A DNA stretch of 48,975 nucleotides from positions 1-48,975 of the forward strand of contig CALWHM010000013.1 in NCBI GenBank assembly GCA_944380395.1, in the 5' to 3' direction. The notes under the pieces are model-generated. The model was not told the origin of the DNA. It searched no databases and saw only the letters and a list, made by a program, of their open reading frames with translations. The position numbers and the translations under genes are program-made. The DNA is from an uncultured Clostridia bacterium. GTDB lineage: Bacteria; Bacillota; Clostridia; Christensenellales; UBA3700. Shown here in pieces: positions 1 to 48,975 of this stretch (its first letter is position 1; each line of letters starts with the position of its first letter).

Positions 1-487
1 CAAATATTTGCAGGTCGTCGAAACAGGCACCGTCAATCCGGGCAATATCATCCATGCCTACCCTGAAGTCAAATTCGAATTTGACGAAGGGGATCTCTCT
101 CTTCCCGAAAATACCGATCCCAACAAGCTGGTGGTGCTTGTAAGCGTGTACGATCACGATTGGATAGACGGTACCGATCCCGACTGCGGAGCAAGCGAGT
201 ATACGCAAGCCCGCTTTCGGCTGTCCGACACGGGATCAAAGATGTTCGCGATGCTGTATATAGAAGGACACAGATATTCCGTCAGCGTATCGCTGTACAC
301 CTATACCAACGATTATGAAACGGATATGCACCCCGAATTTTCTCCGGTAGACGGCAATACTCTTTATGTCTACGACAACCTGGCGGGAGTCGGCAATTCA
401 GTCCAAAAAGACGATAACGGCACGTCGTGGCTGACTATAACGAACACACAAAGCCCGGTGACGCTTACTGTTGACGTGCGCCGATAA
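1..487 (+). CDS. C-terminal part of an unidentified, probably secreted protein (5' end outside window)
   Basis: The frame is open from the left edge to TAA at 485-487, followed at once by a second TAA. A TTG occurs at position 8, but the frame is already open before it and no ribosome binding site is visible, so this is best read as the end of a longer gene. About 160 residues are visible, rich in Asp, Thr, Tyr and Val, with alternating hydrophobic positions typical of beta-sandwich extracellular domains and no membrane anchor at the C-terminus. I do not recognise the family. A hairpin follows the stop. Confidence 0.6.
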   Translation, partial: KYLQVVETGTVNPGNIIHAYPEVKFEFDEGDLSLPENTDPNKLVVLVSVYDHDWIDGTDPDCGASEYTQARFRLSDTGSKMFAMLYIEGHRYSVSVSLYTYTNDYETDMHPEFSPVDGNTLYVYDNLAGVGNSVQKDDNGTSWLTITNTQSPVTLTVDVRR

Positions 488-494
488 TAAAACT

Positions 495-516
495 GCGCGC
501 ATAAATTTATGCGCGC
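495..516. terminator. Bidirectional terminator-like hairpin between convergent genes
   Basis: A perfect 11-bp inverted repeat (GCGCGCATAAA and its complement) lies 8 bases after the stop at 487 and 29 bases before the end of the leftward M23 gene. Both sides are A/T-rich. Its place between two convergent genes suits a shared terminator. Confidence 0.6.
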
Positions 517-544
517 AATTTTATCCGCGAAATTATCGTACCGT

Positions 545-1255
545 CTATTTATCTCCTTCTTTCAGATAGGTGGATATATCCTCGTACTCTCCGTTCACTT
601 TGAGTTCCACATGCACGTGGGGCGCGTCCGCGCATTCAAAGTAAAATCCGTTTGCTATTTTACCTATTACGTCGCCGCTTTCAACCTTGTCACCCACCGC
701 GACGGATACGTCGCCGAGCAGCTTGCAGGTGGTCACGTAGCCGTTTTCATGAGTTATTTCCACAACTCCGCCGTAGTAAGAATCGGTGCTGACCGCCGTA
801 ACGGTACCGTCGAAAACCGCCTTCACTTCACTACCCTCCGCCGCGGCAAAGTCGGTGCCGATATGCGTTTTCCACTTGTTTTCCGTGGCGTTGAACACAA
901 GCTCGTCCTCCGAGTGTCCCTGGCTTACCGTTGCCTGTTCCACGGGCAGTTCGGGCGCAAAAGTCCATTCGGGTTCGGGATCCACCGTAGGCGTATCGTC
1001 GTCATCGGGCGGGGTCACGATAGGCGTATCGTCATCGTCGTCCGGCACTTGTATGGTAGGCGTATCCGGCATATCGTCCGGCTGGGAGCCGAGCACCGCC
1101 GCAACCACTATCATGGCGGCAATCGCCAGAATGCACAATATCATTAAAATGATATAGATGTTCTTGCGGAAGAATACCGCAACGTTCGCCGCGGCGCGCT
1201 TTGCCCTGCCGCCGCCTTCTACGGGCGCTTCGCCGCTTGTCTTTTTCCTTTTCAT
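545..1255 (-). CDS. Membrane-anchored M23 family (SpoIIQ-like) endopeptidase
   Basis: The 236-residue protein has a Lys-rich cytoplasmic start, one membrane segment (about residues 33-55), an acidic low-complexity linker with repeated Asp and Thr-Pro (about 58-96) and a C-terminal LytM/M23 domain. The zinc and catalytic motifs are complete: H131-x3-D135 and H213-x-H215. This architecture matches SpoIIQ, the forespore protein that binds SpoIIIAH across the engulfed membranes. Clostridial SpoIIQ keeps the first His that Bacillus SpoIIQ lacks, so an active peptidase is predicted. A GGAGGT site lies just upstream of the ATG. It follows the 1273-1686 gene by 17 bases and is probably cotranscribed with it. 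A general cell-wall M23 peptidase is the alternative. Confidence 0.75.
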   Translation of the reverse strand: MKRKKTSGEAPVEGGGRAKRAAANVAVFFRKNIYIILMILCILAIAAMIVVAAVLGSQPDDMPDTPTIQVPDDDDDTPIVTPPDDDDTPTVDPEPEWTFAPELPVEQATVSQGHSEDELVFNATENKWKTHIGTDFAAAEGSEVKAVFDGTVTAVSTDSYYGGVVEITHENGYVTTCKLLGDVSVAVGDKVESGDVIGKIANGFYFECADAPHVHVELKVNGEYEDISTYLKEGDK

Positions 1256-1272
1256 GTTATACCTCCGAATAT

Positions 1273-1686
1273 TTAATAGCTGCCCATTATCAGCGGTATA
1301 CCCACGATAAGGCAGTTTTCGCCTTTAACTATCTGCACGTTCACAAGCTCTCCGCCCAGATCCACCGCCGCGCCCGTCAGCGGCGAGTATGCATAATAGC
1401 ACTCTCTGCCCGCCGCGTCGCTGCGCCGCGAACGCACCACTTTCAGCCTTTCCATCACTTCGGCTGCGGATAGAGTATTGCCCGCAATTTCCAACCTTAT
1501 ACCCATAAATTCACCGCTTGTGTAAAGCCGATAAAACTCGTCGGGATTTGAAAGTATCTTATAGCCGTCCCCGCTTGCCATATATATCTCCGCAATTTCG
1601 CTCTGAGGAAGCAAAAGCGTGGGCGCGCAAATTAGCGCCGCACCCAAGGCTAAAAGCATAATAATGAGTATAAGCTTTATTTTCAT
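1273..1686 (-). CDS. Small membrane-anchored protein upstream of the SpoIIQ-like gene
   Basis: The 137-residue protein starts with a hydrophobic segment (about residues 4-28) that could be a signal anchor. The rest is a small soluble domain with mixed helix and strand character, ending in a hydrophobic Gly-Ile-Pro-Leu-Ile stretch. I cannot assign a family. It is transcribed into the M23 gene with a 17-base gap, so a role in the same envelope or sporulation process is plausible by context only. No clear Shine-Dalgarno precedes the ATG. Confidence 0.55.
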   Translation of the reverse strand: MKIKLILIIMLLALGAALICAPTLLLPQSEIAEIYMASGDGYKILSNPDEFYRLYTSGEFMGIRLEIAGNTLSAAEVMERLKVVRSRRSDAAGRECYYAYSPLTGAAVDLGGELVNVQIVKGENCLIVGIPLIMGSY

Positions 1687-1756
1687 AGCTTGATTATTGC
1701 CGTAATTTTCAGCGTAAATACCTTAAAAATATACGTTTGCCCGTATTGATAAAAAT

Positions 1757-1778
1757 GCGCCCGACTTTTATCGGGCGC
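1757..1778 (-). terminator. Rho-independent terminator downstream of the GH2 gene
   Basis: A perfect 8-bp stem (GCGCCCGA with its complement) and a 6-base loop are followed, read leftwards, by ATTTTTATC. It is the stronger of two hairpins after the glycoside hydrolase gene. Confidence 0.7.
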
Positions 1779-1870
1779 GGCAAATATTCTTCTCTTTATA
1801 TCCGATTTGCTTTTAATATTCGTATAGGCGGCTGTTTGAAAAGCCTGCGCATTCCGAAACGGCATAATAA

Positions 1871-1893
1871 GGGCGCGCTTTTTCGGCGCGCCC
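1871..1893 (-). terminator. GC-rich hairpin directly after the GH2 stop
   Basis: An 8-bp GGGCGCGC stem with a 7-base loop lies 8 bases beyond the stop codon. The T-run on the leftward strand is poor (TTATTATG), so it may be a weak terminator or 3'-end stabiliser ahead of the stronger one at 1757-1778. Confidence 0.5.
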
Positions 1894-1900
1894 GCTGATT

Positions 1901-3835
1901 TTATTCTCCGAACGGATCCTTGCCGTCCTCTTTTTTGGCTATATCTTCTTCTATGCGCCTGTCGTAGTCTGTCGTATAAGCGGCGTGTTCGAAATAAAGG
2001 CGGTCGTTGATGTTGTTCAAAAGCTCCCTGCCCGCCTTGTTCACTTTGCGGTCGTAAGTGAGAATGCCGTTTATCTCCTCCTCAACGTCGGAAAGCTGGG
2101 TATATACGCTCGCGCACAAGCCCTGCTGTATGGCTGGAACGACTTCACGGGTATAGAGTTTGTCTATATTTTCTCTCAATTCGTCTTGGTCGCGGAATAT
2201 CTTATATCCGAATATCTTGTGCGGCATTTGCATATGCTCTTTCACGGGCATTGAGTATCCGCCGAATTCGGACAGCACCACGCAGCGCTTTTCGTCCTTG
2301 GGCATACGGAACTTGCGGAAATATATGTGATACGACTTGAAATCGTAATATTGTCTGCCCTGGTCGTGCCAACCGCTCACACTGTCTATAAGGCGGGTAT
2401 CGTCTATGCCGCGGACATAGTCCGTCATCGCAACGCTGTCAAACTGCCCCCAACCTTCGTTGAATATACACCACAGCACTATGGACGGGAAACAGCGCAG
2501 ATACTTCACCGTGTCTCCAACAAACTTTTTGTAATTTTCGCGTTCCTGCTTATCAGCGCGGGCGAATGCCTTGTAACGCTTGGTGTCGTCCAGCATTATG
2601 CCCACAAACGGCAGAGCTCCGATAACGGCAAAGTTGTACTTATCTCCGCCGGAAACCATATCCTGCCACACCAGCATACCCAGCCTGTCGCAATGGTAGT
2701 ACCAGCGCGCAGGCTCTATTTTGATATGCTTGCGGATCATATTAAAGCCGCAGTCCTTCATAGCCCGGATATCGTTTATCATAGCCCTGTCCGAAGGCGG
2801 GGTAAGCATGCTTTCGGGATAGTAACCCTGGTCGAGCACGCCGCTTTGAAAGATATATTCGCCGTTCAGCTTTACGCGCTTATATCCGCGCATATCCGTG
2901 ACAAGTTCTATCTTTCTCATAGCAAAATAAGTGCGCACACTGTCACTTTCGCTCTTTATCAGCACTTTATACAAAAACGGCGAATCGGGCGACCACATCT
3001 TGACCGCGCCCAGCTTTATCACGTTATCTCCCGCCGCGCCCTGCACGCAGGCTATCTCCTTGCCTTCATCGTATATCTTTATCGTAAGCTCGCCTATATC
3101 CCCGCAAGCCGTCACGTTTACGTTTACGGCGGCGGCGTCGGGGTCAGCAAAGCACACCGCGTTTTCAATATAATTTTCGGGGACCGTTTCCGTCCACACC
3201 GTGCCCCATATGCCCGACTGCGGAGTATACCAAATGCCGCCGCGCGAAAGCGTCTGCTTGCCCTTGGGTACGGGTACGGAATCGGAAAAATCCACCACGT
3301 GCACTTCAAGCGCGTTGTCGCCGTGCTTGCACGCGCCGGTGACATCGTAATAAAACGGCAGATATCCGCCTTCGTGCACGCCGAAACTTACGCCGTTCAC
3401 AATGACTTCGCACTTTTCGTCCACGGCGTCAAAGTGCAGCAATATCCTGTCCCTGCCGCCGTATTTGAAGGTGGTCTTGTATATCAAAACCTCATTCCTG
3501 TCCAATATCCTGCCCACGCCGCTTGCGTCGCATTCGGGGCTGAACGGCACCAATATTTTGCCCGTCGTCTTGTCCGTCCTTCCGCCCTTGCGCACATACT
3601 CGCTTGCGGAGATGACGGTATAGTCCCAACTGCCGTTGAGCACATCGAAGTTGCTCCTTTCCATCTGGGGGCGCGGATATTCCGCACGTGGCTTTTCCGT
3701 TATCTTGAAATCGCCGTTTTCATCGCCCGTGCTCAGTTTGACGCGCCGCGCCCACTGACGGCACGCCTTGTCATAGCGTGAAGAAGAAGCCTGCTTGCAA
3801 AATGGATACTTGCCGATAATTTCCGTTAAAGTCAT
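1901..3835 (-). CDS. Glycoside hydrolase family 2 enzyme, cytoplasmic
   Basis: The 644-residue protein has the GH2 order: an N-terminal jelly-roll sugar-binding domain (about residues 60-220), an immunoglobulin-like domain (about 222-310) and a TIM barrel (about 315-600). The acid/base Glu is E460 in FNEGWG and the nucleophile is E523 in LSEFGG. There is no signal peptide, so it probably acts on imported oligosaccharides. GH2 includes beta-galactosidases, beta-glucuronidases and beta-mannosidases; the substrate cannot be read from sequence. Its GGAGG site and consensus promoter lie in the 177-base divergent gap shared with the sodium symporter. Confidence 0.9.
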   Translation of the reverse strand: MTLTEIIGKYPFCKQASSSRYDKACRQWARRVKLSTGDENGDFKITEKPRAEYPRPQMERSNFDVLNGSWDYTVISASEYVRKGGRTDKTTGKILVPFSPECDASGVGRILDRNEVLIYKTTFKYGGRDRILLHFDAVDEKCEVIVNGVSFGVHEGGYLPFYYDVTGACKHGDNALEVHVVDFSDSVPVPKGKQTLSRGGIWYTPQSGIWGTVWTETVPENYIENAVCFADPDAAAVNVNVTACGDIGELTIKIYDEGKEIACVQGAAGDNVIKLGAVKMWSPDSPFLYKVLIKSESDSVRTYFAMRKIELVTDMRGYKRVKLNGEYIFQSGVLDQGYYPESMLTPPSDRAMINDIRAMKDCGFNMIRKHIKIEPARWYYHCDRLGMLVWQDMVSGGDKYNFAVIGALPFVGIMLDDTKRYKAFARADKQERENYKKFVGDTVKYLRCFPSIVLWCIFNEGWGQFDSVAMTDYVRGIDDTRLIDSVSGWHDQGRQYYDFKSYHIYFRKFRMPKDEKRCVVLSEFGGYSMPVKEHMQMPHKIFGYKIFRDQDELRENIDKLYTREVVPAIQQGLCASVYTQLSDVEEEINGILTYDRKVNKAGRELLNNINDRLYFEHAAYTTDYDRRIEEDIAKKEDGKDPFGE

Positions 3836-3853
3836 AATAGTCCTCCGTATTTA

Positions 3854-3882
3854 ATTATATTTGCCGCGCGCGCCGTTGTCAA
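3854..3882 (-). promoter_or_regulatory. Consensus sigma-A promoter of the GH2 gene
   Basis: On the leftward strand TTGACA (3882-3877) and TATAAT (3859-3854) are separated by exactly 17 bases. The predicted leader is about 12 bases and holds the GGAGG site. Confidence 0.85.
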
Positions 3883-3952
3883 TACGCACGCGCAAAAAAT
3901 GCGTCGATTTAACCTTTTTGCAATAATTGCGCGGCAATTCGCCCCGAAAACG

Positions 3953-3981
3953 TTGACATATTTTCCACATTGGTTTATAAT
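3953..3981 (+). promoter_or_regulatory. Consensus sigma-A promoter of the symporter gene
   Basis: TTGACA (3953-3958) and TATAAT (3976-3981) are spaced by 17 bases, giving a leader of about 25 bases. It lies back to back with the GH2 promoter, leaving about 70 bases between the two -35 boxes. Confidence 0.85.
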
Positions 3982-4012
3982 CGGTTTGTTATTATTTTCA
4001 CAAAGGTGGAGC

Positions 4013-5476
4013 ATGGACAAGTTCGGACAGATAATAGCCGATATAGACGAGTTCGTATGGGGCATACCGCTCATCGTACTCATTTTGGGTGTGGGGATAT
4101 ATCTCACTTTCCGCCTTGTGTTTCTCCCGCTTATCCGTTTGCCGCGCGCGTTCAGATATATGTTCGCCAAGGAAAAGGGCGGCAAGGGCGAAGTTTCCAG
4201 CTTCGGAGCGCTGTGTACCGCGCTTTCCGCAACGATAGGCACAGGCAACATTGTCGGCGTGGCAACCGCGATAGTGGCGGGCGGACCGGGCGCGATGTTC
4301 TGGATGTGGATGGCGGCGTTCTTCGGAATGGCCACCAAGTTCGCCGAAGGCGTGCTGGCGGTGAGATACCGCAAAGTCTACCACGACGGGCACGCGCTGG
4401 GCGGTCCCTTCTACTACATAGAGCGCGGCTTGGGACCCAAATTCAAATGGCTTGCGGTGCTGTTTGCGGTATTCGGTATGTGCGTGGGCTTGTTCGGTAT
4501 AGGCACCTTCACGCAGGTAAACTCCATCTCCTCTGCGGTGAACGAGATAATCCCCTCCTCCACCGTCTCGTTTTTGGGCGGAGAGTTCACCGTGTCCACG
4601 ATAGTTTCGGGCGCGATACTCACCGTGATAGTGGCGCTGGTGCTCATAGGCGGAGTCAAGCGCATAGCCAAAGTTTCCGAAGCCGTAGTGCCGTTTATGG
4701 CGATAGCTTACATATTGTTCGGCGTGATAGTGATATTTGCCAACATCACCGCCGTGCCCGAAGCGTTCAGGCAGATATTCGTGGGCGCGTTCAACCCCAA
4801 AGCCGTGGCGGGCGGAGCCGCGGGCAGCATGCTTGTGGCTATGCAGATGGGCATTGCGCGCGGCATATTCTCCAATGAAGCGGGACTGGGTTCCGCGCCG
4901 ATAGCGGCGGCGGTGGCTTCCACGCGCGAACCCGTAAGGCAGGGACTTGTTTCAATGACGGGCACTTTCATAGATACGCTTGTTGTGTGCACAATGACGG
5001 GACTTACCATAGTCATCACGGGCAGCTGGAATATAGGCGAAGAAGGCGTGGGCGTCACGATAAACGCATTTTCTCAGGGTCTGCCCGGCTTTTTGGCGGA
5101 AGCGGGACCCGTCATATTGCTCATATGCCTTATCTTTTTTGCTTTCACCACCATTTTGGGCTGGAACTTTTACGGAGAGCGCTGTTTGGAATATCTGGTC
5201 GGGCGCAATAAAAAAGCCATTCTCGCCTACCGCGTGCTGTATATCTTGGCGGTATTTATAGGACCTTATATGACGATCCAGGCGGTGTGGGACATAGCGG
5301 ACATATTCAACGGACTTATGGCTATCCCCAACCTGATAGCCGTCATTCTGCTTTCAGGAGAAGTGGTCAAACTGAGCAAAAGCTTTTTCAAACGCTTCCC
5401 GAAAATAACTTCGGAAGCGCCGCCTACGCCGGAAGAAGAGTGCGAAAGCGTAAAATACAACTGCGACATAATATAA
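4013..5476 (+). CDS. Alanine/glycine:cation symporter family (AGCS) protein
   Basis: The 487-residue polytopic protein has about ten or more membrane segments and the AGCS signatures: TIGTGNIVGVATAI near residue 75, a GGPGAMFWMWM segment and a FSNEAGLGSAPI stretch near residue 286. AGCS proteins import alanine or glycine with sodium. I chose the ATG at 4013 because an AAAGGTGG site precedes it and a consensus promoter ends 31 bases upstream; the frame is open further upstream but that part contains the promoter. It is divergent from the GH2 gene. A terminator follows. Confidence 0.9.
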   Translation: MDKFGQIIADIDEFVWGIPLIVLILGVGIYLTFRLVFLPLIRLPRAFRYMFAKEKGGKGEVSSFGALCTALSATIGTGNIVGVATAIVAGGPGAMFWMWMAAFFGMATKFAEGVLAVRYRKVYHDGHALGGPFYYIERGLGPKFKWLAVLFAVFGMCVGLFGIGTFTQVNSISSAVNEIIPSSTVSFLGGEFTVSTIVSGAILTVIVALVLIGGVKRIAKVSEAVVPFMAIAYILFGVIVIFANITAVPEAFRQIFVGAFNPKAVAGGAAGSMLVAMQMGIARGIFSNEAGLGSAPIAAAVASTREPVRQGLVSMTGTFIDTLVVCTMTGLTIVITGSWNIGEEGVGVTINAFSQGLPGFLAEAGPVILLICLIFFAFTTILGWNFYGERCLEYLVGRNKKAILAYRVLYILAVFIGPYMTIQAVWDIADIFNGLMAIPNLIAVILLSGEVVKLSKSFFKRFPKITSEAPPTPEEECESVKYNCDII

Positions 5477-5482
5477 AAAAGC

Positions 5483-5508
5483 AAGCCTTGATAAGATATT
5501 CAAGGCTT
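5483..5508 (+). terminator. Terminator of the symporter gene
   Basis: A 9-bp stem (AAGCCTTGA with its complement) and an 8-base loop lie 6 bases after the stop. The stem is preceded by A6 and followed by a T-rich run, so it could work in both directions. Confidence 0.8.
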
Positions 5509-5555
5509 TTGCATTTACAAAAATCAAAAGAACCCGCGGCGCCGAAAACAAGCGG

Positions 5556-5609
5556 TCACCTGCAGAATATGCCTACGAGAATCAACAAGCTGAGTACCGT
5601 AATCACCAT
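5556..5609 (-). CDS. Candidate 17-residue hydrophobic peptide
   Basis: A leftward ATG at 5609 has AGGAGG 8 bases upstream, one of the best ribosome binding sites in the window. The frame encodes MVITVLSLLILVGIFCR and then TGA, so almost all of the peptide is one hydrophobic segment. It resembles single-span membrane peptides such as type I toxins or small transporter subunits, but the sequence matches none I can name. TATAAT lies upstream at 5643-5638 without a good -35. It sits between convergent genes, 88 bases beyond the acyltransferase stop. Confidence 0.45.
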   Translation of the reverse strand: MVITVLSLLILVGIFCR

Positions 5610-5674
5610 TTATATCGCCTCCTGAGTTATTTTCAACGATATTATAAAGGCTGATAAATGAATATATTAGTCAT

Positions 5675-5695
5675 ATTTGAAAAAATTTTTCAAAT
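5675..5695. repeat. 21-base A/T-rich dyad
   Basis: ATTTGAAAAA and its complement surround one central base, between the acyltransferase stop and the small hydrophobic ORF. It could be an operator or a weak terminator; the stem has only two G-C pairs. Confidence 0.4.
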
Positions 5696-5697
5696 TT

Positions 5698-6525
5698 TCA
5701 CAAATTTTTAATTCCAAAACCGAGTCCGAATTTTCCGCCCTGCTTATAATATTCCAAGGCGGACTTTTGCAAAGAAGTCTTTGGAGTAAGTTTTTGCATA
5801 TCCGGCTTTCTCGACCCGAAAATATAGTACAGCGCGTCCCCGTCAAGGCGGCGGGAGCCAACTATATCAAACGCGGCGGAAAACTTGGTTATATTGGACT
5901 TTTCGCCCATAAATTTTTCATTGCCCGGATACAGCAGCCAGGAAAGGCACACGCATACGGAATATTCCGCAGCAAAATATTTTTTGAAGAACATAGGGGC
6001 GGCGTAAAACGAAGCGCGCCATGCGTTTTCGTCCAATTTACCCGTGCGCGGAATGTGCACGTTCAGGCATTGAGCGGGCAGTTTGAGCGTTTTTATCGCG
6101 CACTTCAAGCCCATATTGAGTATGACGGGACGCTTTATCGGCTGAAATTGCAGTCTGCCAAGTTTGAACAGCTCAAGTCGGACGTGATGGGCAAGCCAAG
6201 CGGTGTTTTCAAGTCCGCTCTCCGCCCTGCCCGTGCGGCGGCACTCGCCCGTCCACACGCCTATATCGCTCATAGTGTCGTAAAATATACTGTCGGAGAT
6301 GCCCTTCTCCGCGTATCGCGTATGCGCTATATCAGCCGCGCATAAAGTCACGGCAAGTCTTTCTCCCAAGTCGGGATAGGTGAGCTTTTTATCCGAAATG
6401 AACTTTTCCGCTTTTTTGCGCAGTTCCGCCTCCCGCGGAAAATATTTTTGCGCCGTGCGCGCGTCATCCGCGCTTATGCAGCCGCGTTCCAGAAAATCTT
6501 CCGTTATGCGCTCCAAGCCGTTCAT
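5698..6525 (-). CDS. Acyltransferase-domain protein of the NAT_N/GNAT_C type
   Basis: The 275-residue protein resembles the family annotated 'acyltransferase domain-containing protein', with a helical N-terminal domain and a GNAT-like C-terminal domain. The supporting features are a conserved LNVHIPRTGKLD segment near residue 158, a VCLSWLLYPG segment near 197 and a SNITKF segment near 214. The substrate is unknown. Its ATG overlaps the rsmI stop by 4 bases (ATGA), so it is translated in the same operon. This assignment rests on remembered motif patterns, not on a search. Confidence 0.6.
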   Translation of the reverse strand: MNGLERITEDFLERGCISADDARTAQKYFPREAELRKKAEKFISDKKLTYPDLGERLAVTLCAADIAHTRYAEKGISDSIFYDTMSDIGVWTGECRRTGRAESGLENTAWLAHHVRLELFKLGRLQFQPIKRPVILNMGLKCAIKTLKLPAQCLNVHIPRTGKLDENAWRASFYAAPMFFKKYFAAEYSVCVCLSWLLYPGNEKFMGEKSNITKFSAAFDIVGSRRLDGDALYYIFGSRKPDMQKLTPKTSLQKSALEYYKQGGKFGLGFGIKNL

Positions 6526-7343
6526 TGCCCTTCCTCCCTCAGCTTCAGCGCCATTTTATACACTTCGTCGCGCGGCAACCTGCAGCGCGCAGCCACCTGC
6601 TTTATCGCGCTCTTCCTGTCCTCTCCGCAATCAAGGAGCCGCTTTAACATATCCTCCGGATCGGGCGTTTCCTCCCCCTCTCCCGCATATACTATAACCA
6701 CGTATTCGCCGCGCGGTTCGGGCACGGATATCTCGCCCAGCACGCCCTCTTCCACTTCTTCGAACATCTTTGTAAGTTCGCGCGCCAGCGTCACTCTGCG
6801 CGCTCCGAGCAGAGAAAAGAGAAAGTCCAGCTGTTTTTGCAGATCGTGCGGGGAAACATACATCACAAGCGCGGAAGGCACGTTCTTGAACGCGGATATG
6901 AGCGCCGTCTTATCCTTTGACTTTTCGGGAAGAAAGCCCAAAAACGTAAAGGCACCCTCTACTCCCGCAAGCGCCGCGGCTGTTGTCAGTGCGGTGGGTC
7001 CGGGCGCACAGGTCACGGTCATTCCCGCGCTGCGCGCAAGACGTACGACCACCGCGCCGGGATCGGATATCCCCGGCATGCCCGCGTCCGTTATCAGCGC
7101 CACGTTTTTGCCCTCTTCAAGCAGTTGCAAAATGTATTCCGCGCCGCTTTTTTCATTGTGTTTATGATAGCTCACCAGCGGCTTTTTCACGCCCCTGCCC
7201 AGCAAAAACGGCAGCGAACGGCGCGTATCCTCGCAGGCTATGACGTCGGCGTTCATAAGCGCGTCCAGCGCGCGCTCCGTCATATCGCGGGCGTTGCCTA
7301 TCGGCGTGCCCACAAGTGTGAGAGTTCCGCTAGTTTTTTCCAT
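6522..7343 (-). CDS. rsmI: 16S rRNA (cytidine1402-2'-O)-methyltransferase RsmI
   Basis: RsmI methylates the ribose of C1402 in the ribosomal decoding centre. The 273-residue protein has the tetrapyrrole-methylase fold: GTLTLVGTPIGNARDMTERA at the N-terminus, CEDTRRS near residue 37, a DAGMPGISDPG loop near 86 and CAPGPTALTTA near 112. The C-terminal helical region ends in an Arg/Lys-rich segment, as usual. The gene overlaps the trmN6-like gene by 14 bases and the acyltransferase gene by 4, a tightly coupled operon. Length is normal. Confidence 0.95.
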   Translation of the reverse strand: MEKTSGTLTLVGTPIGNARDMTERALDALMNADVIACEDTRRSLPFLLGRGVKKPLVSYHKHNEKSGAEYILQLLEEGKNVALITDAGMPGISDPGAVVVRLARSAGMTVTCAPGPTALTTAAALAGVEGAFTFLGFLPEKSKDKTALISAFKNVPSALVMYVSPHDLQKQLDFLFSLLGARRVTLARELTKMFEEVEEGVLGEISVPEPRGEYVVIVYAGEGEETPDPEDMLKRLLDCGEDRKSAIKQVAARCRLPRDEVYKMALKLREEGQ

Positions 7344-8049
7344 ACATCTTCGCCGCCTCCGCGGTCATACTTCCGTCCTCGTTATACACGGTAAGGGAAT
7401 TCAATTTCATTCCCGGTCTGCCGCCCTTGACGGCGGTCACGATAAAGGTATCCGCCTGCCGCCCGGGCTTGGGATAGATCAGAGTTACGCATTTGGGCTG
7501 CAAGGCGTGATTGGAAAGCAAGGTGAGCGCCTCCGCCATTCTCTCCACTTTATGCACCATATAAAATCTGCCGCCTTCGCGCAGCAGGAGCGCGCCCTCC
7601 GCGGCAAGGTCTTGCAGCGTGCAGGTGCTTTCGTGGCGGGACAGAGCGCTGCGCACATCTCCGCGCACTTCGCCGCTGCCCGCTTTGAAGTAAGGCGGAT
7701 TGGAAACAATCGCGTCGAACACGGGCAGTTTTTCGTGACAGCCCTTAATATCCCCTTCGTAAACGATTATTTTATCGGAAAGTTTGTTTAATTCGGCGTT
7801 GCGGCGCGCAAGCTCCGCCGCCCACGGCTGAAATTCCACCGCCGTCACGCTTGCGCCGCGCTTGGCGGCGATGATAACGGAGATAATGCCGCTGCCCGCG
7901 CCCAAGTCCGCCACCTTATCCCCCGCGCCCGCCGCCACGGAGTTGGCAAGCAGGACCGCGTCGGACGTAAAACAGTAAGCGTCCGCGCGCTGAATGAGCA
8001 TCAGCCCGTTAAATTGCAGATCGTCCAGCCTTTCCCCCGCGTTGAGCAT
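7330..8049 (-). CDS. trmN6: tRNA1(Val) adenine-37 N6-methyltransferase family protein
   Basis: The 239-residue SAM-dependent methyltransferase starts with the ERLDDLQFNGLMLIQ element seen in this family. It has motif I (ADLGAGSGIIS, about residues 47-57), an acidic motif II (VEFQPWA, about 71-77) and the N6-adenine motif NPPY at 117-120. In many Firmicutes this gene lies immediately before rsmI, as here. A GGAG site precedes the ATG, and the upstream exonuclease ends only 3 bases before it. The exact RNA target is inferred from family membership. Confidence 0.88.
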   Translation of the reverse strand: MLNAGERLDDLQFNGLMLIQRADAYCFTSDAVLLANSVAAGAGDKVADLGAGSGIISVIIAAKRGASVTAVEFQPWAAELARRNAELNKLSDKIIVYEGDIKGCHEKLPVFDAIVSNPPYFKAGSGEVRGDVRSALSRHESTCTLQDLAAEGALLLREGGRFYMVHKVERMAEALTLLSNHALQPKCVTLIYPKPGRQADTFIVTAVKGGRPGMKLNSLTVYNEDGSMTAEAAKMYGKN

Positions 8050-8052
8050 ACT

Positions 8053-9222
8053 CTACTCCGAAGCGGGCGTTTCCGCAGACGGCGCGCCCGATTGAGATTT
8101 TTTGCGTCTGCGGCGCTTTTTCTTCTTTTTTTCGCCGCTCTCTTCTGCCGCGGGCTGTGCTGCGGGCTTTTTCCCCGTCCTGTCCCCTATCGTGAATTTG
8201 AGCGGTTTACCGTATGCCACCGCGGGAAGGGATACCATTTTATCCAAGGAAAAATTAGCCGCCTCCGGCATATCCTCTTCCGTGATATGTAACATCTGCC
8301 TGAACTGCTCCATTGTGACAAACTGCACGCGCTTGGAAAGCTTGGCGTCCGCGCGAATGGCTTTTTCTCGCGTGCATTGTTCATCGTCCGCACACACCAG
8401 CACATTGCAGCGCATGGCGTTGCGCGTGTATCTGCCGCCCAGCTCAAAACATTTTTTCGCAAAGTAGCCGCACATATCCGCATTGTCGCGTTCGAATTTT
8501 CTGGACATGCAAAAGCGTTTGCCTTCCAACTCCCCGCCCTGCGCGGAATGAAGCGTTTTTATGTACTCTTCCAAAAGCCTCTGCAAAAACCGCTTGCTGC
8601 GCGTGACGGATACGCCGTTCATCGTTATCTCGAAATTTTCTATCTCTCCCGTGCATTCGGGATTGTCCGAAAGTAGCTTATAAAGCGATACGTGTTTTTG
8701 CTGACATATAATGCGCACGAACTCCATCGTCGCCCACGCGTCGTCGTCGGAGCGGTGCAGGTGTTCGGGGTGGATATCGAACTCCTCGCAAATGCGCGCC
8801 AAGCCCACCTGCGAACCGCTGCCGTTTTGCACGAACTTTTTATAGATGAGCTGACTGTCCCCGAAGCGGTAATTTATGCAGGGGAATTTATAGCGCTTGC
8901 ATTGATAAGCCAAATGCTTTACGTCGTTGAGAATGCTGTGCCCCATAACTATCTGATCGGGCTCTTCCAGCATATACTTTATCTTTTCGTAGAACTTATC
9001 GAACTTGGGCTGAGCGCGGAAATACTCTTCCGGATAAGCAAGTTCTATCTCCGGTCTGCCCTCTTTTCTTCTCAAATAAAAACGCGAAGCGGGATTCATC
9101 ACTATGTCTTCTTTTTTAAGCACGTTGAACTGCTCGTCCGTGATTACATAGCCGAACGAACAAATCTTTCCCTCGCCGTTAAAACAATTGGAACATTCCA
9201 CATCGTAAAATAAATATCGCAT
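8053..9222 (-). CDS. DEDD-family 3'-5' exonuclease with BRCT-like domain and basic tail
   Basis: The first 175 residues form a DnaQ-like exonuclease: D7 and E9 in FYDVEC, D100 in GHSILNDV, and H156 with the Asp cluster at 159-161. Residues about 232-312 read as a BRCT domain (GKRFCMSR, then a GGRYTRNAMRCNVLV core and a VTMEQF end). The tail from about 350 is Lys/Arg-rich with seven or more consecutive basic residues near 365-375. The sequence suggests DNA repair or processing of nicked DNA. It is first in the exonuclease-trmN6-rsmI-acyltransferase operon. The start is fixed because the catalytic Asp is residue 7. No Shine-Dalgarno precedes it and the promoter lies almost against the ATG. Confidence 0.85.
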   Translation of the reverse strand: MRYLFYDVECSNCFNGEGKICSFGYVITDEQFNVLKKEDIVMNPASRFYLRRKEGRPEIELAYPEEYFRAQPKFDKFYEKIKYMLEEPDQIVMGHSILNDVKHLAYQCKRYKFPCINYRFGDSQLIYKKFVQNGSGSQVGLARICEEFDIHPEHLHRSDDDAWATMEFVRIICQQKHVSLYKLLSDNPECTGEIENFEITMNGVSVTRSKRFLQRLLEEYIKTLHSAQGGELEGKRFCMSRKFERDNADMCGYFAKKCFELGGRYTRNAMRCNVLVCADDEQCTREKAIRADAKLSKRVQFVTMEQFRQMLHITEEDMPEAANFSLDKMVSLPAVAYGKPLKFTIGDRTGKKPAAQPAAEESGEKKKKKRRRRKKSQSGAPSAETPASE

Positions 9223-9231
9223 AACGGATAT

Positions 9232-9260
9232 ATTATAAACGCTTATACCTCAATTGTCAA
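9232..9260 (-). promoter_or_regulatory. Consensus sigma-A promoter giving a near-leaderless mRNA
   Basis: Leftward TTGACA (9260-9255) and TATAAT (9237-9232) are spaced by exactly 17 bases. The -10 box ends 9 bases before the ATG at 9222, so transcription should begin within about 3 bases of the start codon. Confidence 0.88.
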
Positions 9261-9295
9261 GCGTGAGCAGACGGCGCTTCCGCCGCAAACAAAAA

Positions 9296-9315
9296 GGAAG
9301 CGGCAAGCCGCCTCC
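9296..9315 (-). terminator. Terminator of the ABC transporter gene
   Basis: An 8-bp stem with one G-T pair on the leftward strand (GGAGGCGG, loop CTTG, CCGCTTCC) is followed by T5. It lies 22 bases beyond the stop and just before the next operon's promoter. Confidence 0.75.
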
Positions 9316-9337
9316 CGTTTTGTTTTGCAAGAATATC

Positions 9338-12300
9338 TCACAGCGCTCTTATGCTTTCCACGGGCACTTTTCTTGCCGCGAGGATCACGGGGAGCACCGT
9401 GCCTATAAAGGCTACCACAAGCGTCATTCCGAATACGATAAGCGCGTTTACGATTCCGAAGTTGAGCAGCTCTATGGCTATTGCGGAGGTTACGGTCATC
9501 TTATTGATGATGACGCACGCCGCAAACGCACCGATGATCGCGAGTATGCCGCAGATAACGGCTATCATAATGCTTTCGCATATGAATATCTTGAACACGT
9601 CCGAGCCTCTGGCGCCGACCGCACGCAGGATACCTATTTCCTTGCGTTTATCGGAGATGGATACAGAGATGTAGTTGAACAGCAAAAGCGCGCTCAATCC
9701 CGCAAGCACTCCGCCGACTATGCCGAAGATAAGCGTAAGGCTTTCAAACATAGAAGCGCTACTGCTTGCTTCGTCGTAAACGCTGTTGCCCATCATCACA
9801 TAGCGCGCGCTTTCGTCCTCCGCGCCGTCGGGTGAGAGCATATACATAAGCGCGTCGTAAGAGGTGTTATCCAGATTGGTCAGGATCGCGTTGTAACGCG
9901 CGTTCTCGGGGCGGACGTAATCGGATATGGACTCCTGAATGCTTTGGTTGTAAGACGCGCCCTTCTCCCCCAGCATTTCCAGCGTTTCGGAATTGAGAAC
10001 ATATTGGTAACTCCAGCCGCCGGAAGCTTTGAAATATACGCCCGCTACATTGAGCACGTTGCTTTCGTTCAATTCAGAACCCAAATAGATTTTATCGTAA
10101 GCCTGCACGCGCTCACTAAAAGTCTCGCGATATTCCCTGTTGACATCTGAAAGCACAACGCTGTCCCATTTTTCGGATATCTGTTTAAGGACGTCTTTTA
10201 CATCGTTAAAAGTAAAGTCTTTGCCATAGCTGCCGTTGCAATAGTCACGCACACTCAAAAATGTTTCCCGATCTTCTTCCGACAAAGTGGTTTCATATGT
10301 TATCGTCTGCACATAGCCGTCGATTTCATACGTTTCCACCGCCGAATTCAACAAACTATCTATCATATTGCCAAACGTCGACGCGGGAATTATGACCTCT
10401 CCCTTCTTCAACCCGTCAAAGGATATCTCCTCCCCGTTAAAGGAGTACGCTTCTAAGTCGGAAGAAACATTTGACGAAAGCAAAACTTCCATTGAGGTAT
10501 TTGTGTAATTCATCGACGTGACAGCGTGGGAATATGTCATATCCACATATATAATGTTGCTGTTGCCGTATCCGTCGTAGTCGAGCATATCAATGTGCGC
10601 GTCTATGAACGCGGGCGCAACATAGAACAGACAATGGAAGGACGCCGACATTTCCGCTTGAAGTTTATATGAGTTTTGGTTGTAATTGTTACCGCCTATT
10701 CCGCCTTCCTGTCTGAGGCTGTCGAATTTCTGCGGAACTTCACCAACGTCGTATACGGCGGTTATGGTCAGAAATTCACCATCGGAGTCTCCGTTATAAA
10801 TTTTCAATTGTGCCCCTAGGATATCCTCATCTACGCCCTGCATATTTTCCTTCGGCTCAAATCCGACGGTTTCGTTGCCGTTATTGTCGTTATCGGGGCG
10901 AATGCCTCCGGCGGATACGATAAGTTCGTAAGTATATTTTGATATCGCCACTTCATCTGCGGCAACGGGCGCACGGCCGCATAAAATATACCCGTCCCCG
11001 AAGTTGCGGCGCATAAATTCCTCGCTCGCGTCCGTAAATCCTATAGGTATGGCTGAATAATACGGGTCGTTGCTTGAGTTGACATTACCGAACATTATCC
11101 TCGATTTACTGATACTGCCCAAAACTCCCGCATAATCTATGCCGTAGCCGCTGTTATTGTACTTGGCGATATCTTCCGACGTGAAAGTCCCGGATATCTG
11201 CGTTTCCCACTCGCTTACAGATTCCGTCTTTTCTCCTCCGGAATAATCTATATTAGTGTTTTGTATCTTTCCGTCATATTGCTTTTCTATCATAAAAGTG
11301 TGGTAATCCTGACCTTCCAGCGCGCTTGCCACGGAATAATTCATATCGTACATCATCATTGTGGAGAGCACGCCGAACAGCCCGAACGCCACCACGGTTA
11401 TGATTATGGTTAATATCAGGCGCACGGGCTTGGTTTTAAGTCCGCTTGCACCCATACGCAGCGCGTGCCCGAACGGCAGGCGCGATTTTATGAACTTGGT
11501 GGACTTGCCGTCATACTCCTTTAATTGTATGTCCTTGGACATGGTTTCGGAAAAATATTCGCTGCTACCCTCGTCCGTGATATTATTGGAGCGCTTGAAG
11601 TTTTCCACCTTCTTTTCATCGGCGGAGATTATCGTTTCGCTGCCTGCGGGCGCGTTTTCTATCACGGAGCGTATTTTTTCCAGCTCTTCGTCCGTGAGCC
11701 TTGCTCCGCCGCGCACGCGCAGGGTATCTTCCGCTATCAAGCTCACGTTTTCGCTCACCTGCTTGGCTTCGGCGTAATTTTTCGTCACGTCGGAGATTAT
11801 CTTTCCGTCCTTCATCTCCACTATTCTGTCGCCGTATTGCTCGGCAAAGTCCAAATCGTGAGAAACAATGATGACCAGCTTTTCCTTGGACAGCTTTTTC
11901 AGCGTGTCCATAATGTCCTTGCCCGTCTTGGAATCCAGCGCGCCCGTGGGTTCGTCCGCCATTATTATCTCCGGGTCTTTGATGAGTGCGCGCGCTATGG
12001 CAACCCTCTGCTTTTGACCGCCGGAAAGCGTGTTGGGCTTGCGGTGACCGTAACCGCTCAGATCCACCTTTTCAAGCAGAGCTTCCACCGCCGCTTTGTC
12101 GTTCTTTTTGCCCTGCAATTGCAGCGCAAGCGCGATGTTTTGCTCCACGTTGAATTCGCTTAAAATGTTGTACTCCTGAAAGATAAAACCGATGAACGTG
12201 TTGCGGTAGCTGTCAAAGTCGGCAGCCGTAAAGTCCTTACTGCTTTTACCCTTCACTATTATTTCACCGCTGTCCGGACGATCGAGTCCGCCGGTGACGT

Positions 12301-12448
12301 TGAGCAGCGTGGACTTACCCGAACCGCTCTTACCCAAAATGAACACCATTCCGCGTTCGGGGAAATCTATGCTTACCCCGTCCAGCGCCTTGGTGACCAC
12401 TCCGCCTTTTGCCTTGTAAGATTTTGTCAGATCTCTTACGGATAACAT
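9338..12448 (-). CDS. ABC transporter with fused ATPase and FtsX/MacB-type permease
   Basis: The 1036-residue protein begins with a MacB/LolD-like ATPase: Walker A GKSGSGKS (39-46), signature LSGGQ (141-145), Walker B IIMADE (161-166) and switch H197. A cytoplasmic linker follows, then a first membrane segment near residue 337, a large extracytoplasmic region of about 500 residues rich in Asn, Ser and Tyr, and three C-terminal membrane segments in FtsX order. Such fused proteins act in antimicrobial-peptide resistance, lipoprotein handling or peptide export; the substrate is not evident. An AAGGAG site lies 10 bases upstream of the ATG. No two-component genes adjoin it. Confidence 0.9.
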   Translation of the reverse strand: MLSVRDLTKSYKAKGGVVTKALDGVSIDFPERGMVFILGKSGSGKSTLLNVTGGLDRPDSGEIIVKGKSSKDFTAADFDSYRNTFIGFIFQEYNILSEFNVEQNIALALQLQGKKNDKAAVEALLEKVDLSGYGHRKPNTLSGGQKQRVAIARALIKDPEIIMADEPTGALDSKTGKDIMDTLKKLSKEKLVIIVSHDLDFAEQYGDRIVEMKDGKIISDVTKNYAEAKQVSENVSLIAEDTLRVRGGARLTDEELEKIRSVIENAPAGSETIISADEKKVENFKRSNNITDEGSSEYFSETMSKDIQLKEYDGKSTKFIKSRLPFGHALRMGASGLKTKPVRLILTIIITVVAFGLFGVLSTMMMYDMNYSVASALEGQDYHTFMIEKQYDGKIQNTNIDYSGGEKTESVSEWETQISGTFTSEDIAKYNNSGYGIDYAGVLGSISKSRIMFGNVNSSNDPYYSAIPIGFTDASEEFMRRNFGDGYILCGRAPVAADEVAISKYTYELIVSAGGIRPDNDNNGNETVGFEPKENMQGVDEDILGAQLKIYNGDSDGEFLTITAVYDVGEVPQKFDSLRQEGGIGGNNYNQNSYKLQAEMSASFHCLFYVAPAFIDAHIDMLDYDGYGNSNIIYVDMTYSHAVTSMNYTNTSMEVLLSSNVSSDLEAYSFNGEEISFDGLKKGEVIIPASTFGNMIDSLLNSAVETYEIDGYVQTITYETTLSEEDRETFLSVRDYCNGSYGKDFTFNDVKDVLKQISEKWDSVVLSDVNREYRETFSERVQAYDKIYLGSELNESNVLNVAGVYFKASGGWSYQYVLNSETLEMLGEKGASYNQSIQESISDYVRPENARYNAILTNLDNTSYDALMYMLSPDGAEDESARYVMMGNSVYDEASSSASMFESLTLIFGIVGGVLAGLSALLLFNYISVSISDKRKEIGILRAVGARGSDVFKIFICESIMIAVICGILAIIGAFAACVIINKMTVTSAIAIELLNFGIVNALIVFGMTLVVAFIGTVLPVILAARKVPVESIRAL

Positions 12449-12500
12449 CAGTCATTTTCTCCTTGTAATTTTTATGGGAAATTGCCCCTACCTAAAAACA

Positions 12501-12531
12501 ATTATAAACCTTATTGGGGGGGGTAGCGCAA
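12501..12531 (-). promoter_or_regulatory. Candidate ABC transporter promoter with a G8 tract in its spacer
   Basis: Leftward TTGCGC (12531-12526) and TATAAT (12506-12501) are 19 bases apart. The spacer contains eight consecutive C on the leftward strand (G at 12516-12523). Loss of one or two bases would bring the spacing to the optimum. Confidence 0.55.
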
Positions 12532-12612
12532 GCGTTTGAACGCGATTTTTATCTTAATTATATTAAATAAGCTTGAAAAACCGCTTGCGGCGCTTAATTA
12601 TTCGCCATTCCC

Positions 12613-12641
12613 TTGACAGGGGCACGAATTATTGATATAAT
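12613..12641 (+). promoter_or_regulatory. Consensus sigma-A promoter of the T-box-cysE-cysS operon
   Basis: TTGACA (12613-12618) and TATAAT (12636-12641) are spaced by exactly 17 bases, placing the transcript start near 12648, just before the T-box leader. Confidence 0.88.
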
Positions 12642-12647
12642 TCATAT

Positions 12648-12877
12648 AAATGAACAATATGGCTTTAGCGTGCCAAGAGTAGCGCAAACTATCCCTCAGA
12701 GAGAGGCGGTCAGCGGCTGAAAGCCGCCTTGGGTAACGGGCGTGAAGTGCGGGCGCGCTGCCTTGCGGAGGAAATGCCGCACGGGTTTGCCCGTTACAGC
12801 AAAGGCAAGGTGGGGCGAAAGCTCAATCAAAGTGGAACCGCGCGGACGCGTCTTTGAAAAAGGACGGTCCGTTTTTT
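12648..12877 (+). ncRNA. T-box leader, cysteine-specific
   Basis: This leader senses uncharged tRNA-Cys by cotranscriptional antitermination. The T-box core AGTGGAACCGCG is at 12831-12842. Stem I carries AGTA (12678-12681) on its 5' side and GAA (12744-12746) on its 3' side, followed after one base by TGC (12748-12750), a Cys codon in the specifier position. The terminator alternative is a two-part stem at 12843-12871 with a GAAA loop and T6 at 12872-12877. The downstream genes, serine acetyltransferase and cysteinyl-tRNA synthetase, agree with the specifier. Confidence 0.92.
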
Positions 12878-12888
12878 ATGAGGTGCAT

Positions 12889-13533
12889 ATGGGCAAGATA
12901 AAGGACGATTTGAACGCCGCCATGGCAAAAGATCCCGCGGCGCGCAGCAAGCTGGAAGTGTTTTTCACATACGGCGGCTTTCGCGCGCTGTTCAGGCATA
13001 GGCGTGCGCATTGGTTTTATAAGCATGGTTTTAAGCGCATAGCGCAGATAATTTCGGCGCGCACGCGCAAATTGACGGGCGTGGACATCCACCCCGCGGC
13101 GGAGATAGCCGGCGGCGTATTCATCGACCACGGCGTGGGCGTGGTGATAGGCGAAACGGCGGTCGTGGGGCGCGACGTGCTTATATATCAGGGCGTGACG
13201 CTGGGCGGCACGGGCAAGGACACGGGCAAGCGCCACCCTACCATAGAAGAAGGCGTAATGCTGTCCGCGGGCGCGAAAGTGCTGGGACCCATCACGGTGG
13301 GCGCGCACAGCAAAGTGGGCGCGGGAAGCGTGGTGTTAAAGGACGTGCCCCCGCATTGCACGGTGGTGGGCGTGCCCGGACGGATAGTCAAGCAAAAAGA
13401 CAAGCGGGTGGAAGACCAGAATCAACAGCTTCCCGACCCCGTGCAGGAAGAGATAAGGCGGCTGCGCGAAAGGCTGGACAGGCTGGAAGGCAGGGCTGCA
13501 AGCGCGGCAAAACGCCAAGCGGACGAAGAATGA
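12889..13533 (+). CDS. cysE: Serine O-acetyltransferase
   Basis: CysE makes O-acetylserine from serine and acetyl-CoA, the first committed step to cysteine. The 214-residue protein has the short helical N-terminal domain (DPAARSKLEVFFTYGGF) and a left-handed beta-helix with hexapeptide repeats (about residues 70-170), including DIHPAAEIAGG, FIDHGVGVVIGE and VTLGGTGK. The C-terminal tail is an unusual Arg/Glu/Ala-rich helical segment. I chose the ATG at 12889 because the same frame upstream runs through the T-box terminator; GAGGTG lies close upstream with a short 3-base spacing. It is followed by cysS after 12 bases. Confidence 0.93.
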   Translation: MGKIKDDLNAAMAKDPAARSKLEVFFTYGGFRALFRHRRAHWFYKHGFKRIAQIISARTRKLTGVDIHPAAEIAGGVFIDHGVGVVIGETAVVGRDVLIYQGVTLGGTGKDTGKRHPTIEEGVMLSAGAKVLGPITVGAHSKVGAGSVVLKDVPPHCTVVGVPGRIVKQKDKRVEDQNQQLPDPVQEEIRRLRERLDRLEGRAASAAKRQADEE

Positions 13534-13545
13534 CAGGAGGAGCAT

Positions 13546-14940
13546 ATGCTTAGAATATACAACACCTTGACAAGGCAAAAAGAAGATTTTGTGCCCATTC
13601 ACGAGGGCAAGGCTTATATGTACAGCTGCGGACCCACGGTGTACAACTATGCGCACATAGGCAACTTGCGCACGTACATCTTTATGGACTTGTTCCGCCG
13701 CACGCTCAAATACGACGGCTACAAATTAAAAGGCGTGATGAACATAACGGACGTGGGTCACCTGCTCTCCGACGGCGACACGGGCGAAGATAAAATGCAA
13801 AAAGCTTCCCGCGAGCAGAAAAAAACGCCGTGGGAAATAGCCGCCTATTATACGGACGTATTTTTCACCGACTTGAAGAAATTGAACATAGGCAAGCCGG
13901 AGATAATAGCCAAAGCCACCGATCACATTCAGGAGATGATAGATTACGTGCAGAAATTGGTGGATAAGGGTTACGGCTACGAAATAGACGACGGCATTTA
14001 CTTTGATATAGGCAAATTCCCCGGCTACGGCAAACTCTCCCGCCTCAGCTTGGAAGATCAACAAGCGGGCGCGCGCGTGGAAGTGAACAGCCAGAAGCGC
14101 CACCCCGCGGACTTTGCGCTGTGGAAAAAGGCGGAGCCGGAACATATTATGCAATGGCAAAGCCCTTGGGGTATGGGCTATCCCGGCTGGCACATAGAGT
14201 GCAGCGCAATGAGCTTGAAATATTTGGGTATGCCCTTTGATATACACACTGGCGGCGTGGACCACATTCCCGTCCACCACGAAAACGAAATTGCACAAAA
14301 TGAAGCGCTCACCGGCAAAAAGAGCGTTAACTATTGGGTGCACGGCGAATTTATGCTTGTGAATAACGGCAAGATGAGCAAGTCCTTGGGCAACACTTAC
14401 CGCATTTCCGACCTTGAAGAGCGCGGCTATAACGCCCTTGACTTCCGCTACTTCTGCCTGAACACGCATTACCGCAAAAAATTGAACTTCACCTTTGAAG
14501 GGCTGGACGCGGCTAAGGCGGCTTATTCGCGCCTTCTTGCGCTCGTATACAAGCATAAAACCGCACCCGCAAGCGGAGATACCGCCCTTGCGGACAAGTA
14601 TGTGGAGCAATTCAAGCAAGCAATTGACGACGATCTCAACGTTCCCCTCGCCCTTGGCATTTTGTGGACGATGATGAAGGAAAAGCCCGCCAAAGAGCTG
14701 TTTACAGCCGCCCTAGAATTTGATAAAGTGCTTGGGCTGGACCTTGACAAGGCGCAAGCGCCCAAGGAAGAGGAACAGAATATAGACGTTCCGCAAGACG
14801 TTCTTGCCCTGTGTGAAGAGCGCAAAGCCGCAAAAGCTTCCCGCGATTGGGCAAAAGCGGACGCCTTGCGCGCTCAAATAGCGGAAAAAGGCTATAAAGT
14901 CATAGATAAAAAGGACGGCTATACCGTGGAAAAAGCTTGA
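13546..14940 (+). CDS. cysS: Cysteinyl-tRNA synthetase
   Basis: The 464-residue class I synthetase charges tRNA-Cys. It shows the HIGH-type motif as AHIGN (near residue 37), the zinc-site Cys at 28 in [18 protein letters not shown], the HTGGVDH segment and KMSKS near residue 280. An AGGAGG site lies 6 bases before the ATG. It is cotranscribed with cysE, so both respond to tRNA-Cys charging through the T-box. Length and motifs are normal. Confidence 0.97.
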
Positions 14941-14969
14941 TTTTCCCGCGCAAAATTTAAGTTCCTTAT

Positions 14970-14998
14970 GCGTCGAATATATTATATATATTCGGCGC
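14970..14998 (+). terminator. Terminator of the cysE-cysS operon
   Basis: A 13-bp stem with one G-T pair and a 3-base loop begins 30 bases after the cysS stop and is followed by T6 at 15001-15006. Confidence 0.85.
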
Positions 14999-15061
14999 TG
15001 TTTTTTGAATTTTATATCCGCCCTGCCCTTTTTTGACAACGCTCCCGCAATTATGGCATAT

Positions 15062-15070
15062 TGGTATAAT
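15062..15070 (+). promoter_or_regulatory. Candidate extended -10 promoter into the noncoding block
   Basis: TGGTATAAT is an extended -10 element with TATAAT at 15065-15070. No good -35 is at 17 bases; a TTGACA occurs at 15033-15038, which is too far. It would transcribe rightwards into the palindrome-rich region. Confidence 0.35.
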
Positions 15071-15097
15071 TGATAACTATATGTTATGCAACTGCGC

Positions 15098-15121
15098 AAA
15101 ATTTTAAATATTTAAAATTTT
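15098..15121. repeat. 24-bp perfect A/T palindrome, copy 1
   Basis: The sequence reads the same on both strands, with AATTTTAAATATTTAAAATT as its core, and is followed by TATAACTATGG. A diverged copy lies at 15159-15179 and a 20-bp perfect copy with a similar right flank at 39716-39735. Confidence 0.7.
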
Positions 15122-15158
15122 ATAACTATGGGCTATAAAATCACATTGATTGTATCGG

Positions 15159-15179
15159 AAATTTTAAATTTTTAAAAAT
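15159..15179. repeat. Diverged copy 2 of the A/T palindrome
   Basis: AAATTTTAAATTTTTAAAA is followed within a few bases by ATAACTATGG, the same right flank as copy 1. The left flank TCGG resembles TCCG at the 39.7-kb copy. Confidence 0.55.
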
Positions 15180-15285
15180 GAATAACTATGGACAGCTCCG
15201 TAGTCCCGCAATTATTATAGTTATAAAATTCCATAATACCGGAATTTTCATCAACCAAGCGGGCACGCCTACCCCACTTTTATGC

Positions 15286-15310
15286 AAAATATGTGCAGTG
15301 CACATATTTT
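15286..15310. repeat. Palindrome AAAATATGTGCA-G-TGCACATATTTT, copy 1
   Basis: A 12-bp perfect inverted repeat surrounds one central base. It is followed by TAAG. A second copy lies 53 bases downstream. Confidence 0.75.
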
Positions 15311-15338
15311 TAAGCTTATCGTAATATTTGTGGCGCAG

Positions 15339-15359
15339 AATATGTGCAATGCACATATT
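15339..15359. repeat. Palindrome AATATGTGCA-A-TGCACATATT, copy 2
   Basis: A 10-bp inverted repeat around one base shares the core and the TTTTAAG right flank with copy 1. The pair could be protein binding sites; a one-base loop makes a simple RNA hairpin unlikely unless central pairs open. Confidence 0.75.
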
Positions 15360-15380
15360 TTTAAGGTTACTTATAGAATT

Positions 15381-15769
15381 TACATGCGGCGCCCCACCTT
15401 GTTAAACGCCGCAACCAACGGCACTGCGTAGAAGTGCCCTAATACAAGGAAAGGTGCCTTTTTCAATAAAATCAAGCGAAGCAAAACCACGCTTTTGCGA
15501 GCGTTACCCATAAAATTCGCTGTGCGGATTTTTCCGCTAGGACGGAAAGGGGTGAAGTTTTGCGGCAAACGCTTAGGCTCAACATGTTACCACTTGCCGC
15601 AAAACGAGGGGAAAACCACAGCGGAGCGTGTTGGGTTTTCCCTTAAAGCGTAGGCGCAAAGTGCCGTGTGAAGTTATCATTCGCTTTGATCATAACTTTA
15701 TCGCACGGCACTTTCAACCGGCGCCTAAGCGAAGCGCACACAGTATCACGCGCCTTATATGCGGCGCCC
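15381..15769. other. Structured noncoding block of consecutive hairpins, possible ncRNA or palindromic element
   Basis: This part of the cysS-metA convergent gap has no plausible gene but carries at least six inverted repeats in a row: 15386-15412 (6-bp stem), 15420-15438 (6 bp), 15481-15498 (6 bp), 15524-15537 (5 bp), 15557-15605 (12-bp perfect stem, 25-base loop), 15609-15642 (9 bp) and 15651-15727 (three tiers of 7, 11 and 6 bp). The block is bounded by a direct repeat ATGCGGCGCCC at 15384-15394 and 15759-15769. It matches no tmRNA, RNase P, 6S or SRP signature that I know. It may be a structured RNA on either strand or the remains of a small palindromic mobile element. Confidence 0.5.
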
Positions 15770-15800
15770 TCGTGGGCGGAAAAAGCGTGAGAAAAAATAA

Positions 15801-15821
15801 CGAGAGGCTTGCCGCCTCTCG
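15801..15821 (-). terminator. Terminator of the metY-metA transcript
   Basis: Read leftwards, CGAGAGGC, a 5-base loop and GCCTCTCG are followed by TTATTTTTTC. It begins 31 bases after the metA stop. The same stem core recurs in the terminator at 31948-31968. Confidence 0.85.
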
Positions 15822-15851
15822 GATATTTTAGAATCAGCTTTTTCGCCCCGA

Positions 15852-16751
15852 TTATAATATGTAAGGGGTGACTTGATACACATAGTTCAACCAATTACTG
15901 AACAATAAGGTGGCGGTGGAACGCCATTTCATATTCACGCGGTTTATGTCCCCTTCTATAAAGTAATGTACGGGCGGCTTGATGGGCAGACCTTTTTCCA
16001 AGTCGCGGAGATATTCCGAGCGCAAGGTAAAGCGGTCGTACTCACTGTGACCGGTGAAGAAGAACTTTTTATTATCCTTGCTTTTGGCTATGGACAGTCC
16101 GCATTGATCGCCCGCGGCAAGCACCTTTATATCCTTGCATTGCGCGACAGCCGCTTCATCCACGGCGGTATGGCGGGACATAGGGATATGCATAATATCG
16201 TTCATTCCGCGAAGGAGCGGCTCATTTTCGTCAAGCGAGCGCACGCGATACACGCCGAACAATTTTTCCGGCAATTGCACTTTATCTATGCCGTAATAGT
16301 GGTAAAGCGCCGCCTGCGCGCCCCAGCAAATGAACACGGTGGACGTTATGTATTTGTCCGCATAGTCCATTATGCGGGTAAGTTCTTCCCAATACGCCAC
16401 CTTTTCAAAAGGCAGCGTTTCCACCGGCGCGCCCGTGATTATCATACCGTCAAAGTGGCGGGAAGATATTTGATCGAACGTCTTATAAAACTTATCCAGA
16501 TGTTCAAGCGGAGTATGCGTGCCCGTATAGCTGCCCGTTTTGACCAGCGTGACGTTTACTTGCAGCGGAGAATTACCCAAAAGGCGCATAAGCTGAGTTT
16601 CCGTGTCCACTTTGGTAGGCATAAGATTGACTATGGCTATCTCAATGGGGCGGATATCCTGGCGCGTGGCGCGCGCATGCGACATTACGAATATATTCTC
16701 CCGCGCGAGTATATCGTGCGCAGGCAAAGATTTTGGTATTACTATCGGCAT
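15852..16751 (-). CDS. metA: Homoserine O-acetyltransferase (MetA family)
   Basis: The 299-residue protein activates homoserine for methionine synthesis. Catalytic residues are all visible: C142 in FICWGAQAA, H235 and E237 in TGHSEYD. Residue 111 is Glu (APVE), where E. coli succinyltransferase has Gly; in this family Glu111 marks acetyl-CoA use, so the product should be O-acetylhomoserine. This agrees with the upstream metY gene, which ends 11 bases before it. An AGAGGAG site precedes the ATG. Many annotations would call this 'O-succinyltransferase' by family name; the residue argues against that. Confidence 0.93.
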   Translation of the reverse strand: MPIVIPKSLPAHDILARENIFVMSHARATRQDIRPIEIAIVNLMPTKVDTETQLMRLLGNSPLQVNVTLVKTGSYTGTHTPLEHLDKFYKTFDQISSRHFDGMIITGAPVETLPFEKVAYWEELTRIMDYADKYITSTVFICWGAQAALYHYYGIDKVQLPEKLFGVYRVRSLDENEPLLRGMNDIMHIPMSRHTAVDEAAVAQCKDIKVLAAGDQCGLSIAKSKDNKKFFFTGHSEYDRFTLRSEYLRDLEKGLPIKPPVHYFIEGDINRVNMKWRSTATLLFSNWLNYVYQVTPYIL

Positions 16752-16762
16752 TTTTTCTCCTC

Positions 16763-18034
16763 TTACTTGGCGGCTTTGAGCGCGGCAAGCATATCTTCTA
16801 TTATATCTTCCTTATCCTCTATACCCACGGATACGCGGATAAGATTGTCCGGTACGCCCGCTTTCACAAGCTCTTCATCGCTGAGCTGGCGGTGCGTGGT
16901 GGTGGCGGGGTGAAGTACGCAAGTACGTACGTCCGCTATATGCGTGACTATCTTGGCAAGTGAAAGCGCTTTCATAAATTTGTTTGCCGCTGCCCTGCCG
17001 CCCTTTATTCCGAAGGTTATCATTCCCGAACAGCCGCCCTTGAAATACTTGCAGGCAAGCGCGTGCATAGGGTCGTCTTCCAAGCCGGGATAACGCACCC
17101 ATTCCACATTGTCCGCCGCCTTCAAGGCTTGCGCGAGAGCAAGCGCGTTTTCACTGTGCGCCTTCATTCTCAAATGCATGGTTTCCATACCCATATTGGT
17201 GAGATACGCATTGAACGGGGACATACAGCAGCCCATATCGCGCAGCATTTGCGCCCTTATCTTCACCACGAAAGCGGCACTGCCGCATGCGGTCTGATAG
17301 ACCATGCCGTGATAGCTCATATCCGGAGTGGTGAACATAGGGTAGCGCGCGTTACCGGTAAAGTCGAGCGTTTTGGAGCACACCACCATGCCGCCCAAAG
17401 AACTTGCGTGTCCGTCCATATACTTGGTGGTGGAATGCACCACTACGTCCGCGCCCCATTCAAACGGGCGATGCAGCACGGGCGTGGTAAGCGTGTTGTC
17501 TATCATAAGCAGCACGCCGTGCTTGCGGCATACGGGTACGACTTTTTCGTAATCAAAAACGTCCATACCGGGATTTGCGACGGACTCGCCGTAAATAAGG
17601 CGGGTTTTGTCGTCAATGAGTTTTTCTATCTCTTCCGCGGAAGTTTCCGCGTCTATAAAGCGGCATTCTATGCCCAGCCTGCGCAAAGTGACGTTGAACA
17701 GGTTGAAAGTGCCGCCGTATATCTTGGCGTAGGAGATAATATTGTCCCCCGCGCTGCACACGTTGGTGACAGCCATCAAGATAGCGGACATACCCGATGA
17801 AGCGGATATAGCCGCCGCGCCGCCCTCCAAAGCGGCCACCTTTTTTTCCAGCGCGTCGCAAGTGGGATTGCCTAAGCGCGAATACATATATCCGGGATCT
17901 TTAAGATCGAATACCTGCGCCAGCTGTTCGGGCGTGTCGTAGGCAAAAGTGGTGCTTTGATACAGCGGCAGGACTCTGGGTCCGCCGTTTGAAGGGGTGT
18001 ATCCTTCCTGTACGCATTTAGTGCCTTCTTTCAT
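16763..18034 (-). CDS. metY: O-acetylhomoserine sulfhydrylase (aminocarboxypropyltransferase)
   Basis: The 423-residue PLP enzyme of the Cys/Met metabolism family converts O-acetylhomoserine and sulfide to homocysteine. The N-terminus GYTPSNGGPRVLPLYQSTTF and YSRLGNPTCDALEKKVAALEGG are typical. The PLP lysine is K204 in HSTTKYMDGH, with the cofactor-binding D179 in MIDNT. An AAGGAGG site lies 4 bases before the ATG, behind a small GCGGC-GCT-GCCGC hairpin. It follows smpB by 30 bases and precedes metA. No S-box or other methionine riboswitch is recognisable upstream. Confidence 0.92.
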   Translation of the reverse strand: MKEGTKCVQEGYTPSNGGPRVLPLYQSTTFAYDTPEQLAQVFDLKDPGYMYSRLGNPTCDALEKKVAALEGGAAAISASSGMSAILMAVTNVCSAGDNIISYAKIYGGTFNLFNVTLRRLGIECRFIDAETSAEEIEKLIDDKTRLIYGESVANPGMDVFDYEKVVPVCRKHGVLLMIDNTLTTPVLHRPFEWGADVVVHSTTKYMDGHASSLGGMVVCSKTLDFTGNARYPMFTTPDMSYHGMVYQTACGSAAFVVKIRAQMLRDMGCCMSPFNAYLTNMGMETMHLRMKAHSENALALAQALKAADNVEWVRYPGLEDDPMHALACKYFKGGCSGMITFGIKGGRAAANKFMKALSLAKIVTHIADVRTCVLHPATTTHRQLSDEELVKAGVPDNLIRVSVGIEDKEDIIEDMLAALKAAK

Positions 18035-18064
18035 ATTATCCTCCTTGGCGGCAGCGCCGCATTG

Positions 18065-18523
18065 TCATCGGGTGTTATATTGTTTTATTGCGCGCTCTAT
18101 GTCGCGTTTGGCGTCGCGGTCGGCTATGGCGCGGCGCTTGTCGTGCCCTTCCTTACCTTTGGCAAGTCCCACTTCCACCTTTACAAGCCCTTTTTTGAAA
18201 TAAGCCCTTGTGGGTACAACGGTATATCCCTTTGCTTCCGTCTTGCCGCGCAGCTTGTTTATCTCCGCCTTGTTGAGCAATAAAACGCGCGTGCGCTTTG
18301 CCTCCGTGTTGAAGTAGCTGCCCTTTTCGTAAGGCTTGATGTGGGCGTTCACCAAAAGCGCCTGTCCGCCGCGGAATATCACAAAGCTGTCGCGCAGACT
18401 GAAATGTCCGCCGCGTACGGATTTGACTTCCGCGCCCGTGAGCACTATGCCGGCTTCAAACGTTTCCTCGATAAAGTAATCGTGGAACGCCTTTTTATTA
18501 TTATCTATTATTTTTATATCCAT
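18065..18523 (-). CDS. smpB: SsrA-binding protein SmpB
   Basis: SmpB carries tmRNA to stalled ribosomes. The 152-residue protein begins MDIKIIDNNKKAFHDYFIEE and has the canonical FEAGIVLTGAEVKSVRGG, an HIKPYEKGSYF segment and the basic C-terminal tail (KRDIERAIKQYNTR) that enters the mRNA channel. The start is fixed by an in-frame TGA two codons upstream. The only Shine-Dalgarno, GGAGG, is 12 bases upstream and lies in the 3' arm of the secG terminator hairpin. The rnr gene often found between secG and smpB is absent. Confidence 0.96.
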   Translation of the reverse strand: MDIKIIDNNKKAFHDYFIEETFEAGIVLTGAEVKSVRGGHFSLRDSFVIFRGGQALLVNAHIKPYEKGSYFNTEAKRTRVLLLNKAEINKLRGKTEAKGYTVVPTRAYFKKGLVKVEVGLAKGKEGHDKRRAIADRDAKRDIERAIKQYNTR

Positions 18524-18533
18524 ATATCAAAAA

Positions 18534-18557
18534 ATCCTCCGTTTTGATACGGAGGAT
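18534..18557 (-). terminator. Terminator between secG and smpB
   Basis: Leftward ATCCTCCGT, a 6-base loop and ACGGAGGAT are followed by a T-run at 18533-18529. The 3' arm contains the GGAGG that is the only candidate ribosome binding site for smpB, so folding would both terminate and mask smpB translation. Confidence 0.8.
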
Positions 18558-18576
18558 CTCTTCCTTTTATTTAGCC

Positions 18577-18870
18577 TTACGCCACAACGTTCAGGCTGTC
18601 CCATATCAAAAACAGTACGAAATACCCGATAGAGAACAGCAACATCAGCACACCGCATATCACCGTGCCGATTTTCAAGTTGCGGTCTTTGCTGCGCGGC
18701 TTTTTACCCACGTAAGTTTCCGTGGAACCGCCGCCTATTGCGGATATATTATCGTTGCTGCCCTTTTGCAGCAATACGAGCACTATGGTAGCAATACCCG
18801 ACAGCGCCATTAATATCATAAAAATGGGCTGCAGATAATTCATTAACTGATAAAAAGTATCACTAGACAT
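18577..18870 (-). CDS. secG: Preprotein translocase subunit SecG
   Basis: The 97-residue protein has two membrane segments (about residues 14-36 and 67-90) and the SecG linker with VLLQKGSNDNISAIGGGS followed by a basic cytoplasmic loop (KKPRSKDRN). SecG assists the SecYEG protein channel. It is longer than the usual 75 or so residues because the cytoplasmic loop is extended. A GGAGG site precedes the ATG. Position upstream of smpB is typical of Firmicutes. Confidence 0.88.
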   Translation of the reverse strand: MSSDTFYQLMNYLQPIFMILMALSGIATIVLVLLQKGSNDNISAIGGGSTETYVGKKPRSKDRNLKIGTVICGVLMLLFSIGYFVLFLIWDSLNVVA

Positions 18871-18900
18871 TAGCTATCCTCCGATATTGATTGCCATACT

Positions 18901-18929
18901 ATATTAGCACAAAGGCGCGGTGTTTTCAA
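18901..18929 (-). promoter_or_regulatory. Promoter of secG
   Basis: Leftward TTGAAA (18929-18924) and TAATAT (18906-18901) are spaced by 17 bases, giving a leader of about 25 bases. No separate promoter is evident before smpB, metY or metA. Confidence 0.7.
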
Positions 18930-18977
18930 GCGTTTTGCACATAATTTTACCGCTCATTAAAAAATTAAAGGAGTATT

Positions 18978-19664
18978 TTACAAATTATATCCCGCCGTAA
19001 CGCACTTGAATATGCATTCGGCTATCTCGTCGGCGTACTCGCGCGTGCGCAGAAGTTTCAGATCTTCCCCGTTGGAAATAAAGCCGCACTCCACTATAAC
19101 GGACGGTATAGCGGAACATTTGGCAATAAAATAATCCCCCGCCAGCGCGGAGTATTCCCTGCCGCTGTATTTGGAATTTATGTATGTATTGAACACGCTT
19201 TGCAGCTTTGCGGCAAACGCCCCGCCCGTGCCGCTGTCACCGTAAAACACCTGCACTCCGCGGCGGTACGACTTTGTATATTTATTAACGTGAATGCTTA
19301 TCACCGCGTTCGCTCCGGAAGACGCTATTATCTCCGCCCGCTTTTGCATATCTTCTTTTTTGTTCACACCCAAAGCGCCCTCGTCCTCACGGGTGAGAAT
19401 AACGCGCACACCGCCCTCTTCCAACCGCCTTTTTACGCGCTTTGTGACGGCAAGGTTGATGTCCGCCTCCCTGTCCCCTTCGGAGGACACCACTCCGCCG
19501 TCAAAGCCGCCGTGCCCCGCGTCCAGCACCACCGTGACTTCCGGCACCACCGCCAGAGCCTGAGCCGCCGCTCCGCCCGCAGCCGCAAGCGCCGCAACGC
19601 CCAAAACCAAGGCAAACACCAAGGGTTTTATCCACTTTCCTGACACCGCAACTATTTTACGCAT
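18978..19664 (-). CDS. cwlD: N-acetylmuramoyl-L-alanine amidase, CwlD-like
   Basis: The 228-residue protein has an N-terminal membrane or signal segment (about residues 12-38) and an Amidase_3 domain. Zinc ligands and catalytic Glu are visible: H51 in DAGHGGFDGG, E66 in GDREADIN, H125 in SIHVNKY and E192 in VIVECGF. Length and lack of binding repeats match CwlD, which with PdaA makes muramic lactam in the spore cortex. A vegetative amidase of the same family is possible, but spoIIE lies immediately upstream. Confidence 0.85.
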   Translation of the reverse strand: MRKIVAVSGKWIKPLVFALVLGVAALAAAGGAAAQALAVVPEVTVVLDAGHGGFDGGVVSSEGDREADINLAVTKRVKRRLEEGGVRVILTREDEGALGVNKKEDMQKRAEIIASSGANAVISIHVNKYTKSYRRGVQVFYGDSGTGGAFAAKLQSVFNTYINSKYSGREYSALAGDYFIAKCSAIPSVIVECGFISNGEDLKLLRTREYADEIAECIFKCVTAGYNL

Positions 19665-19704
19665 ATATCCGTTTTTTTACCCTTCATTTCCCCAAAAAGC
19701 CGAG

Positions 19705-19752
19705 TTATCCCCAAAGTTTTCCCCATAAACATATATTTGTGTGGAAAACTTT
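19705..19752. repeat. Inverted repeat with DnaA-box-like sequences
   Basis: AAAGTTTTCC (19713-19722) and GGAAAACTTT (19743-19752) form a 10-bp inverted repeat. TTATCCCCA at 19705-19713, TTTTCCCCA at 19717-19725 and TGTGGAAAA at 19740-19748 each match the DnaA box TTATCCACA except at one or two positions. It lies in the 204-base gap between spoIIE and cwlD, which holds no gene. Confidence 0.4.
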
Positions 19753-19868
19753 TGCCATTCATCATTATACATTATTCTGAATAAATTCAAATTATGCGCC
19801 TATTTTTACGCCTGTTTCAACTTATATCTTGCGCCTTTTTTCGCCGCTTTTTTACTATCTTTTCTTCT

Positions 19869-22115
19869 TTACCGCTCTTCTTCCTGCGCAAACAGCTTGA
19901 CCGCAAGCACGGTTGCGTCGTCCTTCAAACCGTTGTCCCGCGCCACGGCAAGCAGCATATCCGCCACGCGCTGAGGGTTTTCCGCCTGCAATTTGGTCAG
20001 CGCGTATTCCGCGCCGTGAACGGTGAGCGCGTCCGTTATCCCGTCGCTGACCATGACCAGCACGTCCCCGTCTTTGAGCGTCACCTGCCTGTAAACGGGC
20101 GTTATCTCATCCAATATACCCGCAGGCAGCGCTCCGCCCTCCACCGTTTTCACGGCGCCGCCGCTCAAAATAAAACTCTCCACCCCGCCCAGCTTGATAA
20201 ACTCCGCCGCTCCCGCGTTCAAATCGAGCACGCAGGCGTCCAGCGCGCAAAATTTTTCTCCGCCGCGCAAGGTGAGAAATCTGTTGATAAGCGCGGGTAT
20301 CGCACCCTTTTCAAAGCCGCACTTGCAATAGTTTTCCAACATTGTCAGGCAAGCCGCGCTCTCGGCTGCCGCCGCGCTGCCGCTGCCCATTCCGTCGCAC
20401 AGACCGATAAGCGCCCTGCCGCCGTCCAAAGCCGCGGCGGAATACATATCCCCCGGTCTGTCGCTCCCCTCCTTGACCGCGCCCGCCGCTCCGAACGCGG
20501 CGGCGAACTTTTCACGCGGCGCATACGTGAGAGTGACCGCGCCGAGTTCGGGCGTGCACCTTATCCTTTTGACCGCGCCCGTCAGGCGCGACACGACTTT
20601 TTGCACAACGCTTTTTTCTTCATCGCCCTTGCGCAGCCGCAATATCACGCGCCTTTCCTCCCCTTCTCCCAGCACCGCCGCGCCCAGACATACCACGTTC
20701 TCATATCCCAGCGCGTCTATGATAGCGGAAGCCGTTTCCTCATCGTTCCCGCCCGATTTGCCCACTTTGGAAGCAAGCCTGCCCAGCACCATGCCCGTGG
20801 ACCTCATCTGCTCTGCCGCCGCGGCGCCGCTTTGCAGGGCAAAGGCGCGTTTTGTTCGCATATTCAGCGCTTTTTGCGCGGACGCCGCGCACGCGTTCAT
20901 CACCTTATCCAACCTGCCGCACTTGCTTATCACAAACACGGGAAAGTCGTCCGCGGCGATCTCCTTTCCGTTCATTTTCTTTTCCACCGCCTTTTTGAAC
21001 ATATCCCTTCCCGCTATATCCGGGCACTTGTCGCGCTCCGCACATTGAGCGCACACAGACGAAACCACGTCCGCGCAAGCCGCTTCCGTTTCGTCCAAAC
21101 CCCCTCCGCCGTCCTCGAACTCCGCCGCCATGCCCATCATCAGCCGCGCGCAGCCGCCCAGCTTTTCAAACAGCTCCTCCCGCTCCTTTTCCACGGCATA
21201 TTTGAGCGCATCCGATTTTTCGGGAAAGAGCGCTTTCGCCAGCCTTTTCTGCGCCTTGTCCGGTATAAACAGCACCGCAAGCATACCCACCGCGGCAAGA
21301 CAGATGTTCAAAGTGTCAAACGGTTCAAACGCGCCCGTCACAAAACCGCACAGCAGATACACCCCTTCGCCCGCAAGCGCGGCGGGGAGTTTCCCCTGTC
21401 CGCGAAAACATTTTGCCGCCGCCCACACCGCCAAAGCCGCGCCGACCGCCGCCATATCGCGCATACATATGCCCGCGCCCAGCGAAAAAGCCGCGCATAT
21501 CCCCGCCCCGGGCAGAACGGGAAAGGCGGACGAGAGCAGGCAAAGCGCGCTTATCACGGTAAAATAAGGTCTGTATCCCCACAACTCCAGCGAATGCACG
21601 CCCATACCGAAGGCGGCGAGTATAAGACATAAAGAGAGCAGTTCGTCATATGAAAAGCGAACGTTTTTGCGCACCGTCACGGCAAAACAACCGATACAGC
21701 AGGCGGCGCAGAATGCCGTGTTTATCACCAGCGACGTTACGCCCTGCACCACCACTCCCTTAACGAACAGCGCGGTGAAAAAGCGGGGAAGCATACTCAA
21801 AAACGCCGCGCCGACCGCGGCGGGCGCCTTTAACTTTAAGTCGAATTTGCGGCAAATGAGTTTTACCGCGCCGAACACGGCAAGCGCGCTTGCCCCGTCT
21901 ATCAGAGAAAGCAGATCTCCGCAGGCGAGCGCGTTTCCGCCGAAGAACGCAAAAGAGAGCGCAAAGTAGTTTTTGCCGCAATATATGAGCGCGCAATAAA
22001 GACCTATGCCCAAGGGGACCATATCGGGTGCTGCCGCAGCCCTGCCGAGTATGTAAAACAAAACCAATGCCAGCAGCAGTTTGCCGACGGAATATCTGAA
22101 TTTTCCTGCTTTCAT
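19869..22115 (-). CDS. spoIIE: Stage II sporulation protein E (membrane PP2C phosphatase)
   Basis: SpoIIE dephosphorylates SpoIIAA to activate sigma-F in the forespore. From the ATG at 22115 the protein has 748 residues: about ten membrane segments in the first 300, a cytoplasmic linker with a Cys-rich patch (SSVCAQCAERDKCPD), and a C-terminal PP2C-type phosphatase with LIGLCDGMGSG and VSDGITDAL metal-binding motifs. A frame extension of 34 codons exists upstream but runs into the terminator hairpin of the P-type ATPase gene, so I reject it. No Shine-Dalgarno precedes the ATG and a TATAAT ends 6 bases before it. Confidence 0.92.
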   Translation of the reverse strand: MKAGKFRYSVGKLLLALVLFYILGRAAAAPDMVPLGIGLYCALIYCGKNYFALSFAFFGGNALACGDLLSLIDGASALAVFGAVKLICRKFDLKLKAPAAVGAAFLSMLPRFFTALFVKGVVVQGVTSLVINTAFCAACCIGCFAVTVRKNVRFSYDELLSLCLILAAFGMGVHSLELWGYRPYFTVISALCLLSSAFPVLPGAGICAAFSLGAGICMRDMAAVGAALAVWAAAKCFRGQGKLPAALAGEGVYLLCGFVTGAFEPFDTLNICLAAVGMLAVLFIPDKAQKRLAKALFPEKSDALKYAVEKEREELFEKLGGCARLMMGMAAEFEDGGGGLDETEAACADVVSSVCAQCAERDKCPDIAGRDMFKKAVEKKMNGKEIAADDFPVFVISKCGRLDKVMNACAASAQKALNMRTKRAFALQSGAAAAEQMRSTGMVLGRLASKVGKSGGNDEETASAIIDALGYENVVCLGAAVLGEGEERRVILRLRKGDEEKSVVQKVVSRLTGAVKRIRCTPELGAVTLTYAPREKFAAAFGAAGAVKEGSDRPGDMYSAAALDGGRALIGLCDGMGSGSAAAAESAACLTMLENYCKCGFEKGAIPALINRFLTLRGGEKFCALDACVLDLNAGAAEFIKLGGVESFILSGGAVKTVEGGALPAGILDEITPVYRQVTLKDGDVLVMVSDGITDALTVHGAEYALTKLQAENPQRVADMLLAVARDNGLKDDATVLAVKLFAQEEER

Positions 22116-22121
22116 GCCGCC

Positions 22122-22127
22122 ATTATA
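22122..22127 (-). promoter_or_regulatory. Candidate -10 element immediately upstream of spoIIE
   Basis: TATAAT on the leftward strand ends 6 bases before the ATG. No consensus -35 is at 17 bases, which could fit an activator-dependent promoter such as a Spo0A-controlled one, but no perfect 0A box is visible. Confidence 0.45.
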
Positions 22128-22204
22128 ACGCGGCGGCGCGTATATATAATGTATGATTTGGGCGAAAAACCGCGCTTTTTCGCAAGGATTGAAAGACGCA
22201 GCGT

Positions 22205-22230
22205 AAAAGCGCCGCAAACGCGGCGCTTTT
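22205..22230 (-). terminator. Terminator of the P-type ATPase gene
   Basis: An 11-bp perfect stem (AAAAGCGCCGC and its complement) with a 4-base loop ends in TTTT on the leftward strand, 7 bases beyond the stop. Confidence 0.85.
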
Positions 22231-22236
22231 ATACGG

Positions 22237-24849
22237 TCAGTTTGATTTTTTCATATCGTTACTTTCTTGCTTTTTTCTCTTTTTCTCTTCGTCGCGCGCC
22301 TTTATCTTTTCACGCACTCTTTCACGATACGCGAGCAGTTTGTTTTCTATCTGCAAGAGTTTTTCGTCCAGCTTGGCGCCGTACTTTTTCTCAATGTGTC
22401 TGCCCGCAAACAGCGCTGCTATATTCACTGCCGTGCCCGCGACCGCCGCAAGCGCTATCCAGCCCGCGTCCGCCGTCCCCTCCAACGGTATCATACCCAA
22501 AAACGTTTCGTCAGGTCCGAACCAATCTCCTATCAGATAGTAGTCCGCATAAATGGCGGCTATCGCCACGGCGAACATAACGCCCGTCACTATTAAGCGG
22601 AATTTGTCGGGCGGCAGAGAGATCAATATCAGGCACATAAAGCCCGTGAAAGTGAGCGCCATACCCGTGACGGACACCACGTACGCTTCGTCCGCGGCGG
22701 CAAAAACGCCGTTCATTCCCAAAGGATAGATAATAGCCACCGCCGTTATGAGCGCAAGTGAGGCGGGCAGAGCCGCTTTCAGCACATTGCGCATAAAGTT
22801 GCCCTTGACGCGCCGCGCGTTGCCCTTTTGCATGGCAAACGCCAAGGAAGGCACGCCTATCACAAAGAACTCCAACAAAAGCAGCTGTTTTGTGCTGATG
22901 GGGTAGCTTATCGCGGGGTTTACAAATCCCGCTATCGCAAATGCGAGCGTGAGCACCATTATGGCGATGTTCTTCATTATATACAGCGCTGACACCTTTT
23001 CTATATTGCCGATGACCGACCTGCCCTCATTGACTATGGTGGGCAGCGTGCCGAAATTGTTATCCGTGAGTATTATGCGCGATATGTTGCGCGCGACTTC
23101 GTTGGCGGAGGCAAAGGAGATGGAGCAGTCGCTCTCGCGCAGAGCCTTCACGTCGTTCACGCCGTCGCCTACCATTCCCACCGTTCTGCCCTTTCTTTGC
23201 AGACAGCGCACTATATCCCGCTTTTGTTCGGGGGATACCCTGCCGAACACCACGCCTTCTTCCGCCTTTTCTTCAAGTTCCTTCTTGGAGAGTTCGCGGC
23301 AGTTGACCCATTTATCCGCATTGTACACGCCCGTTTTTGAAGCGATGTTGGACACGGTTTCGGGATCGTCCCCGGAGATTATCTTCACGTCCACGTCGTT
23401 TTTGTAGAACCACTCCAACGTGCTGCGCACGTCCGTCCTCAAACTGTCTTCCAAAATGAATATGTCCAGCGGCACGGTCTTTTCGGGGACTGCTTCGGAT
23501 ATAGGACCGTCGTATTCCGCCAAAAGCACGCTCCTTCTGCCCAAACGCGACTGCGCGGACAGATATTCCTTGGCTTCGTCGGAGAGCACCGTCACATACT
23601 CGGGCGCTCCCAAAAGATAGGACTTGCCGCCTTTGAGCGTTATTGCGCTGTACTTTCTTTGAGAAGAAAAGGAGAGCGCGTCCGAATATTCCAACACGTT
23701 TCCGCCCTCAAACTTCTTATCCAAAGCGCGGGCGGTGGACTTTTTGTCCTTGGTGGCTTCCGTGAACGTGCACATAAGGTCGCCAAGTTCCGCGTCGGAG
23801 GCTTTGAGCGTTTTTATGTCCACCACTTCCAAATCGCCGCTTGTTATCGTGCCCGTCTTGTCCAGCAGAAGCGTGTCCACGCGCGCCAGCATCTCCACGC
23901 TGTAAAGATCCTGAGGAAGCGCGGAATGCTTGGAAAGCCTGAGCACGGACACCGCAAGCGCCGTGGACATCATCACGAACATACCCACGGGGATCATACC
24001 TATAATACTTGAAGATACGGTGATTATCGTCTGCTTCCAGCTGTTCCAATCGTCCATCTGCGCCGCCAAACGCTCGGATATCGTCAGAATGACCGCCAGC
24101 ACGGCGAGTATAACGGTGGCGACTTTTATAAAGTTGTTTATGGAATTGAATATGCGCGACTTGGGGCGCTCCACCTTGCGCGCCGCGCGGGCGATGCTTT
24201 CAATATAGCAATCCTTGCCCACCCTGTCCGCACGCGCCACGGCTTGACCTTCCATAACTATACTGCCGGCATAAATGCTCTCCCCGACCGTGCGCTTTAC
24301 GGGAACGGATTCGCCCGTCAAAATGGACTCGTCCACCTCGACGTATCCCTCCGCTATGACGCTGTCCACGGGGACCTGCGCGCCCGCTTCGGCGATGTAC
24401 ACGTCGTCAAGCACCAGCTCTTTTGTGGAAATCTCCTTCTTTACTCCGTCGCGTATGACCGCGCAGGAAGATTCCACCGTCAAAGACAGCTTTTCCACAG
24501 ACTGCTTTGCCTTTATCTCCTGCACGATGCCTATCACCATACTGATGATTATTATCGAAGAAGAAAGCGCATAGTCCGCCGCTCCTATGCAGATGAGCAA
24601 CAGCATCAAAAACAGCGTTACGATATTGCAAAAGCTGAAAACGTTTTCAAAAATTATCCTAGGATAAGACTTCGCCCTGTTGATGGGTTTGATATTTACA
24701 AGATTTTCTTCTCCCCTTTGAGTAACCTGCGCGCCGCTCAATCCGACGCTTATTTCGGGAGAAAATCTTTCCGCGTTCTTATAATTGCGGCTGCCGTCAT
24801 TTTTCTTATTGCGCGCACGCCGCAACCTGAGTTCAGAAAAACGTCCCAT
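22237..24849 (-). CDS. HAD-IC P-type cation ATPase (Exp7/CaxP-like group)
   Basis: The 870-residue ATPase has TGES (178-181), phosphorylated D330 in DKTGT, a KMS-like nucleotide region, SGDD near residue 490 and the MVGDGVNDVKAL hinge. The ion-binding helix reads IPVGMF instead of the PEGL of common calcium pumps. The N-terminal SYPRIIFENVFSFCN segment resembles the Firmicutes group containing pneumococcal CaxP/Exp7, a calcium exporter. There are about ten membrane segments and a Lys-rich C-terminal tail (about 830-870). Ion specificity is inferred only. AGAGGTGAT precedes the ATG. Confidence 0.88.
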   Translation of the reverse strand: MGRFSELRLRRARNKKNDGSRNYKNAERFSPEISVGLSGAQVTQRGEENLVNIKPINRAKSYPRIIFENVFSFCNIVTLFLMLLLICIGAADYALSSSIIIISMVIGIVQEIKAKQSVEKLSLTVESSCAVIRDGVKKEISTKELVLDDVYIAEAGAQVPVDSVIAEGYVEVDESILTGESVPVKRTVGESIYAGSIVMEGQAVARADRVGKDCYIESIARAARKVERPKSRIFNSINNFIKVATVILAVLAVILTISERLAAQMDDWNSWKQTIITVSSSIIGMIPVGMFVMMSTALAVSVLRLSKHSALPQDLYSVEMLARVDTLLLDKTGTITSGDLEVVDIKTLKASDAELGDLMCTFTEATKDKKSTARALDKKFEGGNVLEYSDALSFSSQRKYSAITLKGGKSYLLGAPEYVTVLSDEAKEYLSAQSRLGRRSVLLAEYDGPISEAVPEKTVPLDIFILEDSLRTDVRSTLEWFYKNDVDVKIISGDDPETVSNIASKTGVYNADKWVNCRELSKKELEEKAEEGVVFGRVSPEQKRDIVRCLQRKGRTVGMVGDGVNDVKALRESDCSISFASANEVARNISRIILTDNNFGTLPTIVNEGRSVIGNIEKVSALYIMKNIAIMVLTLAFAIAGFVNPAISYPISTKQLLLLEFFVIGVPSLAFAMQKGNARRVKGNFMRNVLKAALPASLALITAVAIIYPLGMNGVFAAADEAYVVSVTGMALTFTGFMCLILISLPPDKFRLIVTGVMFAVAIAAIYADYYLIGDWFGPDETFLGMIPLEGTADAGWIALAAVAGTAVNIAALFAGRHIEKKYGAKLDEKLLQIENKLLAYRERVREKIKARDEEKKRKKQESNDMKKSN

Positions 24850-24904
24850 ATCACCTCTCGACGCGTCCCCTACGCGCCCGTTAGTTTTTTCCTTTCCCGC
24901 TAAA

Positions 24905-24934
24905 ATTATATAATGCGTAAAGTCTGAGTGTCAA
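24905..24934 (-). promoter_or_regulatory. Promoter of the P-type ATPase gene
   Basis: Leftward TTGACA (24934-24929) and TATAAT (24910-24905) are spaced by 18 bases, about 55 bases before the ATG. Confidence 0.8.
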
Positions 24935-24988
24935 CAAAACCGCGCACTTTGTCGTTTTATTCGTAAATTTTAACGATTTCTTAGGGAT

Positions 24989-25606
24989 TTATTCCTGAAT
25001 GTTATCTTTTGCAAGCGAAAATTCGCATCCGCAATAATTCTGCCTGTACAGAGAATATCTGCGGCTTAACAAAATCGAATGCTTGTATCCTTCTTTTTTC
25101 TTGAAGTCGGACGGCAGAAATTCCACGCCCTCGCGCGCTTGGATTTCCCGCCCTATTTCATTGATAAGCGGCGCGTTTTTATGCGGACTCACCGTCAGCG
25201 TGGTGGCGAACATATCGCACCCCAATGTCTTAGCCGCCCGCGCGGCGGCGGTGAGGCGCAGTCTGAAACACTCCGTGCAGCGCGCTCCGCCCTCCTTTTC
25301 CCCTTCCAAGCCCTTTACGGCGGCAAGGAAAAGCGTGTGGTCGTAATCGCAGTCGCACACCTTTACCTGCGGATACGCCTCTTTTATAAAACGCATCTGT
25401 TCGCTTTTGCGCTTTTCGTACTCTTCAACGGGAAATATGTTGGGATTGAAATATAAAACCGTGACTTTCGCAAGCGGTGCAAGCACGCTCAAACAATGCG
25501 AAGAACACGGCGCGCAGCAACTGTGCAGCAGCAACGACGGCGGAGTTTGCGCCGCGCTCAGCCTTTCGAGCATAAGTTTATTGTAGTCCGGCTTCAAATT
25601 TTGCAA
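24989..25606 (-). CDS. queH: Epoxyqueuosine reductase QueH
   Basis: QueH reduces epoxyqueuosine to queuosine in tRNA wobble positions. The 205-residue protein (formerly DUF208) has the metal and cluster cysteines in HSCCAPCSSHC near residue 28, RCTECFRLRL near 109 and YCGCEFS near the C-terminus, plus YFNPNIFPVEEYEKRK. It replaces the unrelated QueG in many Firmicutes. The gene overlaps the end of darA by 13 bases and is cotranscribed with it. Confidence 0.93.
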   Translation of the reverse strand: MQNLKPDYNKLMLERLSAAQTPPSLLLHSCCAPCSSHCLSVLAPLAKVTVLYFNPNIFPVEEYEKRKSEQMRFIKEAYPQVKVCDCDYDHTLFLAAVKGLEGEKEGGARCTECFRLRLTAAARAAKTLGCDMFATTLTVSPHKNAPLINEIGREIQAREGVEFLPSDFKKKEGYKHSILLSRRYSLYRQNYCGCEFSLAKDNIQE

Positions 25607-25926
25607 TATCTGTCCACATCCATTACGAATATCGTGGCTCCGCCTATCGTTTCGTTCACGGGAGCCATGTTGCCCGTATAGTTAAGCCCGGGCATGGCGG
25701 TGGGAGGCACATATATGACCTTATTCCTCTTCCCCGCATGCGAACGGAGTATATCTATCACCTTTTCCACCTTCTCATCTTCCGTGCCGATGAGCAAAGT
25801 TACGTTCTTTTTTCTCAAAAACGCGCCCGTTGTGGCAAGCTTGGTGACCACAAAGCCGCTGTCGTTCAGCGCGTGCGTGGTGGTTTCTTCATCCTCCTTT
25901 CTCAGGATAGCCCATACCATTTTCAT
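25594..25926 (-). CDS. darA: Cyclic-di-AMP receptor, PII-like (DarA/PstA family)
   Basis: The 110-residue PII-like protein matches DarA in length and in the segments HALNDSGFVVTKLATTGAFLRKKNVTLLIG and GATIFVMDVDRY. It binds c-di-AMP as a trimer; its downstream partner is unknown in the family. A GGAGG site precedes the ATG. The overlap with queH shows translational coupling, an arrangement without an obvious functional link. Confidence 0.93.
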   Translation of the reverse strand: MKMVWAILRKEDEETTTHALNDSGFVVTKLATTGAFLRKKNVTLLIGTEDEKVEKVIDILRSHAGKRNKVIYVPPTAMPGLNYTGNMAPVNETIGGATIFVMDVDRYCKI

Positions 25927-26012
25927 AATTTCCCTCCGATATGCGCCGAAAACAACTTGCCGCGCCTCAACTCTAACGAAACAAGCGCCCTCATCTTGCG
26001 CTCACGAATAAT

Positions 26013-26041
26013 ATTTTATCACATAACTTTTTGTTTTTCAA
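26013..26041 (-). promoter_or_regulatory. Promoter of darA-queH
   Basis: Leftward TTGAAA (26041-26036) and TAAAAT (26018-26013) are spaced by 17 bases, with a leader of about 80 bases. Confidence 0.7.
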
Positions 26042-26072
26042 GCGGGAACTTTCCGCCCTCTTACATAAAAAA

Positions 26073-26116
26073 CCGCAGGCAACGCCGCGCCGAAGAAAAT
26101 TCGGCACGGAGCCTGC
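26073..26116 (-). terminator. Terminator of the small membrane protein gene
   Basis: Two-tier stem: GCAGGC with GCCTGC outside and CCGAA with TTCGG inside, followed on the leftward strand by a T6 run at 26072-26067. Confidence 0.8.
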
Positions 26117-26131
26117 TTTTTGCGCCTGTCC

Positions 26132-26353
26132 TTATTGGAAAAGCAGATGCTTGGTTATCAATACCCAGATAACGTCCAGCCAGCCGATGATGATACCCGC
26201 AAACGTGACCACAAGGCAGACGATAAGCCTTATCACTCCCGGCTTTTTAATGAAAGTAGACCACCTGACCACAATCTCCGTTATCCAGTTGACTACCGGG
26301 ATAAGAAGAAGTATCACCTGCACCAGGCGGCTTTGCTTATTAAACCACGTCAT
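26132..26353 (-). CDS. Small membrane protein with two hydrophobic segments
   Basis: The 73-residue protein begins MTWFNKQSRLVQVILLLIP and has two hydrophobic segments (about residues 10-26 and 41-66) separated by a short basic stretch with FIKKPG. An AGGGGG site precedes the ATG and it has its own promoter and terminator, so it is a monocistronic unit. I recognise the type as a short conserved Firmicutes membrane protein, but no function can be assigned. Confidence 0.75.
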   Translation of the reverse strand: MTWFNKQSRLVQVILLLIPVVNWITEIVVRWSTFIKKPGVIRLIVCLVVTFAGIIIGWLDVIWVLITKHLLFQ

Positions 26354-26406
26354 GGCATTTACCCCCTATTCAGATTTGCACATTTTTATTATATGTACCT
26401 GAATAT

Positions 26407-26435
26407 ATTATACTCTTTTCCGTGCGCGCGGTCAA
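26407..26435 (-). promoter_or_regulatory. Promoter of the small membrane protein gene
   Basis: Leftward TTGACC (26435-26430) and TATAAT (26412-26407) are spaced by 17 bases. Confidence 0.8.
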
Positions 26436-26497
26436 TATATGCAAAAAAATTTTACTTTGTTTATTATCTGCTTTATCCGTAATCGCCGTCCAAACGT

Positions 26498-26526
26498 TTG
26501 CTTATGGCGCGCGCTTGATGTATTAT
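26498..26526 (+). promoter_or_regulatory. Candidate promoter giving a leaderless thiN mRNA
   Basis: TTGCTT (26498-26503) and TATTAT (26521-26526) are spaced by 17 bases. The -10 box ends 6 bases before the ATG at 26533. Confidence 0.55.
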
Positions 26527-26532
26527 ATCCGT

Positions 26533-27144
26533 ATGAAGTATTACATAGTGGGCGCAGGCGAATTTGCGAAAGAAAAATTTTGTCCGGACAAAGACGACGT
26601 TGTCATAGCCGCGGACGCGGGCATACTGTACACCGGGAATAGAGCCGACTTTGCCATTGGCGATTGGGATTCGTTACACGGCTGTCCGAAAGATGTGGAA
26701 ACTCTCACCCTTCCCGTTATGAAGGACTATACGGATACGGGGGAAGCGGTGGATTACGCGCTTAAAAGCGGAGCGCGGGAGATAGTGTTGTTCGGCGCGG
26801 GCGGCGGCAGGTTGGATCACAGCCTTGCCAATCTGCAATATTTGGCTTGGCTGGCGGAGCGCAAAATCGAAGCAAGTATGGTCTGCCCCGACTGCACGAT
26901 TTACGCCATGGCGCAAGGCGGGCGCGACTTTTTCTGCACGGGCAAAACTTTATCCGTGATTCCTATGCGCGATAACGTGACGATAAGCATAAGCGGAGTG
27001 AGATACCCGCTTGATAAACGCGTCTTGCCCAAGGACAATCCCGGTTTGGGCGTGAGCAACGTGGTAACCGAGGAATGCGCGCACATCATAGTGCACGAAG
27101 GCGTTGTTTTGGTGATAGTAAATGATAAACTGTGCGATATTTGA
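26533..27144 (+). CDS. thiN: Thiamine pyrophosphokinase
   Basis: ThiN makes thiamine diphosphate from thiamine and ATP. The 203-residue protein has VIAADAG near residue 27, the acidic FAIGDWDS motif near 44, DYTDTGEAVDYAL, and GGGRLDHSLANLQYL near 94, all hallmarks of the family. I prefer the ATG at 26533; another in-frame ATG lies at 26518 but would be inside the promoter. No Shine-Dalgarno is present at either. The stop overlaps the next gene by 23 bases. Confidence 0.92.
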   Translation: MKYYIVGAGEFAKEKFCPDKDDVVIAADAGILYTGNRADFAIGDWDSLHGCPKDVETLTLPVMKDYTDTGEAVDYALKSGAREIVLFGAGGGRLDHSLANLQYLAWLAERKIEASMVCPDCTIYAMAQGGRDFFCTGKTLSVIPMRDNVTISISGVRYPLDKRVLPKDNPGLGVSNVVTEECAHIIVHEGVVLVIVNDKLCDI

Positions 27145-27769
27145 CCTGGACGGCACTATTTTGAATACGCTGGGAGATCTGCACGCCGCGGTCAACCACG
27201 CAATGCGCACGTTCGACAAGCCCGAGCATTCGCTGGATGAGGTGCGCCGAATGGTGGGAAACGGCGTAGCCAAACTTATAAGCCGCGCGCTGCCGAAAGA
27301 CAGTCAAGACTTGTCCGCAGCCGCCCTAATATGCTTCAAAGAATATTACGAAAGCCACATATGCGTGCATACCCGCCCCTATGAAGGCATAGAGCAAATG
27401 CTGAAAACGCTGAAAGAGCGCGGAATAAAATGCGCGGTACTCACCAATAAGCACGACGGAGCCGCGCGTATGCTGGCTGATAAATTTTTCGCGGGTATGT
27501 TTGACATCGTGCACGGAGGCAGGGCGGAAGTTGCGCTCAAACCCGCCCCGGAAGGACTGCTTTTATTGTGCAGGGAGTTGGGCTCAAGCCCGGAAAACTG
27601 CGTTATGACGGGCGATTCTGCCGTAGATATTTTAACGGGCAAAGCCGCGGGCACACACACGGCGGGCGTAAGCTGGGGATTCAGAAGCCGCGACGAATTG
27701 CGCCTTGCCGGCGCGGAATATATAGCGGACACGGCTAAAAATCTTACCGAATTTTTGCTCTCACTTTAA
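27122..27769 (+). CDS. HAD-superfamily phosphatase, phosphoglycolate-phosphatase-like
   Basis: The 215-residue protein has HAD motif I (FDLDGT, nucleophile D8 and acid D10), motif II Thr in AVLTNKH, a Lys in ALKPAPEG and motif IV MTGDSAVDI. The helical cap between motifs I and II places it in the Gph/PGP group of subclass I. The substrate may be phosphoglycolate or another small phosphate ester. Its ATG lies 23 bases inside thiN, so the two are translationally coupled. Confidence 0.88.
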   Translation: MINCAIFDLDGTILNTLGDLHAAVNHAMRTFDKPEHSLDEVRRMVGNGVAKLISRALPKDSQDLSAAALICFKEYYESHICVHTRPYEGIEQMLKTLKERGIKCAVLTNKHDGAARMLADKFFAGMFDIVHGGRAEVALKPAPEGLLLLCRELGSSPENCVMTGDSAVDILTGKAAGTHTAGVSWGFRSRDELRLAGAEYIADTAKNLTEFLLSL

Positions 27770-27815
27770 CGCTTACCGCCATACGAACATATATCGCGTT
27801 TTTATACAAACTCCG

Positions 27816-27831
27816 CCCGCAATATTGCGGG
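27816..27831 (+). terminator. Terminator after the thiN-HAD pair
   Basis: CCCGCAATATTGCGGG forms a 6-bp stem with an ATAT loop and is followed by TGTTTTGCTC. Confidence 0.65.
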
Positions 27832-27868
27832 TGTTTTGCTCTTATGCGTAATTTTTTTTCGGCGCATA

Positions 27869-27897
27869 TTGAAATACGCCTTGAAACGTAGTAAAAT
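27869..27897 (+). promoter_or_regulatory. Promoter of the FAD oxidoreductase gene
   Basis: TTGAAA (27869-27874) and TAAAAT (27892-27897) are spaced by 17 bases. Confidence 0.65.
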
Positions 27898-27934
27898 ATA
27901 GTTGAATAAATGGCTGATGCCAAGGGAGAATATT

Positions 27935-29239
27935 ATGAAAATTATCGTAGCGGGCGCAGGCGTAGGCGGTCTGCATGCGGCAAGACTGCTGGCGGAAGGC
28001 GGAGCAGACGTAACGGTGCTGGAACAGGCAAAGAGCGTGGAGCAAATGCGCTATTTGTGGCATGACGACGTATGCGCGGACGCGTTGAAGCAGGCGGGAC
28101 TGCCCCTGCCCGAAGGAAGTTTCCCCAAAAAAGACTGGACTTTTATCGCCCCGAACGGTGCGGCGCGCGGTATGCACGAAGACAACCCCGATATGTCCGT
28201 TATGCGCAATAAGTTAAATGAAGAAATGGTGAACGCGGCGGTAAAAGCGGGCGCAAAAGTGATGTTCGGTATGAATGTTGCGTGCCCCGTGACATGCGAC
28301 GGAGCGGTGGCGGGCGTTATTGCGGGCGGAAGGGAATTTACCGCGGATCTTGTAATAGACAGCTTGGGCGCAAATTCTCCGCTGAAAGACTTCCTGCCCT
28401 CCGCCATAAAAGTTACGGCTCACGCCCCTTATGAAGTTTTTCACGTATACCGCGCATTTTATAAGAAGAACGCCGACGCGCCGCCCGCGGAATACACAAA
28501 CAAAGTATATATGAAGCATTTGGGCGAGGCGGGCATTTCGTGGGCGATACAAGACGAAAACACGGTGGACGTGCTTATCGGAAGAATAGGCGCCCTGCCC
28601 GACGGCACACTGCAAAACGCCCTCAAACATATAAAGAGCGAAAATCCCACGATAGGCTCAGAGATAGTTGCGGGCGGAGGCAGATATATAATTCCCGTGC
28701 GCTATCCCGCTCCGCGTATGGTGGCGGACGGATACGCGCTTATCGGGGACAGCGCATATATGACGATCCCCATGCTGGGAAGCGGCATAGCCTCCTCCCT
28801 TGCCGCGGCAAAAATGCTGTCCGACTGCGTTTTGAACGCTCTTAGGGCGGGTGCTAGCGATAAAAAAGCCGCAAGCATACAAAACCTGTGGAATTATGAA
28901 GTATCCTTCTTCCGCGCCTATGCCGACCATTGCGGCGTGGATATAATAAAGCGCGGCGTTTTGGGGCTGAAAGACAAAACGCTCAGCTTTATACTCACTT
29001 CAAAAGTGCTGGATAACGCTCAGATATGCGACTTGGCAAAGGGCAGGCTGCTCCGCCCGAGCATAAAAGACCTGATTCGAATGGCGGGTGCGGCGGGAAT
29101 ACGCGCCGTTTCCCTTCTGCCCGTAGCAATGCTTATCGCAAGGGCGCGCCTCACGGCGAAATTTGCCGCAAAAATACCCGAAAAATACGACGAATTAAAG
29201 GTAAATAAGTGGGTGGAAAAGCTGGAACGCAGATTTTAG
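27935..29239 (+). CDS. FAD-dependent oxidoreductase, geranylgeranyl-reductase-like
   Basis: The 434-residue flavoprotein starts with a Rossmann FAD motif (GAGVGGLHAARLLAEGG, then E near residue 33 for the ribose) and has the second FAD motif ALIGDSAYMTIPMLGSGI near 271. This layout is shared by geranylgeranyl reductases and related monooxygenase-fold enzymes. The C-terminal 120 residues are helical and basic. The substrate is not evident. An AAGGGAG site is 7 bases before the chosen ATG; 11 upstream codons in frame are not used because they precede that site. Confidence 0.82.
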   Translation: MKIIVAGAGVGGLHAARLLAEGGADVTVLEQAKSVEQMRYLWHDDVCADALKQAGLPLPEGSFPKKDWTFIAPNGAARGMHEDNPDMSVMRNKLNEEMVNAAVKAGAKVMFGMNVACPVTCDGAVAGVIAGGREFTADLVIDSLGANSPLKDFLPSAIKVTAHAPYEVFHVYRAFYKKNADAPPAEYTNKVYMKHLGEAGISWAIQDENTVDVLIGRIGALPDGTLQNALKHIKSENPTIGSEIVAGGGRYIIPVRYPAPRMVADGYALIGDSAYMTIPMLGSGIASSLAAAKMLSDCVLNALRAGASDKKAASIQNLWNYEVSFFRAYADHCGVDIIKRGVLGLKDKTLSFILTSKVLDNAQICDLAKGRLLRPSIKDLIRMAGAAGIRAVSLLPVAMLIARARLTAKFAAKIPEKYDELKVNKWVEKLERRF

Positions 29240-29363
29240 CCGCCCAACGCCCGAATGTGCACGCATAAAAGCCGAAAAATTTACGCCGATAAAAGAGCGC
29301 GCGGTAATATACACAGTTTTTGAATGCAAATTTTAAGCTATATCCGCCGCGCTTTGCGCCTGT

Positions 29364-29834
29364 TCAGACCGGTTTGGTCACATCCACCCAGCCCAGGGCG
29401 CGGGAAAGATTGAAAAGTTCGTCCACGCTCAGGCGCACGGCGCTGTTACTGCTGCCCGCGGCGGGATAAATCACGTCAAACCGCTTTAACGATTCGTCCA
29501 GATAAACCGCAACTCCGTCCTTGGCGCAGAACGGGCACACGCCTCCCGGCTTAAATCCCGTGAGTTCTTCCACCATATCAAAGGGGATCATCTTGGCTTT
29601 TTGAGCAAACCGCGCCTTGAATTTACCGTTATCCACTTTCACATCCCCCGCCGCAACTATCAATAAAGCCCCTTCGTGCGTGAGAAAAGATATAGTCTTT
29701 GCTATGCGCGCCGCCTCGCAGCCCACCGCCTGAGCGGCAAGCTCCACAGTTGCGCTGGAAACCTCGAACTGCATTACCCTGTCCCCGTATCCGCTTTCCG
29801 CCAAGTATGCCTTGATAACGTCAAAATTCATCAT
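29364..29834 (-). CDS. YbaK/EbsC-type aminoacyl-tRNA deacylase
   Basis: The 156-residue protein belongs to the YbaK/ProX family, which hydrolyses mischarged tRNA such as Cys-tRNA(Pro) or Ala-tRNA(Pro). It shows the family Lys in ARIAKTISF, the DVKVDNGKFKARF segment, a GFKPGGVCPF motif near residue 93 and a GSSNSAVRLSVDEL C-terminal motif. The start could be the first or second Met; AGAGGT lies upstream. It has its own promoter. Confidence 0.88.
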   Translation of the reverse strand: MMNFDVIKAYLAESGYGDRVMQFEVSSATVELAAQAVGCEAARIAKTISFLTHEGALLIVAAGDVKVDNGKFKARFAQKAKMIPFDMVEELTGFKPGGVCPFCAKDGVAVYLDESLKRFDVIYPAAGSSNSAVRLSVDELFNLSRALGWVDVTKPV

Positions 29835-29866
29835 ATGTCCGACCTCTTTTGCCTATGAGTAATATT

Positions 29867-29895
29867 ATTGTACCCAAAGCAAACTTTTATTGCAA
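29867..29895 (-). promoter_or_regulatory. Promoter of the YbaK-type gene
   Basis: Leftward TTGCAA (29895-29890) and TACAAT (29872-29867) are spaced by 17 bases. Confidence 0.65.
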
Positions 29896-30252
29896 CAAAA
29901 AACCTCGCATTACTTAAAAGTGCACATAAAATACATATAAAATATTTATTTTAGCCATATCGGCGATATTTTTATTTCAAGATAATTCGACGCCAATTGT
30001 CGATTTTCGCGCACAGATATTTACGCCAGTGCGCATAAGTGCATAAAATATACATTTTATTTGCACACTGCCTTGACTCAATACATTATAATTTTTACCG
30101 CAACAATTTTATTATATATGTCAATAGTGCACAAAACATACAATAACCACAAAAGCCTTATGCGTTTTGAGCACATTGTGCGCAGAAATTATCGTATTAT
30201 AAAATATTCATTATAAAGCTTGCAATTTTCGATAAGTTTGCCGCGCCTGCCT
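29896..30252. other. A/T-rich noncoding stretch with recurrent GTGCA motifs
   Basis: No gene is visible in these 357 bases. Three similar motifs occur: AAGTGCACATAAAATACAT near 29929, AAGTGCATAAAATATACAT near 30037 and AGTGCACAAAACATACA near 30127. The middle one continues into TTTTATTTGCAC and so forms an imperfect dyad with GTGCA arms. These may be regulator sites; the GTGCA/TGCAC core is also in the palindromes at 15286-15359. Confidence 0.45.
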
Positions 30253-30804
30253 TTACAATTTCATTATACCGCGCAGTCTTTCCAAACAGCCGTTGCAAAT
30301 AAGGCAGTCGTTTGCGGCGCGGTGCGCGCCCTCCACGGATATGCCGAAGTACTCCGCCACGGTAGTCTGCTTGTGATCGGGAAGTTGCGGAAGATACCTG
30401 CGCGCATAGCGCAGCACATCCACGTAATCGTTGGAAAGCGGCTTTCCCAAGTGCGCCATCAAGTTATCGTACAAAAAATTTATATCGAAATTCACGTTAT
30501 ATCCCACTATAACGTCGCCGCCAAGGAAGTCTGAAAAAGTACTCAGCGCCCACTCTATGTCCGCTCCTGCGTCAGCCATCTGCTGCGTTATCCCCGTAAG
30601 ATTTGTTATAAACCACGATACGCGTCCCTTGGGCTTGACAAGGGTGGAAAACTTGTCCACCTCCGCACCGGAGCGGTATTTTATTGCGGATATTTCAATT
30701 ATTTCGCTTACGGCAGATGAAAGACCCGTGGTTTCTATATCCACCACGGTGTAGTCGTTCGGAATATATTCCAGATGTTTTCCCTTGTCGCTTCTTATGT
30801 TCAT
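30253..30804 (-). CDS. DnaQ-like 3'-5' exonuclease
   Basis: The 183-residue protein is a stand-alone DEDDh exonuclease related to DNA polymerase III epsilon: D22 and E24 in VVDIETTGL, D107 in YNVNFDINFLYD, and the final HRAANDCLIC motif with His and Asp. It could proofread, trim RNA or act in repair. The N-terminus (MNIRSDKGKHLEYIPNDYTV) is short, so the chosen ATG is well supported. No Shine-Dalgarno is visible and TATAAT ends 6 bases upstream of the ATG. Confidence 0.88.
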   Translation of the reverse strand: MNIRSDKGKHLEYIPNDYTVVDIETTGLSSAVSEIIEISAIKYRSGAEVDKFSTLVKPKGRVSWFITNLTGITQQMADAGADIEWALSTFSDFLGGDVIVGYNVNFDINFLYDNLMAHLGKPLSNDYVDVLRYARRYLPQLPDHKQTTVAEYFGISVEGAHRAANDCLICNGCLERLRGIMKL

Positions 30805-30810
30805 AGCTAT

Positions 30811-30819
30811 ATTATAGCA
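30811..30819 (-). promoter_or_regulatory. Extended -10 promoter giving a leaderless exonuclease mRNA
   Basis: Leftward TGCTATAAT is an extended -10 element ending 6 bases before the ATG at 30804. No good -35 is required for this class. Confidence 0.6.
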
Positions 30820-30874
30820 GATAAACGCGTCAAAATGGGTACTTTTTGAAAATTTTTCCGTTTTTTTGCCGCCA

Positions 30875-30903
30875 TTGACATAAGGAGCCGTTTGGACTAT
30901 AAT
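30875..30903 (+). promoter_or_regulatory. Consensus sigma-A promoter of the aldo/keto reductase gene
   Basis: TTGACA (30875-30880) and TATAAT (30898-30903) are spaced by exactly 17 bases. Confidence 0.88.
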
Positions 30904-30945
30904 ATCTTATGATATACGAATAACGACGATATTCGGAGGTGGAAA

Positions 30946-31908
30946 ATGGAATATACGCAATTGGGCAGCAGCGGCATAAAAGTTTCGCGTCTTTGTTTGG
31001 GATGTATGAGCTTCGGCGATCCGGCAAGCAAAATGCACGCCTGGACTTTGGACCCCGACAAGAGCGAAGAAATTATAAAGCACGCTTTGGATCTGGGCAT
31101 AAATTTTTTCGACACGGCAAACACTTATTCCGCCGGCACAAGCGAAGAATACTTGGGCAGAGCGATAAAGCGCAACGTCGCGCGCGACAAAGTGGTGTTG
31201 GCGTCAAAGGTCTACTTTAACGAAGGCAAGCTTTCCGCCGCGGCGATAGAACGCGAGATAGAGGGCAGCTTAAAGCGCCTGGGCACGGACTACCTGGACC
31301 TTTACATTATTCACCGCTTTGACTACGATACGCCCATAGAAGAAACCATGCTTGCTTTGCACAAATTGGTTAAGGCGGGCAAGGTGCGCGCTCTGGGCGC
31401 CTCCGCGATGTACGGCTATCAATTTTACAATATGCAGCTTGCCGCACGCGACAGAGGTTTGACGATGTTTAGTTCTATGCAAAACCATTACAATCCGCTT
31501 TACCGCGAAGACGAGCGCGAACTTATACCCATATGCAGGCAGATGAACGTGGCGCTCACTCCGTACAGTCCGCTTGCGGCGGGCAGATGTTCGCGTCCGA
31601 ATTGGGAGGCGGACACGCTGCGCAGTAAGACGGATGAGGTTGCAATGCGCAAGTACGACTCCACGGAAGATATGGACAGGGCGATATCCGCGCGCATTGC
31701 CGAGCTTGCGCAAAAGCATTCCGCCACGATGACGCAGATAACGCTGGCGTGGCACTTTGCCAAAGGAGTGGCTTCTCCCGTCATAGGCGCGACCAAGACC
31801 AAATACCTCGACGACGCGGCGGGCGCTTTCAACGTCGCGCTTCCAAAAGAGGATGTGGAGTATATAGACGAACTGTATATACCGCATAAAATATCGGGCG
31901 CAAGATAA
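30946..31908 (+). CDS. Aldo/keto reductase
   Basis: The 320-residue NADPH-dependent oxidoreductase has the AKR barrel with the catalytic residues in INFFDTANTYSAGTSEE (Asp and Tyr near 55-60), a Lys in VLASKVYF and a His in YIIHRFDYDTP. The C-terminal GATKTKYLDDA segment binds the nucleotide phosphate. The sequence resembles the YajO/YccK-like AKR group acting on small aldehydes or sugars; the substrate is unknown. GGAGGTG precedes the ATG, and a strong terminator follows: a monocistronic gene. Confidence 0.93.
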   Translation: MEYTQLGSSGIKVSRLCLGCMSFGDPASKMHAWTLDPDKSEEIIKHALDLGINFFDTANTYSAGTSEEYLGRAIKRNVARDKVVLASKVYFNEGKLSAAAIEREIEGSLKRLGTDYLDLYIIHRFDYDTPIEETMLALHKLVKAGKVRALGASAMYGYQFYNMQLAARDRGLTMFSSMQNHYNPLYREDERELIPICRQMNVALTPYSPLAAGRCSRPNWEADTLRSKTDEVAMRKYDSTEDMDRAISARIAELAQKHSATMTQITLAWHFAKGVASPVIGATKTKYLDDAAGAFNVALPKEDVEYIDELYIPHKISGAR

Positions 31909-31947
31909 AATAAGCGTCCGACGAAAAACGCCTATTCGAAAAATTTT

Positions 31948-31968
31948 CCGAGAGGTTCTGCCTCTCGG
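31948..31968 (+). terminator. Terminator of the aldo/keto reductase gene
   Basis: CCGAGAGG, a 5-base loop and CCTCTCGG are followed by ATTTTTC. The stem core is shared with the metA terminator at 15801-15821. Confidence 0.88.
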
Positions 31969-32044
31969 ATTTTTCTCATACGTTTTCCGCTTTCATCTGC
32001 GCCGAGTATACGTTTGAGCGCAGCTTTTAATTCGGCGGAATAGA

Positions 32045-33142
32045 TTACATTAACACAAATTCCATTCTCACCGGATTATGGTCGGAGTAAGCAAAGCCGG
32101 TATCTATATTGCGCACAAGTTCCACGCTCACATTGTCCGAAACGATAAAGCCGTCAAGCACGGTGAGATAGTTCACGCCGGGCGTGTAGGGTATCTCCGC
32201 GGCGCGGCAGGTACCCGTGCCTTCCTTACTTGCGGCAATTGTGAAGTGCTCGGGCAGATTCTCATCGGTGAGCGGATACGCCCAAGCAGGCTGTTTTTGC
32301 GTTGAAGGGAAAGTGCCGAAGCTGTCTGCAAGTTCGTGGTTGAAGTCGCCTCCCACTATCACGTAATTGCCCTTGGCATACTCTTCCTCCATAACTCCGC
32401 ATAGCATTTCCAACTGCCGGGCGCGTATGGTGCCGCCCTCGTCGTATGCGGACATATGACTGTTTATCAGCACAAGTTCCTTGCCGCCCTGCACGCTTAT
32501 GCGGTTTACGGAAAAACATCTGTCCAAATCAAAGAACTTGGCAAAGCCCGTATCCACGGGATAACTGCGGCGCACGGAAGAGGTTATCTTCACCTTGGAA
32601 AAAGTGACTATACCCGCATTGTTCTTGCCGTGCGGGTCGTTGAACGGATATAAAAGATATGCCGTATGGAAGTTTTCCGCATAGGTCATATCTCCCTGCA
32701 ACTGCGCGCGCAGAGCCTGCACCTGATCTATATGGTAACTTCTGTCACCGTCCGTATCCGCCTCCTGCACGAATACAAAGTCCGCGTTTTGCTCATTCAA
32801 AACGGATACGGCTCCGTCCGTGTTCTTCTGCACGTCCTGTTCTGAAAGCCCTTTGGAATATTTGCCTGTGACTTCCGTGCCGTCCTCCATCACTCCGCTG
32901 TCCATAAAGAACGAGTATTCCGGAGAATACGCTCCGAATCCTATATTATATGTGACTATGCTGTATCTTTCTCCCGTCATGGCTTGCGCCACCGTCTGAC
33001 CCCCGTCAATTTGCAGCGTTTGATTGTCATCTATCCTGTAATACTGCACCGCAACATACACCACGTAACATATTGCCGCCGCAAGAAGCGCAATTATGAC
33101 CGTCAAAAGCGTTATAGCCGTTATCTTAATAGCCTTTTTCAT
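32045..33142 (-). CDS. Membrane-anchored endonuclease/exonuclease/phosphatase family protein
   Basis: The 365-residue protein has one N-terminal membrane segment (about residues 6-32) and an exposed EEP domain. Motifs include NIGFGAY with the first Asn, the metal Glu in VFVQEAD, NSHMSAYD, VGGDFNH and the terminal YSDHNPV His. EEP proteins hydrolyse phosphodiesters in nucleic acids, lipids or inositol phosphates; location outside the membrane makes extracellular DNA or phospholipid headgroups plausible. I chose the ATG at 33142; an ATG 12 codons upstream overlaps the -10 box. Confidence 0.85.
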   Translation of the reverse strand: MKKAIKITAITLLTVIIALLAAAICYVVYVAVQYYRIDDNQTLQIDGGQTVAQAMTGERYSIVTYNIGFGAYSPEYSFFMDSGVMEDGTEVTGKYSKGLSEQDVQKNTDGAVSVLNEQNADFVFVQEADTDGDRSYHIDQVQALRAQLQGDMTYAENFHTAYLLYPFNDPHGKNNAGIVTFSKVKITSSVRRSYPVDTGFAKFFDLDRCFSVNRISVQGGKELVLINSHMSAYDEGGTIRARQLEMLCGVMEEEYAKGNYVIVGGDFNHELADSFGTFPSTQKQPAWAYPLTDENLPEHFTIAASKEGTGTCRAAEIPYTPGVNYLTVLDGFIVSDNVSVELVRNIDTGFAYSDHNPVRMEFVLM

Positions 33143-33176
33143 TATACTTACCCCGTGCGCAGCCGCGCTTTTTTCC

Positions 33177-33205
33177 ATAGTACCATAAATTTGCGCATTT
33201 GGCAA
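33177..33205 (-). promoter_or_regulatory. Promoter of the EEP-family gene
   Basis: Leftward TTGCCA (33205-33200) and TACTAT (33182-33177) are spaced by 17 bases. Confidence 0.65.
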
Positions 33206-33306
33206 GCCCCGCGGTCGATAACGGGGCGCACGCTGCCGCAATTTACGTAAATTATTTCGCACATTTATTTTTCGCTTAAATAAGTAATTTTTCCGTGTGT
33301 TTTAAG

Positions 33307-33335
33307 TTGACTTTTTCCGCCGTCGATACTATTAT
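33307..33335 (+). promoter_or_regulatory. Promoter giving a near-leaderless MATE mRNA
   Basis: TTGACT (33307-33312) and TATTAT (33330-33335) are spaced by 17 bases. The -10 box ends 10 bases before the ATG at 33346, leaving a leader of about 3 bases. Confidence 0.7.
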
Positions 33336-33345
33336 TTTACCGACT

Positions 33346-34716
33346 ATGAAAACGCCTGATTTGGGAAGTAAGAACGTTTTGCGCACGTCGCTTAAATTGG
33401 CTGTGCCCGCCATGGTGGCGCAGTTTGTCAACGTGCTTTATTCCATAGTGGACAGGATATTCGTGGGCAATATGGCGGAAATAGGCGACTTGGCGCTGGC
33501 GGGCGTGGGCGTATGCGCGCCCGTGACCACTCTTATCACCTCATTTGCCTCACTTGTGGGCATAGGCGGCGCGCCCATTTTCGCAATGAGTATGGGGGAA
33601 GGCAGAAACGATAACGCGCGCAAAATACTTTCCAACGCCCTGCTTATGCTCATCATCATCGCAGCCTGCCTTACGGCTGTTATTCTTCCGCTATTAAAGC
33701 CGCTTTTGATGACCTTCGGCGCAAGTGAAAACACTTATCCGTTTGCAAGAGAGTATATGCTTGTATACGCAAGCGGGTGCGTTTTCGCCGTGCTCAGCGC
33801 GGGACTAAATCAGTTTATCACCGCGCAGGGCTATTCGGGCGTGGCGATGGCGACCGTGTGCATAGGCGCCGTGACAAACGTGGGACTTGACCCTCTTTTC
33901 ATATTCACTTTTGATATGGGCGTGACGGGAGCCGCCGCGGCAACCGTGCTTTCGCAAGGTATATCAGCCGTTTTCGTGACGGTATTTTTACTTCTTCCCA
34001 AAACAAAAGTGCGCCTTTCTTTGGGCGGATACAGCGGAAAAACCATGCTGTGCATAGTGAAAATGGGGCTTTCCCCCTTCTTTATCACCGCAACGGACAG
34101 CGTGATAATAATAGTTTTGAACGCAGTGGTTCAAAAATACGGCGGCGCGGACGGAGATATGTGGGTGACGGTGGCAACCATAGTGCAGGCGTTCCTCACC
34201 CTGATAACCATGCCTATGCTGGGCATAACCACGGGTACACAGCCGGTGCTGAGCTATAATTACGGCGCGCGCAATTCCGCCCTTATCAAAAAGGCGGAAA
34301 AGATAATAGTGCTGATGTGTTTGAGCTTTACCACGGTTATGTTCGCGCTCTCCTGGGCGATAGAAAAGCCGTTCGTGTCCCTGTTCACAAACGATCCCGT
34401 GATAGCGCAGAACAGCATAGACGGCATACGCAAATATATGATAGGCATAATCCCCCTTGCCCTGCAATACGCCTTTGTGGACGGTCTTACCGCCCTGGGG
34501 CAGCCCAAATTCGCCTTCACTCTCTCCATAACGCGCAAGCTGGTGCTGCTGCTTTCGCTCACCTTCGCGCTGCCCGCGATATACGGCGTGAGCGCGGTAT
34601 TCTACGCCGAGCCCGCGGCGGATATAGCAAGCGCATGCCTTTCCACGGCGACGTTCGCCCTTGTCATAAACAGGATATTGAAAAAACGCGAGCAAAGCGC
34701 GGATGACATCATATAA
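33346..34716 (+). CDS. MATE family efflux transporter
   Basis: The 456-residue protein has twelve predicted membrane segments in two halves. It starts with KLAVPAMVAQFVNVLYSIVDRIFVGNM, the typical MATE first helix, and has PMLGITTGTQPVLSYNYGA at the start of the second half. MATE proteins exchange drugs or metabolites for sodium or protons. I chose the ATG at 33346; 17 further codons are open upstream but run through the promoter. No Shine-Dalgarno is visible. Confidence 0.9.
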   Translation: MKTPDLGSKNVLRTSLKLAVPAMVAQFVNVLYSIVDRIFVGNMAEIGDLALAGVGVCAPVTTLITSFASLVGIGGAPIFAMSMGEGRNDNARKILSNALLMLIIIAACLTAVILPLLKPLLMTFGASENTYPFAREYMLVYASGCVFAVLSAGLNQFITAQGYSGVAMATVCIGAVTNVGLDPLFIFTFDMGVTGAAAATVLSQGISAVFVTVFLLLPKTKVRLSLGGYSGKTMLCIVKMGLSPFFITATDSVIIIVLNAVVQKYGGADGDMWVTVATIVQAFLTLITMPMLGITTGTQPVLSYNYGARNSALIKKAEKIIVLMCLSFTTVMFALSWAIEKPFVSLFTNDPVIAQNSIDGIRKYMIGIIPLALQYAFVDGLTALGQPKFAFTLSITRKLVLLLSLTFALPAIYGVSAVFYAEPAADIASACLSTATFALVINRILKKREQSADDII

Positions 34717-34849
34717 GCCGTTTGCAACTCAATCGCATTGCTTCGACGCCGCAATATATAACAAATTGTTATCTTTTCAAATAATATAGTAACATTTTGT
34801 TTTGCATATTTATGCATTTATGCAAATTTCGCAAAGTTTTTACATTTTA

Positions 34850-34878
34850 TTGCCAACCAACTTTGGCTGTGATATAAT
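34850..34878 (+). promoter_or_regulatory. Promoter of the amino acid ABC transporter operon
   Basis: TTGCCA (34850-34855) and TATAAT (34873-34878) are spaced by 17 bases. Confidence 0.8.
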
Positions 34879-34923
34879 ATATGCCTGTAAAGAAAAAACA
34901 CTTTTTCAAGAAGGAGTATAAAA

Positions 34924-35790
34924 ATGAAAAAGAAGCTTATTCTGATTCTTGCCGTCGTGCTGATAGCAGTTTGCGCCTTTGTGGGCGTGACAGCTTGCGC
35001 GGACGACACCATTGTGGTCTATACCAACGCATACTTTGCGCCTTTTGAATACTTTGCCGATGCCGACACCATTGCCGGAGTAGACATCGACATCATGAAT
35101 ATGGTGGGCGAAAAGCTGGGACGCGATGTCAAATTCGAAAACGTGGATTTTGACGTTATCATACCCAATGTGCACAGCGGTTCTCTGTGCGACGTTGGCG
35201 CCGCCGGCATCACCATCACGGAAGAGCGCAAGGCGCAGGTCGACTTTTCCACGCCTTATTACACTTCCGTGCAATATGTGGTCTACACTGATAACAGCGG
35301 CATCACCACTTCCACTGTAGACGGACAGGAAGTCATCTTCTGGTCGCAGCTTGCCGGCAAGCAGGTGGGCGTGCAGCGCGACACCACCGGGCACATCTAT
35401 GTGGACGGTGAGATCAGCGGCGACGGTTTTGACGGCGTGCTGAAAGACACCGGCGCCAAGTGCAATCCCTTTGATGATGTGACCGTTGCCATTACCGCCA
35501 TGACAAGCGGCAGCGAAACTGCCGACGTAGTGGTCATCGACCAGTTGCCCGCGCTCTATTATGTGAACGCGAACAGCGCCGTTAAGTGCGCGCCGCTCTA
35601 CTATGACGGAACCGCGGACAGCGACCCTGTTGCCACAGAAGAAGAGTATGCCATCTGCGTAACCCCCGGTCAAACAGAGCTTTTGGAAGCCATCAACGCC
35701 GTGCTTAATGATCTGATCAATGACGTGGACGATAACGGCGACAACGGCATAGACCGACTGGTTGCCAAGCACTTCGGACTTGATGCGTAA
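34924..35790 (+). CDS. Amino acid ABC transporter, substrate-binding lipoprotein
   Basis: The 288-residue protein has a lipoprotein signal ending in GVTAC, so Cys26 would be lipidated. The mature part is a family 3 solute-binding protein: TNAYFAPFEYF ligand-site strand, DIDIMNMVGEKLG, a DVGAAGITITEERKAQVDFSTPYY segment and a second-lobe GKQVGVQRDTTG. Members bind polar amino acids; the exact one is unclear. An AAGGAG site precedes the ATG. It heads a three-gene importer operon. Confidence 0.92.
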   Translation: MKKKLILILAVVLIAVCAFVGVTACADDTIVVYTNAYFAPFEYFADADTIAGVDIDIMNMVGEKLGRDVKFENVDFDVIIPNVHSGSLCDVGAAGITITEERKAQVDFSTPYYTSVQYVVYTDNSGITTSTVDGQEVIFWSQLAGKQVGVQRDTTGHIYVDGEISGDGFDGVLKDTGAKCNPFDDVTVAITAMTSGSETADVVVIDQLPALYYVNANSAVKCAPLYYDGTADSDPVATEEEYAICVTPGQTELLEAINAVLNDLINDVDDNGDNGIDRLVAKHFGLDA

Positions 35791-35872
35791 CATTTGTCTC
35801 GCATTAACGCACTGAACACCTGCGGCAGGGGTAATTTTTATCCCTGCCGAATCTTATCTTGAGGGCATTGCA

Positions 35873-36688
35873 ATGGAAGGACCTTCCGCATTTGAAAAAT
35901 TCTTTTCCGACATAGGCAGGGTGTTTTCCGAGTACAACGATTTTTTGTTGACGGGACTGCAAAACACACTGATAATTTCCGTGGGCGCCGCCGTTTTGGG
36001 CTTGGTACTTGGCGTGATCGTTGCGATAATCAAAATTGCCGCGGTCAACAATAAAAAGCTGCGCATACCGGAAGCCATCTGCAACATTTATGTGGGCGTT
36101 ATTCGCGGCACACCGGTGGCGCTGCAGCTTTTTATCATGGCGTTTGTGATCCTGGCGATCAGAAATTTTCCCATCGTGATCACCGCCATTCTGACCTTTG
36201 GCATCAATTCAGGCGCCTATGTGGCGGAAAACCTGCGCGCCGGCATACAATCGGTGGATCCCGGTCAGACGGAAGCGGGACGCTCTCTGGGTCTATCCGG
36301 CTCTACTACCATGGCAAACGTGGTGCTGCCGCAGGCAGTCAAAAACGTGATCCCCGCAATCGGCAACGAGCTGATCGCCCTGATCAAGGAAACTTCCATC
36401 GTCAGCATGATAAGCATCATTGACTTGACCAACGCGGCAAAGCTCATCGGCAGCGGCAATAATATGGCAACATATCTGGTGCCCATGTTGGTGGCGGCGC
36501 TGTTCTATCTGGCGATCGTTTATATCCTCACCTTTTTCCTTCATATGATAGAAAAAAAGCTGCGCGAGAGCGAACAACACATTTCGGATAAAAAGATCGC
36601 CAAAGTAAAGGCGAAAACGGAGCGCAAACTGGCGCGCATAAACAGCGCTTACGAAAAAGCCGTTAGCAAACGCAAGGAGGCAGCGTGA
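35873..36688 (+). CDS. Amino acid ABC transporter, permease
   Basis: The 271-residue HisM/GlnP-type permease has about five membrane segments and the ATPase-contact EAA loop ([22 protein letters not shown], about residues 137-158). The last 45 residues are a charged coiled-coil-like tail rich in Lys and Glu, longer than usual. GAGGG lies upstream of the ATG. The 82-base gap from the binding protein holds no clear terminator. Its TGA overlaps the ATPase ATG by one base. Confidence 0.92.
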
Positions 36689-37746
36689 TGGAAAAAGACA
36701 AAGCGAAAATGCCGGCAGCCGACGCCGCGCAAGCCGATGTTTTTGAAAACATAATAGACAGTGTCGAAGCCGTGCAGGACGCCGCCACGGAAAACAACTC
36801 CGTCCTTATTCAAGATGCGGAGGAGGTCGGCGCTGAAGAAGCGCACGCGAACACCGAAGCGCAGGAAGAAACCGCTCCCGCACAAGCGAAAGAAGCGCAT
36901 CGACCCGACTGCGACGACGTTTTGATAAGCATTACCGATCTGCACAAAAGTTTTGGCAAAAACGAAGTACTGCGCGGCGTTACCACACAAGTGAAAAAGG
37001 GCGAGAAAGTGGTGATAATCGGACCTTCCGGCAGCGGCAAGTCTACCCTGCTGCGCTGTTTGAACATGATGGAAACGCCCACCTCCGGCACGATCATCTT
37101 TGACGGCACACCGCTCGATCCTAAGCATTCTTCCATCAACCTGCACCGCCGTAGTATGGGCATGGTCTTCCAGCACTTCAACCTGTTCAACAACCTCACC
37201 GTTGTGGAAAACATCATGCTGGCGCCCGTCAAAACGGGCATTGCTGACATGAAAAAACTGCGCAAAAAAGCTCTTTTCCTTAAATTGCGCAAATTGTTCG
37301 ACAAGAACTGCACGGAAGAGATCCCTACTTACCCTTCCAAGGCGGAAATACGCAAAAAAGCGCTGGACAACGCCTTAGCGCTTCTGGAAAGGATAGGACT
37401 TTCTGATAAAGCCACCGCTTACCCTTCCACCCTCTCGGGCGGACAAAAACAGCGCATTGCCATTGTGCGTGCCCTGGCAATGCATCCGCGTGTAATGCTG
37501 TTCGATGAGCCTACTTCCGCCCTCGACCCCGAAATGGTGGGCGAGGTTTTGGAAGTCATCAAGGAACTGGCGGAAGGCGGTATGACAATGGTGATAGTCA
37601 CGCACGAAATAGGTTTTGCCCGCGAAGTGGCAACGCGCGTGCTGTTCATAGACGAGGGCGTGATAAAAGAGGACGCTCCGCCCAAAGAACTGTTCACGAA
37701 TCCGAAGGACGCAAGGCTGAAAGAATTTTTGTCCAAAGTGCTCTGA
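36688..37746 (+). CDS. Amino acid ABC transporter, ATPase with acidic N-terminal extension
   Basis: The 352-residue ATPase has Walker A GPSGSGKS, a Q-loop [13 protein letters not shown], signature LSGGQKQR, Walker [14 protein letters not shown] and switch His in VTHEIGFA. GlnQ-type proteins are normally about 240-250 residues. The extra length comes from about 75 acidic, Ala/Glu-rich residues before the domain and a basic insertion of about 30 residues between the Q-loop and signature. AAGGAGG lies 7 bases before the ATG; a GTG three bases earlier is the alternative start. Confidence 0.92.
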
Positions 37747-37759
37747 TACGAAAAGCAAA

Positions 37760-37785
37760 GGGCGGAAGCAGCAACGCTTCCGCCC
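37760..37785 (+). terminator. Terminator of the amino acid ABC operon
   Basis: A 10-bp perfect stem (GGGCGGAAGC and its complement) with a 6-base loop is followed by T5 and ATTTT. Confidence 0.92.
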
Positions 37786-37821
37786 TTTTTATTTTAACCG
37801 TAAAACCCTCAATAAGCGCGC

Positions 37822-39141
37822 TTATCTTTGCGCCGTGTACAGCACAAATCCGAGCAAAAAGTAAAATGCGTCGTCCTGAAAGCGCTCTTCCAAATCGTCA
37901 TAGACGGAATCATACCATTCCGCATCGGCTTTTAAGCGCCTGTCGTCCGGATACTTTTCAAGCAGCTGTTTCAAATCCGCGCCTATAAACGAAAAGTATG
38001 TATCGAACAGAGCGCTGCGCTCATCACTGTCCATTCCCACTGTGGAAAGCCCCAGCCGCTCCTGCGTGACGTGTTTGAATCCCGCCCTGTACAGAAGCGT
38101 ATATATCTGTCTGCCGCTCTTTCTGTAACCCGCCAGCTCTTCACGCCCGCATATCTCTATTGCCTTGGCAAAATCGCCGTTTTCGTCGGGGTAAGCCATA
38201 TTATACCCGTCGTCTATATCCTTTACTATAACAGTGCCGTCCTTAGCGAGCACGGCGCGCAGTTTTTTGAGCAGCTTATAAGGCGTTTTCAAATGAAGCA
38301 ATATCATGCTCAGATTTATCACGTTGAACGCCTTTATGCCGTGGCTGTCCATTATCTCTTGCAAATCGTCGCCGAAAGAATCCGCCTCAGCGTCCAACCG
38401 GTAAAACTCTATCTTTCCCTCTTGCCCGTATGTATCGTTGGAATATCTTACGGCTTTTTCGTCGAACTCTATCCCTATCAGTTTTTCCAAATTTTCACTT
38501 GCGCCCAGCCTGTCCATAACAAATTCGCCCGTATTCGTGCCTATGTCCAATACGACCAGCTTTTCGTATTTTTCTTTTACTTTGTCATAGGCGGGCGCGT
38601 CAAAGCCGCGCATAAGTTTTTGCTGTGTATTCAGTCTGCGCCTTTCCGTTCTGTTGTCGTAAGTGAAGTACTTGTTCTCCTCCCTCACGTCCTTTTCCGC
38701 ATGCGTCTTTTTCCCTCCGCCGGCACTCACGTTTACACACATTGACAAAAGGCGGTCTATTGACGCCTGAAAATACTCCCTGCTCATCTGCACGGCGTTG
38801 TAAAGGTGCAATCCTTTCAACGTTTCGGGAAGATCGGACGGCCACTCAAAGCCCTTCATCATAAGCGGAACGATATTCTTACGCTTGGATATGGCGTACT
38901 CTATTTCTATGCGCAGCCAATCGTCCTCGTTTTTGCACCTGTCCAATGAATTTGGGGGCAGGACCAAAAGAAAATTGGAGCTGTCGTCTATCGCGCCGAA
39001 AAGTTTAACGTTGAACTTGCCCGAACGCAGCTCTTCCAAGTCGAAAAACACATTCAAGCCCATGTCTTGAAGGCGGTCGTACAGCAGTCTTGCCATTTCA
39101 AATCCGCCGTCGCGCCTGTAACTTATAAAAATATCGTACAT
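37822..39141 (-). CDS. TIR domain fused to a SAM-dependent methyltransferase
   Basis: The 439-residue protein starts with a TIR domain: YDIFISYRRDGG at residue 2, box-2-like FFDLEELRSG and DDWLRIEIEYAI with E79 where TIR NADases keep their catalytic Glu. After a linker (about 138-190) comes a class I methyltransferase: motif I VVLDIGTNTGEF (197-207), an acidic GIEFDE near 223 and FNVINLSMILLHL near 272. TIR enzymes commonly cleave NAD+ in antiphage or signalling systems; the methyltransferase substrate is unknown. I chose the ATG at 39141, with AAGGGG upstream and its own promoter. It follows the 39226-39657 gene on the same strand. Confidence 0.85.
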   Translation of the reverse strand: MYDIFISYRRDGGFEMARLLYDRLQDMGLNVFFDLEELRSGKFNVKLFGAIDDSSNFLLVLPPNSLDRCKNEDDWLRIEIEYAISKRKNIVPLMMKGFEWPSDLPETLKGLHLYNAVQMSREYFQASIDRLLSMCVNVSAGGGKKTHAEKDVREENKYFTYDNRTERRRLNTQQKLMRGFDAPAYDKVKEKYEKLVVLDIGTNTGEFVMDRLGASENLEKLIGIEFDEKAVRYSNDTYGQEGKIEFYRLDAEADSFGDDLQEIMDSHGIKAFNVINLSMILLHLKTPYKLLKKLRAVLAKDGTVIVKDIDDGYNMAYPDENGDFAKAIEICGREELAGYRKSGRQIYTLLYRAGFKHVTQERLGLSTVGMDSDERSALFDTYFSFIGADLKQLLEKYPDDRRLKADAEWYDSVYDDLEERFQDDAFYFLLGFVLYTAQR

Positions 39142-39193
39142 ATTTTTCCCCTTGCCGTATAATCGCCGTCGGGAATTTTCCTTCGACAGATAA

Positions 39194-39222
39194 AGTATAG
39201 CACAGAAAACGCCGCGGCGCAA
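39194..39222 (-). promoter_or_regulatory. Promoter of the TIR-methyltransferase gene
   Basis: Leftward TTGCGC (39222-39217) and TATACT (39199-39194) are spaced by 17 bases. It begins 4 bases after the stop of the upstream gene. Confidence 0.6.
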
Positions 39223-39225
39223 CAT

Positions 39226-39657
39226 CTAGTTGACGTTTTTGAGTTTAAGGCGATACTCCTGCTCCGTGAGCACTAATTTTTTTACGCATTCCTTGGCGCT
39301 TTCGTCCGCTTGCGAATACTTGGACAAAAGCCCCGCAAGCCGTTCCAAAGCCGCGTCGCAAGAGCCAATCATCATCTGCGCCACGCGCGCGTTGTCCGCA
39401 CGGGAAGAAAGGCGCATATCCGTCACGGCGCGCGCCAGCTTTTTAACGGCTCCGCTCACGCGCTTGCTCTTTCTGCCGCGCGCGGCAAGAAGCAAGTCTA
39501 TCTCTTCTTCCGCGGCACGATGTTTATCCTTATATTCGGAAAGAAGCGCCAAAAGTTTGGGATCGGTCGCGTATCGCTGGGCGGCGCTTATGCCGTTCAC
39601 GCCCATCTGCGCGCCCAAAGAACATTTTTGCAAAAGTTTTTCCGTACAGTCTTTCAT
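39226..39657 (-). CDS. Uncharacterised helical-bundle protein
   Basis: The 143-residue protein is almost all predicted helix with no membrane segment. Four amphipathic helices are suggested: residues about 5-30, 33-60, 70-110 and 112-140. The pattern resembles a family of short ferritin-like four-helix proteins known in clostridia, but I cannot name it. Conserved metal-binding Glu/His pairs are not obvious. A weak GGTG site precedes the ATG. It is upstream of the TIR gene with an 84-base gap that has its own promoter. Confidence 0.65.
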   Translation of the reverse strand: MKDCTEKLLQKCSLGAQMGVNGISAAQRYATDPKLLALLSEYKDKHRAAEEEIDLLLAARGRKSKRVSGAVKKLARAVTDMRLSSRADNARVAQMMIGSCDAALERLAGLLSKYSQADESAKECVKKLVLTEQEYRLKLKNVN

Positions 39658-39715
39658 AATTTCACCGGTGCAAATTATTGCCGCTTATGAAAAATAAATA
39701 CGGATTATTGTCCGA

Positions 39716-39735
39716 AATTTTAAATATTTAAAATT
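39716..39735. repeat. 20-bp A/T palindrome, third copy
   Basis: AATTTTAAATATTTAAAATT is perfectly palindromic and identical to the core of the 15098-15121 palindrome 24 kb away. The right flank ACTATTGG resembles ACTATGG of the other copies. It lies between the helical-bundle gene and the end of the membrane-protein gene. Confidence 0.7.
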
Positions 39736-39741
39736 ATACGA

Positions 39742-40473
39742 CTATTGGTTTTGCGGCGGCTGTTTTTTCTTATCGGAATGTTTATCCCGAGGCGTTTTGA
39801 TTCGGCGGTAAAGCGAAGTGTTCTGCGCCTTATCCTTTAATTTGGAGTATGCGCTCTTATTTTCTTCCGCACTCCCCGCGCCGACCGCGTCTTTCGGCAC
39901 ATCGGTTGCCGCGGCTTGCGAAGAAGCGCCCTTGCCGATATAACTTTTCGCCTTATTGCCCGCGGCTTTTACAAGGGATTCTCCCTCCTGCGCGCCCAGC
40001 TTTTCGCGAACGGTTTTTTTGAGTTTTCGCGCTATGACGAACAGGATTATCCGCCATATGACTTCCGTTATGGTCATTGCCAGCGCGACTGCCGCCACCG
40101 CCAAGGCAAGAATATCCATAAGTCCCGCCGCGGAACCTGCGCCCACGATGACCGCCGCGGACGTTGCCACGGACAAGACCTTGTTTACCACCTTTTTGGC
40201 TATCTTCAACGACTTTTTGCCGGCTTTGTATTGCTTTTTATGCTTCTTCTCCGCGCCTGCCGCCAAAAATATCGCATATAAAATTATTTGCAGAGCCAAA
40301 AACACCGTGACCACGATGTTTGCCGCCGTCCAGCCGTCGCGGTAAATCTTGTATGCGTCAAGCCCTATATAGAATAAAAAGGAAATAAGACTGTAAATTA
40401 CGGACGCCGCAAAAAATATGCGCGACGCCTTGCCGCGTGGTTTTTCCGCTTTTTCCCGAGCAGTATTCTCCAT
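39742..40473 (-). CDS. Uncharacterised membrane protein with basic C-terminal tail
   Basis: The 243-residue protein has four hydrophobic segments (about residues 18-38, 46-70, 98-118 and 120-150). The N-terminus and loop between segments two and three are Lys-rich and should be cytoplasmic. The last 90 residues are polar, rich in Lys, Ala, Ser and Gln, and probably disordered. I recognise no family. AGGGGG precedes the ATG. It lies upstream of the helical-bundle and TIR genes on the same strand. Confidence 0.65.
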   Translation of the reverse strand: MENTAREKAEKPRGKASRIFFAASVIYSLISFLFYIGLDAYKIYRDGWTAANIVVTVFLALQIILYAIFLAAGAEKKHKKQYKAGKKSLKIAKKVVNKVLSVATSAAVIVGAGSAAGLMDILALAVAAVALAMTITEVIWRIILFVIARKLKKTVREKLGAQEGESLVKAAGNKAKSYIGKGASSQAAATDVPKDAVGAGSAEENKSAYSKLKDKAQNTSLYRRIKTPRDKHSDKKKQPPQNQ

Positions 40474-40538
40474 ATGTCCCCCTATCGGAAGCGTTTGTTA
40501 TCGTTAAATAAAAGTTCTGTCACGCAAGCAAAACGCCC

Positions 40539-40557
40539 CGCGCCGCATTGCGGCGCG
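40539..40557 (-). terminator. Terminator of the small lipoprotein gene
   Basis: An 8-bp CGCGCCGC stem with a 3-base loop is followed leftwards by GGGGCGTTTTGC. Confidence 0.7.
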
Positions 40558-40584
40558 TTGCGCTGCCTTTTAACGGACCCCTTC

Positions 40585-40986
40585 TCAGAACAAATTCAAG
40601 CCTTCGCTTTCACCCAAAGAGATGGCAAACGCCACGGCGTTGCCCTTCTTCTTGGCAAACTTGCTGTCCTTGCCGCCGAGCGCTTCGTACATATCCTTAG
40701 CCACGGATGAATCGGTAAAAGCGACCACTACGACCGTGTCTATCAACTTGGTAGCCGTGAACGCGTACTTGATGGAAGATTCGCCTTCCAGCTCCACGCC
40801 CGCTTCCTTGGCGGCGTCCTTAAAGTAATCCGCCACTTCTTCCACGTCTATATCGGCGCAGATGTACCCTTCGCCGTCATAGGTCTTCTTCAAACTGTCC
40901 ACGGAGGGAGTGCATGCCGCAAATGCGCAGACGCATACGATGACAAGTGCGACGGCTATTGCCGAAACAAAAAGTCTTTTCTTCAT
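40585..40986 (-). CDS. Small uncharacterised lipoprotein
   Basis: The 133-residue protein has a signal peptide ending in the lipobox AFAAC (Cys25). The mature 108 residues form a soluble alpha/beta domain with a VVVVAFTDSSVAKDMYEAL segment. No known family is recognised. AGGAG precedes the ATG. Its promoter has a perfect 16-bp palindrome just upstream of the -35 box, so regulation is likely. The signal peptide resembles that of the amino acid binding protein in style (MKKxLxx...CAF), which reflects shared export rather than homology. Confidence 0.75.
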   Translation of the reverse strand: MKKRLFVSAIAVALVIVCVCAFAACTPSVDSLKKTYDGEGYICADIDVEEVADYFKDAAKEAGVELEGESSIKYAFTATKLIDTVVVVAFTDSSVAKDMYEALGGKDSKFAKKKGNAVAFAISLGESEGLNLF

Positions 40987-41030
40987 TTTTCACATCTCCT
41001 GTATTAAGATAGCTTTCGCTTCATATATAA

Positions 41031-41059
41031 ATTGTATCGCTTACGACTTGAAAAGTCAA
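41031..41059 (-). promoter_or_regulatory. Promoter of the small lipoprotein gene
   Basis: Leftward TTGACT (41059-41054) and TACAAT (41036-41031) are spaced by 17 bases. Confidence 0.75.
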
Positions 41060-41065
41060 GAGATG

Positions 41066-41081
41066 ATAGACAATTGTCTAT
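41066..41081. promoter_or_regulatory. Operator-like palindrome ATAGACAATTGTCTAT
   Basis: A 16-bp perfect palindrome lies 6 bases upstream of the lipoprotein -35 box, a typical place for an activator or repressor site. Its GACA-N2-TGTC core also occurs in the lacI-type promoter at 42911-42920. Confidence 0.6.
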
Positions 41082-41106
41082 AAATATTCCCGTCTGCGAA
41101 AAGACA

Positions 41107-41130
41107 AAGCCCGAATTTTACTTCGGGCTT
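41107..41130 (-). terminator. Terminator of the citrate synthase gene
   Basis: AAGCCCGAA, a 6-base loop and TTCGGGCTT begin 4 bases after the stop codon and are followed leftwards by TGTCTTTTC. Confidence 0.8.
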
Positions 41131-41134
41131 CAGA

Positions 41135-42520
41135 TCACTTTCTTTCTTCGATGGGTATATATTTTTGATGTTCGCTCACCGCCTTGTACGCGGGACGGAT
41201 TATCTTGCCGCCGCCCACAAGCTCTTCTATCCTGTGCGCGGACCAGCCCGCTATGCGCGCGATCGCAAACAGCGGCGTGAACAGCTTTCTGTCCAACCCC
41301 AGCATACTGTAAATAAGTCCCGAATAAAAGTCCACGTTCGGGCTTACGCCCTTGTATATCCTGCGCTTTTCCGCTATGAGTTCTCCCGCTATTTCCGCCA
41401 CGCGGCTGTGCAGCGCAAACTCTTCCGAAAGTCCTTTTTCCTCCGCCAAATTCTTTGCGCAGTCCTTCAAAATGTTGCACCTGGGATCGGACAGCGAATA
41501 CACCGCGTGCCCCATACCGTAGATAAGTCCCGATTTGTCGAACGCCTCCTTATTGAGAATGGCGTTCAAACAGTCGCGTATGCTGCCGTCCGAGAAGTCC
41601 TTTAATGCGGTGTGCAGATAGTCGAACATCTCCACCACCTTTACGTTGGCTCCGCCGTGCTTGGGACCTTTCAGCGAGCCGAGCGAAGCGGCGACGGAAG
41701 AATACGTATCCGTGCCCGAAGAGGTCACAACGTGTGTTGTGAAAGTGGAATTGTTCCCGCCGCCGTGCTCCGCGTGCAAAACAAGGCAGGTATCCAGCAC
41801 GCGCGCTTCCAGCGGCGTAAACGTCTTGTCTTCTCTCAGCATATAAAGAAGGTTTTCCGCGGCTGACAGACTGCCGTCCGGCTTATGTATGAACAAAGAG
41901 CTGTCCGTGTGGTAATAGTTATACGCGTTTTGGCTGTACACCGCAAGCAGGGGGAAGCGCGCTATAAGCTGCACGCATTGCCTGAGCGTATTCCCGGGCG
42001 TCGTCCTGTCCGGGCGCTTGTCATACGAATAAAGGCTGAGCACGCACCGCGCCAGCATATTCATCATATCCGCGGAAGGATTTTTCATTATGATGTCGCG
42101 CACGAAGTTGGGCGGAAGCGGGCGGTAATCGCACAGCATCTCATTAAAGTTCTCAAGCTCCTCTGCGGTGGGCAGCGTACCGAAAAGCAGAAGATACGCC
42201 GTTTCTTCAAAGCCGAACCTGCCGCGCTTGACAAGCCCGTCCACAAGATCGTAAATGTTCACTCCGCGATAGAAAAGCTCACCTTCGCAGGGCGTTTTGT
42301 TGCCGTTTTTATCCACCTTGAAGGCGTTTATTTCGGAAATTTCCGTCAGACCGCACACAACGCCGTTTCCGTTTAGGTCGCGCAAGCCGCGCTTTACGTC
42401 ATACTTTTCGTAAAGCTTGGGATTTATCACGCTCTCCCGCGCGCTCAATTTGGAAAGGCGCGTTATCTCCGCGCTGTGCTTTTTCTCCAAAGACTCCTGA
42501 TACTCTTTATAATCCATCAT
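41135..42520 (-). CDS. gltA: Citrate synthase
   Basis: The 461-residue enzyme condenses oxaloacetate and acetyl-CoA. It has LHAEHGGGNNSTFTTHVV with the first active-site His, GSLKGPKHGGANVKV, GMGHAVYSLSDPR with the second His, and NVDFYSGLIYSMLGL with the catalytic Asp. An N-terminal extension of about 45 residues precedes the core, as in several clostridial forms. No other TCA-cycle gene is adjacent, so it may serve glutamate synthesis. The true start may be the second ATG at 42517, which is 5 bases from AAAGGTG. Confidence 0.94.
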   Translation of the reverse strand: MMDYKEYQESLEKKHSAEITRLSKLSARESVINPKLYEKYDVKRGLRDLNGNGVVCGLTEISEINAFKVDKNGNKTPCEGELFYRGVNIYDLVDGLVKRGRFGFEETAYLLLFGTLPTAEELENFNEMLCDYRPLPPNFVRDIIMKNPSADMMNMLARCVLSLYSYDKRPDRTTPGNTLRQCVQLIARFPLLAVYSQNAYNYYHTDSSLFIHKPDGSLSAAENLLYMLREDKTFTPLEARVLDTCLVLHAEHGGGNNSTFTTHVVTSSGTDTYSSVAASLGSLKGPKHGGANVKVVEMFDYLHTALKDFSDGSIRDCLNAILNKEAFDKSGLIYGMGHAVYSLSDPRCNILKDCAKNLAEEKGLSEEFALHSRVAEIAGELIAEKRRIYKGVSPNVDFYSGLIYSMLGLDRKLFTPLFAIARIAGWSAHRIEELVGGGKIIRPAYKAVSEHQKYIPIEERK

Positions 42521-42623
42521 TCACCTTTCTAAATTATTTGAACTTTGCAAAAATAATTTGTTTACCAAGTTCACCATAATGCCAAGGCGGCATAAACTCG
42601 CGCTGAATCTCCGCATCTTGATA

Positions 42624-42652
42624 ATTTTACCACATTTAAAACCGCCTGTCAA
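42624..42652 (-). promoter_or_regulatory. Promoter of the citrate synthase gene
   Basis: Leftward TTGACA (42652-42647) and TAAAAT (42629-42624) are spaced by 17 bases; the leader would be about 95 bases. Confidence 0.75.
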
Positions 42653-42908
42653 CCCGTAATTTTACGAATCGACATATACGCCGTATTTTCTGAAAACTTT
42701 TACATACGAGCATAGCAACACGAGAAAAATTGCGCCATTTTGATAATTAAAAGTTATTAAATTTGCTTTTGCTTTTTCCGCAAAAATGCTTTTTACCGCC
42801 CTGCTCTGCGAATTTCGGCGCGCCGCCTTGTATCGCACATCTCAAAAAAACCAATGTACGCTTCAAAAATGATTTTTGAATTAAATCGGAATGTTTTACT
42901 CGTTTTTA
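42653..42908. other. A/T-rich divergent gap, no gene seen
   Basis: Between the divergent citrate synthase and lacI-type promoters I see no ORF with a ribosome binding site, no terminator and no strong repeat. Confidence 0.5.
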
Positions 42909-42938
42909 TTGACATATGTCTGTTTTATACGATAAAAT
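42909..42938 (+). promoter_or_regulatory. Promoter of the lacI-araC pair with embedded palindrome
   Basis: TTGACA (42909-42914) and TAAAAT (42933-42938) are spaced by 18 bases. GACATATGTC at 42911-42920 is a perfect palindrome overlapping the -35 box, suitable for autorepression. Confidence 0.65.
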
Positions 42939-42992
42939 TTATTAGAAGCGAATAAAAAAACTTTGTATCGTTTCAAATTTTAAGGGGGTCAT

Positions 42993-43952
42993 ATGGCTGT
43001 TACCATTAAAGATTTGGCGCGGGAAACGGGACTCACCGCCGCCACCATAAGCGCATATTTCAACGGCGCGAGCGTGCGCCCTTACAACAGGGAGAAGATA
43101 GAGCGCGCAATAGACAAGCTGGGCTACATACGCAACGACTATGCCCGCGCCCTGCGCACTCACCGTTCAATGACGATAGGAGTGCTCATTCCCGAACTTT
43201 CCAATATGTTTTTCACCGGATTGGTCACGGAAATAGAAGAGGCCTTGCGCTTAAAGCGTTACGGGCTTATCATATGCGACTGCCGCTCTGATCCCTCCCG
43301 CGAACGCGAGGCGGTCAAATTTCTGCAATCCAAAACGGTGGACGGAATAATAGTCATGCCCGCCACGGACAGCGCGTCTTCTTTGATGTCCGCGGTGGAT
43401 AAGCGGCTTCCCGTAGTTGCGCTGGACAACTATACGGAGAGCCGGAGCATTTCGCACGTGGTGGTGAACAATCGCAACGCGGCAAAACAGGCGACGGAGC
43501 AAATGCTTGCGCAAGGGCATAGAAAAATAGCCGTTATACACGGCGATGAGAAGCTGTTCACTTCGCGCGAAAGACTGGCGGGATGCAGGAACGCCGCCGC
43601 GCAGGCGGACGGCGTTTTGATTGCCGAACAGGGCGGCAACAGCGTTCGCGGCGGCTACGAGGCGGCAAAGAAAGCGCTTTGCGAACATCCCGACCTTCAA
43701 GGGCTGTTTGCCACCAATTACGAAATGTCCATAGGCGCCGCCGTGGCGTTGAAGGAATGCGGAAAGCAGATAGACGAAAACTTCGCCTTTACGGGGTTCG
43801 ATTGCGCTAAAATACTGCCCGTACTCTGCCCCGGAATGCATATGGTATTGCAACCCGCGCATGAGCTGGGCGCCGTTGCTGCGGAAACTCTGCTTGCGAT
43901 GATAGACGGCGGACCCGTGCGAAACATAATATTGAACTGCCGCATAATATGA
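42993..43952 (+). CDS. LacI-family transcriptional regulator
   Basis: The 319-residue protein has the LacI helix-turn-helix (TIKDLARETGLTAATISAYFNG, residues 4-25), the hinge helix (YNREKIERAIDKLGYIRNDYARALR) and a periplasmic-binding-type sensor domain from residue 60 (IGVLIPELSNMFFTGL). The effector is probably a sugar. AAGGGGG precedes the ATG. Its stop overlaps the araC-type gene by 4 bases, so the two regulators are translationally coupled. The target is not evident; no sugar operon adjoins. Confidence 0.93.
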   Translation: MAVTIKDLARETGLTAATISAYFNGASVRPYNREKIERAIDKLGYIRNDYARALRTHRSMTIGVLIPELSNMFFTGLVTEIEEALRLKRYGLIICDCRSDPSREREAVKFLQSKTVDGIIVMPATDSASSLMSAVDKRLPVVALDNYTESRSISHVVVNNRNAAKQATEQMLAQGHRKIAVIHGDEKLFTSRERLAGCRNAAAQADGVLIAEQGGNSVRGGYEAAKKALCEHPDLQGLFATNYEMSIGAAVALKECGKQIDENFAFTGFDCAKILPVLCPGMHMVLQPAHELGAVAAETLLAMIDGGPVRNIILNCRII

Positions 43953-44854
43953 ACGCGACTTTTTACGATTTTTTGGAAAAACAAGAACGCGAAGACGCAC
44001 TTGCCGCGGCAAGCGAAACTCTTGCTTCTAAAAATATGGAAGCGGAATTCAAAGAAGGCGCGGAACTTGTCGATATGATACGCGCGACCGCTTTTTTCGC
44101 CTCCGAAGGCGACTTGTCCGCCCCGTTTATCCCCACGCGCCGCAGTGACAAATTCTATATGAAAAAGCACACTCTTTCTCAGCGTCCCTATCTGCATACG
44201 CACGATTTTTACGAACTGATTTTCGTCATAGAAGGGGTGTGCCGCCAAAACCGCGAAGCAGCCTTACTGTTGCACAAAGGCGAAGCCTGTCTTATCGCCC
44301 CGGGCACTCCACACAAAATAGAAAAGTGTTCCGCAAGCGACATTATATTGAAAGCGGTGATCCCGTCCGCGCTTTTCAGCCGCGTCTGTCCGCAGCCCGT
44401 GGAAAACGTAAAGATATTTCCGCGCTTTCCCGCGCCGCCGGTCATACGGCTGTTTTGCGAAAGCTGTTCTGACAATTTTTATAAAACGCAGGCGGAAGAA
44501 GCGCTCCTCAAACTGATATTCATAGATATGCTGCGCGCAAACCTTTCTTTTCCTCTGTTGGACGAATATCTGAACGCAAACCTGAAAACGGCGTCGCTGG
44601 AAGATTTCGCCCGCTATTCGGGATATTCCGTATCGCACGCCTCGCGCCTTGTCAAAAAGCGGACGGGAAAAAGCTTTTCTCAACTGCTCGACGAAGCGCG
44701 CATAGACCGCGCCTGCGCCCTGCTTTCCGACGGACATACCGCGCTTTACGCGGGCGCGGAAACGGGCTTTACCACTCCCGCCGGCTTCCACCGTTGCTTT
44801 CTCCGCGTCAAAGGTATTACCCCTGCCGGATACGCCCGTTCCGTAAAGCGATAA
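43949..44854 (+). CDS. AraC-family transcriptional regulator
   Basis: The 301-residue protein has an N-terminal cupin-like sensor (HTHDFYELIFVIEGVCR at about residue 83 and a LIAPGTPHKIEKC segment) and two C-terminal helix-turn-helix motifs (about residues 205-295), ending with the AraC signature FTTPAGFHRCFLRVKGITPAGYARS. About 70 polar residues precede the cupin. Coupling to the LacI-type gene by an ATGA overlap suggests a joint regulatory task. Confidence 0.9.
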   Translation: MNATFYDFLEKQEREDALAAASETLASKNMEAEFKEGAELVDMIRATAFFASEGDLSAPFIPTRRSDKFYMKKHTLSQRPYLHTHDFYELIFVIEGVCRQNREAALLLHKGEACLIAPGTPHKIEKCSASDIILKAVIPSALFSRVCPQPVENVKIFPRFPAPPVIRLFCESCSDNFYKTQAEEALLKLIFIDMLRANLSFPLLDEYLNANLKTASLEDFARYSGYSVSHASRLVKKRTGKSFSQLLDEARIDRACALLSDGHTALYAGAETGFTTPAGFHRCFLRVKGITPAGYARSVKR

Positions 44855-44901
44855 AAATATAATTTTACAGCATATAAATATAATTATTCCGCCGCTGTTT
44901 C

Positions 44902-44910
44902 TGATATAAT
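44902..44910 (+). promoter_or_regulatory. Candidate extended -10 promoter of the phosphotransferase-hydrolase pair
   Basis: TGATATAAT has TATAAT at 44905-44910 and a TG one base upstream of it. No strong -35 is present. Confidence 0.5.
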
Positions 44911-44945
44911 ATAATTAATAAACATATTTGCACGAGGGGCGGAAA

Positions 44946-45890
44946 ATGGACGCGGAAAAAATCACTCCTGTAAAAATCAATGAGGCTCAGGCTATAAGCT
45001 ATGCCGGACAAATAGCGCGCGAAATGGGCTGCAAGGTGCGCAAAAGCAAGTTTTTGGGCGGCGGCTCGTTCGGGCGCGCGGTCAAAATAACTACGGACAG
45101 CGAAAGTTTCGTGGTAAAACTGCTGCTCGCTCCCGGCATGATGGAAAAGGAAACGTTCGACCTGCGCCTTCTGGCGGAAAACTGCCCCGTTCCCATGCCG
45201 AAAGTGCTGTATAAACGCGCCTCTTCCCCCGACATTCCCGCGGACGGCTACGCCATGTCGCTCATTCCCGGAAAAAGCGCCCTTTTATCCCCTTTTCTAT
45301 ATCTGTCCGGCAAGGCAGGCAGAATGAGTTTTGCGGACGAAGTAACTTCCGCATTGCACGCAATCCACACCTGCACAAACGGCAAATTCGGCGACACTAT
45401 GGCGCCGGATTCTTCAAGCTGGACAGAACTCTACAAGCCGTTTGCTCTTGATATATTGAAAAAGACGGATAAAGCGGTGGAAAACGGCGAACTATCCGCC
45501 GAAATTCTACGCGCGGCGCAGGCGGCATGGGAGAAATTCGACGATATATTCTGCGAAGAACCCGCGCGCGCCTGCCTTATCCACGGCGACCTGAATACCG
45601 CCAATATAATGGTGCAACGCGGACGTGTTTCCGGCTTTATCGACCCGCTGAACAGTATGTTTGCCGACCCCGAATACGACCTTTTTCAATTTGACAACCT
45701 CACGGGCAAACGCTTTTTCCTCTCCGATACCTATATCAAAAAGTACGGAGCGAGTAAAAACGTGCGCGTAAAGCTCGCCTTTTACGGACTTTTCAACGAG
45801 ATATACTGCTATTTCAAAGCGGGCACGCTCATTCCCTTTATCATGAATCCGCTCGTGGAAAATATGCATAAGCAACTCGAAAAATTATGA
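44946..45890 (+). CDS. Aminoglycoside-phosphotransferase-fold kinase
   Basis: The 314-residue protein is an APH/choline-kinase-like enzyme: a glycine-rich loop FLGGGSFGRAVKI near residue 37, a Lys in FVVKLL, Brenner's motif LIHGDLNTANIMV with H213, D215 and N220, and FIDPLNSMFADPEYDL with metal-binding D233. It could phosphorylate a sugar, fructosamine, choline or an antibiotic; the sequence does not decide. GAGGGG precedes the ATG. Its TGA overlaps the hydrolase ATG by 4 bases. Confidence 0.88.
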   Translation: MDAEKITPVKINEAQAISYAGQIAREMGCKVRKSKFLGGGSFGRAVKITTDSESFVVKLLLAPGMMEKETFDLRLLAENCPVPMPKVLYKRASSPDIPADGYAMSLIPGKSALLSPFLYLSGKAGRMSFADEVTSALHAIHTCTNGKFGDTMAPDSSSWTELYKPFALDILKKTDKAVENGELSAEILRAAQAAWEKFDDIFCEEPARACLIHGDLNTANIMVQRGRVSGFIDPLNSMFADPEYDLFQFDNLTGKRFFLSDTYIKKYGASKNVRVKLAFYGLFNEIYCYFKAGTLIPFIMNPLVENMHKQLEKL

Positions 45891-46837
45891 GATCTTTCGG
45901 CGCGTTTTTAACAAGCGGACTTATCCGGCTTATAACCTTCCCTACGCGCCTTGCCTGCGCATCTCTTTCGGCAAAGATAACCGCAAAACCTCAAAAATAC
46001 GCTCCGCCGAAAGATATGCGTTTCAAACGCTTTACTCTGTCTGAGCCCTCCGTATTTGCGGAAGCGCTCCGTCCGGAAAATTTTCACGGCTATATACTGC
46101 ATTTTCACGGCGGCGGCAGAACCGCGCCGCTCAATAACTTCTACCGCAAAACAGCCGCGCGCCTTGCCCGCTTCACCGGCGCCGCAGTGATAAGCGTGGA
46201 CTACCCCACGGGCGATTACTTCTACCCCGTAATGCACGATTATTGCTTTTCCGCTTACCGCGCCTTTACCGACTTATTCCCGATAGCGCAAACAATTCTT
46301 GTCGGCGACAGTTACGGCGCGAATCTTGCGCTCTCGTGTATGCTGCGCGCCCGCGACGCTTCCCTGCCGCTGCCCGCCGCCTGCGTTCTTATCTCACCGT
46401 TTGCCGATATGTCTGCTTCGGGAGATTCCTACTTTGAAAACCGCCGCCGCGACCCCGTTTACGGTCTGACGATTTTCCAAAGCGACAAACAGGCGGAAAA
46501 ACTGCGCCGCATACCCGCCTACTGCGGAAATACTCCGCTTAAAACGCCGTATCTTTCCCCCTGCTTCGGCGACTTCACCGCATTTCCTCCCCTTCTTATA
46601 CAGACGGGCGGCGCGGAAACGTCCGCTTCCGACGCGCTTGCCGTCGCCTCCGCCGCCCAAACGGCGAATATCCCCTGCCGCCTGCACATCTTCAAAGATA
46701 TGTGGCACGATTTTCAATATGTTGCGCCGTTTTTGAAAGAAAGCAAGCAAGCTTGGGCGGAAATAGCCGACTTTTGCCGCAAAATGCTTCTCCCCGCCGC
46801 GATAAACGCACCGTTAAATATCGCTGCGAACAAATAA
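45887..46837 (+). CDS. Alpha/beta hydrolase of the HSL (esterase/lipase) type
   Basis: The 316-residue protein has the HSL oxyanion motif HFHGGG (72-77), nucleophile S142 in GDSYGAN, and a C-terminal MWHDFQ with the catalytic His; the acid is probably the Glu in QTGGAETSASDAL. Members hydrolyse short acyl or acetyl esters. There is no clear signal peptide. Translational coupling to the kinase suggests that the two act on the same compound, such as a sugar ester. No terminator is obvious before the tRNA gene. Confidence 0.9.
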   Translation: MRSFGAFLTSGLIRLITFPTRLACASLSAKITAKPQKYAPPKDMRFKRFTLSEPSVFAEALRPENFHGYILHFHGGGRTAPLNNFYRKTAARLARFTGAAVISVDYPTGDYFYPVMHDYCFSAYRAFTDLFPIAQTILVGDSYGANLALSCMLRARDASLPLPAACVLISPFADMSASGDSYFENRRRDPVYGLTIFQSDKQAEKLRRIPAYCGNTPLKTPYLSPCFGDFTAFPPLLIQTGGAETSASDALAVASAAQTANIPCRLHIFKDMWHDFQYVAPFLKESKQAWAEIADFCRKMLLPAAINAPLNIAANK

Positions 46838-46934
46838 AACCCTTACCGAATTAAATATCCGCCACTTTTTAATAAATTCTTCTTTTAATTGTTGCCAAAA
46901 CCAAAATTTTGTGCTAATATATTCAAGTAAGTGT

Positions 46935-47021
<87 letters not shown>

Positions 47022-47027
47022 GACAAG

Positions 47028-47068
47028 AATAATACGAACCAAGACGACAAGTCGCGGTTCGTATTATT
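47028..47068 (+). terminator. Terminator of the tRNA-Leu gene
   Basis: A 13-bp perfect stem (AATAATACGAACC with its complement) and a 15-base loop are followed by T6. Confidence 0.9.
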
Positions 47069-47072
47069 TTTT

Positions 47073-47410
47073 GCAAGAGATTATTTCGGCATCATTGTCC
47101 GCTTGAATCAGCACCTCTGAATTTGCGCTTTTTCGGTCGGCTTAGGTTAGCATAGTTCCTCGCGGACGTCAACGGCCGCAAAATCGTCGCTTAAAACATC
47201 CATAGAAAGACTTTGAGAGCCGAGTAAGATTTGTTTTCCTTACTCGGTTCTTTTTTGTTTGTAAGCTGTTTTGCGAGCCTATAACGCAACGATTTTGGCT
47301 TTGTTCCGTTGACTTCCGCAGGCTCGCTATTTAGTGCACTGATATTTATCGTCCTATGCACCTTCGCCTCTTGCCGAAAAAGGCAAATCAATTCGGAGGT
47401 GTAACTCAAA
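47073..47410. other. Noncoding region downstream of the tRNA with two inverted repeats
   Basis: No convincing gene lies here. It contains a terminator at 47220-47247 and an 8-bp inverted repeat GCGAGCCT/AGGCTCGC at 47273-47280 and 47320-47327. The last 30 bases hold the GGAGGTG site of the next gene. Confidence 0.5.
47220..47247 (+). terminator. Terminator with no visible gene upstream
   Basis: CCGAGTAAG, a 10-base loop and CTTACTCGG are followed by TTCTTTTTTG. It may end a gene lost by deletion, a short RNA, or read-through from the tRNA. Confidence 0.75.
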
Positions 47411-48085
47411 ATGGAAATGTTGGTAACAAAGTTCTCAAAAGGAAAGTACCGTAACGAAGGCGAAGTATTCGCCGAACCTATCTCTGCCGAAAACGTTAAA
47501 CTTATGGGCGAGATGATCGCATTGCAGGCGCTCCGTACCGTAAAGAAATTTGATATGAAAGTTGCAGACAGACTGTATATCGGCCTCATCAAAGACCTAC
47601 ACCATATGGGTGAGATAGATTATATCATATCGGACGGATACGATGTGGCGCAAACCGCTATTTGCTTCTTGTATCAATTCGCCGGCAGAAAGGCAACCGA
47701 GATTTGCGGGAAAGACAGACGAGGCAAAGAGATTTCCATTAAACTTGCGTGTTATCGTGAGGCGGACAGATTCATCGATAGCTTGCGCAACCGCTCCGAC
47801 AGACACGGCGCAATCGAATACATAGATTTTACGGATTACAAAGCATTGCCTATGGATCCCGTCAACTGCTTTGAACAGGAACAGACGGATTACGCGAAAT
47901 ACGATGAACTTGTAGGAGCGCTGCAGTTATCCGCCTTGGAACTCGCCATTCTGAACTGCTATATGAACGGCATGAGACAAGCCGAAGTATGCGCCGAACT
48001 CGGCATCGGCAGAGGCACGATAAACCACCGCAAAGCAAGCATCCGCCGGAGATATTACGGATCTTTACGGCGCACTATAATATAA
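47411..48085 (+). CDS. Sigma-70 region-4-like DNA-binding protein
   Basis: The 224-residue protein ends in a helix-turn-helix like sigma-70 region 4 (LSALELAILNCYMNGMRQAEVCAELGIGRGTINHRKASIRRRY, about residues 176-218, quoted here by its ends only in role). The first 170 residues resemble no core-binding sigma region that I can identify. Such proteins are frequent in integrative elements of Firmicutes. GGAGGTG precedes the ATG. Position just after a tRNA gene fits an accessory region. Confidence 0.65.
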   Translation: MEMLVTKFSKGKYRNEGEVFAEPISAENVKLMGEMIALQALRTVKKFDMKVADRLYIGLIKDLHHMGEIDYIISDGYDVAQTAICFLYQFAGRKATEICGKDRRGKEISIKLACYREADRFIDSLRNRSDRHGAIEYIDFTDYKALPMDPVNCFEQEQTDYAKYDELVGALQLSALELAILNCYMNGMRQAEVCAELGIGRGTINHRKASIRRRYYGSLRRTII

Positions 48086-48107
48086 CTTACAACTCCATAC
48101 AAACATA

Positions 48108-48136
48108 AAAGTCGTAGTCATAACGATTACGGCTTT
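48108..48136. terminator. Shared terminator of convergent genes
   Basis: AAAGTCGTA and TACGGCTTT form a 9-bp stem with one G-T pair and an 11-base loop between the stop of the sigma-like gene and the end of the GIY-YIG gene. Confidence 0.55.
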
Positions 48137-48153
48137 TCACTTAATAACTCATT

Positions 48154-48975
48154 TTAGTAATTTTTATTATATCCATGTTTTTCCGACTGCAAAATCTTTT
48201 TCCAAAACACTTCTCTGGAACGTATGTACTCATCATCTATTTTAGCATTATAATTCTCAATTATCGAATATTGAAAATTTTGTTTTATATAGTCAAAACC
48301 TTTAGAATCCACAATCTTTTTCAGCTCAATATTGCCGCCGTGTCCGTTACTTACATAGCTTTCCCACCTTGCAAGCAACATTTTACTATCAGCCGTTGCA
48401 GATCCAACGTAAAGACGTCCGTTTGACTTATCGGTGATGAGATAAACCGCTTTTTGATGTTCCAATGCATTTACCCAGTCTGCGGGGCGTCGTTTGACGA
48501 TTCCCTCTAATTCATAAAAAGATAAGCATACCTGATCATAACCCGGGAAGTGAGAGCCATTATAAAGATCCGGTAAAACTTCTTTTACGGTAATATCTTT
48601 TAAGCGGCTGCGCAATTTGAACACATAGCGGCTGTAAGTCTGCTTTTTCTTATAGCAGATAATCAATCTGCCAAAAAAAGGGCGATATTTTTCAAGGATC
48701 TCATAGCTCGCTCTTTGCCCGAACGGGACATCCAAAATCTTTGCCGCAGATACAAACAGCCACTCGTCTCCGCCTTTCTTGACAAAGCTAAACACAAGAT
48801 CGTTCGGATAGAAATTGCGTTGTTTTGTTCCGTACCAGCCCCAATAGGAGCATTTCGTTTATCCCTCAATGCGATTTTGCAGTTCTGTAGCGAGCCAGCG
48901 ATCGAGAAACCATTCTCCGCCGCGCCCCGCAGTAATATTGAGCTCAATGCGGCTGCTGTTCAGTTCGTCGTCCTT
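48154..48975 (-). pseudogene. GIY-YIG nuclease-family gene interrupted by an in-frame TAA (5' end outside window)
   Basis: From the right edge the leftward frame codes for 38 residues ending in FLDRWLATELQNRIEG, then TAA at 48861-48859, then continues in the same frame with TKCSYWGWYGTKQRNFYPND into the nuclease. The C-terminal 90 residues have the GIY-YIG core: AVYLITDKSNGRLYVGSAT, Arg in LARWESYV and a Glu near the end. Both parts belong to one known family layout, in which a region ending FLDxWL precedes SYWGWYG. No start codon with a ribosome binding site follows the TAA until a GTG at 48795. A nonsense mutation (for example AAA to TAA) is the simplest reading; readthrough is the alternative. 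Confidence 0.72.

Follow-up and report, generated by a model that had tools for sequence, protein, structure and literature searches.

Leaderless transcription is a known mode of bacterial gene expression, and 21.6% of the bacterial species in a set of 4,769 are predicted to use it (PMC9581028, in the part of that report used here). Among Firmicutes, TA-led genes were predicted in 56 of 209 genomes, at a mean of 4.2% (2.4-16.6), and concentrate in Lactobacillales and Mycoplasma; the TA-led share averages ~19% in Actinobacteria and 39% in Deinococcus-Thermus, according to the portions of that survey drawn on here (PMC3160421). In the parts consulted of the start-mapping studies of Clostridia, ~2-3% of transcripts are leaderless in three solventogenic clostridia (PMC9045289), 4% are potentially leaderless in C. 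phytofermentans, generally with a ribosome-binding site and another start (PMC5171806), and 15 leaderless genes are given for C. difficile (PMC7438776). The initial annotation of the DNA described here had called the pattern uncommon in Firmicutes. As far as these excerpts go, the predictions for 56 of 209 genomes (PMC3160421) call for that wording to be qualified; it still describes the start-mapped Clostridia, where leaderless genes are few (PMC9045289, PMC5171806, PMC7438776).

The window, meaning the whole analysed stretch of 48,975 nucleotides from an uncultured Clostridia bacterium of the gut, carries an exonuclease gene preceded by the following features.
9255..9260, minus strand: -35 hexamer TTGACA, read from the sequence and recovered by the promoter scan
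9232..9237, minus strand: -10 hexamer TATAAT, 17 bases past the -35
9223..9225, minus strand: predicted 3-nt leader GTT, placed by the sigma-A start rule with G 9225 as +1
9295..9316, minus strand: terminator hairpin stem between the upstream ABC transporter gene and the exonuclease promoter

The reading of TTGACA-N17-TATAAT as ending 9 bases before the ATG was borne out by these coordinates, and the nine bases between TATAAT (9237..9232) and the ATG (9222..9220) are ATATCCGTT. With 12 of 12 matches, this promoter is the sole promoter-like site that the scan returned in 9100-9420, where shuffled sequence gave a mean of 0.4. A polymerase of the sigma-A type starts transcription about 7 bases after the -10, and the predicted +1, G 9225, is the 7th base downstream of the exonuclease -10, within ~5 nt of the start codon. 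The absence of a Shine-Dalgarno (SD) sequence, also claimed at the outset, was confirmed in that no SD-like run of at least 4 bases was found before the ATG. The start codon itself appears immovable, as had been asserted, because the presumed D-x-E motif lies at residue 7 and the N-terminus aligns with the N-termini of relatives; in addition, inspection by eye back to the preceding in-frame stop found no ATG, GTG or TTG in frame upstream. The same scan found a single terminator-like hairpin in 9100-9420 (shuffle mean 0.5), which is on the same strand as the exonuclease and whose stem (9316..9295) is separated from the -35 by 34 bases. The gene upstream of the exonuclease (9338-12448) encodes an ABC transporter with an FtsX domain (Pfam), and it seems to be terminated at this hairpin, since the region 9272-9330 folds at -31.1 kcal/mol (z -3.84).

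The exonuclease is the first of four genes in an operon.
8053..9222, minus strand: gene 1, DEDDh-type exonuclease of 389 aa (Pfam RNase_T PF00929, 3.6e-08)
7330..8049, minus strand: gene 2, methyltransferase of the MTS family (Pfam), with GGAG before its ATG
6522..7343, minus strand: gene 3, TP_methylase (Pfam), which we take to be RsmI-like, with GGAGG 12 bases before the listed ATG
5698..6525, minus strand: gene 4, GNAT-like acyltransferase (Pfam), with GGAGG before its ATG

Only the first gene lacks an SD, with GGAG or GGAGG runs before the three downstream genes, as would be expected if the message began at the exonuclease ATG. We consider it highly probable that a housekeeping sigma-factor promoter puts +1 at the start codon or a few bases away from it, and that the SD-less first gene is read leaderless. 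What is observed is how the DNA is arranged, together with the statistics of that arrangement and its conservation; from these we infer both the transcript start and the route of translation. With RNA polymerase initiating some 7 bases past the -10, the exonuclease message would begin 5'-GUU-AUG, and in the commoner genes with TATAAT-N6-ATG the message would begin 5'-AUG, with +1 on the A of the ATG. As the first gene has no SD, a leaderless route is proposed for its translation, in which 70S or fMet-tRNA-loaded ribosomes would recognise the 5'-terminal AUG; the downstream genes of the operon would use their ordinary SD sites. A spacing of 6, which would make the leader strictly 0 nt, is absent at the exonuclease, where the spacing is 9-10 in seven genus genomes and the predicted leaders are 3-4 nt. 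With a spacing of 9 against a genomic mode of 6, the gene should be near-leaderless, with a predicted 3-nt leader (GUU-AUG), and lies off the modal spacing of its genome. The leaderless reading first offered is supported, with an arrangement conserved between species, and for this gene it is corrected to near-leaderless.

The exonuclease was searched for in 60 genomes including the window's own, with a match in 35, and 30 loci were compared: the window's own, six of the same genus and 23 from outside the genus. In all seven genus genomes TATAAT ends 9 (five genomes) or 10 (two genomes) bases before the ATG, and the -35, at N17 from TATAAT in all, is TTGACA in six and TTGTAA in the seventh. Mean pairwise identity among the seven loci is 1.00 in the -10 and 0.90 in the -35 and falls to 0.38 for the spacer and to 0.35 for the 31 bases upstream. 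By eye, all seven have a G 7-8 bases past the -10, with a leader of GTT, GAT or GTTT. An SD of 4 or more bases is absent in five of the seven, and in the other two (L002 and L004) the run counted is an AGGT inside the spacer, which stands upstream of the -10. Chance TATAAT-like hexamers do occur in AT-rich upstream DNA (20.6 of the 57 five-of-six matches counted below are expected), and the exonuclease -10 could be such a sequence, with the real promoter further upstream and an ordinary leader. The terminator 34 bases before the -35 leaves little room for a promoter further upstream, and the exonuclease lacks an SD that an ordinary leader could present. The conservation of hexamers and spacing without conservation of the spacer sequence makes a chance match unlikely, and on the whole we judge this explanation very improbable, though the foremost of the alternatives.

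Outside the genus, none of the 23 loci has a -10, whether exact or matching at five of six positions, 5-10 nt before the exonuclease ATG, and an SD of 4 or more is found at 20 of the 22 loci with a usable start (L026 was left out). A methyltransferase stands beside the exonuclease at 7 of 7 genus loci and at 0 of 23 others, within flanks of at most 1.5 kb. These results make both the promoter arrangement and the operon look characteristic of the genus. Several individual loci showed peculiarities. At the most distant genus locus, L007 (G006:C10), two overlapping TATAAT (TATAATATAAT) end 10 and 5 bases before the ATG. L002 and L004 have a similar inverted repeat directly before the exonuclease -35 (tttttgcgccgac ... 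gtcggcgcaaaaat in L002, with one base different in the left arm in L004), which is perhaps a terminator there too. At L003 (G002:C4 26984-28135) the exonuclease open frame is listed at 733 aa, far above the 398 aa here, and possibly runs on at one end.

Four further genes of the window had been singled out for -10-like elements close to an ATG that lacks an SD, and all four were recovered.
22122..22127, minus strand: TATAAT, 6 nt before the ATG of spoIIE (gene 19869-22115; sequence, Pfam)
30811..30816, minus strand: TATAAT forming an extended -10 (TGC), 6 nt upstream of the start codon of a DnaQ-like exonuclease gene (30253-30804; sequence, Pfam)
26521..26526, plus strand: TATTAT, 6 nt upstream of the start codon of thiN, thiamine pyrophosphokinase (ATG at 26533; sequence)
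33330..33335, plus strand: TATTAT, 10 nt upstream of the start codon of a MATE transporter gene (ATG at 33346; sequence)

By eye, TANNNT stands 6 nt before the spoIIE start codon in six of the seven genus genomes, and thiN, which also has TTGCTT at 26498-26503, has TATNAT-N6-ATG in 6 of 7, the seventh (G006) having AAGGAG before the ATG instead. The arrangement at the DnaQ-like exonuclease 30253-30804 is retained in the sister species G002. The MATE transporter has TTGACT at 33307-33312, at N17 from TATTAT; its -10 is the same in G002, whereas in G003, a third genome of the genus, none lies at 5-10 nt. A QueH-family gene (24989-25573; region 24989-25606) with TACAAT-N6-ATG was set aside as a chance match, kept by 0 of the 2 genus orthologs examined.

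The genome-wide count against shuffled sequence that the initial annotation proposed was run on part of the window's genome (G000; 759 kb, window included, no N), where 555 genes were called and 543 used, each at its first ATG, with 200 dinucleotide shuffles as controls. In 24 genes an exact TATAAT was counted at 5-10 nt from the start codon, against a shuffle mean of 3.7 and a maximum of 10. At spacing 6 alone there are 11 exact cases against 0.61 (maximum 4), and five-of-six matches at 5-10 nt number 57 against 20.6 (maximum 36), about a third of them being expected by chance. The same-genus sister species (G002; 600 kb, 420 genes tested) gave 19 exact cases against 2.7 (maximum 8) and 32 five-of-six cases against 15.3 (maximum 25). 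The excess amounts to 3.7-6.7% of genes in G000 and 3.9-4.0% in G002, and thus ~4-7% of genes look leaderless in these two genomes on sequence grounds. In a 200-kb sample of G003 (128 genes) no excess was detected (exact 2 against 2.0, five-of-six 4 against 6.0), although over its whole genome TATAAT-N6-ATG is in excess, with 54 occurrences compared with 16 for N8 and 17 for N9. The samples of G018 and G037 had no gene-level excess either; small samples from other genera, at 122-139 genes each, carry too few genes to be weighed individually.

Candidate genes in G000 were named by reading their protein letters, except for the window genes, which were scanned with Pfam. The 26 strongest are by look mixed housekeeping genes, and a functional theme among them was rejected. 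At least one of the candidates, a rimM-like case, appears to lie inside upstream coding sequence. A separate class at spacing 9, with a constant leader of 3 nt, was also considered and dropped: it accounts for 10 of the 43 exact cases in G000 and G002 together and has no excess over spacing 8 across 76 genomes. A codon-phase artefact behind spacing 6 was likewise discarded, phase 0 being the least frequent phase (mean 35.8 vs 44.2 and 40.8).

An SD of 4 or more bases precedes 1 of 24 genes in G000 and 1 of 19 in G002 where exact TATAAT stands at 5-10 nt, against 43 of 54 and 35 of 37 where TATAAT stands 15-44 nt upstream, a contrast that is in part mechanical because a -10 at 5-10 nt occupies the SD window. 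The promoters could abut the ATG while the product comes mainly by another route, for example from another transcript that starts further upstream and carries a normal ribosome site; this has been reported for potentially leaderless genes in Clostridium phytofermentans. The SD found in just 1 of the 24 G000 genes argues against such a route, as does the lack of a second promoter-like site at the exonuclease in 9100-9420, and we hold it to be highly improbable, second in rank among the alternatives.

Further signs in favour of promoters that abut the start codon came from gene position, the -35, the base before the ATG and orthologs. A unit head was defined by a divergent neighbour or a gap of 30 or more. 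By this definition 94% of 47 SD-less -10 genes in G000 and 100% of 27 in G002 head a unit. For SD genes the corresponding figures are 51% (of 348) in G000 and 52% (of 297) in G002, and for genes that lack both signals they are 61% (of 137) and 67% (of 92). A -35 of 5-6 matches at a spacing of 16-18 accompanies 20 of 76 SD-less -10 genes (pooled, orthologs not removed), against ~1.5 in base-shuffled upstream sequences. The AT-rich element could instead be a translation signal, an unstructured or S1-binding region; in some phyla the non-SD genes are AT-rich near -10 to -20, which the part of PMC5397173 used here discusses as a promoter or an S1 signal. Both the excess of appropriately spaced -35 elements and the position of the genes at unit heads speak for a promoter, and we rate the translation signal as very improbable, the least likely of the alternatives.

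Under the promoter reading, a pyrimidine directly before the ATG is expected at N6 if the A of the ATG is +1, and one is present in 34 of 38 N6 genes compared with 376 of 653 SD genes. Orthologs were accepted at 45% identity or more with an alignment from the first four residues, and 21 G002 pairs were excluded because no start codon stood at the aligned position. The -10 at 5-10 nt is kept by 17 of 19 G002 orthologs, of which some carry little weight because the pairs are nearly identical in sequence. Of the 169 other G000-G002 pairs, 2 have a -10 in G002 only. In the smaller sample from G003, 1 of 3 orthologs keeps the arrangement (3 dropped).

The distribution across the order and phylum was measured by counting TATAAT-N5-7-ATG against N15-17 in 248 genomes of the order and 108 others of the phylum. 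Order membership was judged by two relatives, Candidatus Caccalectryoclostridium and Candidatus Alloclostridium, which NCBI places in Christensenellales and in Clostridia incertae sedis, respectively. The ratio is 1.64 in four genus genomes and 0.945 in the 108 other phylum genomes. Enriched families are f14 (1.53), f16 (1.49), f13 (1.38), f32 (1.36), f3 (1.33) and f1 (1.21) (genus included), and two families of a single genome each give 1.62 (f30) and 1.55 (f22). The remaining families are lower, many of them near or below 1 (f4 0.89, f23 0.98, f31 0.98). A deficit in the opposite direction, N5-7 being rarer than N15-17, was seen in f15 (3 genomes) and f26 (1 genome), with ratios of 0.58 and 0.67. 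With an uncorrected threshold of p<0.001, 19 of the 248 order genomes stand out, against 0 of 108 elsewhere in the phylum. Across 76 genomes from the genus and five enriched families, a set selected for its enrichment, TATAAT-N6-ATG occurs 2929 times compared with 1320 at N8 and 1235 at N9; as the N9 count does not exceed the N8 count, spacing 9 is not claimed as a general mode. The N6 count over the mean of N5 and N7 is 0.74 in the 108 phylum genomes and 2.09 in the four genus genomes, and no N6 excess was found elsewhere in the phylum in any of 88 genomes with 30 or more counts. Within the order, the N6 excess is shared by several families.

Start-mapped Clostridia have few leaderless genes, and several families of this Christensenellales-type order carry a sharp TATAAT-N6-ATG signature; the contrast within the order can be used to study the gain and loss of leaderless initiation. 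The members of the order that are named here are genomes from gut metagenomes. Since SD sites are often preferred by gene finders, the signature bears on start-codon calls in such genomes. As a tentative and somewhat doubtful proposal, some families of the order might have gained or expanded a second start channel, with housekeeping genes switching from SD-led to leaderless initiation; the exonuclease might have done so at the root of the genus, heading a new operon and keeping a short leader of the G-N-U type.

We found no report of leaderless genes in the Christensenellales lineage, which is weak evidence of absence as the subscription literature lay mostly outside the search. The arrangement described here resembles that of Actinobacteria and Deinococcus-Thermus in a -10 ~10 bp before the start, the lack of an SD and coexistence with SD genes; it differs in its share of ~4-7% and in that the full TATAAT is enriched here, compared with TAnnnT for the high-GC groups in the portions of PMC3160421 at hand. 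It resembles Lactobacillales and Mycoplasma, as presented in the same portions (PMC3160421), in a similar share, a TATAAT-type signal and an SD-dominated Bacillota genome; however, the lineage here is Christensenellales-type Clostridia, and the main text of that survey does not contain the word Clostridi. With the mapped Clostridia (the solventogenic species, C. phytofermentans and C. difficile), the likeness is in starts within a few bases of the ATG. The C. phytofermentans genes generally keep a ribosome-binding site and another start in the available part of that report, whereas here the SD is nearly always absent; compared with the parts used of the mapped sets, the -10-to-ATG spacing here is sharp and conserved between species. 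The leaderless kind is known; the lineage with its sharp, conserved signature appears to be new.
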